Assembly (NCBI GenBank): GCA_019448385.1
Contig: JAGTXO010000044.1
Span: 124,001 to 188,000 of the forward strand
DNA: 64,000 nucleotides
Reading direction: 5' to 3'
Source of the DNA: Diacronema lutheri
Lineage: Eukaryota; Haptophyta; Pavlovophyceae; Pavlovales; Pavlovaceae
Shown here: piece after piece, positions 1-64,000 of the stretch
Layout of the letters: every line of letters starts with the position of its first letter
How positions within the stretch are numbered: position 1 is the stretch's first letter
Position numbers and translations under genes: made by a program
The notes under the pieces: model-generated
What the model saw: the letters and a program-made list of their open reading frames with translations, nothing else
What the model was told of the DNA's origin: nothing
Databases searched by the model: none

Positions 1-283
1 GCTCGCCCTAACGCGGTGCGAGAGGCGACGGGGCGTGCGGCGACGCGGCTGTGCGCGCGCCGCTCTGCGCGCCTTTGCTCACGCGCGCCTCATGCTTCTG
101 CCCGCGCGACAGCCGGGCGGCGGTGGCTTCACGTACCCGATCCTCGAGCTCAAGGAGTTCCAGAAGATCCAGCTCACCGTTGGCGCCGGTCTCGTCGGCA
201 TGTTCAAGAAGGCGCACCCTCTCAACGTTGACGGCGCGCCCGTTGTCGCGGAGCGCGTGAGTGAAGGCGCGAAAATCAAGTAG
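1..283 (+). CDS. 3' end of an unrecognised gene (partial at window edge)
   Basis: Only the last two exons are in the window. Exon bases 1-15 appear to be followed by a GT-AG intron at 16-112 (donor GTGCGA, acceptor CGACAG) and a final exon at 113-283 ending in TAG. If both exons are read in phase 0 the peptide continues smoothly as ARPNAPGGGGFTYPILEL and ends VAERVSEGAKIK, about 61 residues in total. I do not recognise the family. The stop lies 21 bp from the stop of the convergent gene at 305. The intron is inferred from the splice consensus seen in other genes here and from the jump from low-quality to protein-like sequence at base 113. Confidence 0.5.
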   Translation, partial: LALTRCERRRGVRRRGCARAALRAFAHARLMLLPARQPGGGGFTYPILELKEFQKIQLTVGAGLVGMFKKAHPLNVDGAPVVAERVSEGAKIK

Positions 284-304
284 CTCTATCTAGGCCCCAA
301 AGTC

Positions 305-2989
305 TCACAGGAGCGCGTGTGCGTCTGACGCGCAGCGCTCGGCCGCGAGGTGGCGCTCCTGCGCGAGCTGAGCTGCGCTCCCGAGCCACCCCTCGCGCCG
401 CGCGAGCGCGCCGTACGCGGCGAACGGCAGCGCGTGCGAGGCGCGCGCGCAGCTCGAGCGCGCCACCGACTCACCCGTCGCGCCGTCGCGGCGCGGGCAT
501 TCGCGTTCGAGGAGCACCTCGGCCGGCACGTCGACCAGACCGCCGTTGAGTACGGCAACACTGAGCAAATGCCATGCCCAGTCTGACGCGCGCACCGGCG
601 CTGCGGGGCCGAGCAGCCGCAGCGCGTCGCGCAGCGCGCTCGTCCTCATGAGCACGGCGCCGCACGTCAGCACGTCCGCAAGCGCACCGGCATTCGCTGC
701 GGCCCCGCTGGGGATGCACAGGGCGCACCGGGGCGGCGCGCGCGCGTCGCCCCCTTCCTCGCTCCCGCCCTCCGCCGCCGGCGCGTCTCCGCCGGCCGCG
801 TCGCTGCGCACGTCGCATTCGCGCACGATTGGCGCGATCGCGCACACGTGCTCGGGCGCGGCTCGTGCCCGCTCGGCGAGCTGCGCCAGCGCGAGCGGAG
901 TCGCTGGCGCGTACGCAAGATCCGGGAGGACGAGCAGCCATGCTGACGCGCTCGCATTTAAAGCGCGCGCCACGCTCTCGAGGGACGCACACGCTCGCGC
1001 ATCGCCGCCGCTGCCGGCAGCCGCCGCGTCGTCGACGGCAAGACGCACCCAGCTCGCACCCGCGCCATGCGGTCCCGCGCCGTCCGGCGCGCCACCGTCG
1101 CTGCCAAACCCGCGAATGCTCGCGCGCAGCACGTTTGCGGCGCGCAGCGCGCCACCCCACTGTGCAGCGGAGCCACCCGCGCAGAGCACAGTCCACGCGG
1201 CCTCGTGCGCCGATCCGTCGCCCCCGGCCCGCGCCGCCAGCTCGATCGCTCGCGAGAGCGCAGCGTCGAGCAGCCGCACGCCGCGCGCGCTGCTGAGGTG
1301 CGCCGGCGCTTTGGGCGCGCACGCCGCGAGGAGAAGAGCGATCGAGCATGGCGAGAGCTGCGTGCGCGCATTGAGCGCGGCGCTGTCGTTGCGCGCGCTG
1401 AGCGTGTCGGACGATGCGTGCGTGCGCGCCCACGCCCTCCACCAGCCCGCGCGCTCGCTGCTGTCCATGGAGACGCTCGCCCTCCGGCCGCCGTCCGGCG
1501 CGGCGCGCATGCCGTCGCGGATCGCGGCGACGAGCGCGTCGCCGAGCGTGCGCTCGCGGGGCGGAACGAGCGCGTGCGCCCAGCTCTCACGCGTGAGCGC
1601 TGCGCGCATGGCTGGCAGGTCCGACGCGATGACGCGCGCGCCCGCCTCCGCGCAGCGCATGAGCTCCGGGGGTGGGCGCACGCCGCCGAGAGCAACAGCA
1701 AAAAGCGCGGTCACTCGTCGCGTGCCGGCTAGCGGCGAGCACGCGTACTGCTGCCCTGCAGCGCCGATCTCGTGCCACGGTCCGGGCCAGCCCGTTGCCG
1801 AGCGCGCCCAGCGCAGCAGCGCCTCCTTCGCCCTGGCCGCCGCTGCGGCCGCGACCGGCACATCAGCGCGCCCGGCGCAGTCAACCGCCGACCGGCGCGC
1901 CACGAGCCGCAGCAGCGGGCGCTGCGCACCGCCGACGGCAGCGGCGGCTGCCAGCTCGGCTGCAGCGTGCCGCAGCGTCCGACCGAGCAGTGCGAGCTCC
2001 TGCGCGTCAGCCCAGTCGGCGAACGCGGCCACCACGACTGTCGATGCGGGCATGGCGTCAGAGACGGGGCTGCCGTGGGCGGGCGCGCCTACGTCGGCGC
2101 CGCGGAGGCGAGCGAGGTCGACCGGAGGGGTCGGTGCAAACAGCACGCGCCCGGCAAGCAGCGCGCGCCGGCCGAGCCACTCGCCGAGCTCCGCCGAGAA
2201 GAGGATCAGCTCGTCCGGCTCTGCGGCGCGTGTGCCCGGACCATCGGCGAGCGCGCCAAGCGACTGGGCCTCACGGTCGGCTTCGTCGAGCTCGTCGAGG
2301 TGGCGCATCGGGCGCAGACACCACTGTCGGCGCCAGAGGAGCGGGTTGAGCGCGAGCACGCTCACGCGCGCGCGCCCGCCCATTACGGGCGCCATGAGCG
2401 GCAGGAGCGGCAGGCCAGCCGTGTCAGGAATGAGCACGCGCTCATATTCACACACGCCAGCGCACGCCACGTGCCGCGCGGCCGCGAGCGAGAGCTGGAG
2501 AAAGGGCGGCGCGGACGAGGGCTCGCGGATGCGTAACCAGTGTGTGCTCGCGCCGGCGACCGTCGCCAGCCGCACGCGCAGAGTCTCCGACTGTTGCGCT
2601 GGCTCGTCGGCGCGTGTCGCGCGCGAGGCCCACGGTCGCATCGCGAGATCGTCGCACGCGAGCAGGAGCGCGAGCACGGTGGGGCGCGCGCCGAGCGACG
2701 CAAGCAGCTCGATCAGCTCCATTTGCGCGTGCGCGCTCTCGCTCGGTTGCTCCCAGCACCCAACGTCCGTCACGATTGCGATCCTCGCAAACCGCGCGCT
2801 GTCGCCAGACCAAGCCGTCGCCGGCGAGTGCGGCGCGCAGCACACCTGCACGGACGGCGGCACGTACAGGCGAGGAACGAGCGGTGCGAAATCTCGTGAA
2901 CCCGCCGTCCAGGCCCACGCCACGCACGCGAGCGCGAGCGCCCCCGCCACACACGCCGCGCCGAGTCGACACGTCCATCTCGGCTCCAT
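305..2989 (-). CDS. Membrane-anchored glycosyltransferase-like protein, 894 aa
   Basis: Single-exon gene. The open frame extends upstream to 3538, but the ATG at 2989 is preferred because it puts a classic signal-anchor at the N-terminus (basic residues, then a hydrophobic stretch through about residue 28 rich in Ala, Leu and Trp), typical of Golgi type II enzymes. Around residues 430-560 a stretch with GGVRPPPELMRCAEAGARVI and DLPAMRAAL resembles the C-terminal donor-binding half of GT-B/GT4 transferases. The C-terminal third (LLVLPDLAYAP, then a late RASDWAWHLLSVAVLNGG) resembles GT2-like acceptor regions. No clean catalytic signature is visible, so the enzymatic activity is inference. It is convergent with the gene ending at 283. 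Confidence 0.55.
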   Translation of the reverse strand: MEPRWTCRLGAACVAGALALACVAWAWTAGSRDFAPLVPRLYVPPSVQVCCAPHSPATAWSGDSARFARIAIVTDVGCWEQPSESAHAQMELIELLASLGARPTVLALLLACDDLAMRPWASRATRADEPAQQSETLRVRLATVAGASTHWLRIREPSSAPPFLQLSLAAARHVACAGVCEYERVLIPDTAGLPLLPLMAPVMGGRARVSVLALNPLLWRRQWCLRPMRHLDELDEADREAQSLGALADGPGTRAAEPDELILFSAELGEWLGRRALLAGRVLFAPTPPVDLARLRGADVGAPAHGSPVSDAMPASTVVVAAFADWADAQELALLGRTLRHAAAELAAAAAVGGAQRPLLRLVARRSAVDCAGRADVPVAAAAAARAKEALLRWARSATGWPGPWHEIGAAGQQYACSPLAGTRRVTALFAVALGGVRPPPELMRCAEAGARVIASDLPAMRAALTRESWAHALVPPRERTLGDALVAAIRDGMRAAPDGGRRASVSMDSSERAGWWRAWARTHASSDTLSARNDSAALNARTQLSPCSIALLLAACAPKAPAHLSSARGVRLLDAALSRAIELAARAGGDGSAHEAAWTVLCAGGSAAQWGGALRAANVLRASIRGFGSDGGAPDGAGPHGAGASWVRLAVDDAAAAGSGGDARACASLESVARALNASASAWLLVLPDLAYAPATPLALAQLAERARAAPEHVCAIAPIVRECDVRSDAAGGDAPAAEGGSEEGGDARAPPRCALCIPSGAAANAGALADVLTCGAVLMRTSALRDALRLLGPAAPVRASDWAWHLLSVAVLNGGLVDVPAEVLLERECPRRDGATGESVARSSCARASHALPFAAYGALARREGWLGSAAQLAQERHLAAERCASDAHALL

Positions 2990-3432
2990 GCTTTTGCGCG
3001 GGAGTTGTCGTTTGCGCCGTATGGTGGTGTACGAGGCGCCCGTCACGCCCCTCGGCTCCTCGGTCCGCGGACGGCGCCGCCCGGTGGGCGCGCACGACTT
3101 GCTCGTGCTGCGCGAGGGCGTGCACGGCCTCGTGATGGGTGGCGGCTGCCAGCGGACGCACACGCACGAGGTGATGAAGCCGATCGGACTGGAGCGCGCA
3201 GCTGGTGGCCACTTCCGCGCCCCCCGCGTCCACGGGACGACTCGATTTTTCGAGCCCAGCGCAGGCTGCGCAGCCGAGGGCAAGCCGTGCGCGCGCACTG
3301 CGGTCAGAGCGGACGGAAGCGGTGACGGCGTGGCCGCGAAGCGCATGCGCGTGGCCGAGGAGCACACTGTGGCCTGTGAGGCGTCGTCTGAACTCTGACG
3401 TGCATTCGCAGAAAGTGCAACGGCCGGCCACG

Positions 3433-4662
3433 ATGCCGCCTCGACGGGCGTCGGCGCTCCTCCTGATGCTCCCCCTGCTGCTGCAGCTGAGCGCGTCCAG
3501 AGCTCCTCGCGCGCGCGCGCTGCAACGGTCGAGCCCACGGCGCGCGTCCGCGCTCGTGCGCATGGTGTTCGACGCGCCGGCAGCGGAGGAGCTGCGCGAC
3601 GCGCGGGCGTCGCCCGCCGCGCCCGGCGCGGATGACGCGGGCGAGCTCGAGCGCTTCTTCTTCGACCGGGTGGAGGTGTTTGCCAAGGCCTCGCCGGGCG
3701 GCGCCGGCGCGTTATCGTCCGTGATGGGCCGTCCCGCTGGCGGAAACGGCGGCAACGGCGGCGCCGTGTGGATCGAGTGCGATGCCTCGCTCAACACGCT
3801 CACGCACCTGCAGGGCGCGCGGTTCGTCTCGGGCCGCGGCGCGGACGCGAACGCGCGCGCCTCCGGCGCCTTTGGTAAGGACGCGGTACTTCGTGTGCCG
3901 CCCAACTGCGTCGTGGCCGCGCGCGACCGGAACGAGACGCTCGGCACGCTCTCGACTCACGGCGAGCGGATGTGCGTGCTTGTCGGCGGTCTCGGCGGCA
4001 AGGGGAATGGTGAGTCGGGTCGACCCGACCGGTGCACGCCGCCGGGCGGCGCATCATCCGCGTGGCTTTCCGTGCAGATGACGCTCGTTGCGGACGTCGG
4101 GTTGGTCGGCCTGCCCAACGCGGGGAAAAGCACACTGCTGCGCGCGGTGAGCAAAGCGCGGCCAAAGGTGGCCGACTACCCGTTCACGACGCTCATCCCA
4201 AACTTGGGCGTGTGCGAGGGCGAGCGCTACGGCCTTGAGCCGGGCGCCTTCTCCATGGTTTGGCTCGACATCCCGGGGCTCGTCGAAGGCGCGGCCGCAG
4301 GCAAGGGCCTTGGCCTTGCCTTCCTCCGGCATACGGAGCGCTGCCGCGTGCTCCTTCACCTCGTCGACGGCGAGAGCTCGCACCCGGACGCCGAGCTCCT
4401 AACAATCAACCGCGAGCTCGCGCTCTACTCGCCGCAGCTCGCCGCGACGCCGCAGGCGGTCGTGCTGACCAAGGCTGACCTCCCGCACGTCGCCGACGGC
4501 CTCGACCTCAAGCTCGGCGCCCTCGCCGCCGCCGCGGGGCACGGGCGCGTAATGGCCGTCTCCGCGGCCGACGGGAGCAACGTACGCGAGCTCCTCGTGC
4601 GTACGCGCGCCATGCTCGACCGCGAGCAAAGGCGCCAGGCCGCGCAGTCGAACGCGGGCTAG
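3433..4662 (+). CDS. obgC: Obg/CgtA-family GTPase, plastid-targeted, 409 aa
   Basis: Ribosome-assembly GTPase of the Obg family. ATG 3433 gives a hydrophobic signal (ALLLMLPLLLQLSASRA) followed by a basic transit-like stretch, the usual bipartite leader for a complex plastid; the upstream in-frame extension lacks this logic. The Obg fold starts near residue 73 (FFFDRVEVFAKASPGGAG, then a Gly-rich run). G motifs are clear: G1 GLPNAGKST, G3 DIPGLVEGA, G4 LTKAD, G5 SAADG. The segment between GGKGN and WLSVQMTLVADVG is shorter than in bacterial Obg. The C-terminal OCT domain is absent, as in many plastid homologues. The next gene (TGT) follows 76 bp downstream on the same strand. Confidence 0.88.
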   Translation: MPPRRASALLLMLPLLLQLSASRAPRARALQRSSPRRASALVRMVFDAPAAEELRDARASPAAPGADDAGELERFFFDRVEVFAKASPGGAGALSSVMGRPAGGNGGNGGAVWIECDASLNTLTHLQGARFVSGRGADANARASGAFGKDAVLRVPPNCVVAARDRNETLGTLSTHGERMCVLVGGLGGKGNGESGRPDRCTPPGGASSAWLSVQMTLVADVGLVGLPNAGKSTLLRAVSKARPKVADYPFTTLIPNLGVCEGERYGLEPGAFSMVWLDIPGLVEGAAAGKGLGLAFLRHTERCRVLLHLVDGESSHPDAELLTINRELALYSPQLAATPQAVVLTKADLPHVADGLDLKLGALAAAAGHGRVMAVSAADGSNVRELLVRTRAMLDREQRRQAAQSNAG

Positions 4663-4738
4663 CAAGGTGCCCGGTCAGTGTAGCACATTGGCGACAGTCG
4701 AGATTCGACGCGACCCGCTCATCATTGGCGCGACGGCG

Positions 4739-6290
4739 ATGGCGGAGGTGTGGCCTTGGCAGGCGCAGGTCGACTCGGTCGTCGAGCGGATTAAGGCGAA
4801 GGGCGCGCAGCTGCGCGCGTCGAACGAGTCGACCCACAGCGCAGAGACGAGGGCCGCGTGGCTCAAGGAGCTCCTGCTGCTCAAGCACGAGGTGCGCGCG
4901 CGCGCTCGCGCGCCGCCCCGCCGCGCGTGCGCCGCACTCGGGTGACCGCTGCCCGCGCCCGGCATGCGCCCGTCCTGCGCGGCGGCGCGCCGCGGCCGAG
5001 CAGTACCTGCAGTTCACCGGCGAGTACTTTGTGAGCGAGGGCGAGCGCAAGCAGCGCAAGCGCCAGCGCGCGCAGCTGCTCGTGGACAAGCTGACGCCTC
5101 CGCTCCCGCCGTCCGCCTTCCCACCGTGGGCGGAGCGCGACTTCTTCCGCTTCGAAGTCGTGCACAGCTCGCGCAAGCCGGGCTCGCGCGCGCGCGTCGG
5201 CCGCATCGTCACGCCGCACGGTGTGATCGACACGCCGTGCTTCGTGCCGGTGGGCACAAACGGCGCGCTCAAGGGCGTGACGAGCGACCAGGCGCTCGAG
5301 GCGGGCGTGCAGCTCATGTTCTGCAACACGTACCACCTACTCGTGCACCCGGGGCCGGCGGTGGTCGAGGCGGCGGGCGGGCTGCACGCCTTCATGGCGC
5401 ACCCGCGCACGATGCCGATCATTACAGACTCTGGTGGCTTCCAGGTCTTCTCGCTCGCGAACGCGTGCGCCGACGAAGAGGGGCCTGAGCTCAAGTCGCG
5501 GCGCAAGCGCAACCAGGACGACGCGGGGACGGGGACGGTGCTCGCGCTTTCCGAGCAGGGCGTGCACTTCCGCTCGTACCTCGACAACCGCGAGATCTTC
5601 CTCTCGCCCGAGTCGACCGTCGATGCGCAGAAGCGGTTCGGCTCGGACATTATCATCCCACTCGACGAGCTGCCGCCTTACCACGTCACGCCCGAGCGGC
5701 TCAAGGAGTCGGTGTACCTCTCGCACCGCTGGATGGCGCGCAGCCTGCGCCGTCACCTGCAGGACCAGCGCAAGCAGGCCATGTACGGCGTCGTGCACGG
5801 CGGGACGGACCATGCGCTGCGGCGCGAGTCGATCGAGTACCTCGCGTCGCTCCCGTTTGACGGGTTTGCGATCGGAGGGTCGCTCGGGCAGGACCGGGCG
5901 GAGATGGTCGAGCTGCTCACCTTCCTTTTGCCGCTCGTGCCCTCGCACAAGCCCAACCACCTGCTCGGCATCGCCGACGAGGAGTCGGTGGTTGCGTCGA
6001 TCCCGCTCGGCGTCGATACCTTCGACTCGTGCAACCCGACGAGGCTCGCGCGGCACGGCACGCTCATGACGCGCGCGGGCCAGCTGCGCATCACGTCGCT
6101 CAAGTATGCCGACGACCACGGGCCGATCGACCCGCAGACGCCGACGATCAGCCAGTCACGCGCCTACCTGCACCACCTGTACAAACAGCACGAGCCCATA
6201 TACGCGACGCTCGCCTCGCTGCACAACATTAGGTACATGCACGCGCTCACCAAGCGCCTGCGCGACGGCATCCTCAAGGACGAGATCTGA
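4739..6290 (+). CDS. tgt: tRNA-guanine/queuine transglycosylase (TGT), 479 aa
   Basis: Exchanges guanine-34 of tRNA anticodons for queuine/preQ1. Exon 1 is 4739-4891 and exon 2 is 5004-6290; a 112-nt phase-0 intron (GAG|GTGCGC to GAGCAG) joins KHE to YLQF. The open frame continues upstream only to a GTG, so ATG 4739 is chosen. Residues 1-110 are a charged extension not normal for the family. The TIM-barrel core shows TPCFVPVGTNGALKG, the base-binding TDSGGFQVFS (Asp near 193), HGGTDHALR, the FDGFAIGGSLG loop and the nucleophile region GVDTFDSCNPTRLARHG (Asp near 392). The zinc site is unusual: the C-x-C-x2-C motif is replaced by DPQTPTISQ, although the downstream SLHN histidine remains. The HGG and GGSLG variants recall chlamydial-type TGTs (from memory). 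Confidence 0.9.
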
Positions 6291-6390
6291 GCCAGGTGCC
6301 CCGAACAATGCACGAGACGGGGCCGTTGGGCACTGTCAGAAGAATTTTGTGCGACCCGACTAGCAGCGCAGAAGGCCTGCGACCTCACCA

Positions 6391-7812
6391 TCACATCATG
6401 CGCGCGTGTGGCGCGGATACAGCGCCGACGGGCGCGCGCCGGTGGCAGCGTGCGCAGCCACCGCAGCAGCACCGGAGCAACCGCGCCTTGGCAGCCGCCA
6501 GCCAGCGCAGGAGCGCGGCGCATGCGCTCGAGGTGCAACCGCGGAAGTGGCATCTCCGGCGGGGCGGCACGGGGGCAGCCGCCGTCCCCGCGCGCGTATC
6601 GCCATCCGGCGCGGGTGCAGACGCGCCGATTGTGGCGCTCGACGCGCGCAGCTGCGTGCGCTTCTTGACGCCGCCGCCTGACTCGACGAACGAGTCGTGC
6701 AGCACCCGCAGCTGAGCAGCGATCGCAGAGCGGACGACGCCGTTGACGGCGTCCGTGCCGCCGGGCATCGCGGCGAGCGCGGAGAAGATGAGGTCGACGT
6801 CGGACGGCACGGTCGCGCGCGCGTGCCGCACGTCGATCTGCTCGCAGATCTCCGCGCGCATCGCCGCACGCCTGCGCTGGTCCGCGTCGTCCATCGAGAT
6901 GACATTCGCTTCGAAGAGCTGCTCGCACAGCAGGCGGAACATGGAATGTGACGGGCTCACGGCGATCTCGAGACGATAGGTCGCCGCGCACATGAGCTCG
7001 AAGAGGCACCAGCAGCGCAGCAGCGCGAGCGGGTGCGGCCACGGGTGCAAGCAGAGCACGAGCCTCCCACCCGCGCGCATCGCCGCCTGAAAGTGCGCGA
7101 GGTCCGGCGGCGCGGCCGTGTGCTGGCTTGTGCACAAGGCGTCGATCCAGTAGAAGTGCCGGTTGGGCGCGCGCTCGAGCGCGGCGAGGATGCGCGGCAC
7201 AGACCAGTGCTTCCGCGCCGTGTTGGCCATCTCGCCGAGCTGGTGCGAGATGAGCGCCTCGACGAGACACACGAACGGGCTGCTCCACGCGTGGCTGCAG
7301 AAGTGCGTCGCCGGGCCAATGTCGCCGGGCAGCACGTCGACGTAGGCGCCGCGCGCCTCGCTCGTCGCGGGCACGACGATCCGCGCGACGACATCCGCGG
7401 TCGTGGGGCACGGCGGGAGCGGCTCGTCGACGCTCCCGTCCGCCTCGTGCTGCGCGATCCAGCCGTCGTACCCGCGCGCCACATAGCTGTCGTGCGTCGG
7501 CTGCCCGAGGTGGCGCAGGTAGGCGCTCTGCATCGCATCCTCGCGATACCCGAGGACAGCGCGCTTGCCGCGGTTCTCCGAGTGCCCGCGCTCCGTCGCG
7601 AATGTGACGCCCTCCCTGCCATACGCGCCGTCGAGGTACCACACGCCCCATGAGCCGCACTCACCACGCAGGGTGGCATCACTGCCCACCGTCCCTCGCA
7701 GCGCCTCATGGTCGTCGGCCGAGCCGGCAAAGAAGAACCGCAGGAGCCATGCCGCGGACACGCCCCTCGGCGCGATGTCCGCCGCAGAAACTGCACCGTC
7801 GGTGTCCGCCAT
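6391..7812 (-). CDS. Conserved unknown with SHAW/WIDAL/RCWCLFE motifs, 473 aa
   Basis: ATG at 7812, single exon. The central part carries HFCSHAWSSPFVCLVEAL, then FYWIDALCTSQH, then LRCWCLFELMCA. This triple pattern (SHxW, WxDxxxxxQH, RxWCLxE) occurs in a large, poorly characterised family found in many algae and other protists and distantly resembles TIR-like folds; that comparison is from memory. No signal peptide or clear membrane helix is visible except a Cys-rich, weakly hydrophobic C-terminus (LLRWLAAAKARLLRCCCGG). The stop lies 100 bp from the convergent TGT stop. Function cannot be assigned. Confidence 0.7.
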   Translation of the reverse strand: MADTDGAVSAADIAPRGVSAAWLLRFFFAGSADDHEALRGTVGSDATLRGECGSWGVWYLDGAYGREGVTFATERGHSENRGKRAVLGYREDAMQSAYLRHLGQPTHDSYVARGYDGWIAQHEADGSVDEPLPPCPTTADVVARIVVPATSEARGAYVDVLPGDIGPATHFCSHAWSSPFVCLVEALISHQLGEMANTARKHWSVPRILAALERAPNRHFYWIDALCTSQHTAAPPDLAHFQAAMRAGGRLVLCLHPWPHPLALLRCWCLFELMCAATYRLEIAVSPSHSMFRLLCEQLFEANVISMDDADQRRRAAMRAEICEQIDVRHARATVPSDVDLIFSALAAMPGGTDAVNGVVRSAIAAQLRVLHDSFVESGGGVKKRTQLRASSATIGASAPAPDGDTRAGTAAAPVPPRRRCHFRGCTSSACAALLRWLAAAKARLLRCCCGGCARCHRRAPVGAVSAPHARMM

Positions 7813-7866
7813 CCCAAGCTCTCATCAACGGAGTCGACTATGGGGACGCGAACTTTTCCCCCAGTC

Positions 7867-7902
<36 letters not shown>

Positions 7903-8275
7903 GCCCCGCCCCCCCCCCCAACCGACAGCGCAGTGACGCACATGTGCTTCGGAGGAGCTCGAGCATCCCCACCTAGTGGCTCTGCTCGGTGTGCCAGCAT
8001 GTCAAGACGCTCATGTGTCAATGAGACGCCTCATCGGTGTAGATGAGACGCGCGCATTCGCAGCCACACGCACGTGGGCGCTGAGGCGCACTCACACCGA
8101 CACACTTGGGAGAGCAAGATGCTCCACCACGGCCCAGAAGGCGCGGCCTGAGGCACAAGGCGGGGGCAAGGCGTCCCAGAACCGGGCGCACGCCATCGTG
8201 GACCACCACCATCCGCGGCGACATGCCGTCGCGCACGGTTCCGAGCGTGGCGCGCATGCCAGTGCTTGCGTGCGC
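7813..8275. other. Intergenic region with long poly-C tract
   Basis: No convincing gene. It holds an uninterrupted run of 32 C at 7869-7900, then GGGCCCCG and a further C-run to about 7919. It lies upstream of the conserved unknown (start 7812, minus strand) and downstream of the small zinc-ribbon gene (stop 8276, minus strand), so it should contain the promoter of the former and the 3' UTR of the latter. Confidence 0.6.
7869..7919. repeat. C-homopolymer tract (C32 plus interrupted extension)
   Basis: Thirty-two consecutive C, then GGG, CCCC, G and about eleven C. Similar long C or G runs occur at 33277-33301, 44874-44899, around 45070-45110 and (13 C) at 20262-20274, all outside coding exons. 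Exact lengths may be unreliable because such runs are sequencing-error prone. Confidence 0.9.
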
Positions 8276-8530
8276 TCAGGAGATGCTGCAGATGATGAAG
8301 TCGCGATCCTCGTGGGTTGCGTTGAAGTGGCCACAGGGCCGGCACCGCCAAGTCGTCGCGCCGCGCGGGAGCGGGTAGAGGGCGCCGCACTTTGCGCACG
8401 GGAGGCCCATGAGCGTGTCGGCTGGGGGTGGCGCGTGCGCGGCGTTCGGGTCGCTGCCCACTGACATCTCGCCACCCGGTTGTTGCAGCACCAGGTTGGG
8501 GCTCTCGCGCTCGGCCTCGGGCTTGGACAT
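8276..8530 (-). CDS. Small zinc-ribbon protein, 84 aa
   Basis: ATG at 8530, TGA at 8276-8278. After a polar N-terminal half the protein carries PCAKCGALYPLPRGA and WRCRPCGHFN, spaced like a C-x2-C...C-x2-C zinc ribbon similar to those of LSD1-type and TMEM55-type proteins, and ends DRDFIICSIS. It is divergent from the GH5 gene, whose ATG is 63 bp away, so both probably use one short promoter region. The small size makes it easy to miss, but the paired CxxC knuckles and good start context support a real gene. The molecular role is unknown; DNA or protein binding would be speculative. Confidence 0.6.
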   Translation of the reverse strand: MSKPEAERESPNLVLQQPGGEMSVGSDPNAAHAPPPADTLMGLPCAKCGALYPLPRGATTWRCRPCGHFNATHEDRDFIICSIS

Positions 8531-8593
8531 CTCCAGGTGGACGCTGCTTCTCTCCCAGCGGGCGGACGGGACGCACCTGCTGCACCCTTCAGG

Positions 8594-10114
8594 ATGGGCA
8601 CCTCAGGATGGCCGCCGCAGGTGACGACGCGCTCATTGGTGGACGGCCAGCTGCTCCTGGAGGAACACCCACTTCAGCACCCCCTCGTGGCGCACGAGAG
8701 GGCGCGCATCACCAGGTGCTGCCTGGCCGTCGTCGCCTGCGCCTCGCTCGGCGCCGCGGTCGCCGGCGTCGCCTTCGCCGCCTTCTTCGGGAGCGACCCG
8801 GCGTATCGCGAGTTCAATTTCCAGCCGCCGCGGCCGCTCGAGCAGCCGGATGCGGGATGCGCGGACAACCCCATCGCTCGGCTCGTGCGCCTGCGCCTTT
8901 CGCACATGCGCGACGAGCTCGCCGCCATCCGCGACGCGAGCCCGTCGCGTCTGAGCGCCGCGCACGCCGCGTGGCGCGCGCGGCACAGCTGCTTGCGCGG
9001 CGTCAACCTCGGCTCGTGGCTCGTACTCGAGCGCTGGCTGCTCACGCCGGGCGAGACGATCGAGACGCTTTCCGGCACGATCGCGTCGCCGTTCACCGGC
9101 GAGCGCCTCTCCGCCGCGCGCGACGAGTTCACCCTTTCGCGCCTGCTACGCGCGCGCGGCGAGCTCGGCCGGCTCGAGGCGTTCCGCGAAAGGTTCGTGA
9201 CGCGCCGGGATTTTGAGCACCTCGTGAGGCTCGGGATCAAGACGGTACGCATCCCGTTTGGCTACTGGCTCGTCTCGCAGAACGACACCACGCCCTACAT
9301 CCGCGGCCGTGGCGTCGAGTATCTTGACCGCGCGCTCGCGTGGGCAGAGGAGCTTGGCTTGTTCGTCCTCCTCGACCTGCACGCAGCGCCGGGCGGGCAG
9401 AGCGGCGAGCAGCAGAGCGGGCACGTCGACGCGGGCTGGCGGCCGTCGGATTTTGACGCGGACGCGTCCGTCGAGGTCGTGCGCCTCGTCGCCCGCCGTT
9501 ATGTGAACAGAAGGGTGCTCATCGGCATCGAGCTGCTCAACGAGCCGACGCTCCCGGCGCAGCTCGCGCTCAGCTACTACGCGCGCGCCATCGCCGCGGT
9601 GCGGCAGGAGGGGATGCGCGCGGAAGACGTGGCAATCGTCATCAACCTGTACGACATGAGTCGGCTCCTTTCACCCGACTCGGTGTGGCGTGCGCTCCTC
9701 GCCGGCCTACCGCCCGCAGAGAACGTGGTCGCAGATCTCCATCTCTATTACGCCTTCCTTCCGCCGCTCCTTGACCAGCTGCCGCTCTGTTTCGTCGTCG
9801 GCGAGCTCGTCAACCGACAGACGGAGTGGCTCGGCCTGCTTGGCTTCCCCACGCTCGTCGGCGAGTGGTCGCTGCGCGTGCCGTGGCACGGCCCGCAGGC
9901 GGCCGAGTTCCGCGCGCTCCCGCCAAACCAGCAGGCCGAGCTGCTCGCCGCGTTTGGGCGGCGGCAGATTGCGGCGATTGCGTCGCAAAACAACAGCGTC
10001 GGTGGCTTCTTCTGGACATGGGCGGCGCCGAGCTCGGAGGAGCAATGGGGATATCGCAACGCGATTGACAACGGCTGGCTTGCGCGCGAAGCTTGGCCTG
10101 GCAGCTGCGTCTAG
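8594..10114 (+). CDS. GH5-type exo-beta-1,3-glucanase-like, membrane-anchored, 506 aa
   Basis: Glycoside hydrolase clan A enzyme resembling fungal EXG1 glucan 1,3-beta-glucosidases; likely acts on storage or wall beta-1,3-glucan. ATG 8594 precedes a single N-terminal membrane anchor (CCLAVVACASLGAAVAGVAF, near residues 39-59), so the catalytic domain would face the lumen or exterior. Diagnostic motifs are CLRGVNLGSWLVLERW, RIPFGYW, DLHAAPGGQSG, the acid/base GIELLNEP, HLYYAF, the nucleophile LVGEWSL and GFFWTW. Length matches the family. Chrysolaminarin as substrate is inference from the presumed algal host. It converges on the 5'-nucleotidase gene with 92 bp between stops. Confidence 0.85.
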   Translation: MGTSGWPPQVTTRSLVDGQLLLEEHPLQHPLVAHERARITRCCLAVVACASLGAAVAGVAFAAFFGSDPAYREFNFQPPRPLEQPDAGCADNPIARLVRLRLSHMRDELAAIRDASPSRLSAAHAAWRARHSCLRGVNLGSWLVLERWLLTPGETIETLSGTIASPFTGERLSAARDEFTLSRLLRARGELGRLEAFRERFVTRRDFEHLVRLGIKTVRIPFGYWLVSQNDTTPYIRGRGVEYLDRALAWAEELGLFVLLDLHAAPGGQSGEQQSGHVDAGWRPSDFDADASVEVVRLVARRYVNRRVLIGIELLNEPTLPAQLALSYYARAIAAVRQEGMRAEDVAIVINLYDMSRLLSPDSVWRALLAGLPPAENVVADLHLYYAFLPPLLDQLPLCFVVGELVNRQTEWLGLLGFPTLVGEWSLRVPWHGPQAAEFRALPPNQQAELLAAFGRRQIAAIASQNNSVGGFFWTWAAPSSEEQWGYRNAIDNGWLAREAWPGSCV

Positions 10115-10206
10115 ACGCGTGAGCCATCTGTGACCTTCTTTTTTAATTCCTTCCGGGGAAAAAAAGGAAGAAGAACCCTTTCTCGTTTCTCTCCCCTCCA
10201 GGGTGT

Positions 10207-12171
10207 TCACGCAAGTGCGTCGGACGACGCGCGTGCGCGAAGCCCGACGGCCTCCTTCTCGCGCGCGAGCTCCGACGCGGCCGCGATGATCATGTCGTCG
10301 GTCGACGGGTCATCAACGGTCAGCTGGTCGTGCGCGAGCGACTGGATCGAGTTTCGGTAGTACATGTAGGGCGTGTACTTGAGCATGTTCGAGACGCGCG
10401 ACATGTAAATGTCGGCGTACTTTTCGATCTGGCGCATCAGGTGTGACTTGTCCGCAAAGCCCGCGCGGCTCATGTAGCCCCAGAAGCGGTTGACGTGCGC
10501 GCCCTCGTCCTCGATGAGCGGCGTGATCTGCCTGTCGAGCTGCGCCATCGTCGCGAGCACGCGCGCGATCGCGATGCGCAGCTCGGCGGCGGTGTGGTCG
10601 GCGAAGAGCGCGCTCGGCCTGCCCTGCTCGTAGCGCACCATCTCCGTGCGCATATGGTTGAGCACGTTGGAGAGGATGTCCTTGTGCCTGAGCAGCAGCT
10701 GCAGCCGGTCGCGGCTCGCCTTGCCCGCCGTCAGCCCGGCGACCTCGCTCTCGAGCTCCTGCACGACGAGCGCGGTGCGCCAGCGCATCGTCGCTTTCAC
10801 CATGTTGACGTCGGTGTAGATGTGGTCGCCAACGTAGAGCAGCTCGTCCTTCTCGCACTCGAAAAGCCGCTCGACGAGCCGCGCGTGTCCGCCGCAGTAG
10901 ACGCGACCGGGCCTCAGCTCGTACCGCTGCAGCATCATGCCCGAGGCCTCGTCGACGATCTCGTAGAGCGGGCTGCTCTCAGAGAAGAAGGCGGGCTTGC
11001 GCGCCGAGACGATCACCACGTCGAAGAGGTCGCGCCACGTCATCTGTCCGGGCAGCATGTCTGCACTGCAGATGTGTCGCATGATGGCCTCTGTGTACAC
11101 CCAGTCCGAGTTGGTTATGAGCACCAGCTTCTTGCCCGCCGCCTGCTGGTCGAGCAGCGTGAGCGGCAGCGACGGGTCGCGGCACACGAACCTGTCCGGC
11201 TCGGCGAGCACGTCTGCCTTGAGCGCCGAGTTGACGTGCGCATGGAAGAGCGCGCGCGAGCAGGCGTTGTGCAGCTGCTCGTACGATTGGCAGCGCGACT
11301 CAGTGAAGGGCGGGCGCGCCTCGGCAAAGAGGGACGCGTCATCGAGCTTGTCGACGAGCTGGGCGTACAGGCAGCCCTCCGAGATGGAGAAGAGCGTGTT
11401 GAGGAACTCCCAGCGCGCCGTCTGGCGCAGGTCAACGGTGAGCCGGCCGTACGCGTCGTGCATCTCGGTGCGCGACAGCCGGCGCGTGCCGTGCATCGCG
11501 CGGCGCACGTAGCCGAAGCGGTCGACGAGGACGAGGTTGCCCAGCCGCTTGTCCACGATGCACCCGCGCACGACCAGATCGTCGGTGAACTCGAGCGCGT
11601 CGACGGGGAAGCCGAGCTTTGCGAGCGCCTGCTTCGCATAGGTATATGCCGCCGCCTCCCACTCCTGAAAGTTGTACTGCACGAGCGTGTAGTCCATGTC
11701 GTATCCGATGCACTTGATGCTGCGCAGGTTGAGCGTGCGCGAGCAGTACACGCCGCGCGGCTCGTGCCCGCGGTCGCCGCGCGTCGCCGTGTCGAGCGGC
11801 AGCGTCGACTCGCCTGTCGGGAGCGTCGGAAACGCCGGCAGCACGCGCTGCAGCAGCGCCTCAACCTCGTCTGCGCTCAGCACCTCGGCCTGCCCCTCGT
11901 GGTCGAGGTCGCCCCACGTCGACTGGCCAAACACGTCGACCGACGCGTCGTCGCGCACGACGCGCAGGTGCGCGGCGCTGTCGCCCGCCGCCTCGAGCCG
12001 CGCAGCCGCGCGCGGCGGCGCGGCGCGCGAGACGAGGCGCGAGGCAAGCAAAGGCGAGGGTGGCACGCGCGCCGCTCGCGCAGACGGGCGCGCGCTCTCG
12101 ACGCACGCGAAGGCGAGGGCGAGCACGCCGGCAACGGCGCCCAACGCCGCGCGCCGGCGTGCTCCCTTCAT
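10207..12171 (-). CDS. HAD-type 5'-nucleotidase (NT5DC family), plastid-targeted, 654 aa
   Basis: Member of the cytosolic purine-5'-nucleotidase/NT5DC family of HAD hydrolases. The catalytic motif I is CIGYDMDYTLVQY; motif II LVLITNSDW; motif IV region ELLYVGDHIYTDVNMVK. The N-terminus (ATG 12171) is a signal-anchor-like run (ALGAVAGVLALAFACVESARP) followed by an Arg/Ala/Ser-rich stretch to about residue 65, consistent with a bipartite plastid leader. The C-terminus is helical and charged. The start codon is only 12 bp from the start codon of PEX10 on the other strand. Substrate is unknown; plant plastid homologues are also uncharacterised. Confidence 0.87.
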   Translation of the reverse strand: MKGARRRAALGAVAGVLALAFACVESARPSARAARVPPSPLLASRLVSRAAPPRAAARLEAAGDSAAHLRVVRDDASVDVFGQSTWGDLDHEGQAEVLSADEVEALLQRVLPAFPTLPTGESTLPLDTATRGDRGHEPRGVYCSRTLNLRSIKCIGYDMDYTLVQYNFQEWEAAAYTYAKQALAKLGFPVDALEFTDDLVVRGCIVDKRLGNLVLVDRFGYVRRAMHGTRRLSRTEMHDAYGRLTVDLRQTARWEFLNTLFSISEGCLYAQLVDKLDDASLFAEARPPFTESRCQSYEQLHNACSRALFHAHVNSALKADVLAEPDRFVCRDPSLPLTLLDQQAAGKKLVLITNSDWVYTEAIMRHICSADMLPGQMTWRDLFDVVIVSARKPAFFSESSPLYEIVDEASGMMLQRYELRPGRVYCGGHARLVERLFECEKDELLYVGDHIYTDVNMVKATMRWRTALVVQELESEVAGLTAGKASRDRLQLLLRHKDILSNVLNHMRTEMVRYEQGRPSALFADHTAAELRIAIARVLATMAQLDRQITPLIEDEGAHVNRFWGYMSRAGFADKSHLMRQIEKYADIYMSRVSNMLKYTPYMYYRNSIQSLAHDQLTVDDPSTDDMIIAAASELAREKEAVGLRARASSDALA

Positions 12172-12183
12172 CCTTGGTGCAGG

Positions 12184-13158
12184 ATGGCGGAGCTCCAGGG
12201 CGCGACGCCGCTCGAGCTGGTGCGCGCGCAGTTCAAAGACGACTACTACTGCGCGCGCGTGCTCGACGAGCTGCGCGACGCACTCGGCGCTGTGTTCGCC
12301 GCGCCGAGCCTCGTCGGCTGGCAGGACGAGCTCGATGGGGCGTCGCGCGCGCTCTACTTTGGGCTCACCTCCCTAGCGGGCGCGGCGACGCCGGGCGAGG
12401 AATACTGCGAGCTGGTGCCCGTGGTGCGCGCGCGCGGCGGCGTGCGGCGGCGCACGACGCCCATCTACTCGCCCACGCGCATCCGCGCGTGGGTTATCGC
12501 ACACGTACTCCTCGCGTACGCGCACGCAAAGGCTCTCGCAGCTCTGCGGCGCGCGGCGCGCGCCGGCGGGCAACGAGCGCGCGCGTGCGCGGCCGCGCTC
12601 AGGCTGATGGCGCTGCTGCACCGCGCGCATCTTGCGCTTGCGTACACTGGCGGTCCGTTCCTCGAGCCCTCGCGCCGCCTTTTCGGCTTGCGCTACGTCC
12701 GGTACGGCGCGACGGCCGGCCCGACGGCGGCGCGCGCGCGCCCCGAGCACCGCTTCGACCTGATTGCGGGGCTGATCTGGGCGCAGATCGGTCTGAGCGG
12801 GCTGTTGGCCGGCGTGCATTTCGTCCGCGAGCTCGCGCGGCTCGCCCGCAGCTGGCAGGGCCGCCGATTGGAGGCGCGCCCGTCCACGCCCGCACGCCTC
12901 TCCGCCGCGGACGCGGCGCCCGCAGCGTCGGTGCGTGCGCCGAGCGGCGCACCAGACGACGGGAGCTTGCCGGCGGCGGCGGCGGCTCGGACGTGCGCGC
13001 TGTGCTGCGACGTGCGTCGACACCCGGCCGCCACGCCGTGCGGCCACGTCTTCTGCTGGGCGTGCATCACCGAGTGGGCGCAGACCAAGCCCGAGTGCGC
13101 CATCTGCCGGCGGCCGGTCACGCTCCGCTCGATCATTCCGATGGCGCACTGTGACTGA
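12184..13158 (+). CDS. PEX10: Peroxisome biogenesis factor 10 (PEX10), RING E3 ligase, 324 aa
   Basis: RING peroxin of the peroxisomal membrane that ubiquitinates the import receptor PEX5 with PEX2 and PEX12. ATG 12184 gives MAELQGATPLELVRAQFKDD, the usual PEX10 N-terminus without a leader. Helical membrane segments lie between about residues 95 and 230 (AWVIAHVLLAYAH; LIAGLIWAQIGLSGLLAGV). The C-terminal RING is complete: CALC, then CGHVFCWACITEW, then CAICRRPV, within residues 270-310. Length matches the family. It shares a tiny divergent promoter region with the NT5DC gene and converges on the RND gene (56 bp between stops). Confidence 0.93.
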   Translation: MAELQGATPLELVRAQFKDDYYCARVLDELRDALGAVFAAPSLVGWQDELDGASRALYFGLTSLAGAATPGEEYCELVPVVRARGGVRRRTTPIYSPTRIRAWVIAHVLLAYAHAKALAALRRAARAGGQRARACAAALRLMALLHRAHLALAYTGGPFLEPSRRLFGLRYVRYGATAGPTAARARPEHRFDLIAGLIWAQIGLSGLLAGVHFVRELARLARSWQGRRLEARPSTPARLSAADAAPAASVRAPSGAPDDGSLPAAAAARTCALCCDVRRHPAATPCGHVFCWACITEWAQTKPECAICRRPVTLRSIIPMAHCD

Positions 13159-13214
13159 CCCCACTCGGCGGAGGGCCTTTTGCCCGGCTGGGCGAGGTGC
13201 GCCGCAATTTCCAC

Positions 13215-16200
13215 CTAGGCCATGGGGATGTGCCGGCGGTGGGCGAATGACGCGCCTGTGCTGGCGCCCGCGTGGCTGTGCGCCCTGCGCACAAACGAGC
13301 CCTCGTTCTCCATCATGCCGAGGAGCTGCAGCGCCTTCGACTTGTGCACGCCACCCCCGACGAGCGAGAGCACGACGGGGACAAACATCAAGCCGGCCAT
13401 CAGCCCGAAGAAGACTGTGTTCCATACGAGCACGAAGACCGTCTGGAAGACCGGCGTCTCCTGCGCCGCGCGGCGTGAAGGTGCAGCGCGCATATCCGGC
13501 GGCGGCAGCGGCGTGGCGTGAGGGCGCCGTAGGTGCGCGCGGCCGTGCGGCGGGCGCGCGCTCACGGATAAGGCCATGAAGCCCGTGCCAAGGAGCGTCG
13601 AGGCGCCCGCGTTGAGGATCGAGAGGCCCATTGTTGAGCACGCGTGCTTCACCTGCGCTCGGCGGGGGCGTGGGCGCGCGCGCATGAGTTTGAGCGCCGC
13701 GCAGGCCGCAGGGCGGCGCGTGGGCGCGTGCGCCCTCGCCTTCTCGAGCTGTGTCGGGAGTGGCGAGGTCTCGTAGGCGTGGGCGAGGTGGCACGAGTAG
13801 TCGATGGCGAGTCCGAGCGCGATGAGCAGCGTGACGGTCGTCATGCAGTGCAGCCTCACATGGTAGATCACCATCACGCCGAGCAGCAACACGTCGATCA
13901 TCACGACCGTCGCCGTCGAGAGGAGCGCGAGTCGGATGGGGAGGAAGACGGTCACGGTGATGAGGATACCGATCGCCGCGACGAGCAGGTTGCGCAGGCA
14001 GAGCCGCGGCATCGCCTGGTCGCACACGCCAAACTCATACCGATAATGGTACACGTAGCCGTCGATAGAGTTTCGGCGCAGCACCGCATTAATCTGCTGG
14101 TGTTGCGGGTAGGCCTCAAGGATCACCTTGGGCATCACCGCCGTCAGGATGAAGCGCGACGCGACGACGTGGTTCGGGTTGGCCGGGTCGAGCCGCACGT
14201 CGGACGCCGCGCCCAGCCCGCCGTCGACGACCTCAAAATCGGGCTTGTCCCAGGAGGAGCCCAGCTCGTCGGCGCCGTCGTCCACGCCGTCGCTCGCGCT
14301 GCCGAGCGCCAACGGCTCGGGCACGCACTTGCCGCACGTGAGCGGGCAGTAGGAGCTGACAATCCGCCAGTGCGGCTGCCCAGGCAAACAATAGTCGGTT
14401 GCGTTCGAGCACGCGTACCCACCCGACAATCGCATGAACTGGCGGTTGGCATCGACGCACGCCTTGCCCGCCTTGCCGTGGCTCGAAGCGGCCGGCGCCG
14501 ACGCGACAGCCGCGCCCGGCGCAGGCGACGAGCGCGGCTTGGGCGCCGGTTGGCGCCCATGCCCACGTCGTCTGCTCGGCGTCGGGCTCGGCGCGGCGGC
14601 CGTCGACGCGGACGATGCGGCCAACGCGCCATGCGCCACAGTGGGCGCTGCTGCGGCCGGCGCCGGGCGTGGCGCCGGGCTCGGCGCCGGCGCGCTTCCG
14701 CGCCGCCGTCGGGACGGCGCCACGGGCGCGGGCGCGGGCGCGGGCGAGGTGACGCGCGTGGGCTGGAAGGGCGAGTTCGAAGGCGATGCCGCGGTCGAGC
14801 CACCAGAGCGCGCGACGAGCGCGCTGGGGCTCCGGCTCGGCGGCGGGCTCGGCGACGGAGTCGGCGGGCTCGGCGGCGGGCCGGCAGGCGGTGGCCGCAG
14901 GCTGCGCGACGGGCTGGGCGACGGTAGGGGCGGCCGCAGCGAGCGCGACGCCGCTGCGGCGGCCACCGCCGCCCGCGAGGGCGCTGTGCGCGCGCCGCCG
15001 CCGCTGCTCCTGCCCAACAAGACAATGTGCCCATCGGCTACGGGCTGCGGCTGGCCGGCCCCGTCATCGCCGCCGCCCAACGTCGCCGCATCCGCGTAGG
15101 CGTCGGCGTCGGCGTCCGCCGCCTCCGCCGCCTCCGCCGCAGCTATCGCCGCCTGGACTTCGGCGAGGGCGGCGGCGCGCCGTGCCGCCGCCTGCGCGGC
15201 CGTCTCTCGTAACCGCCGTCGACCAAGGCCGAGAGCGCCCACGCGCGCGCCGCCGCTGTCGCCACCGCCGCCGCCAACGAGCAGCGCGTCCGGCGCCGCG
15301 CCACCGGGTGGATACGGCGCGCGCGCGCGAGGCGCGCGCGCCGCGAGCGCGGCGGCCAGCTGCCTGCGCGCGCCGTCGCCGTCGCCGTCACCACCCTCCT
15401 CGCGCGCGCGCGCGAGCGCCGTGGCATTGCCACCGGCGGGGCCGTCCGCCTGCCCAGAATCAAAATCGGGGTCGTACCGGCAGAAGCGCACGCCACCGTC
15501 TGCGAGCCAGCCCTTGAGGCCGGAGAAGTCGGTCCGCGCGCCGTGCGCGAGGGGCACGCCGGTGCGCGCGACGGCGGTGCAATTCTCGTACGCGGCATAG
15601 TCGTCCATCCAGTTGGTGACGATGTCGAGGATGAACGGGAGCGCGGCGAGCTCGGCGAGCGCCTTGTCAATGTTGGCGAGCGCGCTGTCTGACGTGAGGT
15701 CCGTGTCCCTGATCACGAGCATCACTTGAAAGTCCTGCGTGCCCGTCCAGTATCGGTTCACGTCGCGGAAGAAGGTGGTCGCGGCCGAATCGGCGGGCAG
15801 CGTCGCCTCCATTGGCAGCCCGAGCTCGATGTGCGGGATGAGCACCGCCGCGACGATCAGCAGCGCAGCAAAGGCGACGAGGACGGCCACGCGCACCGGC
15901 CATTGCATCAACCACTCGGCGTAGTGGTGCCGCCAGTAGCGGCCGAGCGCCGAGTTGGTGCAGCCGATCTCGTCCTCGCTCACGCCGTTGACCGACTGCG
16001 GCGTCTCGCCGCTCCACGCCGCGCTCGGCTCGGCCGCGTCGGCGCCCTTGCGCGGCTGCGGTGACGCGTACGCACCGCCGTTGGCGCGCGCGTCGCGCCC
16101 GCCGCTCGCGACGCCCACCGCGCCTGGCTTGCGCTCGCCGCCGCCGACGCAGAGCGTGTGCGGCAGGCAGCTTTGGCAGTCGAGCTTGCCCATCTCCTGC

Positions 16201-18641
16201 CGGCGCGCATCGAGCACGAGCAGCGCGGTGAAGAGTGTGACCTGCAGCACGTTCACCATGAGCACCGATGCGGCTGCGGGTGCACAGAAGAGCTGGATCG
16301 ACGGCAGGTCGACGCACACGCCCGAGAGGAAGGCGACCATCGTCGTGGCGGACGTCATCGTCACCGCCGTCCCCGCGTGCGAGAGCGCCACACGGATCCG
16401 CTCCTCGAGCGACACGCGCGTCGACGTGCGGTCGAAGGCATCGACGATGATCACCATGTCGTCCACCGAGACGCCCAACATCGTGAATAGCACGAGCGTG
16501 GACATGGGCGCGAGCGGCACGCCGATGTAGCAGCAGATGCCAAAGCCCGACGTGAGCGACGCCGCCGTGCAGATGCCGCAAAAGCCGCCGAGCGCCATGC
16601 GCGATCTGCGGCGGTCGAGGGTGAACCCGCCGAGCGTGACGCACACGTACAGGAGGATGAACGCAAAGGTCATACACAGCACGTCGAGGTCCTTGGTCGC
16701 GACGGACGACGCGTCCTTCTCGTTCAGCTTGGCCGACCAGTATGAGAGCCGGATCGCCGGGTCCTGCTCGTTGATCCGCGCGACCTCTGCGATGAGCGCG
16801 AGCTCCCACGCGACCATCCCGCCGTTGCTGTACTCGGCCATCGACGCGTTGTAGTAGTACGAGAGCTGCAGCGCCTGCGCGCGGAGGTGCGTCGTGCCGT
16901 TCTCGTCGGCGAGCGTCGAGAGCTCGGGCCCAAAGTCGAGCAGCGACTCGTCGTACGCCGCCCGCACCGTCTGCTCCCACTGCGCGTCCTCCTCGAAGGC
17001 GGAGCGCGAGAAGAGCCACAGCCGCAGGATGGACGACGAGAGGCACTGCGAGTCCTGCACCATGTTGAAGTAGCGGCGCGCGCACAGGTCGTCGTATGAG
17101 AGCTCGCGGTCCACCCACCCGCTCTGCCGCCACGGCAGCAGCTCGCCGAACCCGCCGCCACCTCCGCGCGCGTCGGCGCCATGCGCACGCGTGCGCCACC
17201 CAACGGAGATGTGCGCGACCGCCTCGTGCAGCGAGAAGATGGCGCGCACGTGGTCGCGCGTGAGCACGTTGCCACCGGGCTCGCGGTCGGTCACGACGAA
17301 GATCCCCGGCTGCGGGCGCACGCCGAACGTGTCGTCAATATACTTGCGCTGCATGCCGAGCGGCGAGAACTGCGGCACGTAGAGCCGTTCGGGCTCCGTC
17401 TCGTAGCGCGCGAAGACGAGGCCAAAGCTCAGGCAGACGACGAGCACCATGCTGAGCACGATTGTCAACACCGGGTTGCGCGCGACGCGCACGCCGAGCG
17501 CCGCGTACGCTCGCTCGATCAGCATCGGCACGAACCTGCCCTCGTGGCCGCACGCGTGCTGGTAGAGCTGCAGGTCGCCGAGGGAGAGGTGCGTCGGCAC
17601 CAGAGCGCGGAGCGCATCGAGCGCAGAGCCAAACGACGTGCCGTCGCGCGAGACGGCGACGGTGCCGTTCGCGCCGCTCGCGCCACCCGCCGCGCCGTCG
17701 GTAGCGCCCGCCGCGCCGTCGGCGCCGTCGTCGGAGAACGCGCGCGCCAGGTCACGCGGCTCGGGCGTCGACGGCTCACACGGCGCGTCCGCCGGCCCGC
17801 CGACGAGCAGCCCGCCCTCGCCCGCGCATGTGGGCGACGACGCGCCGGACAGCAGCTGCGCACGGTGCGCGTCGTCGCCGTGCAGCCCCGGCTCGTCTAG
17901 CCCGAGCTGCAGCTCGGCGAGCGGCGCGCCTGCAGCCGCAAAGCCGCCAAGCTCTCGGTCAAATGATGAGCGGCGCGGCGAGCGCGGCGCGGGCGTGAGC
18001 GTGGGTGAGGTGGGCGGGTCGGGCAGTGCGGGCATCGCCTCGCCGCGCAACACCGGCGACGTTGCCGCGCTCAGCGCGGTCGTCGTGCCCACGACGCCCG
18101 CGCGGCTGCCCGGGCTGGCGAGCGGCGACGCAAGCGCGCCGTGGTCGCGAAGGCGGCTCTCCCAGTTGCGCACGAGCGCGCCGACGGCGGGCGTGCGCGC
18201 GTCGGGGCTCGGCGGGGCGGCGTGCGCCGACGCGAAGCTCGGCGCCTCAGAGGCCTCGGTTCGCGTCGAGCCGGGCACGTGCTCGCTTGGCGGGACGGGT
18301 GCGCCCGACGGCGGCGGCGTGCTCGGCGCCGCGGGCGTGGCGGCCGCTGAGTGGAAGCTCGCGCGGCGGAACGAGCCGGGCAGCTGGTTGGACGCGCTGG
18401 CGCGCAACGAGATGCTTCCCGCGACCAAGCCCGGCGGCGCTGCCGTCAACGGCCGCCGTGCCCCAGCGCCGGGCGTCACGGGTGACGGCGCGCCGCTTGC
18501 TGCGAGCCCGAGGCGTGGCGCCTCGTCGACGTCGTCGACGTCATCGCCGCCGGCGGAGGGCGCGTTGGACGCGTTGGAGTTCATGCGGCTCATCCGCCCC
18601 GGTTGCGCCCGCTTGGCCCACACATAGCTCGGCGCCGGCAT
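13215..18641 (-). CDS. Dispatched/Patched-like RND membrane protein with ShKT module, about 1744 aa
   Basis: Two introns close to the 3' end are needed: 13653-13739 (87 nt, GC-AG, AAG|GCGAGG to GCGCAG) and 13461-13565 (105 nt, GT-AG). Their removal restores LEKVKHACSTMG and FMALSETPVFQTVFVLV, typical of the last RND helices. ATG 18641 is chosen; a further ATG at 18593 is possible. The N-terminal 340 residues are Ser/Pro/Ala-rich. The first half has a sterol-sensing-like block with LGVSVDDMVIIVDAFDRT; the second half ends with ALGLAIDYSCHLAHAY, both with the acidic residues used for cation-driven transport in this superfamily. A long low-complexity Ala/Ser/Pro insertion (about residues 1140-1385) is followed by a six-Cys ShKT-like module (CSNATDYCLPGQ, then YCPLTCGKC) near 1390-1435. 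Substrate is unknown; sterol or lipid export is plausible. Confidence 0.85.
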   Translation of the reverse strand: MPAPSYVWAKRAQPGRMSRMNSNASNAPSAGGDDVDDVDEAPRLGLAASGAPSPVTPGAGARRPLTAAPPGLVAGSISLRASASNQLPGSFRRASFHSAAATPAAPSTPPPSGAPVPPSEHVPGSTRTEASEAPSFASAHAAPPSPDARTPAVGALVRNWESRLRDHGALASPLASPGSRAGVVGTTTALSAATSPVLRGEAMPALPDPPTSPTLTPAPRSPRRSSFDRELGGFAAAGAPLAELQLGLDEPGLHGDDAHRAQLLSGASSPTCAGEGGLLVGGPADAPCEPSTPEPRDLARAFSDDGADGAAGATDGAAGGASGANGTVAVSRDGTSFGSALDALRALVPTHLSLGDLQLYQHACGHEGRFVPMLIERAYAALGVRVARNPVLTIVLSMVLVVCLSFGLVFARYETEPERLYVPQFSPLGMQRKYIDDTFGVRPQPGIFVVTDREPGGNVLTRDHVRAIFSLHEAVAHISVGWRTRAHGADARGGGGGFGELLPWRQSGWVDRELSYDDLCARRYFNMVQDSQCLSSSILRLWLFSRSAFEEDAQWEQTVRAAYDESLLDFGPELSTLADENGTTHLRAQALQLSYYYNASMAEYSNGGMVAWELALIAEVARINEQDPAIRLSYWSAKLNEKDASSVATKDLDVLCMTFAFILLYVCVTLGGFTLDRRRSRMALGGFCGICTAASLTSGFGICCYIGVPLAPMSTLVLFTMLGVSVDDMVIIVDAFDRTSTRVSLEERIRVALSHAGTAVTMTSATTMVAFLSGVCVDLPSIQLFCAPAAASVLMVNVLQVTLFTALLVLDARRQEMGKLDCQSCLPHTLCVGGGERKPGAVGVASGGRDARANGGAYASPQPRKGADAAEPSAAWSGETPQSVNGVSEDEIGCTNSALGRYWRHHYAEWLMQWPVRVAVLVAFAALLIVAAVLIPHIELGLPMEATLPADSAATTFFRDVNRYWTGTQDFQVMLVIRDTDLTSDSALANIDKALAELAALPFILDIVTNWMDDYAAYENCTAVARTGVPLAHGARTDFSGLKGWLADGGVRFCRYDPDFDSGQADGPAGGNATALARAREEGGDGDGDGARRQLAAALAARAPRARAPYPPGGAAPDALLVGGGGGDSGGARVGALGLGRRRLRETAAQAAARRAAALAEVQAAIAAAEAAEAADADADAYADAATLGGGDDGAGQPQPVADGHIVLLGRSSGGGARTAPSRAAVAAAAASRSLRPPLPSPSPSRSLRPPPAGPPPSPPTPSPSPPPSRSPSALVARSGGSTAASPSNSPFQPTRVTSPAPAPAPVAPSRRRRGSAPAPSPAPRPAPAAAAPTVAHGALAASSASTAAAPSPTPSRRRGHGRQPAPKPRSSPAPGAAVASAPAASSHGKAGKACVDANRQFMRLSGGYACSNATDYCLPGQPHWRIVSSYCPLTCGKCVPEPLALGSASDGVDDGADELGSSWDKPDFEVVDGGLGAASDVRLDPANPNHVVASRFILTAVMPKVILEAYPQHQQINAVLRRNSIDGYVYHYRYEFGVCDQAMPRLCLRNLLVAAIGILITVTVFLPIRLALLSTATVVMIDVLLLGVMVIYHVRLHCMTTVTLLIALGLAIDYSCHLAHAYETSPLPTQLEKARAHAPTRRPAACAALKLMRARPRPRRAQVKHACSTMGLSILNAGASTLLGTGFMALSVSARPPHGRAHLRRPHATPLPPPDMRAAPSRRAAQETPVFQTVFVLVWNTVFFGLMAGLMFVPVVLSLVGGGVHKSKALQLLGMMENEGSFVRRAHSHAGASTGASFAHRRHIPMA

Positions 18642-19041
18642 AGCCCGGCTGACGTTCGCGCGCGCCCACCCTTCCCGGCTCAGGCCACCCGGCCCGCCTC
18701 TTTTACTCGAACTCGTTGCCGTTGCATGCCAGCCACCCTTCCAATATGGTACCTCCCCATATTGCGGATGCGGGTTGCGAGGGCCTCGCCCAACCTCGCG
18801 CCGCAGCGCGTTGAGCGCGCTACCTGCGGCGCGGGGTGCCATGCCCTCGTCGGCCTACGAGCTGCGCGCCTTCACGTGCGTTCGCGAGGGGCCGTGCTCA
18901 GGCGACGAACGCGGTCGTGTCACGGGCGGCCCAGTCCCGCGCCCGGTGCGATACTTTACACTGAACTCAAAAGCCGGAACTGCGCCGCCCGTCCGCTTGG
19001 CAGTGCGCGTCCGTGCGCGGCATCGGGATCGTGTGCTCCTC
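18642..19041. other. Divergent intergenic region between RND and LRR genes
   Basis: Nothing certain. An in-frame ATG at 18841 would lengthen the downstream LRR protein by 67 residues; that stretch (MPSSAYELRAF...) lacks recognisable features, so it is treated as probable 5' UTR. Confidence 0.4.
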
Positions 19042-20151
19042 ATGCTCGCCGAGCTGCACGACGATGAGATGGTGTGCATCGCGTCGTCAATTGACCCAAA
19101 TGACCTCTTCGCCTTCTCTCTCACGTGCAGGCGCACGCGTCTCGCAGTCGCGCGTGCCAACGGCGGGCGGGGCACGCGCACACGCCTCGACTCGGTGCTC
19201 GCGTCCAAGTCCACCTCGAGATGTGTTTGGGGCGTGCAGGCGGGGGCCTTGAGCGCGTGCAATTGGACGAGCATTGACCTCGCAGGCAAAGAGATTGGCA
19301 GCAAGGGCGCGATCGGCCTCGCTGAGGGTCTCAAAGTCAGCGCGTCGCTGAGCAAGCTCGATCTCACCGATAACAAGGTCGGCAACAAGGGTGCGATCGG
19401 CATTGGCGACGGCCTCAAGGCCTGCGTGTCCCTGAGCACGCTGTGTCTGGACGGCAACCAGATCGGCGACGCGGGTGCGATCGGCCTCGCTGAGGGCCTC
19501 AAGGTCAGCGCGTCGCTGACCACGCTTCACCTCAGCGACAACCAGATTGGCAACAGGGGTGCGATCGGCATTGGCAACGGCCTCAAGGCCTGCGCGTCCC
19601 TGAGCACCCTGTGTCTGGACGGCAACCAGATCGGCGACGCGGGCGCGACCGGCCTCGGCGAGGGTCTCAAGGCCAGCACGTCGCTGACCATGCTCCACCT
19701 CGAGGGCAACAAGATTGGCAACAGGGGTGCGATCGGCATTGGCGACGGCCTGAAGGTCAACGCGTCGCTGGGCACGCTCCTTCTTGACGACAATCAAATC
19801 GGCGACGCAGGAGCTGTTGACCTCGGTGAGGCCCTCAAGGTCAACAGGTCGCTGACCACGCTCCACCTCGAGGACAACAAGATTGGCAACAGGGGTGCGA
19901 TCGGCATTGGCAAAGGCCTCGAGGTCAACGATCAGCTGATTGTGCTGAACCTGAACGGCAATCAGATCGGCGACCCCGGCGCAATTGGCCTTACCAAATG
20001 CTTCAGATCCTACTCCTTTTGGGAGCTTCGGCTGGAGGGCAACAAGTTCAGCAGCAAGGGCGAGAGGGTGCTTGACAAAATCATGCGAGGAAACAGCCAG
20101 GACTCGTCGCACGACTGCGATTGGTACGATGGTCCGTGGGTCAGCATTTGA
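19042..20151 (+). CDS. F-box-like protein with nine RI-type leucine-rich repeats, 369 aa
   Basis: The N-terminus (LHDDEMVCIASSIDPNDLFAFSLTCRR) resembles an F-box, suggesting an SCF substrate adaptor. From residue 86 nine 28-residue LRRs of the ribonuclease-inhibitor/NLRC3 type follow (consensus G-x3-AIG-x2-GLK-x4-L-x2-L-x-L-x2-NQI). The units alternate: odd repeats begin GDAGAIGLAEGL, even repeats GNRGAIGIGDGL, so the true repeating block is 56 residues. The last repeat (FWELRLEGNKFSSKG) is a degenerate cap. ATG 19042 is chosen because it begins the F-box; an ATG at 18841 is possible. It converges on an LRR-containing pseudogene. The partner protein is unknown. Confidence 0.75.
   Translation: MLAELHDDEMVCIASSIDPNDLFAFSLTCRRTRLAVARANGGRGTRTRLDSVLASKSTSRCVWGVQAGALSACNWTSIDLAGKEIGSKGAIGLAEGLKVSASLSKLDLTDNKVGNKGAIGIGDGLKACVSLSTLCLDGNQIGDAGAIGLAEGLKVSASLTTLHLSDNQIGNRGAIGIGNGLKACASLSTLCLDGNQIGDAGATGLGEGLKASTSLTMLHLEGNKIGNRGAIGIGDGLKVNASLGTLLLDDNQIGDAGAVDLGEALKVNRSLTTLHLEDNKIGNRGAIGIGKGLEVNDQLIVLNLNGNQIGDPGAIGLTKCFRSYSFWELRLEGNKFSSKGERVLDKIMRGNSQDSSHDCDWYDGPWVSI
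19297..20049 (+). repeat. 84-bp LRR-encoding tandem repeats with 168-bp higher-order period
   Basis: Nine in-frame 84-bp units. Neighbouring units differ but alternate units are nearly identical in DNA, for example the block GGTGCGATCGGCATTGGC recurs in units 2, 4, 6 and 8. This indicates recent expansion by duplication of a two-unit block. Confidence 0.85.
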
Positions 20152-20289
20152 GGGGCAGCAATGGTCTGCAGTGCAGGTGCACACGGGCCGTGGCAACCCA
20201 CCGACCATTGGTGGCTATGCGATCGACTAGCACGCGCGGCCGCATTGGTGCCCGGGATGCACCCCCCCCCCCCCATCCCGCGAAGGCGG

Positions 20290-21515
20290 TTGCGTGGCGC
20301 TGGACGTCATCTCGCGGCCGCAGCTCTTTGCACAGCTCGCCACCGGCGCGACGGCCTGGTGCAGCCCGCCCCTGTTCGCCTGAATCGCCCCGGCGAGCTT
20401 GGAGTGCGCCCAGATCGCTCAGTGCGTTGCCGCACAACTCGAGCTCGCGCAGCTCGCAGTTTTGCTCTCAAGTTGGTACGCGACGAAGACCGCGTCGACG
20501 TGGCCGCGCAAGCCAAGCGCCAGGCTTGAGCGGGCCGCGTCGATGGCGCAGAGCGTCGCGATGGCCGGCAGCTCGGGCGCGCGCGCCGCGGCCGCAACAG
20601 CGAGTGCGCGCGTCATCTCGGCGCCAAACTCATCGCCGAGGACGTTGACGAAACGCAAAGTCCGGCTTTCAGCTGGATGGCGCGCGCGAGCGCAGACGCG
20701 CCTTGGTCGCCCAGCCAATCGCCACCAAATTGATCGCGCACAGCGCGTGGCTGTCCAAGAGGCATGCGGCGGCACCATCGCGCCGTCCGCCGGCAGCCCG
20801 CGGTCGCGCGCGTGCTGCTCGACGCACGCGAGCAGCTCTGCCAGGCGCGCGCCGGTCGCGACTGACACGAATCAGATGGGCGCGCGCGCCGCCGCCGCCG
20901 AGGAGCTCTGCGAGCGAGATCGCGCCCGCCGGCCTCGCTGGCTGCACGAATCGCACGAACATGTCGTGCAGGGCGAGCGTCATGTGCGTGAGCAGCGCGC
21001 GCGCGCCCGCCGCGCCGTCCTCTGCGCCCTCCCAGCCCTCGATCGCGCACAGTTCGGCGGCGCACGCGAGCGCGTGGCGGAGCTGGCGCGGCGTGATCGC
21101 GCGCACGCACGGGTCGGCAATCGGCGGCGCCGCCTTGCCCGTGCACAGTTGCGCGGGCACGGGTCGACAAGAGAGCTTGGACAATCGGCGCTCGCGCGCA
21201 CAGACAGCCGAGGGCGCACGCCATGTCTTTGCGCCTGTCCAGGTCCGCTGGCTCAAACAGCTCGTCGCGCGAGAGCCCCAGCGCTCTGCCTCGCATGCCG
21301 TTAGGAAGCCGCGGATGTTTTTAAAGTGCTGCTCGCGCGCGCCCGCGTGCGGGTGGATCGAGCGCACCACGCTTGAACGGACGCCGCTGACGAGACGAGA
21401 GAGCATGTCGCCATCCCTCAAGCCGTCGTGCAGCGCCATCCCGCGCAGCTGCTCGCCGCACATCGCCTCGACCCACGCCCTCAGCACCCCATGACCGGGC
21501 AGCTGCAACGCTGTA
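20290..21515 (-). pseudogene. Decayed calponin-homology/LRR gene with multiple frameshifts
   Basis: Reading the minus strand, a calponin-homology domain starts near 21510 (VLRAWVEAMCGEQL, HDGLRDGDMLSRLV, FKNIRGFLTACEAERWG). At the CCCC run 21276-21279 the frame breaks; one extra G on the minus strand would continue into LSRDELFEPADLDRRKDM. Coding-like sequence then switches frame again near 21150-21200, near 20868 and several times below 20780, where LRR-like pieces appear in all three frames (SHALCAINLV; GDWLGDQGASALARAI; LRFVNVLGDEFGAEMTRAL; CELRELELCGNALSDLG). No single frame or simple intron set explains this, so the gene is probably dead. Boundaries are approximate. No convincing start codon remains. 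Confidence 0.7.
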
Positions 21516-21555
21516 CCATAGGTGGTTACGTCTCGAATCCGCGGTGGGCGTGCCG

Positions 21556-23326
21556 ATGCAGCGACGAAGTGCCGCGGCTCTGCTCGCGTGCGCCGCGTGC
21601 CTGTGCGCGGCGCCGTTGGGCGCGAGCGCGGCGGTGCGCGCACGCAATCCGACGGGATTACGCGCCGCACCGCGCTGGGCTGCGCCGGCGCGGGCGCGCC
21701 GCGCCGCCCCGCTGGCGCTCGATGACGCGACTGCCGAGCAGATCGCAAACGTGCTCACGGCCGTGCCACTCGTGCTCCCGCTCGGCGCGGCTTACTACGC
21801 GACGCTCGCAGCCGAGCGCGGCAGCGCGCTGCGCGAGGCGCGGAGCAAGGCGCAGGAGCTCGACGCGCTCAAGCGCAGCGTCAAGCTCGACGGCGAGCTC
21901 GCCTCGCGCGCGGCGACGCTCGAGGCGCGCGTCGGCACGCTGCAGGCGCGGCTCGAGCTGTCCGAGACGGAGCTGCGGCGGACCAAGGAGCGGCTGCGCG
22001 TGACGGAGGGCAAGGCCAAGGCGGATGCGCAGCGCGTGGCTGACGAGCTCGTGCGTGTCGAGCAGCGCCTCTCCCGCGCCGTGCTCCCCGAGCCGCCCGC
22101 CGCGCCCCATCGGCTCACGAGCGTCACTGAGCGGCCGAGCGCGTCGAGCCCCGAGGCGGAGCGCGTGCAGCGGCTCGGCCGCGGCGACGCGCGTGAGCGC
22201 AAGCTGCGCCGGCTGCAGCCGGGCTTGCAGGTGAACGAGGTCGTGCTCGTGCTCGGCGCGCCCGAGCCGATGGCCGTCCTCGCCGCGTCGGCGATCCTTG
22301 ACCGAGTGCCCGGCGTGATCGTGCGCGCGACGGTGCCGTCACTCAACGGCACGGAGGCGGACGCGGCGGACGCGGCGGTCCTGCGCTCGCTCGCGAGCAA
22401 GCGGCTGCAGATCGTCGAGTGCGACCTGCTCTCGCCCGCCTCGCTGCGCGATGCGATGGACGAGGTCGGCGCGGTGGTCTACTGCGCGTCGTCGACGGGC
22501 TCGTTCCCGGCGCGCGCCGCCTCGCCGCTCGGCCAGCTGCTCGCGCGGGTCGTGACGCTCACGTCGGGCAAGTACGTGGAGGAGGAGGGCGTGCGGCTGG
22601 CGGCGGACACATTCGCGCGGCACGTCACCGTCGCGCCGCAGCTCGCGCGCGCGATGACGCCCAAGTTTGTCCTCCTCTCAGCTGCGGGCATCACGCGCTC
22701 CGAGTGGTCGCGCGAGAAGCGCCGCGCGCTGCCCGAGCTGCCCGTCGACACGAGCGCGCTGGCGCTGCCGCGCAGGCGAGGCGAGGAGGCCGTGCGCGCC
22801 TCGGGCCTGCCGTACGCGATCGTGCGCGCGTGCGGCGCGAGCGCCAGCGCGCCGAGAGGGCGTACAATCTTCTCGAGCGGCGACCTCGCGACGGGGCCGA
22901 TCGCGCGACAGGATGCGGTCGACGCGCTCGCCGACGTGCTCACCACGCAAACGGCACGCGCGGCGGCGCTCGCGCCGCGCGCACGCGCTCGTGCCCTCTT
23001 GCGGACGCGCAGCGACCGGCTCACACCTGGCCATCCCGCGCCCGTCCGCGCGCGTCCCACCACCGTCGCCGCAGGCCACGTGGAAAACGTTCGAGGTGCA
23101 GGGCGTGCCGGGGCTGGCGCCGCTGCCGCCGAGGTGAGGCGGCGCGCGCGCGCTTCGCTGCGCGCCGCCGCACGGCCCGCGGCCGCACGCGTCGTGCGCG
23201 CCCCCTGACATCAGGCCGCCGGGCGCGCGCGCGCGCAGAGCGACTCTTGAGTACCTGCCGCTCGACTCGGACGGCGCGCCATTCACCACGGGCTACGCTG
23301 TCCTTCAGCAGCTGCGACCGCCTTGA
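21556..23326 (+). CDS. Plastid NAD(P)-binding (atypical SDR/NmrA-like) protein, 514 aa
   Basis: Three exons: 21556-22953, 23075-23133, 23239-23326. Intron 1 (121 nt) is GC-AG (ACG|GCACGC to CCGCAG), intron 2 (105 nt) is GT-AG (GAG|GTGAGG to GCGCAG). Splicing continues LTTQT into ATWKTFEVQGVPGLAPLPPR and then ATLEYLPLDSDGAPF, ending QQLRPP. The leader (LLACAACLCAAPLGASA then a basic stretch) suggests plastid import. A hydrophobic segment (LTAVPLVLPLGAAYYATL) and a coiled coil (residues about 85-190) precede the dinucleotide-binding domain: VVLVLGAPEPMAVL in place of GxxGxxG, then VECDLL, VVYCASSTGS and FVLLSAAG. It resembles Ycf39/TIC62-type atypical SDRs. The degenerate glycine motif leaves catalytic activity uncertain. 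Confidence 0.75.
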
Positions 23327-23394
23327 TGAGGACGGCGTAGGCCGTGTCTGACAGCTGACAGTGACAACATTGAACACAGTGCCGCTTCTCAGCG

Positions 23395-24423
23395 TCAGGG
23401 CGCGTTGTCGCCAGGGCGCGAAGCGCGCGGCGGCGCGGATTCGGCGTCGGGCACCGTCATGCGCGCGCCAAACGCACTGGCGCGCTGCTGGTTGCGCCGG
23501 CGCTTGCGCGACGAGTCGACAATCTCAACGCCGCCGAACGCGCCAGGCCGCTTCTGCACCCACTGCGCGTCGACAACGTCGCCCTCGGGCGCGCGGCGCT
23601 GGCGCTCGCGCGCGGCCTTGCGCTCGCGCTCTGCCGCGCCTCCGTCGAGCCTCTGCAGCGCCGCCCGACCGAACGCGCCCGCGGCCTTTGCCGTGTCGCG
23701 CACCGCCTTGAGCGCGTGCTCCGACACCTCGGGCGCGAGCACCACGTCGCGCAGCACGACGGCGAGGGCACGCACCGAGGAAAGGAACATGGCAGTGGCC
23801 GCGTTCGTGATCGCCTCGGTGATCCTGCTGCCAGGTGGCCGGAAGCGGCTCGTCGTGAGCGCGGACGACGACGTCTTGTTCGTGAGCGAGTCGGCCACGA
23901 TCTGCGCTATGTTGAGCAGCTCGGCGACGGCCTCGGATGCCGTGCCGAGGTGCGAAGCGGCCTCGCGTGCGCCGTCCGAGTCCTTGAAATCGATCAGCTT
24001 TCGCGCGAGCGCGTCGGCGATCTCGCCCACCTCGTCGACCGCGTCGCCAAGCGCAGCTGAGCCGACCGCGATGAGCCCGTCGACGTCGTCCTTGATGGGC
24101 TGAGCGTCGATGTACCGGCCGGCGGAGGCCCGCTTCGCACGAACGAGTTCGACATCGACCGGCGCCACATCGCGCGACTCTACCACCTCAACCTCCACCG
24201 CGTACTCGACGACGGACTCTGCGAACGTGTCGGCCGTCGCGCCGACGCGGCTCCCCCCGTCCGACATGGTCAACGCACGCACGTCGACGACGAGGCCCGG
24301 CGAGCGGGCGCTGAGCGCTCGCGGCCAGCGCGCGATGCTGCGCCCGGCGCCGAGCCGCCCGCCCGCCTGCCCCGCGTGTCCGACCAGCGCGCACGCTGCC
24401 AGCAGCGTGCCGCGCAGCCACAT
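23395..24423 (-). CDS. Hypothetical plastid-targeted protein, 342 aa
   Basis: ATG 24423 begins a signal-like stretch (LRGTLLAACALVGHAGQAGG) followed by an Arg-rich region, as in other plastid proteins here; the open frame upstream of it is low complexity. The mature part is helical with repeated hydrophobic heptads (IAVGSAALGDAVDEVGEIA; AVAELLNIAQIVADSL; AITNAATAMFLSSVRALAVV) and a highly charged, Arg/Glu-rich C-terminus (AAERERKAARERQRR). No known catalytic motif is visible. It may be a membrane-associated or thylakoid structural protein, but that is a guess. It converges on the SDR gene (68 bp between stops). Confidence 0.55.
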   Translation of the reverse strand: MWLRGTLLAACALVGHAGQAGGRLGAGRSIARWPRALSARSPGLVVDVRALTMSDGGSRVGATADTFAESVVEYAVEVEVVESRDVAPVDVELVRAKRASAGRYIDAQPIKDDVDGLIAVGSAALGDAVDEVGEIADALARKLIDFKDSDGAREAASHLGTASEAVAELLNIAQIVADSLTNKTSSSALTTSRFRPPGSRITEAITNAATAMFLSSVRALAVVLRDVVLAPEVSEHALKAVRDTAKAAGAFGRAALQRLDGGAAERERKAARERQRRAPEGDVVDAQWVQKRPGAFGGVEIVDSSRKRRRNQQRASAFGARMTVPDAESAPPRASRPGDNAP

Positions 24424-24736
24424 CGCGCAGTTCGACGCGGCACGGCGGGAAAATTTTAAATTTCCTCTGATCAACAAGATGGTTGATGAGTGCTCATGGG
24501 ACGCCTCTGGCTGCCGCGTGGCCCGTGGCACATTGTCACGCCGACGATCGAGACGGCAGACGTCTGCACGTTCAGGGTCACCACGCGAACGTGAAGAATC
24601 GCATCTAGCTCTGCCCGCCCCGCTCGCTCCAGGTGCTCCCGCTCCGCCCCGCCGCGCGCGGCGCGCTCTCCGTGCGCGCCTGCGGTCGCCCGGCTCGCCG
24701 CCGCCGCCGCCGCCGCCGCCGTGCGCGCGGGCGCAA
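24424..24736. other. Intergenic region
   Basis: About 310 bp between two minus-strand genes. It contains a GCC-trinucleotide run near 24697-24722 and an AT-richer patch at 24448-24490 (AAAATTTTAAATTTCC) that is a plausible promoter element for the gene starting at 24423. No gene seen. Confidence 0.5.
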
Positions 24737-27415
24737 TCAGTCGTGCGCGTAAAAGGCCTGCCACACGACGTCGAGCTCCTGCCGCCCCCAGACGGGCGTG
24801 TGCGCGAGCTGGACATACTCTAGGTGCATGCGCGCTCGCACATAGCCGCGCAGCTCGCGGCGCGTCGGGCCGTACGCGTGCTGCGCGCGCACGATGGCGA
24901 CGCCGACGCGCCGGACGAGCTGCACGGCGGTGCGCGTCGAGGTGCCCGAGCGCCACGCGCAGAGCCACGGCACGAGCGCCTGCGTGTACAGCGCGCCGTA
25001 GAAGTGTCCGTGCATCGGCGCGGGCGGGTCGCGCTCGAAGGGCTCGAGCAGGCGCTCGACCGACTCGGCGAGCAACGCGGCGCTCATCGGCGCCGCCTCC
25101 ATCTCGCCGTCGGCGCAGAGCGCGTGGAAGCGAAAGAGCACGCCCGCCGTGTCGCGCAGCCAGCTCGCGCGCACCTGCACGCCGTGCGCGAGTCGCATCG
25201 AGAAGGCGGGGTCCTCGACGATTAAGCGCGTGACGCGCCTCAGAACGGACGGCTGCGAGTCGAGCTCCATCTCAAAGGTCTGCCACCGTTCGAGCAGCGC
25301 GGCGAGCTCGTTCGGATCGGGGTCGGCAACGCGCGCGCGTGCGGAGACCGAGTCGATGAACGCCGAGATGTGCGTGAGCAGCTCGTCCTTGGCGAGCACG
25401 TCCTTGCAGAACGGGCACGTGTTCGCCGTGTACTGCGCTCGGCAGGCGGCGCACATGACGTGGCCCGAGACATCGCCGCTCGCGTGCCAGTGCGGCAGCT
25501 GCTCAATGTCGGAGCGCTGCTCGCAGCAGATAGGGCACAGCTGCGCATTGCTCGCCCGAATGCTCGTGTCGCGTGCCGTCGACGGCGCGCCGCTCGCCGC
25601 GCCGTCGGACGCGCGGCCGGTCGCGGTGGCGGCCGCCGGCCGCTCGGCGCAGCGCGCGCTCAGCTGCACGAGCTCGAGCTCGCGCTGCTCGCGCTGCTCG
25701 CGCGGCGGCGCGACGGCGCCGTCGCGCGCGAGGCGCACGGCGGCGCCGACGCGCTCTGCCGTCGGCGGCAGGTCGGCGAGCGTCGCGTCGGCCAGCACGG
25801 CGCGCGCGGCCGTCGGCGTGTGCAGCGCGAACAGTGCGTCGGCCGGCCGCGGCGCGCAGCGCGCCGGAAGCCGGCGCGCGCGCTGGCGCGCGGCGCGACC
25901 GCGCGCGACAGCGGCGATGGCGTCGGCCGCGCGCGCGCGTCGCGCGCGCTCCTCGGCGAATGCCGCGCTCGGCCGGAGCAGTCCCGCCCACGCCAAGAAG
26001 GCCGCGGTCCTGTCGAGGCGGAGGTGCGTGTAGTACTCGTCCTCGTAGACGTGCTCGACGAGCGTCGCCTCAACCGCGCCGCACTCGGCGCGGTAGGCGA
26101 TGTAGAGCGTGGTGGCGGCGGCGCGGAAGCCGGCGTACTCGGGCTTCTGCTCCGACCACAGCGCCTCGAAGCAGCGCCGCGCGAAGGGGTCGAGCGCGAA
26201 GAAGTGCGCGAAGCGATCGGCGTAGCGCGCGAGGGTCAGCCTGAGCAGCCTAGGCGAGTGCACGCTCACCGCCATATTTGCGAGCTGCTTGGGCGCGGTC
26301 GTGCGGTTGCCGCGCGGGAGCTGGCCCGAGGGCACAACGGCGACCAGCATGTCTGCTCGCCGCTCGCGCAGCGCGCGGATCCCGCCAAAGTGCCGCCCAA
26401 AGTTCTCCGGCTGCGCGAAGACGGCCCACGCCTCCTCCGAGAAGGCTGCCCACACGTCGGCGATCCCGAGCACGTGACGGTCCTCGTAGTCGACGAGGAA
26501 AGGGGCCTGCACGCCGAGCGTCGCGTGTAGCATTGCGAGGAACCAGTTGACGCCGTGCACCGTCACGTGGTCCCTGCCAAACGTGTCACCGAGCGTGTCA
26601 AAGTAGAAGCGGACGGGCTCGGTGAAGGACGAGGCGATCGCGCGCTCCTTGTATTCATCCAGAAACTCCGCGAAGACGCGCTGCACGTGCGCGCGCGCGT
26701 CGGGCAGGGTGGAGAGGTCGCCGTCGCCGTCGGCGCTCGAGCCGACAGCGAAAGCGCCGACGCCGCCCATCCCGCCGACGCCGACGTCGCCGTGCGCGAG
26801 TGGCGGCTCGGCGGCGGGCGCCTCGGTCGCGGCGGCCGGGTCGCGGTCGAGCAGCTCGTACGCGCGCGAGACGAGCAGGCTGAAGGCGTGGCGCTTGGCG
26901 CTTGAGCAGCGCTCGGCGCGATCGCACACCTCGGAGAGCTTGGCGGGCAACGCGTCCGCGTCGTCAAAGCTGCCGATCAGCTCGAGCGCGTACGTGAGGT
27001 ACGGCTGGCGCCACTCGAGCTGCGCATGCAGCGAGCCGATCCGCTCACAGATCAAGCAGTCGTGGAGGAGGTCGCGCTGCGCGAGCGCGGAGGCCTCGTC
27101 AGCGAGGCCGTACGCGCGCATCACCACCATCACGACCGTTCGCTCGAACGTCCGCCGGTCGCTCATCCGCCTGTGCAGCGCCGGATCGCGCCGGAACCGC
27201 GCCTCGATGGCCTGCAGCGAGGTGAGCGCGCGCGTCGACGCCATGAACGCGGGCTCGACGCAGATCTTGGCAGACGCGGCAGCAAATTCAGCGGGTATCG
27301 GCTCAGCCGTGCCGCTCCACTTGGCGCGCAGCTCGAACGAGCGCGTCCGCGTGATGTCTGCGAAAAAGCGGCCAACATTCTCGGCGGGAAGCGGCGAATC
27401 GTGCGCGGACGCCAT
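24737..27415 (-). CDS. Large RING-finger protein, probable E3 ubiquitin ligase, 892 aa
   Basis: ATG 27415 (MASAHDSPLPAENVGRFF) starts directly in structured sequence; the 30-residue upstream extension begins at a non-ATG codon. Most of the protein is helical and unrecognised. Around residues 620-665 a RING-type zinc finger is visible: CPICCEQRSDIEQLPHWHA, then GHVMCAACRAQY, then CPFCKDVL. Segments before it (FGRDHVTVHGVNWFLAMLHA) and after it (a helical domain to the C-terminus VVWQAFYAHD) look conserved but match nothing I know. The architecture vaguely recalls RNF213-type E3 modules, which also place a RING before a helical shell; this is a suggestion only. The stop overlaps no neighbour. 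Confidence 0.65.
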   Translation of the reverse strand: MASAHDSPLPAENVGRFFADITRTRSFELRAKWSGTAEPIPAEFAAASAKICVEPAFMASTRALTSLQAIEARFRRDPALHRRMSDRRTFERTVVMVVMRAYGLADEASALAQRDLLHDCLICERIGSLHAQLEWRQPYLTYALELIGSFDDADALPAKLSEVCDRAERCSSAKRHAFSLLVSRAYELLDRDPAAATEAPAAEPPLAHGDVGVGGMGGVGAFAVGSSADGDGDLSTLPDARAHVQRVFAEFLDEYKERAIASSFTEPVRFYFDTLGDTFGRDHVTVHGVNWFLAMLHATLGVQAPFLVDYEDRHVLGIADVWAAFSEEAWAVFAQPENFGRHFGGIRALRERRADMLVAVVPSGQLPRGNRTTAPKQLANMAVSVHSPRLLRLTLARYADRFAHFFALDPFARRCFEALWSEQKPEYAGFRAAATTLYIAYRAECGAVEATLVEHVYEDEYYTHLRLDRTAAFLAWAGLLRPSAAFAEERARRARAADAIAAVARGRAARQRARRLPARCAPRPADALFALHTPTAARAVLADATLADLPPTAERVGAAVRLARDGAVAPPREQREQRELELVQLSARCAERPAAATATGRASDGAASGAPSTARDTSIRASNAQLCPICCEQRSDIEQLPHWHASGDVSGHVMCAACRAQYTANTCPFCKDVLAKDELLTHISAFIDSVSARARVADPDPNELAALLERWQTFEMELDSQPSVLRRVTRLIVEDPAFSMRLAHGVQVRASWLRDTAGVLFRFHALCADGEMEAAPMSAALLAESVERLLEPFERDPPAPMHGHFYGALYTQALVPWLCAWRSGTSTRTAVQLVRRVGVAIVRAQHAYGPTRRELRGYVRARMHLEYVQLAHTPVWGRQELDVVWQAFYAHD

Positions 27416-27628
27416 CGCTTGCGCCGCGCCGGCCTCGCGCCGCGCGCCGCCGGTGGGCACCTGCCCGCCGGGCGTGTCCGTCGCGGCCAGAGCGCACTGA
27501 CCCATCTGCCCAGCTCGGCTGCAAAATCGCGCGCCACGCTCCTGCGCTCCGGCGACCCCCCACGCCCGCTCGCTGAGAACGGGTTGCGCCCAAGTGCCTT
27601 TTTATTAAGGCCGGCCGGGGTGTTCTGA

Positions 27629-27637
27629 TTTCTTATT
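27629..27637. repeat. Left 9-bp target-site duplication (TTTCTTATT)
   Basis: TTTCTTATT immediately precedes the left terminal inverted repeat and recurs at 28241-28249 immediately after the right one. Confidence 0.9.
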
Positions 27638-27688
27638 GGGAGTTCCGTACTTTTCGACGTTTCAAACTTTGCCTCCGTACTTTTAGAC
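27638..27688 (+). repeat. Left terminal inverted repeat (51 bp)
   Basis: Exact reverse complement of 28190-28240. It contains one copy of GTACTTTTCGAC and one variant, GTACTTTTAGAC. Confidence 0.92.
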
Positions 27689-27693
27689 AAATC

Positions 27694-27756
27694 GTCGAAA
27701 AGTACGGAGGCGCCGTCGAAAAGTACGGAGGCGCCGTCGAAAAGTACGGAGGCGCC
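27694..27756 (+). repeat. Three perfect 21-bp tandem repeats in the MULE
   Basis: Units 27694-27714, 27715-27735 and 27736-27756 are identical (GTCGAAAAGTACGGAGG plus CGCC). They are followed by two copies of GTACTTTTCGAC in opposite orientation at 27757-27768 and 27779-27790. Such subterminal arrays are usual transposase-binding sites. Confidence 0.9.
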
Positions 27757-27802
27757 GTACTTTTCGACGTGTTATTCCGTACTTTTCGACGCGCAGCTGA
27801 AC

Positions 27803-28105
27803 TCACTTAGCTCTCAGCTGCTCGAGCTCCGGGCAGCTCCTCTTGTTGTGCCCGGGCCTCCCGCACTGCTTGCAGCAGTTCTGCTTCCGCTGGTTCACTT
27901 CGCCATGCGGCTGCTGCTGCGCGCCCATGCTTGTCTTGCGGCGCTTTTTGGGAACGTCTTCAGACGAATCATCGTCGTCCTCCCAGTCCTCCTCGCCGCC
28001 GGCCGGAGGGGGCGCCGGCGCCGGCGAGCCGGCCACAGCAAAGCAGTGGCCGCATAGGTAGTCGCCGTCGCCCTCGCCGTTGCAGACCTTATCGCAGAAG
28101 ATGGC
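27803..28105 (-). pseudogene. CCHC zinc-knuckle ORF, probable MULE transposase C-terminal remnant
   Basis: The frame is open from the right TIR region to a stop at 27803 but has no ATG before a GTG at 28036. It encodes a Cys pair pattern (IFCDKVCNGEG, then YLCGHCFAVAG), an acidic spacer (EEDWEDDDDSSEDVP), a basic patch (KKRRK) and a C-terminal zinc knuckle CKQCGRPGHNKRSC. Mutator-like transposases commonly end in such a knuckle. A truncated transposase tail or a small DNA-binding accessory protein are both possible. Confidence 0.6.
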
Positions 28106-28189
28106 CGCGTGGATAGTTTTGGGTCCAGCGTCGAAAAGTACGGAGTCCGGGCGGAGTCCGGGCGAAAGTTTGCAAACATTTTGGAAGTG

Positions 28190-28240
28190 TCTAAAAGTAC
28201 GGAGGCAAAGTTTGAAACGTCGAAAAGTACGGAACTCCCT
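28190..28240 (-). repeat. Right terminal inverted repeat (51 bp)
   Basis: Exact reverse complement of 27638-27688; followed by the second TTTCTTATT at 28241-28249. Confidence 0.92.
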
Positions 28241-28268
28241 TTCTTATTATGCGGTTGACGTGATCAGC

Positions 28269-29678
28269 ATGGCGGCACCGCGCGCCGGCGCTGCGCTGCG
28301 TGCCGCGCTCGTCGGCGCCGCCGTCGCGCTCGCGCTGATGGTCGTCCGCTGGGCGCACGCCGCGCTGCGCGAGCCAGCCGACGATGAGGCGCTGCCCGCC
28401 GGCCGCCCGCTCCGGCTGGCGATCGCCGCGCACCTGTGGCTCAGCCCGTGCGTGGCGCTGCCCGCCAATGGGGCGTGCGCGCTCCACATGCCAAGCGCCA
28501 CCACCCCCCGACCGCCGTTGGACCGCCGGCTGCCGAGCGGCCTCTGCGGGCTCGTGAAGTGGTGCTCGGACGCCTCGGCGCTCGCGCGCGAGCTGCCCGC
28601 TCGGCTCGAGCGCCTCGCCGCGAGCGCACCGCCACGCGAGCGAGCGCGCCTGCACCTGCCGTGGTCGGCGCACGTCGTGATCTCGACCAACCTGCCCGCC
28701 GCCACCGTCCGGGCCGAATGCCCGCAGGATAACATCGTGTTCGTCGCGCTCGGCGAGGAGCTCGTGCGCCTCGCGCGCACGTTTTCGCACACGGCCTTTG
28801 ACCGGGAGGCGGCGCTGCGGCACTTCCAGCGCGAGCACAGGGGCCGGCTCAACGAGCTCGGCTACGCGCTCGGCGGCCCGGCGCGCGCTGAGTACGACGC
28901 GGGCATGCTGCTGAAGTGGGCGTTTGTCGGCCTCACGCAATACGACCTCGTGCTGCACACGGATTTGGACGTCGACCTCGGCCTCGCCGGCGCGACGGAC
29001 GCGCAGGCGCGCGTCTGGGCCACCGAGCTGCCGCCGCTGCTCGAGTCGCGCGAGCGGCTGATCGCATCGCTCGACGGCAGTGGGCTGATCAATGGCGGCG
29101 CGCTGCTCATCAGGCCGTCACAGCGGCTGTACGCCGACGGGCTCGCGCTGCTGCGCACCAACAGCTTCTCGCCCAAGCTCGGCTTCAATGCGTCGGGCCG
29201 CCCCGCCGCCATCGTGCCGCTTGGCCTCCAGCGCGCCGCCGACCCGCTCAACCGATCGCGCTCGATGCGCGACAGCTACGCGCTGCGCGCGGACGACTGG
29301 ACGTTCGTCGGCGCTGCGGCGGACCAGGGGCTGTTTCCGCTCGTCTTCGCCGTGCGCCACCGTGCGCTCCGCCTCGCTCGGCGCGCCGACTTCACGGTGC
29401 ATCACTTCATCGGTCGCAAGAAGCCATGGTCAAAGCGTGCGAGCTGCCCGGCATATTGGGCGGGCCTCGGCCTCATCGAGCGAGCGCCGGCGCACGACCG
29501 GGTTGGCGGCGCGCCCGAGTACACTCTCGTGCCGACCGAGCGCGCGCCCGGCCCGTTCGGCAGCGCGTGCTGGCCGTATCTGCGCCGGCGCGCGGCCGAC
29601 GCGCTTGCCGCGCTGCGAAGTGCCGAGCGGCGCGAATACGCGGCGGCGTGCCACGGGAAGCCGCAGGCCCTGCTTTGA
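28269..29678 (+). CDS. GT8-like glycosyltransferase, type II membrane protein, 469 aa
   Basis: ATG 28269 starts a signal-anchor (ALRAALVGAAVALALMVVRWA). The catalytic region has the metal-binding DxD-like LVLHTDLDVDLGL near residue 228, then LINGGALLIRPSQRLYADGL, AADQGLFPLVF and the C-terminal VHHFIGRKKPW, the order of motifs seen in glycogenin-like GT8 enzymes. Golgi or ER lumen location is likely. A young MULE ends 28 bp upstream of the ATG, so the native promoter has been displaced by 612 bp. It converges on MRNIP with 20 bp between stops. The sugar donor cannot be told from sequence. Confidence 0.75.
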   Translation: MAAPRAGAALRAALVGAAVALALMVVRWAHAALREPADDEALPAGRPLRLAIAAHLWLSPCVALPANGACALHMPSATTPRPPLDRRLPSGLCGLVKWCSDASALARELPARLERLAASAPPRERARLHLPWSAHVVISTNLPAATVRAECPQDNIVFVALGEELVRLARTFSHTAFDREAALRHFQREHRGRLNELGYALGGPARAEYDAGMLLKWAFVGLTQYDLVLHTDLDVDLGLAGATDAQARVWATELPPLLESRERLIASLDGSGLINGGALLIRPSQRLYADGLALLRTNSFSPKLGFNASGRPAAIVPLGLQRAADPLNRSRSMRDSYALRADDWTFVGAAADQGLFPLVFAVRHRALRLARRADFTVHHFIGRKKPWSKRASCPAYWAGLGLIERAPAHDRVGGAPEYTLVPTERAPGPFGSACWPYLRRRAADALAALRSAERREYAAACHGKPQALL

Positions 29679-29698
29679 CGCGCCGTGAGGTGTCACGG

Positions 29699-30244
29699 TC
29701 AGACGAATTTGGCCCACTTGGAAGGGCCCGATGGTGGTCGCCTCGGCTCGGCCACTGCTGCACGCTTGGCGCCCACGTATTCTGGCCGCCGCACCCGCCC
29801 ATTTGTTGCGCTCGCGGTGGACCAGCCAGCGCCAACCGCGTCGCACCGCTCGCCGTGGCTGTCTTTGCCGTCCGCCTCGCCCGCGCCCGAGTCCTGCTCG
29901 GCCCCGCGCGCGTCAGGAAGGTCGTCGACGAGGTGGCGCCACCGGCTTGCAGCAAAATCGACGACGATCGGGCCATCGATCTGGTTCGCGCCCTCGCCCG
30001 CGTCATCGCCATGCCCGTCGGCGAGCTCCGCGAGCGCGACGCGCTCGCTCTCGCCCTGGAGCCGCGAGAGCTCGTGAACGACGGTGCGCACGTTGGCGGC
30101 CTTGGCGTCCCGTGCATAGATGCGCGTTAGGCTCTGCTTTGCGCCGCACGCGCGGCACTGCCACTTTCCCGCGGCCCTCTGCTGCTGCACCTGGAAGATC
30201 GCGCAGCCCGCGCAGCGCAGGGCGACAAAATCCAAACCCCCCAT
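29699..30244 (-). CDS. MRNIP: MRN complex-interacting protein homologue, 181 aa
   Basis: The N-terminal domain matches the MRNIP/C5orf45 family: LRCAGCAIFQVQQQRAAGKW, then QCRACGAKQSL and IYARDAKAANVR, with two CxxC pairs forming a zinc-binding module. In animals MRNIP binds the MRE11-RAD50-NBS1 complex and promotes DNA-damage signalling; a role here is by homology. ATG 30244 is correct because the conserved domain starts at residue 3. The C-terminal half is low complexity, rich in Asp, Gly and Ala, as in other family members. It is divergent from the USP gene (ATG 30314), 69 bp away. Confidence 0.78.
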   Translation of the reverse strand: MGGLDFVALRCAGCAIFQVQQQRAAGKWQCRACGAKQSLTRIYARDAKAANVRTVVHELSRLQGESERVALAELADGHGDDAGEGANQIDGPIVVDFAASRWRHLVDDLPDARGAEQDSGAGEADGKDSHGERCDAVGAGWSTASATNGRVRRPEYVGAKRAAVAEPRRPPSGPSKWAKFV

Positions 30245-30313
30245 TTTTTTTCCCGCCCCTGCCAAGGCCAATTTTGAATTTTTGTTCAACGTGCCTCGCG
30301 TGCCCGACGGCCC

Positions 30314-33600
<3,287 letters not shown>

Positions 33601-33638
33601 CGTGCTGCTCTCACAGGCCGGCACACACGCGATCGCGT

Positions 33639-36600
33639 TTACACAGTGCAGCTGGCCGGGTCAAGCTGGGAGCAGCGGCAGCGGCAGTTTGAGACCGGGC
33701 ACTCGTCGTGCGTGGCGAACCACTCGGAGAGGTGGCGCGCGTGCCCGCCGTGGTGGCACGACTGGCACCACGCGAACCAGTCGTCAAAGGCGCCGCCGTC
33801 CGGGCCCGTGAGCGGCTGCCTGCGCAGGCCCTCGCCCAGGTGGAGCAGGCAGATGGCGCAGCGCGGGAGCGGCTTGCCGCAGTTGTGGCACGCCATCGCT
33901 CGGCTGCTGCCCTGCCGCACGGGCGCGCGCATCCCGCCTTGCCGCGCGCCCGCCGCGCGCGCCTGCGACTGCGCGGCCGGCGGTGCGGCGAGCGCCCCGC
34001 CGCCCACCGGCGCGTTGCAAAAGGCGCACTTGACGAGAATGTGCGGCTTGAGCACAGCCGCGTCTGCGCGCGCAATGTCGCACGCCGGCGGCGCGCGGCG
34101 CGGCGGGGCGGTGGGCGGCGCAGTGGCGGTCGTTGCCGGTTGGGCGTATGCTCTCGCTCGGCTGCGCATGGCTGCGCTGAAAGCTGCGGCGCGGCGCAAG
34201 GAACGCTCGCTCGCGCATCCGCACCGGTATGAAGCGCCCTGAGCGCGCAATCAAGGCGCGCGCGCTCATGCCAGAGGCGCCAACGGTCGAGCAGCGAGCG
34301 GTAACACTCGAGCCATTGCGCGCACGCTTCCGACTCGGCCGCCGCACCGCCACCGGCGGCTGACGCCGGCTGCGGCTGCGCGACGGCCCTGCCCGGCGCG
34401 TTGTGGGCGCGCGCGTGCGGCGCGAGGCGCGCGGGCTGCGCTGGCGGCAGCGCGGCGCGCGCAGCCGTCGTGGCCGGCGCCATGCCCGCGCGCGCGAGCT
34501 GCGCGACGAGAGCAACGGTCTGCACGTCGCCCGTGCGGTCAAGGTAGGCCTGCAGCAGCTGGATGCCGCCCGCACTGGTCGCACCCACGAGCACGAGGCC
34601 GTCGAGCTTGCCGCTCTCGCACAGGCTGCTGCTGAGCGCGCGCAGCGTCGCAAGCAGCGGGCGCAGCGCGCTGAATCGGCAGGCGAACGCAAGCGCGTCG
34701 CACAGCTGCAACCGCGTCGCGTCGCCGACCGGTCCGTGCGCGCTCGCGTGCAGCGCCTGAGCGAGCACGCGCTCCGCGTTGTGCTCCGAAGCGCCGAGCA
34801 GCTCGACGAGGAGCCGGAGCTGCGCGCAGTGCACGCTGGGCACAAGTTGACGCACTGTCGCCTCCCACAGGCCAGCCGCTGCCCGCGCCTCCGCCGACCG
34901 TGGCTCGTGAAAGCGATCGCGCGTCGAGGCCGGAGGGTACGCGCAGTCCGCCTCTGACGCCTCTGCTGCGGTCGTGGCGCATTCGGCGGCGGACGGAGGC
35001 TCAGGCGCGGCGGGCGCCTGGCTGGCGAAGGCCGCGCGCGGGTGGCCTGCGAGGACTGCTGCGAGCAGCTGCAGCTGCGCGCGCCGCTCGGCCGGCGCCT
35101 GCGCGTGCGTCGCGACCGCACACGCGTCGGCTGCGCGCCTCGCGCCCGCGCCAGCCGTCGCGTGCGCGGCGCGCGCGTCGCGCGCGCCTCGCATCGCGCC
35201 GGACGCGCCGTTCGTCGCGCCGCCGTCTGCCTTGGCCGCGCCCCCGGCCTCGGTCGCGCTTGGGCCGTCGACCGCGCCTGCCCTGAGCGCTTCGACCGCC
35301 ATCGTGAACTGGCCGTGCAGCATCGCCAACACCGCACCCCGCTCGTGCTCGCCGCACGCCTCCGCGCGGCACACGTCCGCCTCGAGCGCGGCCACGTCGC
35401 GCGCGAGCGGCCATCCGCACATTTTTAAAACGGCCGCTCGCGCCTCTGACTCGAAGAGTGGGATGCCGAGAAGCGAGGCCGCCATGCCGCGCGGGTCGCC
35501 GTCGCGCGCGTCAGGCGCGCGCGCGCCGCCGGCCGCGGCCTCGGCCGTCGCGAGGGGCGTGCCGCCGTCGACGAGCGCCTCTGCGGACGCTGCTCCCGCG
35601 CTCGTGCAGCCGCCCGCTCCTGCAGCCGTTTGCTGAGGCGGGGCGCGCGCACCGCCGCCGCCACCCGCGCCGTGCGCTGGCCGGTGGGTGGCGCGCCCGG
35701 CGGTGAGCGGCGGGCGCTGGATCTGCGCGTTCGGCTCAGCGTCGGTCTCGGCGTCCGCGCTCGCCTCGAGCAAGTGCAGCGCGCCAAGGCGCAGCTGCTG
35801 CGTGTGCGCGCTGTGCGCGCCGCCGTGGTGCGGCGGGGCGCCCAAAGAAGGCGTGCTCGCCAGCCCGTGCGTGGCGCGGCTGTCATCTTCGGCCGCGCGC
35901 TCTGCAGTTGCATCCAGCCGCATGCGCACGAGGAGGCGCCACAGCTGCGGCAGCTCAGCGTCCGCCCCCTCGGCAGCAGCGTGCTCGAGCGCGCCGTCTC
36001 CTGCGCCGCCGCCGTCGCCGCCGCCCGTCGGCACCGCGCCGCGCGCGCCAGCCGCGGCGGCCGCGTCTGTGCCTGCAACACGGCAGCCGCGGGCGAGCTC
36101 GCGCAGGGCCTCCGCTTCGCTCTCGACGACGTGCACATTGTGCTCCATGTCGAGCGCGTACCCGGCGAGCGCGCGAAGTCGCATCCGCTCGCCCACGTCG
36201 GGCACGTCGCCAGCCGCGCCAAGCAGCTCACGCTGCGTAGCGTGCGCCTGCCCAGCGTGGCTTGGCCGCCGCCGCACGGTGCTGCCGTCAGCAGCCGAAT
36301 CGTTCGGACCGTTGGAGCGATCGGCGGCGCGTGCGGCCGCGCAGCCGGCGTACACGTCAATCGCGCTCTCGTTGGCGCAGGCGAGGCCGTGCTGCGCTGC
36401 CGCCCACGCGAAGGGCCGCGCCGAGTGCAGGTCGACAAACGTGAGCTCCTTGAGTGTGAGCAGCACGAGACTGGAGTGGCGCGTGCGATGCCAGCTGACG
36501 GCCAGCACAGCGTCGGCCGTGGCGCTCACGGCGCGCGCAGGCGTCGTGAGGACGGGCGGCGACGGGCCCAAGCCCAGCTCGGCGGTGCCACCCGGCAAGC

Positions 36601-38152
36601 CGCCGCACCCACTCAGTCCGCCAAGCTGGGCGCTCAGCACGCCGAGCGCCCCGGCGCCGCCCGGCGGCGGGCTCGGCGCGCCGCGCGATAGCACCGTGCC
36701 GCCCGACGAGCCGCCGGCCGCGCCGCTCTCGGCGCACGCGCTCTGCGCGCCGCCGCCGCCGCCGCCGGCGGCGGCGGCGGCAGTGGTGCCGAGTGGGCCA
36801 GCCCCGAGCGCCGTCGGGTGGAGCGGCAGCTGCGCGAGCGACCAAATGAGCACCTCAGAACGGTGCTCCTGAGCAGTGGCGAGGCAGCCCGGCCGCGTTG
36901 CGCACCACGCTACGGAGGTGATGTTGTCGGCGCCACGCCGCCTGTCGGTGCCGTGCGTGGGCAGCTGCAGCTCGAACGCCGGGCTGTTGTCCTCGAGCAT
37001 GCGCGTGTCCCAGACCTTGACCACGCCCGAGAAGTCGTCAGAGTAGGTGAAAAAGAGGTGCGGCTGCAACGGATCGCACTCGAGGCCGAGGACCGACCGG
37101 CCGTGCGCGATGATCGCCGCGCAGCACTCGCTCTGGCGCAAGTCGTACATGCGCAGCCACTTGTGCACCGTCCCCACAAGGATCCCCTTCGGGTAGTGCG
37201 TGAGCCACGCAACCGCCGCAACGCCCTCAGTGGGTGATCGCTCGTGTTGAGGCTCAGTGAGCGTGCGCACGCGTGGCGCCTCGCGGCCGAGCTTGAAGCT
37301 CGTCGCGCAGAGCGCGGCGGCGGAAGCGCCATGCACGCCTGCGAGCGCGCCGCCCACCGCCGGCTGCGCCGCCGCGCCGCCGCCGCCGCGCGAGTCCAGG
37401 AAGGTGTCAGACGAGTGGGCGCGCAGCGCGCTAGCCGGCCGGCCGCCGCTGCCGCCGCACGCGCCGGGCGGCGGCGCGGCGGCGTGCGCGGAGCTGTCGG
37501 CGGCAGCGCGGCCAGGGTAAGCGGCGACGCGTCCCACGGCTGCGGCCGCGCCGCCCAGCTGCGACGCGGCGAGGTGCGCGCACGAGAAGGCGCGGCGCGG
37601 CATCGCCGGAATGGCGCCACCCAGTGGCCACAGCGCGTCGCCACTGGCCGCGGACTGCTCGGCAAAGCCCGCGGCTGCGCGCTCCTGCTCAATGTCCCAG
37701 ATGAGCACCGAGGAGCGCAGGCGCGTGAACTCAAGCCCCGCAACGATGAGGTGCGGCAGCGCGCGGTTCCACGCGACGGCGTTGCAGCTTCGACCCAGGT
37801 TTGCGCCCAGTTCGCGCACGGGCCTCTCGTCGCCAATCGATTCGACGGTCGCTGGCGTGCAGTCGTGGAGGACCACTTGCCCCGTCGGCGTGCCCGCCGC
37901 GATGAGGAACGGGTCCAGCTTGGATGGGCACCACGCCACGCACCTCGCGTTGGCGCGTGTGTTCACGTGCAGCAGCGTGATGCCCTGCGCGGTGGACGGG
38001 TCGGTCGGCTGGCCGAGCTGCTTGTCGCCGCCGTCACCGAGGGCGTACAACCGCATCTCGGCGGAGCCGGAGACGAGGAAGACGTCGTCATGATGCGGCG
38101 ACGTGAGCAGCGTTCGCCGCTTCGCCGTGGCCTTCGCGGAAGCGACGGCCAT
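33639..38152 (-). CDS. MIOS: MIOS (GATOR2 subunit, WD40 plus C-terminal zinc finger), 1450 aa
   Basis: Subunit of the GATOR2 complex that relays amino-acid sufficiency to TORC1. Exons (minus strand) 38152-34225 and 34063-33639; the 161-nt intron (CCG|GTGCGG to GCGCAG) joins CALRALHT to DAAVLKPHILVKC. ATG 38152 (MAVASAKATAKRR) begins just before the first WD repeat (LTSPHHDDVFLVSGSAEM). WD-like blades include RCVAWCPSKLDPFLIAAG, NAVAWNRALPHLIVAGLE and VLGLECDPLQPHLFFTYSDD. The middle is long and low complexity. The C-terminal zinc domain is diagnostic: CAFCNAPVG, CHNCGKPLPRCAICLLHLG, WFAWCQSCHHGGHARHLSEW, CPVSNCRCRC. It is longer than animal MIOS (about 875 aa, from memory) through Ala/Gly-rich insertions. 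Its start is 37 bp from the divergent SRPBCC gene. Confidence 0.88.
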
Positions 38153-38189
38153 GGGGAGGCCGGCTGTTTTCGTGTTTTCTGTCTGGCTG

Positions 38190-38975
38190 ATGAAGGCCGC
38201 GCGGACGCGCGTGTTCTGCACAACGCTCGCGCTCTGCGCGGCCGTGGCGCATGGAGCGCGGCTGGCCGCGCCGCAGAGCCGGATACGGTGCGCCGCGAGG
38301 GCAACGCGCTCCCCCGCACGCTTGTGCGCCCCCGTCGAGGCGCCCGAGCTGGATACCTTTGGCAGCGCGCCGCTGCTGCCCCTGCTCAGCGTGCGTGAGG
38401 AGCTGCGCCTACGCGAGGGCGAGCGCGTCGAGCACGTGGTGATGCCGCGCGGCAGCACCGGCTCGGGTCTCTCCGTGCAGGACGTGCGCGCCAACGCTGC
38501 CGACGTCTTCCGCGCCGTCTCGTCATTTGGCGAGTACGCGTCGCTCATCAAGACGGTGCGTAACGTGAGCATCTCGGCGCACAGCGGCACGAATACAAAG
38601 GCGCTCATCGAAGTGAGTCGCTTCAAGTTGAAGCTGTATGTCAACTTCACCACCTACGGCCCCGCGCAGTACGTCGCGTGGACGCTGGACCGAGACCGCC
38701 CAACCCCCTTCATCCGCGAATGCGTTGGCTACTGGTACGTGGAGGACCTGGGCGAGGCGCGGCCGGGCTGGACGCGCGTCTGGTTTGTCGTGCGCGTGCG
38801 GTTGCGCCCGTTTGTCCCCAAGATCATCGAGATGCTTGTGGCGCGCGTCGGGCTGCGACGGGCCACGACGTGGATCCAGCTGCTCTCCACCGATCGGCCG
38901 CAGGGCGGTGAGATAGATGGCGACGAGAGCGCGGAGGGCAGCGCGGAGGAGGCAGACGCCGTCCCGCGCCGCTAG
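38190..38975 (+). CDS. SRPBCC (polyketide cyclase/START-like) plastid protein, 261 aa
   Basis: ATG 38190 gives a signal-plus-transit leader (TTLALCAAVAHGARLAAPQSR). An in-frame ATG at 38151 lies inside CCATGG, the same palindrome that holds the MIOS start on the other strand, so the downstream ATG is preferred. The mature domain contains VQDVRANAADVFRAVSSFGE, NTKALIEVSRFKLKLYVNFT and a C-terminal amphipathic helix FVPKIIEMLVARVGL, the beta-barrel-plus-long-helix pattern of the SRPBCC ligand-binding superfamily. Such plastid proteins are often annotated as polyketide cyclase/dehydrase-like. The ligand is unknown. Confidence 0.7.
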   Translation: MKAARTRVFCTTLALCAAVAHGARLAAPQSRIRCAARATRSPARLCAPVEAPELDTFGSAPLLPLLSVREELRLREGERVEHVVMPRGSTGSGLSVQDVRANAADVFRAVSSFGEYASLIKTVRNVSISAHSGTNTKALIEVSRFKLKLYVNFTTYGPAQYVAWTLDRDRPTPFIRECVGYWYVEDLGEARPGWTRVWFVVRVRLRPFVPKIIEMLVARVGLRRATTWIQLLSTDRPQGGEIDGDESAEGSAEEADAVPRR

Positions 38976-39131
38976 CCCCGGTGGTACGGGCGAGGGGGGA
39001 CGCCGGTCTCCGGCTGACTTCTTGGCCTGAAGAGACGCCCGACCGTGACTGACAGCGAACTGCGTGAGTTCGGCCACATTGACAGGCCCGACGGCGCTCG
39101 CGCTGTCGGCGGCGCGCGCTCCCCTCTCGCC

Positions 39132-40469
39132 ATGTCGGCAGGCGACGGCCTGACGTCGCACTACGTGTCCATCGACGAGCTCGACGGGAGCGCGCAGCAC
39201 TCCGGCACGCCCGCATTCGTGCCGCAGCAGCGGCACAGCATGTTCTTGCTTGTCTCCGCGCTCTCGACCCTCGAGATGGTCGCCGCGGCATCCGTGTGCG
39301 CGCGCGGAGAGACGTGCCACGGCGCGCCTGCGTGGGGCGTCGCGCTCGGCCTTCTCAGCGCGCTGATATGCGCGGCATACCTGTTCGCCGCCAACTCGCG
39401 CGCGGACACGGCGGAGGCGGTCCTTGAGCCGGTCGTGCTCTTCCTCTTCTGGTGGTGGGTGGCCGGGGTGAGCACCCTCACCTTCTACGGCCCGTTTGTC
39501 GAGGTGGGCAACGGGTTCTGCGCGACGTGGGCTGCGCTGGTTGTCGTGACCATCCTTCTGTACGGCTCGTCCTCCGCCTTTCGCGGCACGCTTGACGACG
39601 CGTGGGCCAAGATGCAGCTCTCGGCCCACGTCGAGCTGCTCGCGCTCGCGTCGGTCGTCGAGCTCGTCGCCGCGTCGGCCACGTGCGCACGTGGGACGTG
39701 CAACGACGGCTCGGGCTGGGCGATCACCGTCGGCTGCGTCTCGCTTGCGACCTGCGCGTGGGCGTGGATCTCTTCGAGCGTGCCGGCGGCGCGCGCGTCG
39801 TCGCTCGCGCTCGCCGTGCGCTCGCCCGTCTTCGCGACGGCGATGAGCGGCTGGTGGCTTCTCGCGGTGTGCACGCTCACCCTCAGCTCGCCCTTCGAAC
39901 ACGCGGGCAACGGCTTCTTGAGCACGTGGGCGGCGCTGTACTCGTCGGTGATGCTCGTCTTCTCAGCCTACGAGGTGCAGCTGCCGTCTGCCTCGTGGAG
40001 CTCAGACACGAGCGGTCGGCTCGGTGCGGCCGTGCAGCACGCGCCGCCGCCGCCGCATGCCGTCGCCAGGCCGCCGGCGGGGCCTGGCGGCGCACCTGTG
40101 CAGAGGCCGGTGCCAGCTGCGGCCGACGTCGGCGGCGTGGGCGGGATGGGCGGCGCGTACGCGTGCGCGCCACCCGGCTGCCCCCCGGGCTTTCCAACCG
40201 CGGGCATGCCGCGGCCAACGGCCCACCACGGCGCGCCTCCTGCTGGCCTCGGCCCTGGAGCGCCCGCGCAACGTCACGAGCCGGCACGCGCCGCTGCGCC
40301 GCAGGGCGAGCCGGAGAGCGTGGGCACAGGGGGCCCGCAGCAGCAGGTTCAGGCGCAGCGGAAGCCGGCGATGGCGCCAACAGCGCATGCGACCGAGGCG
40401 GAGAAGGGCGCGCTCCTCGCTCTGCGCTCGCACGACGACGAGGACGGCGACGAGGGCGATGCGCTCTGA
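39132..40469 (+). CDS. Polytopic membrane protein with internal duplication, 445 aa
   Basis: ATG 39132 (MSAGDGLTSHYVSI); the frame upstream starts at GTG. Two homologous halves of about 120 residues each carry membrane helices: SALSTLEMVAAASVCARG / FWWWVAGVSTLTFYGPFVEV / GNGFCATWAALVVVTILLYG, and LASVVELVAASATCARGTC / WWLLAVCTLTLSSPFEHA / GNGFLSTWAALYSSVMLVFS. The shared signature is WW-x-AGVxTLTxxxPF-x2-xGNGFxxTWAAL. The C-terminal 130 residues are Pro/Gly/Ala-rich and end acidic. I know similar proteins from diatoms and other algae only as uncharacterised. It follows the SRPBCC gene on the same strand. Confidence 0.72.
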   Translation: MSAGDGLTSHYVSIDELDGSAQHSGTPAFVPQQRHSMFLLVSALSTLEMVAAASVCARGETCHGAPAWGVALGLLSALICAAYLFAANSRADTAEAVLEPVVLFLFWWWVAGVSTLTFYGPFVEVGNGFCATWAALVVVTILLYGSSSAFRGTLDDAWAKMQLSAHVELLALASVVELVAASATCARGTCNDGSGWAITVGCVSLATCAWAWISSSVPAARASSLALAVRSPVFATAMSGWWLLAVCTLTLSSPFEHAGNGFLSTWAALYSSVMLVFSAYEVQLPSASWSSDTSGRLGAAVQHAPPPPHAVARPPAGPGGAPVQRPVPAAADVGGVGGMGGAYACAPPGCPPGFPTAGMPRPTAHHGAPPAGLGPGAPAQRHEPARAAAPQGEPESVGTGGPQQQVQAQRKPAMAPTAHATEAEKGALLALRSHDDEDGDEGDAL

Positions 40470-40570
40470 CGCCCGTTGCGACGGGGTTCCGCGGCCAGCT
40501 TACGGCCAGTCATTTTGCACACCAGGCTTGCTGGTCGGCAGATCCTGAGACTCGCCGATGCGCGGCCTCT

Positions 40571-41679
40571 CTACCACGCGGCCGGCGGTTGTGCGAAGCA
40601 GAGCTTTCTGTGGTCGAGCTTCTGCTGCTCCTCGAGCGCCGCCTTGTAGGCGGGGAACGTCGGCTTTTGCGTCGGCTCGTGATACGTGTACAGGCCCTCG
40701 CCGCTGGCCAAAGCACTCGCGCCGAGCTCCGCGTAGAGCGCTTCGATCGGCTGCGCATCCGTCGGCCGCAGCTCTGAGAGGAGCAGAGGGTAGTTCTGGT
40801 CGGCGTCGTACCCGCGCAGGTCGCCGCAAGCGAGGAAGGGGACGATCAGCCCGTTCTGCTCGCCCATCCCGTCGTAGCGCTGCGTGAAGAGCGGCTCGAC
40901 GGTCGTGGGCACGTAGCCCGGGGGCATGCGGAAGTCTGCCGCCGCCATGGGACCCGAGAGCGAGCGCGTGCCCGCGCAGGTCGGCGCGAGGCGTTGCGCG
41001 CGCGCGCCGCGCGGCGCGACGGCGCTGCGCGCGCGCTGCCGAGCGGAGCGTGCACGCACGCACTCTGGCACACGGCGAAGGCCTCGACGGACGAGTTCCG
41101 GCTCGACTTCGGCTTGGCGCAGACGACGTGCTCGAAGAAGACCTTGAGCTGCGCGTAAAGCAGGGTGACGTCCTTCCCGCGGAAGATCTTGGTCACAAAC
41201 GCTCCGCCTTCTCGAAGCAAGTGGGTGGTCACGTTAAGCGCGGACATGAGCAGCTGAGCCTGGATGTACTCGTCGATGTCGTGCATGCCTGTCACGTCGG
41301 GAGCGCCATCGCACACGACGAGATCGGCGAGCCGCGCCTCGTCGCCTTCGCGAAACGTGCCGAGCACCTCGCTGATCGTCGCTTCGGATGTGATGTCACC
41401 CTGGATAGTGCGCACGCCATCGATCGGCGCCATTTCTTGCAAGTCGACCGCGACGATCACAACGTCGCCGCCCGCGGCGGCGTTGCTCCGAAGCCGGCGC
41501 GAGAGGACCTGAGACCATGAGCCCGGCGCGGCGCACAAGTCGACCGCGCGCGTGACGCCGGCAAACAGGTTAAACTCCTCATCGAGCTGCAGCAGCTTGT
41601 AAGCCGACCGCGCGCGCCAGCCCTCCTCCTTCGCCTTGCGGTAGTAGACGTCGCGCTTGTCCTTGCTCAGCTTGCCCAT
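40571..41679 (-). CDS. TRM7: tRNA (ribose-2'-O) methyltransferase FTSJ1/Trm7, 326 aa
   Basis: Methylates ribose at positions 32 and 34 of tRNA anticodon loops. Exons (minus strand) 41679-41064 and 40935-40571; a 128-nt intron (AGA|GTGCGT to GGCAG) joins AFAVCQ to [20 protein letters not shown] 41679 gives [20 protein letters not shown], the canonical start. The RrmJ fold shows [18 protein letters not shown] (SAM-binding), [23 protein letters not shown] and VTKIFRGKD (the K-D-K-E tetrad region), then [11 protein letters not shown]. The C-terminal [20 protein letters not shown] is typical of Trm7 rather than rRNA paralogues. It is divergent from GLTP (82 bp). Confidence 0.92.
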
Positions 41680-41761
41680 GCTGCAGCAGCGCCGTGGCCG
41701 GGACGGCCGCGACACAACGTGAACGTGATAGGACACACCGTTTTAAAATTTTCACGGGGCG

Positions 41762-42640
41762 ATGACCGGGTTCGACGTCAACGTGTGCGCCGCAAAATGG
41801 AAGGAGCTCAAGGTGGGAGAGCACGGTGACATAGCGGTGGAGGAATTCCTCGACGCGTGCGACAGTATCATCTCCATCCTCGACGCCATGGGCTCGGGCC
41901 TCGGCATGGTCAAGTCCGACATGACGGGCAACGTCGGCCACATCCGGCGCAACGCCGCGAAATTTGGCCCGGGCGTCACGCTGCAGGCCATGGTGAAGAA
42001 GGACATCGAGGACAAGGTGGAGGGGAAGGATGGATCGACTGCCTTGTCACTGCTTTGGCTTAAGCGGTGCGCGGGCGTCCACCTCCCCCTCGCGCGCCGC
42101 ACGTCCCCGCAGGTGGCGCCGCGGGCTCACGAGTGGCGAGCGTGCGCGCTTCGCTGCCGCACTCCCAGGGCCCTGCATTTCCTCGACCAGCTGATCGTGC
42201 ATCTGCTCAAAAACGCAGGCATGGAAGTCGCCGACGCCGGTCGCGCGGCCTACGCCGACACGCTCACCCACCACCACAACTTTGCCGTGCGCCAGATCTT
42301 CAAGGCGCGCGCGCGCGCGCGTACGTGCGAGCTCGCGCGCGAGCGCTATGGCGCGGGAGGGGTCGTGGACGGCGGGCGAGGTCGTGAAAGGCGCGCATGG
42401 CGCGCGCAGAGCTAAGTCGGCGGGAAAGCTCACACGCGCCAAGCGCGATACCTGCGCGTGTCGCGCTGTGCCGCGCCTCAGGTCGCGATCACGGCTGTGC
42501 CGTACCGCAAGGATTTCATGGCCAAGATTGCAGGCTCGGAAGAGCAGGCGATGCCCGCGCTTGCCGGAATCAGCCCAAGCTTCTCGAACGCCGTGCTCGC
42601 CATTCACTTTTTCCTCCTCGCTGCGGCTGTGGAGAAGTGA
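41762..42640 (+). CDS. Glycolipid transfer protein (GLTP family), 199 aa
   Basis: Cytosolic carrier of glycosphingolipids or ceramide-1-phosphate between membranes. Exons 41762-42066, 42169-42304 and 42482-42640. Intron 1 (102 nt) is GT-AG; intron 2 (177 nt) is GC-AG (AAG|GCGCGC to CTCAG). Splicing gives LLWLKRALHFLDQLIVHLL and VRQIFKVAITAVPYRKDF. Conserved ligand-site residues are in place: the Asp/Asn/Lys helix (MVKSDMTGNVGHIRRN), Trp of LLWLKR and His of THHHNFAVRQ. The length matches the family (about 200-210 aa). It converges on the amidohydrolase with 48 bp between stops. Ligand preference cannot be told. Confidence 0.88.
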
Positions 42641-42688
42641 CCGAAAGCCCAGCCGCAGACAGGGCATTCGCGACTTCGAGGAGTGTCA

Positions 42689-44446
42689 TCAAACGCTTGG
42701 CAAGGTCGGGTCGTACAGTGTGCGCCCTTTCTCGTACTGAGAGAGTCGCGGTTCGACGGCGCCGCTGCCAATGGCGCCGTCGAGGCACATGGCCGCTCGG
42801 TACTCCACCTCGGCGGCGGCGGAGGCGGGCGTCGCGCTCGGCTCGGTCAGCTCGGGTGAGCGGTACTCGGGCTGCAGCGCGAGCAGCAGCTCGCGCAGCT
42901 TGGTGAGGTCGACGCCTGTTGGCGAGCCGTCTGCGACTGTCTGCGTGCCCCCGACCCATGCGGCGGCAAGCGCGCTGCCCGCGCCGGGCGCTTGCGTGCG
43001 CGAGCCGAGGATGAGCAGCGCGAGCGGGTCCGTGCGCGGCAGGAGAGAGAGCGCGGTGAGATCCCACAGCGTTACGTCGGCGAGCCGACCGACGGCGAGC
43101 TCGCCGCCGCCGCGCTCGCCGCCGCAGTTGACCGAGCGGTAGCCGTTGCGCGCGCAGAGCGTGAGCGCGGTCTGGCGCGCGGTGGACCAACTTCGGTACT
43201 CGGGTGTGCTGACGGCGTGGAGGACTGTCGTGAGCTTGAGCACCTCGAGCATGTCTTGCCCGTCCGACGATGCGGAGCCGTCGCAGCCAATGGCCACGTT
43301 GACGCCGTGCGCTTGGTAGGTCGCGAGGGGCATTACGCCCGAGCCGAGACGGAGGTTGCTCATCGGGCAGTGGATGACGCTTGCTCCGGTCGCGGCCATC
43401 AGCTTGGCCTCGTCGTCGGTCAGCCAGCACGAGTGCGCGCATGTTGTTCCGGGCAGCTCGAGGAAGCCCGCCTCGTGCAGGTGGCGCACGGCCGAGCCGG
43501 ACGGGAGCGACTGGCGCGCCATCATCGCCTGCGCGCGCGTCTCGAGCAGGTGGGTGTGCCCGGCGAGGCCGTACTTCTTGCGGATGGCCGTCGCGCCGCG
43601 GAGCATCTCAGGCGAGCAGCTGAACGCCGTCACCGGCCCAATGACGACGTGGATGCCCTCATCCGGACGGTGGAACCGCTCGACGCACTCCTCCCACAGC
43701 CGCAGCTGCGCCGCCGTCCGCGCCGGGTCGTTCGAGCCTGGCGTCTCGCGAAGCATGCCGTCGGTGCGCATGCCGCCGCAGCGGCAGCCGGCGGCGTGCG
43801 CGCGCACATTGGTCTCGCCTGCGCTCGAGCAGATCGGGATATAGTTCCAGTACATTTGCGACAGATCGTCGTCGTTGAGCATGGGGCTGATGAAGGCGCG
43901 CACGCCGACCGCGCGGTACGCTGCGACGGCCGCAGCCATGTCGCCCGCGTCGCGGATGAAGAGGTGGTCGAGGACGGCCGTGCAGCCTGAAAGAAGCGCC
44001 TCGACACCACAAAGCATCGCCGAAATGCCCACCGCAAGCGCCGGCGTCTGCGTGTAGCTGTCCGCGCCGTGCCAGCCGCACGCGCCGCGCGGCTCGTGCT
44101 GGATGAGGCCGAGGACCCACAGCTCAAGGGGGAGAGGCTTGATTAGGCCGCGCACCCAGTGCTCAATGCTGTGCGTGTGCGCGTTAAAAAAGCCAGGAAG
44201 AAGCATCCGCTGCGAGCCGTCGAGCACGCGGCCGGGTGCGTCGGGCGGCGTGAGCGTGTTCGCGTCCGAAATTGCGGCGATCACGCCGCCGGCGATCAGC
44301 ACATCGCGCCGCGCATACGCGTCACCTTCGGACGCGGGGACGAGAACGTTGCGCAGCAGCGTTGGCACTGCCTCCGGCCTTGCGTTGCTCACGAGAGAGA
44401 GCGGGGAGAGGTCGTCGCGGGGATCCGCCCGATCGTGCTGGTCCAT
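42689..44446 (-). CDS. Amidohydrolase (TrzN/AtzA/S-adenosylhomocysteine-deaminase type), 585 aa
   Basis: Metal-dependent hydrolase of the amidohydrolase superfamily, subgroup of guanine/adenosine deaminases and triazine hydrolases. ATG 44446 (MDQHDRADPRDDL) is chosen; the frame extends upstream to 44830 without conserved sequence. Metal ligands are visible: LLPGFFNAHTHSIEHW (HxH), LAGHTHLLETRAQ (His), CAHSCWLTDDE (second-shell His), and IGCDGSASSDGQDM (Asp). The C-terminal small beta domain (RLADVTLWDLTAL) is present. No leader, so probably cytosolic. The substrate is not predictable; a nucleobase or methylthioadenosine-like deamination is a reasonable hypothesis. Confidence 0.82.
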   Translation of the reverse strand: MDQHDRADPRDDLSPLSLVSNARPEAVPTLLRNVLVPASEGDAYARRDVLIAGGVIAAISDANTLTPPDAPGRVLDGSQRMLLPGFFNAHTHSIEHWVRGLIKPLPLELWVLGLIQHEPRGACGWHGADSYTQTPALAVGISAMLCGVEALLSGCTAVLDHLFIRDAGDMAAAVAAYRAVGVRAFISPMLNDDDLSQMYWNYIPICSSAGETNVRAHAAGCRCGGMRTDGMLRETPGSNDPARTAAQLRLWEECVERFHRPDEGIHVVIGPVTAFSCSPEMLRGATAIRKKYGLAGHTHLLETRAQAMMARQSLPSGSAVRHLHEAGFLELPGTTCAHSCWLTDDEAKLMAATGASVIHCPMSNLRLGSGVMPLATYQAHGVNVAIGCDGSASSDGQDMLEVLKLTTVLHAVSTPEYRSWSTARQTALTLCARNGYRSVNCGGERGGGELAVGRLADVTLWDLTALSLLPRTDPLALLILGSRTQAPGAGSALAAAWVGGTQTVADGSPTGVDLTKLRELLLALQPEYRSPELTEPSATPASAAAEVEYRAAMCLDGAIGSGAVEPRLSQYEKGRTLYDPTLPSV

Positions 44447-45210
44447 ATTTATTCGCGGAATGGGGCGCGCCTTTCGGCAGGGTCGTTCTTCCTGCCAGAA
44501 GGAAATCTCTGCAAGCCATGCACTTTCCAAAGAAATCCCTTTCCCGCCCAAAACGGGCGTGAGGCAACGACGAGAGTAGCGAGCGATGAGCGCGGAGATG
44601 GTCAACAGCGCGCGCGCTGCGCGGCGCGGCGCGGCGATTGGGCGCGCGCTGCGCAGGACCGCGGCGATGGCGGCGTTCAGCGCGGCCGATACCCGCCGCG
44701 CCGCGTTCTCACCATTCCGCGGCGTTGCACAGGGCCGCGGCGACACAGCCGACAGTGCGGCGACATTGCGGGCGCGCGTGCGGCCGACGGCCGTCGGGTG
44801 CAGGCGGTGCAGCGCGCTCCAGGTGAGCAAAGCGCACGACGGCGTGCGAACGAGAGGGACTTGCGTGGCGCGCGGGGGGGGGGGGGGGGGGGGGGGGGGT
44901 TGGGGTGGAAGAGCCTTGGTCGGGTGCGCTCGAGCGCGTCGGCGCGGCGTGCTCGACGGCGGCGACTGCGGCGAAGACAGCGGCGACGACGACGGCGACG
45001 ACGACAGCGCCGCTGCTGGCGGCGACGCCGAGGGTTGAGACGGCTAAGGCTCCCATCCCCTCCCCCATTCCCCCCCCGGGGGGGGGGGGGAGGGGCCCCC
45101 CGGGAGGGGGGGCGGCTACAAAAGGCATGCGCGCGCGCGTGCATGCGGCCCAGGCGGACGCTGGGCCGAGACAAGCGTGGCGCGCTACACCGCGGCACCA
45201 CCGCGGCGGG
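44447..45210. other. Intergenic region with G/C homopolymers
   Basis: No confident gene. It contains G26 at 44874-44899, and C8/G13/A/G4/C6-type runs between about 45068 and 45113. A plus-strand frame with ATG 44586 and minus-strand frames here have strongly biased composition (Ala/Arg/Thr or Val/Ala) and no recognisable motif. Sequence quality may be low. Confidence 0.5.
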
Positions 45211-45915
45211 TCATCGATCCGCTCGCGCGCGCTGCAGGACGAAGAGCGTGCCGCGGCTGCCGCGCACGACGCGCATGTCACCATCGCTGAATGTAGACGT
45301 GATACGGCCCCGCGGTCGCGGCAGCGGCACGCGCAGCGGGCCGAGCGGGGCTCCGCGCAGCTCCGACTCGGTGAAGGTGATCGCAAACGAGGCGGGCTCG
45401 TCCCCGTCGCGCTCCACGAGCCCGCGGACGCAGAGCACAAGCGGCTTGCCGACGGGTGGGCGCAGTGTCACCGTATTATCGACGACGCCCGCCGCTAGAT
45501 CAACGATCTGCTCGTTGGACGCGCCCAGGAAGGCGACGTCCTGCCCGCCTGCGAGCGCGGGTGCAAACCGGAAGAACACCTTGTAAGCCTCGCCAAACAC
45601 TTGCTGCAGCGGGTCACGTGGCGCTGCGTCTGCGCCCGCGCCAATGTCCGTCGAGTACACGAGCGACCAGCGGCCGTCAATCGCGAGCCGATCGGAGGGC
45701 ACCGCCTCGAGCGCTGCAAGCGCCGCAAGGAAGGCTGCTCTCGCCTTGGGCGTGCGCTCTCGCCTCACCTCGGCAATCGTGGCGAGCACCGCGCGCTTTA
45801 GCTCGGCCGTGGCGCCACTCGATGCGCCCATCCGCACGGCGCCAAGCCTGGCGCGATCAACACGCATGAGGGCGTGCGACCAGCCTAGTGCGATGATCGA
45901 GTACACGAGAGCCAT
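45211..45915 (-). CDS. Plastid lipid-associated protein (fibrillin/PAP), 234 aa
   Basis: Fibrillins bind plastoglobules and thylakoids and carry small lipophilic molecules. The domain is recognisable: IDGRWSLVYSTD near residue 84, then DPLQQVFGEAYKVFFRFAP, and the C-terminal GRITSTFSDGDMRVVRGSRG with GTLFVLQR, the usual ending. ATG 45915 gives a hydrophobic leader (MALVYSIIALGWSHALM) plus a basic stretch, suited to a complex plastid. Its 5' flank is interrupted: 31 bp upstream of the ATG begins the target-site TTA of a 6.6-kb nested transposon. Before insertion it was probably divergent from the ALDH gene now starting at 52690, about 130 bp away. Confidence 0.82.
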   Translation of the reverse strand: MALVYSIIALGWSHALMRVDRARLGAVRMGASSGATAELKRAVLATIAEVRRERTPKARAAFLAALAALEAVPSDRLAIDGRWSLVYSTDIGAGADAAPRDPLQQVFGEAYKVFFRFAPALAGGQDVAFLGASNEQIVDLAAGVVDNTVTLRPPVGKPLVLCVRGLVERDGDEPASFAITFTESELRGAPLGPLRVPLPRPRGRITSTFSDGDMRVVRGSRGTLFVLQRARADR

Positions 45916-45949
45916 TGTTTGAACCAACCATGTTTTTGGGTCTGGCTTA

Positions 45950-45971
45950 GGGCCAGTCTTGACCAAAGTAG
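45950..45971 (+). repeat. Left TIR of outer Harbinger-type element
   Basis: 22 bp, matches the reverse complement of 52568-52589 with a single A/G difference at the sixth base; preceded by TTA. Confidence 0.85.
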
Positions 45972-46024
45972 GATTTTGCAGAAGTAGGAAATGGGTTTTC
46001 TTTTTTCCTACTTTTTGGGCAGGA

Positions 46025-46034
46025 GTAGGTTTTT
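46025..46034. repeat. Left copy of direct repeat GTAGGTTTTT flanking the inner element
   Basis: GTAGGTTTTT at 46025-46034 recurs at 50984-50993. The copies bracket sequences ending in inverted CAGCGTTCTCC / GGAGAACGCTG (46036-46046 and about 50967-50977). They are the likely target duplication of the inner transposon; the exact TSD length (8-10 bp) is uncertain. Confidence 0.65.
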
Positions 46035-46202
46035 CCAGCGTTCTCCCTTCGCTGCGCTGGCGTCAGTGACGCGTCGCCTCGCAACGATGGCCGCGCGTGA
46101 CGATGTGACGTGACGTTCGTCACCGTCGCGGCATCGCGTGAGGGTGACGAGTGACGGTCGCGAAGATCGTCGCGACGATGAGCGCCGGCACACTTCCAAC
46201 AG

Positions 46203-46306
46203 CCATGTCGCCAGTAACCGCGAGCGCGCCGTAGGCGTCTTCCCGGGGAGACGCCTACGGCGACGCCCCCCCACTCGCGGCGGCTACTGGCGTCGCCCAC
46301 GACCAC
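46203..46306. repeat. Large imperfect foldback hairpin in the inner element
   Basis: A perfect 14-bp stem (46227-46240 with 46249-46262; loop TCCCGGGG) is nested in a longer imperfect palindrome: TCGCCAGTAACCGCGAG on the left against CTCGCGGCGGCTACTGGCG on the right. Confidence 0.75.
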
Positions 46307-46612
46307 GTCTCGAAGCTGCGCCATGAAGCCGCTCTTAACCTGCTCGCCTCGCTTGCTCGCAATTGCGCTGGGACGTTCGCGCGGCGCCAGGACGCGGAAA
46401 TCTTTTGCTCCGTGCTCGCCGGCGTGCCGCCGGCCGGGCGCGCAGCTCTGCGGTCTCGGTGCGTGCTCACCGTCGATATTGTCGTCGTGCTCAATGGCAT
46501 GGGCTTGGCGCCCCAGCTCGCGCAGACACCGTGCGAGCTTAAGTCGAACTCGTACTGCCCCACGCGCTACGACCAGTCGGACACGCGTCGCTGTCAGGCC
46601 GCTGAGAGCGGC
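46266..46612 (+). other. Open coding-like fragment inside the hAT-like element
   Basis: In the plus frame this reads as ordinary protein (VSKLRHEAALNLLASLARN, RRQDAEIFCSVLAGVPPAG, VLTVDIVVVLNGMG), with no ATG at its start and no recognised family. It may be an exon of a captured gene or of a second element-encoded protein. Its end overlaps the 3' end of the minus-strand gene at 46594. Confidence 0.3.
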
Positions 46613-47734
46613 GGGCGGCGGCCGTCGGCGGCAAACGGCGGCGCGAGGGCGCCCAGCTCGACGGGGTGCCCTACGAGCGTGCGCTGCAAGGTCGCCACCT
46701 GCCGCCAACCGCGCGCAACATTTGCGTCCGCGTCCAGCTCCGCCTTTGTGGGCACGTCGGCGGGCCGAGCGGCATTCGACTCGTCGGATGCACCTTCTGG
46801 CCCGAGCGCACGCGCGTCATGGCCGCGCGCGAGCGCGACGACCGCGTGCGTGATCGCGCCGCGCAGCCGCTCCGCCGCCTTCGCGTGCTCGCCGCGCTCG
46901 ACGAGACGGAGCGCAAGCGCAGCTTCGCCGCCACCGCCGCCGCCGCCGCCGGCCAGGCGTTCGTGCTGTTCGTCAACGGACGGAGCGTCGGCGGGGGCGT
47001 CGGGCGTCGCGGCCGCGCGCGCCACGTCGTCCGCCACGCACGGGCGCAGCGCCTCGCGCGCGGCGCACGCGGCGACGCTCGCGCTCACCGCGGCGCTGAC
47101 CGGCGCGCCGTCCATGCCGGCATCGTCGCCAGCACCTACGAGCTGGCGCGCGTGTACCGCGAGCGCCTGCAAGCGTTGCGTGCGCTCCGCGGCGAAGAGG
47201 GAGAGCAGGAGCTGCGCGGATGAGCGCGCTGCGGCGCCGAGCCCGCGTGCGCCATCCGCGCCGGCCGAGCCGAGCGCGCGCAGCGTGGCAGACGCGTCGC
47301 CGTCATTGGCCGCGCACGCGGCTGCGCGCAGCGCGGCGGCGGCGGGCAGCGCGGCGGCGGCTTCGGCGGCTGTCGAGATGGCCGGCGCGCCTGCGCCGTC
47401 CGCGCCGTCCGCCGCGAGCTCGGCGAGGGCTGCGAACCGCACGGCCGCGCCGTCGAGGTCGCCCGCGATAATCCGCGCGATCGCGCAGCGCGGCGCGCGG
47501 CGGCGGCGCGCTGGCCACGGAGGGGAAGCCTGCGTCGAGCGCTCCGGCGAGCGCGGCACGCGCGTCGGCGCACGTGCCAACGGGGGCGTCGGCGTCGAGC
47601 GCGCGCGCGGCGCGGCGCGCGACGTCGGCGGCGCGCGCGCAGCCGAGCGCGTCCGAGCGGCGCGCGGACTCTAAGCCGAGCGTCTCGGCACACGCCGTGC
47701 ACACCTCGGCGATGCGCGCGAGCTCGGTGCGCAT
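46594..47734 (-). pseudogene. Unknown helical-repeat gene, frameshifted, carried by the hAT-like element
   Basis: ATG 47734 starts MRTELARIAEVCTACAETLG and continues to GALDAGFPSVASAPPP; near 47490-47530 the coding-like frame shifts by one base to CAIARIIAGDLDGAAVRFAA and runs to a stop at 46594. The protein is Ala-rich, helical and TPR-like in places (ALALRLVERGEHAKAAERL). No intron with normal borders explains the shift, so it is either a pseudogene or contains a sequencing error. It is not transposase-like, suggesting a captured host gene fragment. Confidence 0.45.
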
Positions 47735-47774
47735 CGCCGACGCACCGTGCGCGCCGGGCGCGTCGGCTTGACAT

Positions 47775-48115
47775 GGAAGCCTGCGGCGTTGTGGACGGCG
47801 CTTGCCGCCGGCGCAGCGACGGCGGTCGGATCGCGGTGCGGGGTAGGTGCGTGGGGGTGTCCACCCCTACCGCGTCATGCCGCGTCCTTGCCGCTACAGT
47901 CGTCCCGGCGTGCACAGGGTTAGCGCTCTGCCTGCGGACGTGCGCTGCGCGCTCTCTGCCGCTCACTACGTTCGTTGCCCCGCGGCCAAGTTCCCGCCCA
48001 TCGCAGAAATGAAAGTGTCCTTAGCCACACTTACTTTAATGTGATTTGAGACGACGACGCATCCGACTGGACAGCGGGAACAGGAGCACGTGCGCGGAGC
48101 GAGGAGTCACCGAAT
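47775..48115. other. Non-coding spacer in the hAT-like element
   Basis: About 340 bp between the captured gene-like frame and the transposase stop. Nothing recognisable; AT content rises near 48000-48060. Confidence 0.4.
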
Positions 48116-50815
48116 CTAACTTATGACGATGCTCTTTCCGACCTCGGGGTAGGTGCGTCGCATGTAGCACATGAAGCGCTTGTTCATGCGTAGGATGACA
48201 AGCCTTTCGAGCTCCTCGTGGCCAAGGAGCGAGTTGCCGTCCGTCAGCACGGTGTTGGCGCACGACAGCATGCGCTCGCAGAAGCTCTCAGCCATGAGCG
48301 AGCCGACCTGGCCCCACGAGCGGCTCGCCATCAGCGGGATGTAGCCAAAGGTCGGATGCTTGTCGATGGTGCCGTTGTTGAGCAGGTTGCCGCGGTAGAA
48401 TCTGCCGAGCGGCAGGCCGACGAGATCGTCGACCACATCGGGGCGCCGCGAAATCTCGCAGCCGGGAAACTCGACGGCGAGGTTGATTTGCGTGCGCAGC
48501 CAGGCATCGACCTGCGTCGTCACCCGCTCGCGCAGCGCGTGCTCGAGCGCGGCGTGGTTGGTCTGCTCGTCGGACAGCTGCGCCTGCGCGAGCGGCGTCC
48601 AACTACTCTCGAGCGCATGCGGCGCGCCGCGCGTTGGCGTGAGCGGCACGCTCGCGGCTGCTGGGAAGGCAGCAGCTGCTGGAAGGGGCGCAGCAGCGGC
48701 AGCGGCCGCTTCCGCGTTAAACCTGTCGACCTGCTTCTCGAACTTGATCATCTCATTGATGAGGAGCGCGCGCGCAGCTTTTCGCTCGCTGACGGAGAAA
48801 TGACTGCAGCCCTTGGTGCGCACGTCCAGCACAGTGGCGAGCTGCTCGCGCGGCGTGATGGTGATCCGCGCGTCGGAGACTGGCTCCTCGATGTCCTTGC
48901 CGCAAAACCGGCGCTGAAATTCGACGAGTGCGCGCTTCAGGCACTCCTTGCCAAGCGGCGTCATGTCCGCGACGTCGCACATCTCGCGCGCGTGCTCAAC
49001 CGAAGAACCGGCAGACACCTTGTCCCTCTTGATGATCGCAACTGCGCGACGGGCGACAAAAGCGCACGCCAGGTGGTCAAGCCAGCACGCAAACACCCGG
49101 GGCGCAATCAGCGCGCGCGCACGCTGGTTGCTTTTCAGCGCTGCCTCGAGCTTGAGAAGCACGAGGGGGACGTACGGGCCCACAAACATCTTCTCCTTCT
49201 GCGCGAGCGTGGTCAGGTGCTTGGTCTGGTTGAGGATGGCCTCGAACTCGCGAGCAGTCTGCCACTGTACGTCAGTCAGCTGCGGGCACGTGTCCTTGAC
49301 CTGGTCAAACTGGCTCATGTGCGTCGCGAGCGGGCGCTCCATCCGCACGACTGACTTGAGGAGCATGTGCGTCGCGAGCGGGCGCTCCATCCGCACGACT
49401 GACTTGAGGAGCATGAGGCGTGAGGCGACTCGCGTCGTAGTGAGGTCGACCGCCAGCTTGATTTCGGGCGCCTAAAGGGATAGTAAGGGGCAATTGGTCG
49501 CAAATCAATTCACGCCGCACACGTCGCGTCGCGCGCGCGGCCTTTGCTGGGAGCGCGCCGCACCTTCAGTACGCGCGCCATGTCGTGGAGGACCGAGAGG
49601 CGGCTGCTGTAGCTGAACCACACGGCGAGCTTGTGGATCCGGTTGATGAGCACCTGCCCCTCCTTAAAGGGATTGACGACTCTGCCCTTCTTGGAGCGCA
49701 CGAGGTCGCCGATGGCCGACTTGCCAACCTTGTCGCCGTCGTGCATCAAGCACACGTTGCTGTCGAGGACATCGAGCTCGTTGCCAACTCCTGCAGCTGC
49801 TCGGTCGGACGTGACGACGCCAATGAGCTCGCTGAGCTCGATTCCGGCGAGCGCCTCGATGCGCGACTGCAGCGTGTCCGCGACGGTCACGTTGGTGTTG
49901 TCCCTGTCGTGCCGGACGAACACGATCGCGCATGTTGCTGTCGAAGTCGGGCGGGATGAACTGCAAGCCGGCCGCCTGATACTTGGCGTGGTTGGCGAGA
50001 GTGCCGCCGTCGTGGATGAGCTGCATGAACGGATTGCCCTTAGCCTCCTCGTGCATCTTCTTAATGAGGAAGATGAGGTACGCTTCGAAGCACGCGAACT
50101 CAGCGTTCACGTAGTCGGTGAGCTGCTTGGACGTGAGCAAGGCAGGTTTGTGCTCGTCGGTACTGAACAGCGAGAGCATCGTCTTATACTCCTCGGCGTC
50201 GAACGTGCGCTTCGAGATGAGCTGCGGCGTGTATATGTAGAATCGCGCCTGCCCCGCGAGCTGCTTGCGCGCGCGGTCCGCCGCAAAGTGCGCGTCAAGC
50301 TTTCCCTGGGAGCGCTTGCCTAGCGCGGTGAGGCTGGAGACAGCCGCGCCGTCCGCACGTGCGCCCGCGCTCCCGAGCGCCTCCATGTCCGACGCGAGCC
50401 TCGCTCTCTTGGCGTCAAAGCGCGCTGCGCCCGCCGCGCCCCCGTCCGTCGTGGCCGAGTGGAACTCACGCAGGTGCTGACCGGCGGCCGAGGTGACGAG
50501 GCGATTGTTCTTCTTGTCAATCGAGCAACGCAAGATTGTGTTGCACCTCTTGTCGAGCCCGACGACCACGTTGCAAATGCAATTGCCCACTTTGTGCCAC
50601 GACTTCGGCGCATCGTCGGCGAGCAGGTTGACGTCGTCCCAAACCTTGGATTTGACGCCCGGCGGCGGCGCATGGACGTAGAGCGATGGGACGGGTACAC
50701 CATTGCGCTCGGGCAGCGGCGCATCCGCCGCTGCCGCCGGCGCTGTCGCCGCCGCCGCCGTCGCCGCCGCCGCCGCTGCCGGCGCTGCGGCCCGCCCGAT
50801 GAGGTGAGCGCGCAT
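48116..50815 (-). pseudogene. hAT-like transposase with BED-type zinc finger, frameshifted
   Basis: Minus-strand reading from ATG 50815. The N-terminal part has a BED-finger-like pattern (WHKVGNCICNVVVGLDKRC, then AAGQHLREFH). The middle contains ANHAKYQAAGLQFIPPDFDSN, then a one-base frame change near 49925 into AIVFVRHDRDNTNVTVAD and ELDVLDSNVCLMHDGDKVGK. A 92-nt GT-AG intron (49472-49563, AAG|GTGCGG to TTTAG) joins MARVLK to APEIKLAVDLTTTRVASRL. The C-terminus (GHEELERLVILRMNKRF) resembles the hAT dimerisation region. A 48-bp tandem duplication adds 16 residues. The frame change makes the copy non-functional unless it is a sequencing error. Confidence 0.65.
49319..49414 (-). repeat. Perfect 48-bp in-frame tandem duplication in the transposase
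   Basis: 49319-49366 and 49367-49414 are identical; each encodes MLLKSVVRMERPLATH. The lack of any difference shows the duplication is recent. Confidence 0.92.
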
Positions 50816-50983
50816 CGTCGCTTTCGTCGCGACTTCGTCGCGACCGTCGCGCTGCAAGTGACGAAATCGTCGGCGTCGCCACCGTCACTGTCTCACGCTG
50901 TGACGGGCAGTCGCGACCGTCACTGGACGCGAGCAGCGAAGATCGTCGCGAAGATTTTAGTGACTGGAGAACGCTGCCGGTGG

Positions 50984-50993
50984 GTAGGTTTTT
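50984..50993. repeat. Right copy of direct repeat GTAGGTTTTT
   Basis: Second copy of the 10-bp repeat at 46025-46034; followed by the continuation of the Harbinger element. Confidence 0.65.
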
Positions 50994-51043
50994 TGTGCGC
51001 GCGGTGATGCTTGGGTTACATAGGGAGCGTGTTATGTCCCACG

Positions 51044-51900
51044 ATGCACGCCGAAGGCGCACGGCTCTATCGCGCACGGCGTAGGCGCGCCGCGATCTAC
51101 GCGGCATGTGCGCGGGTGATTCACTCCGCCGCGGCGGCCGCGCTGGTCTTTGTGACGGACAATGTGCCAACGACGCCCGCCGACCGAGCGAAACCACGCC
51201 CGCGCGACCGTTCGAAGGTGATGCGCGATATTGCACACGACCTCACGGACGCCGAGTTCAAGCGCTGCTATCGGATGGACAAGGCGACGTTTCAGCATCT
51301 CCTCGAGTGTATCCGCCCGCATGTCGCGGTCAGAGACAGTCGTCGTGGCGACGGGCTCGACTTGGACCTCATGCTTTCGATGGCTCTATCGTGGCTGCGA
51401 GGCGTGAGCGACTTGGACATCTGGCGACTGCACAGAGGGGTTTACGTCGTTCGCGACGGGAAACGTGGCGGCGGGGTGTGGCGTGGGCAGCGTTCGCGCA
51501 TCCCGTTGCGCGCTCAACTCTGCCTTGCCCGCATCGTGCGTTCTCGCACCATACGCAGGCCGTGCGCGCGCGGCGCGCCGCGCGCGCCTGCCGCGCGCAG
51601 TTCCACTTTCTATTACGTGCTTTGGGTCGTCATCGCCGCGCTCAACAAGGGCCTCGACCGCGAGATGGACTTCCCTTTCCGCGACCGAGCAGCGCTGGCC
51701 GATCTCGAGCGCAGGTTCGCGGAGCGCTGGGGGAAAGAGGCGCGGTTCTTGTACCGCGGCCTGCGACTTGAGCTTCTGCTGGAGCACTTTGATGCTGAGC
51801 AGCTCGTTCACGATCACCGCGATTGCATCCTGTTGCGACTTGAGGAAGCTGTCGACCGGGAAGTTGCCGTCCATTGGCGCGCCGCGCCGCGCCGCCGGAG
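51044..51900 (+). pseudogene. Truncated PIF/Harbinger-like transposase, N-terminal part
   Basis: ATG 51044. It resembles the N-terminal half of HARBI1-type nucleases: LTDAEFKRCYRMDKATFQHL, DLMLSMALSWLRGVSDLDIW, then after low-quality sequence STFYYVLWVVIAALNKGL and FPFRDRAALADLERRF. In intact proteins RLHRGV and STFYYVLW would be nearly adjacent, so an intron or insertion lies between about 51440 and 51600; its acceptor looks like GCGCGCAG, but I could not fix the donor in a matching phase. The DDE catalytic domain expected downstream is absent, so the gene is truncated. Confidence 0.6.
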
Positions 51901-52420
51901 TCGTCGACTGCGCCGCTTGGCGCGGTGAGCGGCGCAACGCGGGCGAAAGCGACCAGCGCTGCGGTGTGGAAGGGGTGCCCCGCTCGTCAGCAGCGCGCCC
52001 CTCGTCCGCATCGCCGGCCGCGTCGCTGCCGTCGCCCTCGTTGCCGCCGGCCCCGCCGGGCGGCCATTCGTAGGTCTCGCGAAAGCCGCCGGCAAACTCC
52101 TCCGCAAACCTCAGGCTGAAGAGATCGCTCTCGCCCGATCTGCCCTCAAGGATGCGATGGTATACGATCCACGGCAGCGTGTCGAGCAGCCCGACGATCA
52201 CGGACGCCGCGCGGACGCCGCGCGGCGGCCGCGCGGCGCCGCGTGCGGCGCCGCCGCGGCCCGTGCCGCGCCCGCGTCCACGCCCGCGCCCGCCGACAAG
52301 CGCGCCGTCGGCCGCGTCATCGCCAGCATCCGCGAAGACGCGACCATCCACAACTGGGATGGCCCGCGCCGCCTGAGCATCAGCTCCGTGCCCCTTTTCC
52401 GCCGACGCGCTTCCCCCCAA
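51860..52420 (-). other. Minus-strand ORF in the Harbinger element, possible second element protein
   Basis: An open frame without ATG start near 52420 encodes a Gly/Arg-rich patch, then VRAASVIVGLLDTLPWIVYH, FAEEFAGGFRETYEWPPGG, an acidic linker and FLKSQQDAIAVIVNELLSIK. It overlaps the tail of the plus-strand transposase frame on the opposite strand. Harbinger elements often carry a second (Myb-like) ORF; no Myb motif is visible here, so this is only a possibility. Confidence 0.3.
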
Positions 52421-52567
52421 GTTGTATTTATTCGGCAGGGTCCTCGGCCCGAGCTGCAGAATAGATTTTTGCAGCTCGGCCGCGAGGCCGGCGGAAAGTA
52501 GGATTTTTGGTCGCGTAACCGACGAAAATCCTATTTATTTTCCTACTTTGCCCAGGCCGCGTCTCAT

Positions 52568-52589
52568 CTACTTTGGTCAAGACCGGCCC
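52568..52589 (-). repeat. Right TIR of outer Harbinger-type element
   Basis: Inverse of 45950-45971 with one mismatch; followed by TTA at 52590-52592. Confidence 0.85.
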
Positions 52590-52689
52590 TTAGTGGCTTT
52601 TGCCATCTTTAAAAAGTTTTTTTCGCCTTTTCACTGTACTTCGTCGGCTGGAGCGGGCTTCCCGCCCAAAAACGCCGGAACGGGAAATC

Positions 52690-54409
52690 ATGCGCGCCAT
52701 CCGCTCGCTCGCGCCGGCACCGACGCCGGCGCCGGCGGTGTTCGTCGTGCGCGGCGCGCTACGCGGCATACTATCGCGCCGCCATTCGTCCAGCTCAACA
52801 ATTGTTGCCGCGCCGACGCCGACGGCGACGCGCCTCCTCATCAACGGCCGTTGGGAGGACGCGCTCGACGGCAAGGTCTTTGCCAACCTGGACCCGCGGA
52901 CGGGGGAGAAGATCTGCGACGTGGCTGAAGGGAGCGCGCGCGATATTGACCGCGCCGTCACCGCCGCGCGCTCAGCTTTTGACACCGGCGCCTGGCCCAG
53001 GATGTCGGGCCGAGCGCGCGGGCGCGTGCTGTACCGGTTCGCTTCGCTGCTCGAGGAGCACGCGGAGGAGCTCGCGCTGCTCGAGACGCTCGACAATGGC
53101 AAGCCACTCTCATACGCGCGCGCGGCCGACGTGCCGCTTGCGATCGACCATTTCCGCTACTACGCCGGCTGGGCGGACAAGGTGCACGGCAAGACGATCC
53201 CGGTGGACGGCGATTTCTTTGCCTACACGTTGCACGAGCCGGTCGGCGTCGTCGGCGCGATCATCCCGTGGAACTTCCCGCTGCTGATGGCCGCATGGAA
53301 GCTCGCGCCCGCCCTTGCAACGGGCAACGCCGTCGTGCTCAAGGTGGCGGAGCAGACACCGCTCACGGCGCTGCGCGCGGCCGAGCTCGCGCTCGAGGCG
53401 GGGCTGCCCCCCGGCGTGCTCAACGTGGTGCCCGGCTTTGGCGAGACGGCGGGCGCAGCGCTCGCGGCTCACGCCGACGTGGACAAGGTCGCCTTCACGG
53501 GCAGCACCGAGGTGGGCAAGCTTGTGATGCGCGCGGCGACGGGCAACCTGAAGCGAGTGTCCCTCGAGCTCGGCGGCAAGAGCCCCGCGATCGTGTGCGA
53601 AGACGCGGATGTGGACGCGGCGGTCGAGCAGACGCACTTTGCCCTCTTTTTCAACCACGGGCAGTGCTGCTGCGCCGGCAGCCGCCTCTTCGTCCACGCC
53701 AAGATCTACGACGAATTCGTCGAGCGAGCGGTCGAGCGCACGCGCCAGGCCAGGCTCGGCGACCCGTTCGACCCGGCGACGACGCAAGGGCCGCAGGTGT
53801 CCGAGGAGCAGATGCACAAGATCCTCTCATACGTGACGCTCGGCGTCGAGGAGGGCGCGACCCTGCGCACGGGCGGCGCGCGCCACGGCGAGCGCGGCTT
53901 TTATGTCCAGCCGACCGTCTTCAGCGACGTGCGTGACGGGATGGCGATTGCAACTGATGAGATCTTCGGGCCCGTGCTGTGCATCCTCAAGTACGAAAGC
54001 GACGAGGAGGTGATTCGCCGAGCCAACGCGTCGCCGTACGGCCTTGCCGCTGGCGTGTGGACGCGCTCGCTCGACCGCGCCAACATGCTGGCGCGCGGGC
54101 TGCGCACCGGCACGGTGTGGATCAACTGCTTCAACGAATTCGACGCAGCCCTTCCATTTGGTTGACGCCGCCTCGCGCGCCCGACATGCCGCGCTCGCGC
54201 CGACCACGGCGCGCGCCGCCGCCGTGCGCTGAGCCTCCCTGCCGTGCGCTGAGCCTCCCTGCCGTGCGCGCGCGCGCGCTCGGCGCGCGTTGTGTGCAGG
54301 CGGCTTCAAGCAGTCGGGCATCGGGCGCGACAAGGGCGAATACGCGCTCGCGCAGTACACCGAGACGAAGGTCGTGCAGACGCCGCTCCGCTCTCCCGCG
54401 TGGAAATGA
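52690..54409 (+). CDS. Aldehyde dehydrogenase (ALDH1/2 class), probably mitochondrial, 526 aa
   Basis: NAD(P)-dependent oxidation of aldehydes. Exons 52690-54160 and 54300-54409; a 139-nt intron (TTTG|GTTGAC to TGTGCAG) joins DAALPFG to [17 protein letters not shown] 52690 starts an Arg/Ser-rich presequence ([11 protein letters not shown]...RRHSSSST), suggesting mitochondria. Catalytic features: [32 protein letters not shown] (NAD loop), general base in [11 protein letters not shown], nucleophilic Cys in [13 protein letters not shown] and [12 protein letters not shown]. The intron contains a duplicated 20-bp unit (54221-54240, 54241-54260). A Harbinger element ends 97 bp upstream of the ATG, so the promoter has been altered. 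Confidence 0.93.
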
Positions 54410-54800
54410 ACGGTTGCCTCGCCGTCGCTTGCCGTGCTCGCGCTCTCGGGCAACTTGGTTTCGGATCGGCGACGCGGCGATCGCACCGCTCGCGCTTGCC
54501 GTGCGAGAGTGCGAGGCGCTCTTTTGTCTCGATCTCAGGCGCGCGCGCGCGCGCCCTCGCTGCGCACGACGCGGTTGCGCGCGCGGCGCGCCAAGCGCCG
54601 CGCGGCGGCGCGCGCGCCGCTCACGCGTGCCCTCGGCCGCCGCAGGTGCAATCTGCACTCGGCCGAGTCTGCCGAGCTGCTGCGCGAGGCGTGGGCGCAC
54701 CACGTCGGCGAGCTCCTGCTGCCCGGGGCCGCTGGCGACCGCGGGTGTGATCCGATCCAGCTGCAGAACGAAACGTCATTGAAAAATGAAAAATCTGTAA
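54410..54800 (+). pseudogene. Leucine-rich-repeat gene remnant with a frameshift
   Basis: Just after the ALDH stop, one frame reads PSLAVLALSGNLVS and, after a one-base shift, GDAAIAPLALAVRECEALFC; a GC-AG intron (CTCAG|GCGCGC to CCGCAG) would then join LDLR to CNLHSAESAELLREAWA and GELLLPG. Together this looks like one to two RI-type LRRs, similar to the decayed LRR gene at 20.3-21.5 kb. No start codon in frame was found, so it is treated as a gene fragment. Boundaries are approximate. Confidence 0.4.
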
Positions 54801-54816
54801 CAGATTCTTCATTTTT
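54782..54816. repeat. AT-rich hairpin upstream of the coiled-coil gene
   Basis: Arms 54782-54797 (AAAAATGAAAAATCTG) and 54801-54816 pair with one mismatch around a TAA loop. It lies 10 bp before the ATG at 54827 and stands out in a GC-rich background. It may act in termination of the upstream transcript or in the 5' UTR; no direct evidence. Confidence 0.7.
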
Positions 54817-54826
54817 GTGAACTGAC

Positions 54827-55849
54827 ATGGTCCATGTGCATGGCGAGCGCGAACGAATCGCAACAAATCGCGGCCCGTTCAGCGGATCGCACACGCTGAG
54901 CGTGCACGCGCAGCGCCTCAAGTCAGAGGCTGATGCGCGCCTGCTGCGCAACCGCCTCGAGCGGCTCAAGCAAGAGGAGCTCAAGGCGCTCAAGAAGATC
55001 GCCGAGACGCGCCGGCGCGCCGAGGAGATCATGGAGCTCAAACTGCGCAACGAGAGCAGGATGATGGAGAAGCGCGGCCACCTGGTGGAGCAGCAGCGGC
55101 AGATGGAGGAGGCGCGGCATCGCGCCTACCTTCAGAAAGTCTCGCGCCACGGCGCCACCGAGCAGAGCAGGAGCAAGGTCTTCCAGTCGAAGCGCGACAT
55201 GGCCGACCAGACGCGCCAGGAGCGGTCCGACCTCGAGTGCAGGGCGGCGCACCTGCGAGACCGCGACTCGCGCCGCGCGAAGCACATCTTCTCAACAATC
55301 AAAGAACACCAAATACAGGTGGGCTCTCGCCAGCAGCGCGCACGCGCGTGCACGCGGCTTGCACCGCGTCTCACGCGCGCGCGCGCGCGCGCTCACTCGG
55401 CTCTGGCGCGCTCGCGCGCGCGCCACCGCGGCGCGGCTGCGCAGGTGACCTACTCAAAAATGCAGGAGCGGATGGTGCACGAGGAGCGGCTGCAGGCCGA
55501 GACGCAGCGCAAGATGGCGCTCGAGGAGGCCAAGCGCCGCGACGCCGAGCAGCTCGTGCACGACATGGAAGCGTCGGAGGCCATCCTGATCGAGCGGCTG
55601 CGGCGTACGCAGGAAGCGCAGAAGCTCGCGTACGAGGAGCTCGAGCAGGCGCTCTCCGCCATCTCGCCGCGCGACGCGGCGCTGCGCGAGATGCAGCGCG
55701 AGCCGTTCTACTCACCGTCGCTGCTCATGCCGCCCAAGGCGAGCAGCCTGCCCGTGACGCCGCGGTCGCCGCGGCCGTTGCACATGTACTCGGGGCCGCT
55801 CGTCGCCGCGCCGCCAAAGCCGGCGACGGCCAAGGGGGCGTCTCGCTGA
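54827..55849 (+). CDS. Coiled-coil protein, 298 aa
   Basis: Exons 54827-55318 and 55445-55849; the 126-nt intron (CAG|GTGGGC to GCGCAG) is a multiple of three and open, but its translation is a basic low-complexity stretch, whereas splicing joins IKEHQIQ to VTYSKMQERMVHEERLQ within one continuous coiled coil. Residues about 25-255 are almost wholly helical and charged (LERLKQEELKALKKIAETRR; RRDAEQLVHDMEASEAILIE). The tail SLLMPPKASSLPVTPRSPRP is Pro/Ser-rich. It resembles basal-body or flagellar coiled-coil proteins of protists in style only. It converges on the SEC14 gene with 20 bp between stops. Confidence 0.65.
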   Translation: MVHVHGERERIATNRGPFSGSHTLSVHAQRLKSEADARLLRNRLERLKQEELKALKKIAETRRRAEEIMELKLRNESRMMEKRGHLVEQQRQMEEARHRAYLQKVSRHGATEQSRSKVFQSKRDMADQTRQERSDLECRAAHLRDRDSRRAKHIFSTIKEHQIQVGSRQQRARACTRLAPRLTRARARAHSALARSRARHRGAAAQVTYSKMQERMVHEERLQAETQRKMALEEAKRRDAEQLVHDMEASEAILIERLRRTQEAQKLAYEELEQALSAISPRDAALREMQREPFYSPSLLMPPKASSLPVTPRSPRPLHMYSGPLVAAPPKPATAKGASR

Positions 55850-55869
55850 GTCAGATTTTGTGCAAATGA

Positions 55870-57594
55870 CTAGACGCGGTCCGGGCCGACCGCGCGGCTG
55901 CCAACCTTTGGATTTGCTCTCGCACCAGTAGGCCCGCTCGCCGCCCGTGAGGCCGTCGCATGAGTGTGCGGCAGGCCGCTGATCGTGGACGCGCCGGCGC
56001 CGCCCGTGCCGTCGCTTGGCCGCGCCGCGCGCTGCGTGGAGCCAGACGAGGTCGGGTGGAGCTCGTGCGACGGCGCGTCCTCCGAATCGCCCGCGCTCGG
56101 CGTCGCGCTCAAGCCGCCCTTGCATGCGAGCTCGTGCGACTCGGACGCGGGCACGGCGTGCAATCGCGAGGCGGGCGAGCCCGGCGGCGAGTGCAAAAAG
56201 CAGCGGAGGAAGAGCGCGCTGCGCAGCGCCGCGAAGAAGGGCGCGGCGCGCTGTTGCGCGCGCGGCGCGCACGGCGCCTCGTCCGCCGCCGGTGCCGGCG
56301 CGGCGCGCGCCACGAGCGCACTGCCGCATGCCGCGCTGCTCGCCGCCCAGGCCTCGATCTGCGCGTCGGCTTTGCGCTGCATCGCGGAGGGCCGCCCGTG
56401 TCCCGAAATGCACCCGCCCTCGCACTCGCAGCTGCCGCCCAGCCAAACAGGCAGATTCTCGGCGGGCACGACCGTGCGGAGGAAATCCACGCTCTCGCGC
56501 GGCGAGAGGACCTTGAGCTTCTCGGCCGTGCGCGGCACGAGCATGTGGCTGACCGCCTGCCAGCACTTTGCGAAGAAGAAGGGCGCATTCACGATCCAGA
56601 TCGCCGCGAGGTTTTCGACCGTGAGCAGGTCGCCGAGCTTCGAGAGCGCGCCCAGCCGGTCGATGGCCGCGCGGCACGTGAACATGCCGAGGCGCAGCTC
56701 CGAGAGGTCAAGGACAGAGACCATCTTGCAGACGCGCCGGCCGTGCAAGCGCGCCTGCGCCTCGTACTCGAGCCGCGCGTACTCCACCATCTGAAAGTGG
56801 TACAGGATCGCCGCGTTGAAGGGCTGCGCGAAGATCTTGCCGCAGCGCTGCGCGGGCGCGCTCGTGAGCGTCGCCTTGGACAGCAAGCCCACGCACTCGC
56901 GCGCGCGCGGCGGGAGGGAGTTGAGATCGGCGCCCATCGACCAGAGCGCGGTCATCTCCGCGGGCACGATCTGCCCGACCCGCTCGATGTACAGCGGGTG
57001 GCCCCACTTGTCCGTCTTGTGAAGGCCGTGCGGCACGACGGCGCGCGCCTTGCACACGAACTCGGCCGGCATCTGCAGCGCGAGGATCTCGTCGATCCGG
57101 TGGTACCGCCGGAACTCGCAGGCGTGGTCGAGCAGCTGGAGCGCCGCGCGCGCCGTGCCGCACTCAGCGATGAGCTTGCGCGCAAAGAGCGGCACGTCGG
57201 GAGCGTACATGATGCCGGACGGCGGCGTCTGACGTGCGCGCGCGAGCAGCCGCACGGTCCGCTCGTCGCGCTCGAGCGCGAGCTCGAGCTCGGCGACCTG
57301 CTTGAGCGCCTCGGCTGCAGCCGCGCGCGAGCACGGCGTCGGCTGGCACATTGGCGAGTCGCACTCGCACGTGCACGGCATGCACGTGCGCCCGCGCGCA
57401 GATTCGGGCCACCGGAGCGACGGCGAGCTGAAGCGCGAGCCTTGCCGCGAGCCGCGAATCGAAACGGGGAGGAGTGCCTGCGAAGTGGCGTCGGAGACGG
57501 CCGCGCGGCTCCGGCAGAACGCCAACCCGAGCACGACCAGGAACAACACGCCCGCGCCGAGGGCGGCGAGCCCAGGCCAGCCCGCTGGCACCAT
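55870..57594 (-). CDS. SEC14/CRAL-TRIO lipid-transfer protein with N-terminal membrane anchor, 574 aa
   Basis: ATG 57594 (MVPAGWPGLAALG) leads directly into a membrane helix (GAGVLFLVVLGLAFC); the upstream extension starts at GTG. The CRAL-TRIO-N helix region is followed by the lipid-binding domain: GHPLYIERVGQIVPAEMTAL, KMVSVLDLSELRLGMFT, DLLTVENLAAIWIVNAPFFF, and LSPRESVDFLRTVVPAENLP, ending in VWLGGSCECEGGC, the usual final motif of SEC14 proteins. The C-terminal 170 residues are low complexity. It would exchange phosphatidylinositol or a similar lipid at a membrane. It is divergent from the ECM4-like gene (95 bp). Confidence 0.85.
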   Translation of the reverse strand: MVPAGWPGLAALGAGVLFLVVLGLAFCRSRAAVSDATSQALLPVSIRGSRQGSRFSSPSLRWPESARGRTCMPCTCECDSPMCQPTPCSRAAAAEALKQVAELELALERDERTVRLLARARQTPPSGIMYAPDVPLFARKLIAECGTARAALQLLDHACEFRRYHRIDEILALQMPAEFVCKARAVVPHGLHKTDKWGHPLYIERVGQIVPAEMTALWSMGADLNSLPPRARECVGLLSKATLTSAPAQRCGKIFAQPFNAAILYHFQMVEYARLEYEAQARLHGRRVCKMVSVLDLSELRLGMFTCRAAIDRLGALSKLGDLLTVENLAAIWIVNAPFFFAKCWQAVSHMLVPRTAEKLKVLSPRESVDFLRTVVPAENLPVWLGGSCECEGGCISGHGRPSAMQRKADAQIEAWAASSAACGSALVARAAPAPAADEAPCAPRAQQRAAPFFAALRSALFLRCFLHSPPGSPASRLHAVPASESHELACKGGLSATPSAGDSEDAPSHELHPTSSGSTQRAARPSDGTGGAGASTISGLPHTHATASRAASGPTGARANPKVGSRAVGPDRV

Positions 57595-57689
57595 TATTGA
57601 AATGCTTGCGTAACGCTGTGACGCTCGCTCGTCGGTGTTCACCGTCGCCACCGGCGTCCACTCGAACGAGTGTGCTCGCCGAGACCGAA

Positions 57690-58799
57690 ATGCGCGCGCA
57701 CACGGCCCTCGACGAGATCGCGGCGGACGGCGCCTTCAAGCGCTCCGACGCAGGCCACCGGAACAAGATTGCTGCCGGCAGCGCGTTCGCGCCCGCGGCG
57801 GGCCGCTATCATTTGTATGTGGCCCTCGCATGCCCGTGGGCGGACGGCGTCCTGTCAATGGTTCACCTCAAGGGCCTCGAGGACGTGATCAGCGTCTCTA
57901 AGGTGCACCCTACTTGGGTGCGCACGCGGCCTGATGACCCCAACGACGCGCATTGCGGATGGCAATTCCGCGCGCCTGGCGACCCGCCGGTGCCCAACAC
58001 GCTCGGACACGGCGCAAACGTCGTCGACGACGAGTGCGTCCCCGACACGGTCAACGGCTGCCGGACGATGCGCGAGCTGTACGAGAAGGGGCGCGACACG
58101 CACGGCAAGTACTCGACGCCGCTGCTTTGGGACAAGGAGACGGGCGCGATCGTCAACAACGAAAGCCTCGATCTGCTCCGGATGCTCAACAGCGCCTTTG
58201 GCAAGCTCGGCAACGCCCTCGACCTCTTCCCTCCGCACCTCGAGGCGGAGACGGCCGCGCTCAACGAATGGATCTATCCGGCGATCAACGACGGTGTCTA
58301 CCGCGCCGGCTTTGCGCAGACGCAGGACGCGCACGCATCCGCCGTCACGGCGCTCTTTGCCGCGCTTGACCGCGCCGACACACTGCTCGCGACGCGCCGT
58401 TACCTCGCGGGCGCAGAGCTCACGTGGGTGGATCTGCGGCTCTTCCACACCCTCGTCAGGCACGCTGCGCGCGCGGTGCGGGGCAGATGGCGACGTTGGG
58501 CGCTGCGGCGTGCGCTCACTCCGCCGCAAAGCCTCCCGACCCCCAGGTTTGACCCGGTGTACGTGACCTACTTCAAGTGCAACTTGAAGCGGATCGCCGA
58601 GTACCCGCACCTGCCAAACTATGTGCGCGACATATACCAGATCCCGGCTGTCAAGCGCACGGTCAACATGGCGCACATCAAGATGCACTACTTCACGAGC
58701 CACCCTCTTTTGAACACGTTTGGCATCGTCCCGCTGCACAACGGCTTCGACCTTGACGCGCCGCACGGACGCGAGCATTTCGGGGCAGAGGGCAAGTGA
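57690..58799 (+). CDS. ECM4: Xi-class glutathione transferase / glutathionyl-hydroquinone reductase (ECM4), 340 aa
   Basis: Reduces glutathionylated quinones. Exons 57690-58459 and 58547-58799. The 87-nt intron is GC-AG (CAG|GCACGC to CCCCAG) and a multiple of three, so the unspliced frame stays open; splicing restores LRLFHTLVRFDPVYVTYFKC, the invariant family block. The catalytic Cys is in YVALACPWADGVL near residue 52, the family CPWA motif. Other conserved blocks are TVPLLWDK-like STPLLWDKETGAIVNNES, LNEWIYPAINDGVYRAGFA and MAHIKMHYFTSHPLLN. ATG 57690 is the only in-frame ATG. Length matches the family; no leader is seen. Confidence 0.92.
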   Translation: MRAHTALDEIAADGAFKRSDAGHRNKIAAGSAFAPAAGRYHLYVALACPWADGVLSMVHLKGLEDVISVSKVHPTWVRTRPDDPNDAHCGWQFRAPGDPPVPNTLGHGANVVDDECVPDTVNGCRTMRELYEKGRDTHGKYSTPLLWDKETGAIVNNESLDLLRMLNSAFGKLGNALDLFPPHLEAETAALNEWIYPAINDGVYRAGFAQTQDAHASAVTALFAALDRADTLLATRRYLAGAELTWVDLRLFHTLVRHAARAVRGRWRRWALRRALTPPQSLPTPRFDPVYVTYFKCNLKRIAEYPHLPNYVRDIYQIPAVKRTVNMAHIKMHYFTSHPLLNTFGIVPLHNGFDLDAPHGREHFGAEGK

Positions 58800-59294
58800 G
58801 CGCGCCGCGGCGGCATCTCGCAACATTCGCCCTGAATCAGTCCCCGCCATTCGCCCTGAATCAGTCCCCGCCATTCGCCCTGAATCAGTCCCCGCGCCAA
58901 GGCCCGAGATAGCGCTCTGAGCGCACACGTCGATTGGCGGTTCCGAGGTGGGCAAAGCATGGCGCGCATGGGCGCGCCCTCGCGCGACGTCGCCCGGGCG
59001 GCGCTCGAGCGGCACATGCGCCGCCAGCTCGCCGCGTGTGTCGTGCCTGGGCACGCGCAGCTCCTGCTCGCGCGTGCGCAGATGGCGCGCGGGCAGGCGC
59101 CGACCCCCCCCACGCTACTCACGGCGTCCAGGCGGATGTGGACGCCTGCGGCGGTTTGGACGGCGTCTGCTTCCGGCCGAAGCTGCGTTCACCCTTTCGC
59201 TCGCTCGGTTCGTCACGCCTCGGCCCCGTGCACTGCTGACCCGCCTGTTTTTAGCGTCGGTATGAATAGTATTTGAAAAGGCGCGCCCTTCGAA
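58800..59294. other. Intergenic region with 24-bp triplicate repeat
   Basis: Between ECM4 and the ion channel. It holds three perfect 24-bp repeats (58824-58895) and a small plus-strand ORF (ATG 58959, 105 codons) that is basic, without recognisable domains, and probably not a gene. Confidence 0.5.
58824..58895. repeat. Three perfect 24-bp tandem repeats
   Basis: Units at 58824, 58848 and 58872, each CATTCGCCCTGAATCAGTCC plus CCGC, just 3' of the ECM4 stop. Confidence 0.93.
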
Positions 59295-60923
59295 ATGCCA
59301 ATGGCGGGGGACGGGCGCGGGTTGCCGCGAACGTTGTCGGGTTCCCTGCGCGACAGCAGCTTGCGGCTTGCGTCGCTCGTCGTCGACTCGTCCGTAGCGA
59401 CTGTCAAGGCGGTGCTCAGCCGCTTCAACCGCCAGCCGCTGCCCGGCAGCGCGGAAGCACGGCTCCTGGGCGAGTGCGACGAGCGCGAGTACGACGCCCT
59501 CCCCGCGTGCGGCACCGACCACGGCGACTACCTTGACGGCCCGTCGGACGACCCGACGGACCAGCGCCAGCGCATTCTAGCGGCCGCCTCCTTTGTCCGC
59601 GATGCCAAGCACGGGCGCAACCCCAACCGACGCACAACGCGCGGCGCCCTTCGCGTGTACTGGTTTTACCACTCGGCGCTGGGCCAGGCGCTGCGCTACG
59701 GCTCGACGGTGGCCTTCATCAGCATCCCGCTGTACGAGTACCCGGGCTGGTGCGCGCACGTCGACTGCGACGCTGAGGCGTCCGCGCGCTACTGGTGGGT
59801 GACCGCCGTGTGGCCGCGCGCGCTCTCATCGTGCGCCGAGCTGCTCTGCCTCGCGCTGATTGGCTGCGAGCTCGGCGCGCGGCTGCACTTCACGGGGCGG
59901 AGCGAGTTCCGGCGCGAGTGGCAGACGTGCGCGCGTGCCGCCGTCGCGCTACTCACCGCCGCCGACGTGCTCGCCGGCTCCGTCCGGTGGCTGCGCTGGC
60001 GACGGACGGGCGTGAGCCGCGTGCTACGTATTTTCGTCTTTCTCGCTCAGCACCACTCGCTGCGCGTGGCGTGCATGAACATCTTTCGCACGCTGCCCGC
60101 GCTGACGGAGGTTCTGCTTATGCTCACGCTGATGATCCTCCTCTCCGCGTGGGCCGCGACGCTGCTCTTCGCGCACGTGCCGCAGTCCAACTTCGCGTCC
60201 TTCCCGCAGTCCCTCATTAACATGTACACGCTCTCGACCGTCACCAACTTCCCCGCCGTCACCATCACAGTCTTTGCGCACTCGCGCGCGTCCTTCCTCT
60301 TTTTCGTCATCTTCCTCCTCGTCGGCGTGCTGCTGCTGATGAACCTGACGCTCGCCATCGTCTACGAGGCATACCGCATCAACTTGGGGCGTGAGGTGCT
60401 CATGCAGCAACAGCGGCAGAAGCGCGCGCTCCGACGCGCCTTCGACTCGCTCGCGGTGCCCGTCGACCCCGAGCTGCTCCCGTTCGCCATGTTCGGCAAC
60501 GGCGGCCGCGCCGTCGCCGCCGCCACGCCGCGCGCGCCCTCGCGCGAGGAGCCGCCCGCCAAGCCGGGCCCGCCCGCCGATGGCGCGCGTGCAGGTACGC
60601 TCTTTGGCGTGGGCGGCGGCACAGCGGCAGGCGGCAGCGAGCACGGCTCGACGAGTGCAGCGTGCAGGGCGCACGCGCGCTCGTCGCTGGTTGGCGCCGA
60701 GCCGGACGCCACCTGCTCGACGCCCGCGCGCGCCGACGGCGGCGAAGGCGCCGCCGCGCCCGCCGCCGCGCCCGCCGCCGCCGCACTCCCCGCCGGCCCG
60801 GCCGCCGCCGAGCGCGCGAGCGGCCCCGCGTCCGGCGCACGCCCGGCCGGCGCGCGAACACCGCTCCCTGCGCGCTCGCCGCCGCTGCTGCCGCGGTCGC
60901 TCCGCGCCGCGCCGACGCCGCCA

Positions 60924-60955
<32 letters not shown>

Positions 60956-62402
60956 ACTGGCGCTGGCCGGCGCGCCCGCGCGCGTCTCGACGCCTCGCGG
61001 CGTGCGCCTCGGTGCGTGGACGGCCCTGCTGCGCGACCTGCAGCCCGCCTTGCGCACATGGCAGGCGGAGATGCTCTTCCACAGCTGCGACGCGGACTCG
61101 CTCGGCTTCCTCGATGTGCGCGCCTTCGGCAACGTGCTCGCCGCGCTGCAGCTGCGCTTCGAGCCCGTGCGCGAGCGCCACGCCCACGCGCGCGCGCACG
61201 CGCAGCACGTGGCGGACGCGCACGCGCACGCCGCTGCGCGGCCGAGCACGCTCGCGCGCGCGCGCGATGCGCTCGGCGGCGCGCTGCGCGACCGTCGGAC
61301 GGAGCGGTGCTTTGATGCGCTTGCGCTCGTCACGGCGGTCGCGGTCGCGTGGCCCGAACGAGACGTCGCGCTCGTCGTGCACGTGAGCCTCGTCGGCATC
61401 TTCGCCGTCGAGATGGCCGCCAAGCTCGTCGCGCTCGGCCCGCGCGCCTACGTGCGCTCGGCGCGCACGAGGCTCGACGGGCTCGTCGTGCTCGTCGCGC
61501 TCGGCGCGCTCACGTACAACGTGGCCGAGCTGCGCGGCGGCGCTGGAAGCGGCGAGGAGGCGGTGCGCTGGACGCTCTACGTGTGGATCGTGCGCGCGCT
61601 CCGCCTTCTGACCCTCTCGCGCCGCTTCACGCTCCTGGCGCACACGCTCCGCCGGCTGCGCGCGCCGGTGCTCACTTTCCTCGGCGTGCTCTTTTGCTTT
61701 CTGTACGCGTCGGCCGCGATCGGCGTCGAGCTCTTCGGCGGCGAGCTCTACGCGGGCGCGCCGTGCCTGGAGGGCAGCGCGTACGCGCAGGCGGGCTACG
61801 AGCCGATTAATTTCAATTCGCTCCCATCGGCGCTCGCACTCGCGTTCACGCTGCTCATGGTGAACGACTTTGGGATCCTGATGAACGCGCACGCGACGTG
61901 CTCGAGCCTGCCCGGCGCGCGCGCCTACTTTATCCTCTTCCACCTGTGCAACGTGGTCGTCGTATCGAATCTCCTCACGTCCTTCATACTCGAGGCGACG
62001 CTCCGCGCGTGGGCGGACGTCGATGCCGACTCGGCGGTGCGTGCGGAGCTGCCGCACCCGGAGACGTCGGCGTCCGCTGCATCCGCCTCCTACCCTTCCC
62101 TCCAGCCGCGCGCCAAGCGCGCCAGCGCAAGCGCGCACGGCGGCGGCTGTGGCCGCGGCTCAGACGTTGCGCTCGGCGTGGGGGCCGGCGGCAGCCAGGC
62201 GCCGCTCATCGACTCGGCGCTCATCCTCGACCAGCGCGCGGCGTACCTGCACCGGATGCGCATGCGCGTCGTCGCCGACAGGATCACGCTCGATGACGGG
62301 CGCGAGTTTACGATCCGGCGCGAGGACAGCTTCACCGGCCTTGCGGCGATGGAGGAATTCCTCGACGCGCCCAAAGCGCAGGGCGAGTGGGACGAGCTCT
62401 AG
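59295..62402 (+). CDS. Two-pore-type voltage-gated cation channel (TPC), 1035 aa
   Basis: Two six-helix ion-channel domains in one chain, the arrangement of endolysosomal/vacuolar two-pore channels. Domain I helices span about residues 130-360 and end with the pore SFPQSLINMYTLSTVTNFP and S6 FFVIFLLVGVLLLMNLTLAI. A long Ala/Pro-rich linker follows (about 400-570), then an EF-hand-like stretch (LFHSCDADSLGFLDVRAF). Domain II shows an Arg-containing S4 (WIVRALRLLTLSRRFTLL), the pore LALAFTLLMVNDFGILMNAH and S6 FILFHLCNVVVVSNLLTSFI. ATG 59295 or 59301 are both possible. The second filter has NDFG where animal and plant TPCs usually have NNW. Gating ligand and ion preference are unknown. Stop is 17 bp from the next gene. 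Confidence 0.86.
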
Positions 62403-62419
62403 CCGAGCTCCTAGCGTCC

Positions 62420-63928
62420 TCACGCCGGCTGCTGCGGTCTCGCGAGGCCCAATTTGCGCTGTGGGCTTGGCTCGACCGCGCCGCCAATCCCGATGGCAAC
62501 AACGCCCGCGTCAGGTCGGACCTCATCGCGCTCGGCCATCGGCACCGACGGACGGATGGCCGTCGTCGCCGCGTAGCTCGTGCCTAGCGCGGACGCTGCG
62601 ATGAGCGCGCCGCCCACGACCGCCGCCGGCCGGAGCGGCTGGCCGAGGAGCGCGCTCTGAAAAAAGTAGGCGAAGAGCAGCTCGAGAGAAGAAATGACGG
62701 CGGCCGGCGCGGCGTCGAGGCGCTGCAGGCCGAGGTTGAGGCACACGTTTGCCACGAGCGACGTCAGCGCGAGGCCGACGAGCGCGAGCCACGAGCGCGC
62801 CGTCGCATCGGCGGGCGCAAGCCCTTCGCCCGTCGCGGCCATGGCGGCGAGCGCGCTCGCGGAGAGAAGGCCACCGAGCCACATCGTGAGCGCCACGGCG
62901 TCCTGCTGCGTGCCGATTGCGCGCGTCGTGACGACCATCGTCGCGAGCGCGACTGCCGCGGTGAGCGCGAGCACGCTGCCGACGACGCTCTGCATTGACG
63001 CGTGGAGCTCGGCCGGCACGGCTGCGCTGCCGACGCGCCGCCGGTCGGCCTTGGCGACGAGCACGACGCCGGCGCAGACGAGCGCGGAGGCGACGAGGCG
63101 CGCGCGCGTGAGCGGCTCGCGCAGCCAGAACGCGGCGATCAGCACTGCCCACACGGGCGACGAGTATATGAGGCTCGTCGCGTCGCCAATCGGGATGCGC
63201 GCGTACGCGCCGAACGAGCAGAGGATCGAGACCACGCCGCTCGTCTGGCGGAGCGCGCAGAGCGCGACGAAGCGCCAATCGCGGCCAGCGCACAGCGCGC
63301 CGTGCCTACTGTCCGCGCCGCGCAGCGCGACGAAGAGCGCACAGAGGAGCAGGCGGAGCGCGCCATTGTAAAAGGCGACCGCGCTCGAGCCGAACCCTTC
63401 GTCGAGCGCGACGCGCACGAGGAGCGACGAGGTGGCGAAGGCGAACGCACTGCCGCCAACGAGCAGCGCGCCACGAGTGCGCTCTTGCCGCGCGAGCCCC
63501 GTGTCGGCGTTCGCCTCGCCGTCCCGTGTCGCTGTTGGTGCCTCGGCTGGTACGGCCAGCGGCGCCGGCGGCGGGTCGTCGACCGGACGCATCCCGCCCA
63601 GCCGCGCCTTCCACCCGACAGCGCGAACTGCCGTGGCATCGCCATGCGCCTCAGCCCTACGGAACCACAGAGCCGCCTCCACCGGATCCCTCGCGACGCC
63701 GCGCCCCGCCTCGAGGCACTCTGCGAGGCTGTGCTGCGCGAGCGCGTGGCCTTGCGCTGCCGCCTTGCGCATCCACGACATGGCGAGCGCCTCGTCCTGC
63801 GCGACGCCCTCGCCACGAAGTAGCGCCTCAGCGATCTCGAACTGTGAAAGCGCGTCGCCCTGCTCGGCCGCCTCGAGGAACATCTCCACCGCCGACGGCT
63901 CGTCGCGCGTGCCGTCTTGGAGCTGCAT
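62420..63928 (-). CDS. Sel1-repeat / EamA drug-metabolite transporter fusion, 502 aa
   Basis: ATG 63928 (MQLQDGTRDEPSA). Residues 14-110 form about two and a half Sel1-like repeats (AVEMFLEAAEQGDALSQFEI; ALAMSWMRKAAAQGHALAQH; EAALWFRRAEAHGDATAVRA). After a Pro/Ala linker, residues 155-470 carry ten hydrophobic helices of the DMT/EamA superfamily in two halves (LVGGSAFAFATSSLLVRVAL; GDATSLIYSSPVWAVLIAAF; LVANVCLNLGLQRLDAAPAA; LELLFAYFFQSALLGQ). Both parts lie in one uninterrupted frame without splice signals. EamA proteins carry small organic molecules; the substrate and role of the cytosolic Sel1 part are unknown. The closest transporter type may be SLC35G. Confidence 0.82.
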   Translation of the reverse strand: MQLQDGTRDEPSAVEMFLEAAEQGDALSQFEIAEALLRGEGVAQDEALAMSWMRKAAAQGHALAQHSLAECLEAGRGVARDPVEAALWFRRAEAHGDATAVRAVGWKARLGGMRPVDDPPPAPLAVPAEAPTATRDGEANADTGLARQERTRGALLVGGSAFAFATSSLLVRVALDEGFGSSAVAFYNGALRLLLCALFVALRGADSRHGALCAGRDWRFVALCALRQTSGVVSILCSFGAYARIPIGDATSLIYSSPVWAVLIAAFWLREPLTRARLVASALVCAGVVLVAKADRRRVGSAAVPAELHASMQSVVGSVLALTAAVALATMVVTTRAIGTQQDAVALTMWLGGLLSASALAAMAATGEGLAPADATARSWLALVGLALTSLVANVCLNLGLQRLDAAPAAVISSLELLFAYFFQSALLGQPLRPAAVVGGALIAASALGTSYAATTAIRPSVPMAERDEVRPDAGVVAIGIGGAVEPSPQRKLGLARPQQPA

Positions 63929-64000
63929 CCTGGCAGCAACTTCGCCTCGGGGATAACAAGTTTTTCACGCCAAAACGACCGTGGAAGAAAAGAATGTCGG
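63929..64000. other. Window edge; possible start of a plus-strand gene
   Basis: The last seven bases are ATGTCGG, preceded by a purine-rich stretch (GAAGAAAAGA). This could be the start codon of a gene divergent from the Sel1-EamA gene, but too little is visible. Confidence 0.2.

Follow-up and report, generated by a model that had tools for sequence, protein, structure and literature searches.

A hAT-like transposon nested within a Harbinger-type element in the haptophyte Diacronema lutheri

In the 64-kb stretch of the Diacronema lutheri genome analysed here (C70:124001-188000, hereafter the window), a hAT-like element is very probably nested in a Harbinger-type element, the inner one having arrived later, so that two separate cut-and-paste insertions would be involved. 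This order is deduced from sequence comparison, because outer copies devoid of the inner unit (C42, C88 and C48) and inner copies standing alone are both found elsewhere in the same genome, in support of the insertion order that a sequence-only reading of this DNA had proposed. It is based on paralogous outer copies and not on an empty allele of the window locus. The nest likely occupies a head-to-head spacer, otherwise roughly 130 bp in length, between two predicted gene starts. Taken by itself the nest is nothing unusual; of mild interest are its divergent transposase and the scars at its junctions.

45950..52589, plus strand: outer element, Harbinger-type and probably non-autonomous (1699 bp once the inner unit is subtracted)
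45950..45971, plus strand: left outer terminal inverted repeat (TIR), 22 bp
52568..52589, minus strand: right outer TIR, 22 bp
45947..45949: TTA target duplication of the outer element, left side
52590..52592: the corresponding TTA on the right side
about 45915, minus strand: predicted start of a PAP/fibrillin-like gene (from frames and first ATG)
about 52690, plus strand: predicted start of an aldehyde dehydrogenase gene (from frames and first ATG)

The 22-bp outer TIRs with TTA on both sides, as described in the sequence-only reading, were found again: the best inverted 22-mer between the two end regions carries 1 mismatch, against 6 mismatches for the best one in dinucleotide-Markov shuffles of these regions (n=200). 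When the 43.49-Mb D. lutheri assembly (103 contigs) was scanned for the outer TIR with up to 3 mismatches, 7 occurrences were detected, all at four loci of the outer family, and the reversed pattern gave none in the same scan. The search for empty outer elements, by which the nest could be checked, yielded two complete outer elements with no interruption, at C42 (1742 bp) and at C88 (1746 bp), together with C48, a 5' part that keeps the left end and gives way to different sequence about 1.0 kb further on; the nest survived this check. Only at the window locus, one of the four, is the inner unit present. C42 and C88 differ from each other at 4 of 1742 bases and the window copy from either of them at 15 of 1695 aligned bases, while C48 differs by 4.3-5.0% with its unrelated tail counted in. 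Alignment with the relatives also revealed a 31-bp gap unique to the window copy. The target duplication is TTA/TTA at C42, as in the window, and imperfect (CTA/TTA) at C88; at C48 only the left end exists.

TIRs starting with GGGCC are typical of the PIF/Harbinger superfamily, and many of its members also carry a Myb-like accessory protein. The outer element resembles this superfamily in its 3-bp TTA duplication, in its GGGCC-starting TIRs, and in a plus-strand remnant with 69-71% DNA identity to the decayed locus C89:486845-487063, where a DDE_Tnp_4 match (26.7 bits; cut-off 24.8) lies about 470 bp beyond the remnant-like stretch.

51197..51437, plus strand: decayed N-terminal portion of a transposase gene of Harbinger type (DNA similarity to C89:486845-487063)
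51386..52420, minus strand: convergent open frame of the outer element, open also at C42 and C88 (98% identity)

The outer element differs from typical PIF/Harbinger members, however, in having no recognisable DDE domain (PF13359, DDE_Tnp_4, gave no match at the window locus), in its copy number of just four, and in one imperfect duplication out of three tested. No Pfam family matched any of its frames, including the convergent one, and a protein search with the outer open reading frame, in which about 8,000 candidates were scored, returned one protein, from the D. lutheri genome itself. With no DDE_Tnp_4 transposase of its own, the element can therefore only be a non-autonomous relative of PIF/Harbinger, probably derived from a Harbinger element. 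The PIF/Harbinger label given earlier thus agrees with the TTA duplication but is weaker than claimed.

The terminal parts of the outer element contain all 7 occurrences of GTAGGWWW in the 64-kb window, with none in the remaining 57,360 bases, for a motif that was defined only after having been noticed. GTAGGWWW may be a transposase-binding repeat.

45968..46034: four subterminal GTAGGWWW motifs, at 45968, 45984, 46004 (minus strand) and 46025
46025-46034: left GTAGGTTTTT, identical with the fourth motif, the last of the left-end set
50984..50993, plus strand: right GTAGGTTTTT, identical with the fifth motif, found also at C42, C88 and C48, which lack the inner unit
52498..52546: sixth and seventh motifs, right end, at 52498 and 52539 (minus strand)

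The direct repeat GTAGGTTTTT noted earlier as flanking the inner unit indeed exists. Since C42, C88 and C48 carry both copies in the absence of the inner unit, the repeat belongs to the outer element itself, and its role as the inner target duplication is ruled out. As a caution for similar cases, a direct repeat beside an insert need not be a target duplication and may, as here, be one of the subterminal repeats that the invaded element already had.

The limits of the inner element, given before as 46035-50983, were corrected to 46036-50976 by the ends common to copies elsewhere. Its inverted ends are real, CAGCGTTCTCC and GGAGAACGCTG being found in the inner copies aligned.

46036..50976, minus strand: inner hAT-like element, 4941 bp, with its transposase on the minus strand
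46036..46046, plus strand: left inner TIR, CAGCGTTCTCC (end alignment of copies)
50966..50976, minus strand: right inner TIR (end alignment of copies)
49564..50815, minus strand: inner transposase exon 1, with an inferred start codon
48116..49471, minus strand: inner transposase exon 2 (from the frame and its join to exon 1)
49316..49411, plus strand: 48-bp tandem duplication in exon 2, present throughout the youngest subgroup but not in L037-L040, L046 and L047
46597..47670, minus strand: ORFb, a second open frame and perhaps a second gene (from dN/dS between subfamilies)
50976..50977: altered right junction, where the 8-bp duplication is absent and 16-17 bp of the outer element are gone (by comparison with C42, C88 and C48)

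A genome search with 46030-50990 gave at least 104 rows, including at least 12 further near-full-length copies as well as partial ones and, among the matches listed, a more distant subfamily of about 80-95% identity. Substitutions between the window copy and L029-L035 amount to 0.20-0.30%, and those against L037-L040 to 0.8-1.5%. Stand-alone inner copies, another expectation of the nest, were present at other sites with 8-bp duplications of their own: except for the window copy, L031, and L034 with L035 (counted once for their same flanks), a perfect 8-bp duplication was found at all two-ended loci examined (15 of 18), at unrelated sites. The tally omits the loci at which only one end was seen, L042, L045, L046, L068, L069, L070, L073 and L074, as well as L065 and L071, which have no clear end.

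Perfect 8-bp duplication (14 loci): L029, L030, L032, L033, L036, L037, L038, L039, L040, L044, C89:210-215k, C30:377-382k, C78:346-351k and C40:1.0-1.6k (a short derivative of the inner element)
Fifteenth locus: inner copy split by about 31 kb (L041/L043), with GACTTTTT at both outer ends

The AT content of the 14 tallied duplications is 75%, as compared with 29% for the window.

At C42, C88 and C48, which lack the inner unit, the insertion site reads GTAGGTTTTTC-TGTCTTCACCCCCGGTG-CGGTGGGTAGGTTTTTT, and in the window it reads GTAGGTTTTTC-[inner]-C-CGGTGGGTAGGTTTTTT. Removal of the inner unit reconnects the outer element, as had been stated, but not completely, the 16-17 bp kept by all three relatives being lost. 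The original target of the inner element is likelier to have been GGTTTTTC, on the left side, as judged by sequence, because the inner family nearly always produces clean 8-bp duplications in AT-rich sites. Scars were also detected at the other two exceptional loci, each of the three having a single altered junction. At L031 the right end is changed and accompanied by a short filler. At L034 the left end is preceded by TTAATACC-GTATTAA and the right end is followed by TTAATACC; this 7-bp insert is palindromic, repeating the adjoining target bases as their inverted complement, an agreement expected for about 1 in 16,000 per given 7-mer at equal base odds. A search of the genome for L034 and L031 sites lacking the insertion found none, and we infer their original targets.

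From these sequences, the altered junctions at the window, L031 and L034 could be products of aborted excision that followed a normal 8-bp duplication. The three loci are few, and the insert at L034 could have another origin. In the V(D)J system, 'open-and-shut' joints arise when an end is re-joined to its own flank. Aborted hAT excision would resemble such joints in that one inner end appears joined again to the flank beside it, with bases lost or palindromic ones gained, and the other end stays untouched; the likeness to the inner-element junctions is an analogy for the junctions alone. For hAT excision, hairpins on the flanking DNA are reported (PMC2803484), and hairpin-capped breaks are likewise described for the hAT-derived Kat1 (PMC4763223). 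Within the partly accessible literature, no useful precedent surfaced for an insertion that lacks its duplication or for scars left by hairpins.

The course of events may then be proposed as follows. A small Harbinger-type element, probably non-autonomous, would have entered a TTA site between two host genes, and a hAT-like element would have entered its AT-rich left subterminal region, most likely at GGTTTTTC, either before or after the arrival of the outer element at its present site. At about even odds for the two steps together, the inner insertion would first have made a normal 8-bp duplication, and a later aborted excision would have cut the inner right end. A putative flank hairpin would then have been opened off-centre, or the flank trimmed, and the flank re-joined to the same transposon end, with loss of the right copy of the duplication and of 16-17 bp beyond it.

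The main rival to this proposed excision is a one-step insertion of the inner element in which 16-17 bp of the target was deleted and no duplication was made. It would give the same junction by a single event, but it would be unusual for the inner family, given the perfect duplications at 15 of its 18 two-ended loci, and L031 and L034 both keep a recognisable part of their duplication; we consider it possible, though doubtful. The absent duplication and the lost target bases would also be accounted for if two close inner insertions had recombined, leaving the left flank of one and the right flank of the other. This is improbable, for it needs two hits within about 20-30 bp, and the second site (CCGGTGGG) is GC-rich, in contrast to the 75% AT of the tallied duplications.

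Two further alternatives concern the nest as a whole. An assembly error at the junction or in the nest is conceivable, since the inner copies are near-identical (0.2-0.3% substitutions among the youngest) and could be mis-joined, and since L034 and L035, with the same flanks and only small indels between them, look like an assembly duplicate. Such an error is, however, highly improbable here: the assembly is described as PacBio-based with a theoretical coverage of x368 and Illumina polishing (PMC8379373), and the window outer copy has its own differences (15 of 1695 against C42) besides its unique gap. A single composite element of 6.6 kb with co-evolved outer and inner ends would agree with the intactness of both end sets in the window, but three loci have the outer element on its own and many have the inner one on its own, the two being combined at the window locus only. 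By these separate copies the composite reading is refuted, and its probability is negligible.

With regard to coding capacity, the exon-exon join of the inner transposase is backed by P0004 and P0008. Public data contain 8 relatives at E up to 0.01, among them P0004, an MMETSP transcript-derived protein in which both exons are joined as predicted. A full frame of 854-870 aa, read across the intron to the usual stop, was found in 6 of 13 copies examined (L029-L032, L039 and L040, the last with a 24-bp insert close to its end). The frame is shortened in L028 (the window copy, 383 aa), L033, L034, L035 and L037, and is not readable in L038 and L044. A 5-bp deletion near 49930, seen in no other aligned row, disrupts exon 1 in the window copy. 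The dN/dS of the transposase exons in their own frames was 0.72-1.02 against L046/L047 and 0.35-0.53 against L040. For ORFb, which is longer in L037, L039 and L040, the values were 0.37-0.56 against L046 and L047 and 0.58-0.64 against L040, each time the minimum of six frames; the mirror frame on the antisense strand came close behind (0.41-0.60 for L046 and L047), and dN/dS alone does not settle the strand. A protein search with ORFb (about 8,000 candidates scored) returned one protein, D. lutheri's own, and no outside relatives.

The consensus of hAT elements includes short TIRs of CAG...CTG type. The inner element resembles the hAT superfamily (Ac, hobo, Hermes, and hAT/Ace and hAT/Shanks of Tisochrysis lutea) in its 8-bp duplications, its short CAG-type TIRs and its one transposase gene, and differs from it in having an intron and perhaps a second gene. 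The Tisochrysis report describes active hAT families, one case with 12-bp ends and 8-bp duplications, and one hAT family matching PF04937 and PF05699 (PMC10138859); in contrast to the latter, the D. lutheri transposase is not recognised by Pfam. In scans with Pfam and NCBIfam, no model matched any of the inner transposase proteins scanned, and the 4 PF05699 matches of the genome do not include it. Likewise, its profile matched no single hAT protein, and a PDB sequence search gave nothing useful. AlphaFold2 models of the homologue P0010 and of window exon 2 (mean pLDDT 44 and 47) were too poor for a fold search that might reveal the RNase H-like fold and hAT insertion domain characteristic of the superfamily. 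A C-terminal profile, for a region picked by eye, matched four PF05699-positive D. lutheri proteins with a score of 26.3 (P 5.4e-4), as against 11.2 for the reversed control and at most 22.1 for 60 column shuffles, and the match falls in register of the ER..S motif. The earlier hAT label had been placed on the inner transposase; since no Pfam model matches this protein, the main grounds for the label are instead the ends and the 8-bp duplications, which fit, with the modest C-terminal profile match in addition. We use the wording 'hAT-like' because the profile region was picked by eye and the single-protein comparisons were negative.

Tentatively, and with less than even likelihood, the inner family may represent a divergent hAT-like clade, from this haptophyte and environmental data, that domain libraries miss, with a second gene under purifying selection and with copies in which traces of aborted excision survive (an insert that is palindromic and hairpin-derived, a filler and a flank deletion), an end having been joined back to the flank beside it. 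The inner transposase would escape Pfam-based annotation. The main text of the D. lutheri genome paper names LTR and LINE repeats and contains no word starting with 'transpos' (PMC8379373). The locus provides a clean case of nesting, as outer copies free of the inner unit are still present elsewhere in the genome. The inner family has full-length frames and a transcript-derived protein that matches it, and is thus a candidate for an active transposon of an alga used in aquaculture.

Further copies of the hAT-like inner family were found on other contigs of the assembly:
C40:120404-123296, apparent first half of a single inner-family copy (L041)
C40:154348-156345, apparent second half of the same copy (L043)
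C78:27169-32118, inner-family copy (L034)
C77:105202-110151, inner-family copy (L035)

The two apparent halves on C40 lie about 31 kb apart, and GACTTTTT is present at both outer ends of the pair; this sibling copy seems to have received a far larger insertion. The copies on C78 and C77 are probably an assembly duplicate, because they share identical flanks and show zero substitutions, despite about 12 small indels in the latter. At C22:109468-127196, inner-family fragments and matches to DDE_Tnp_4, the Harbinger-type transposase domain, form a mirror-image arrangement that points to an inverted duplication of large size.

The window's copy of the outer, Harbinger-type element is without 31 bp at 51432-51433, which its relatives on C42, C88 and C48 contain. 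The site of this gap looks like a splice donor, and the gap joins two frames. In the C48 relative (L005), the outer element ends after about 1.0 kb and gives way to sequence in which a GTTCATGAACGTTTGTTCAC-like unit recurs; this may be a further insertion.

Two loci hold relatives of the inner transposase that are more distant:
C5:96500-99700, with a long array of short repeats within the transposase gene (L075)
C49:202300-205100 (L076)

The database relative P0008 is KFE25_008121, an annotated D. lutheri protein encoded on a contig of 1,390,452 bases, the same size as C5. Its start corresponds to the part of the inner transposase where the exons meet, and the remainder is other sequence; P0008 may represent either a gene model or a gene incorporating part of the inner element.
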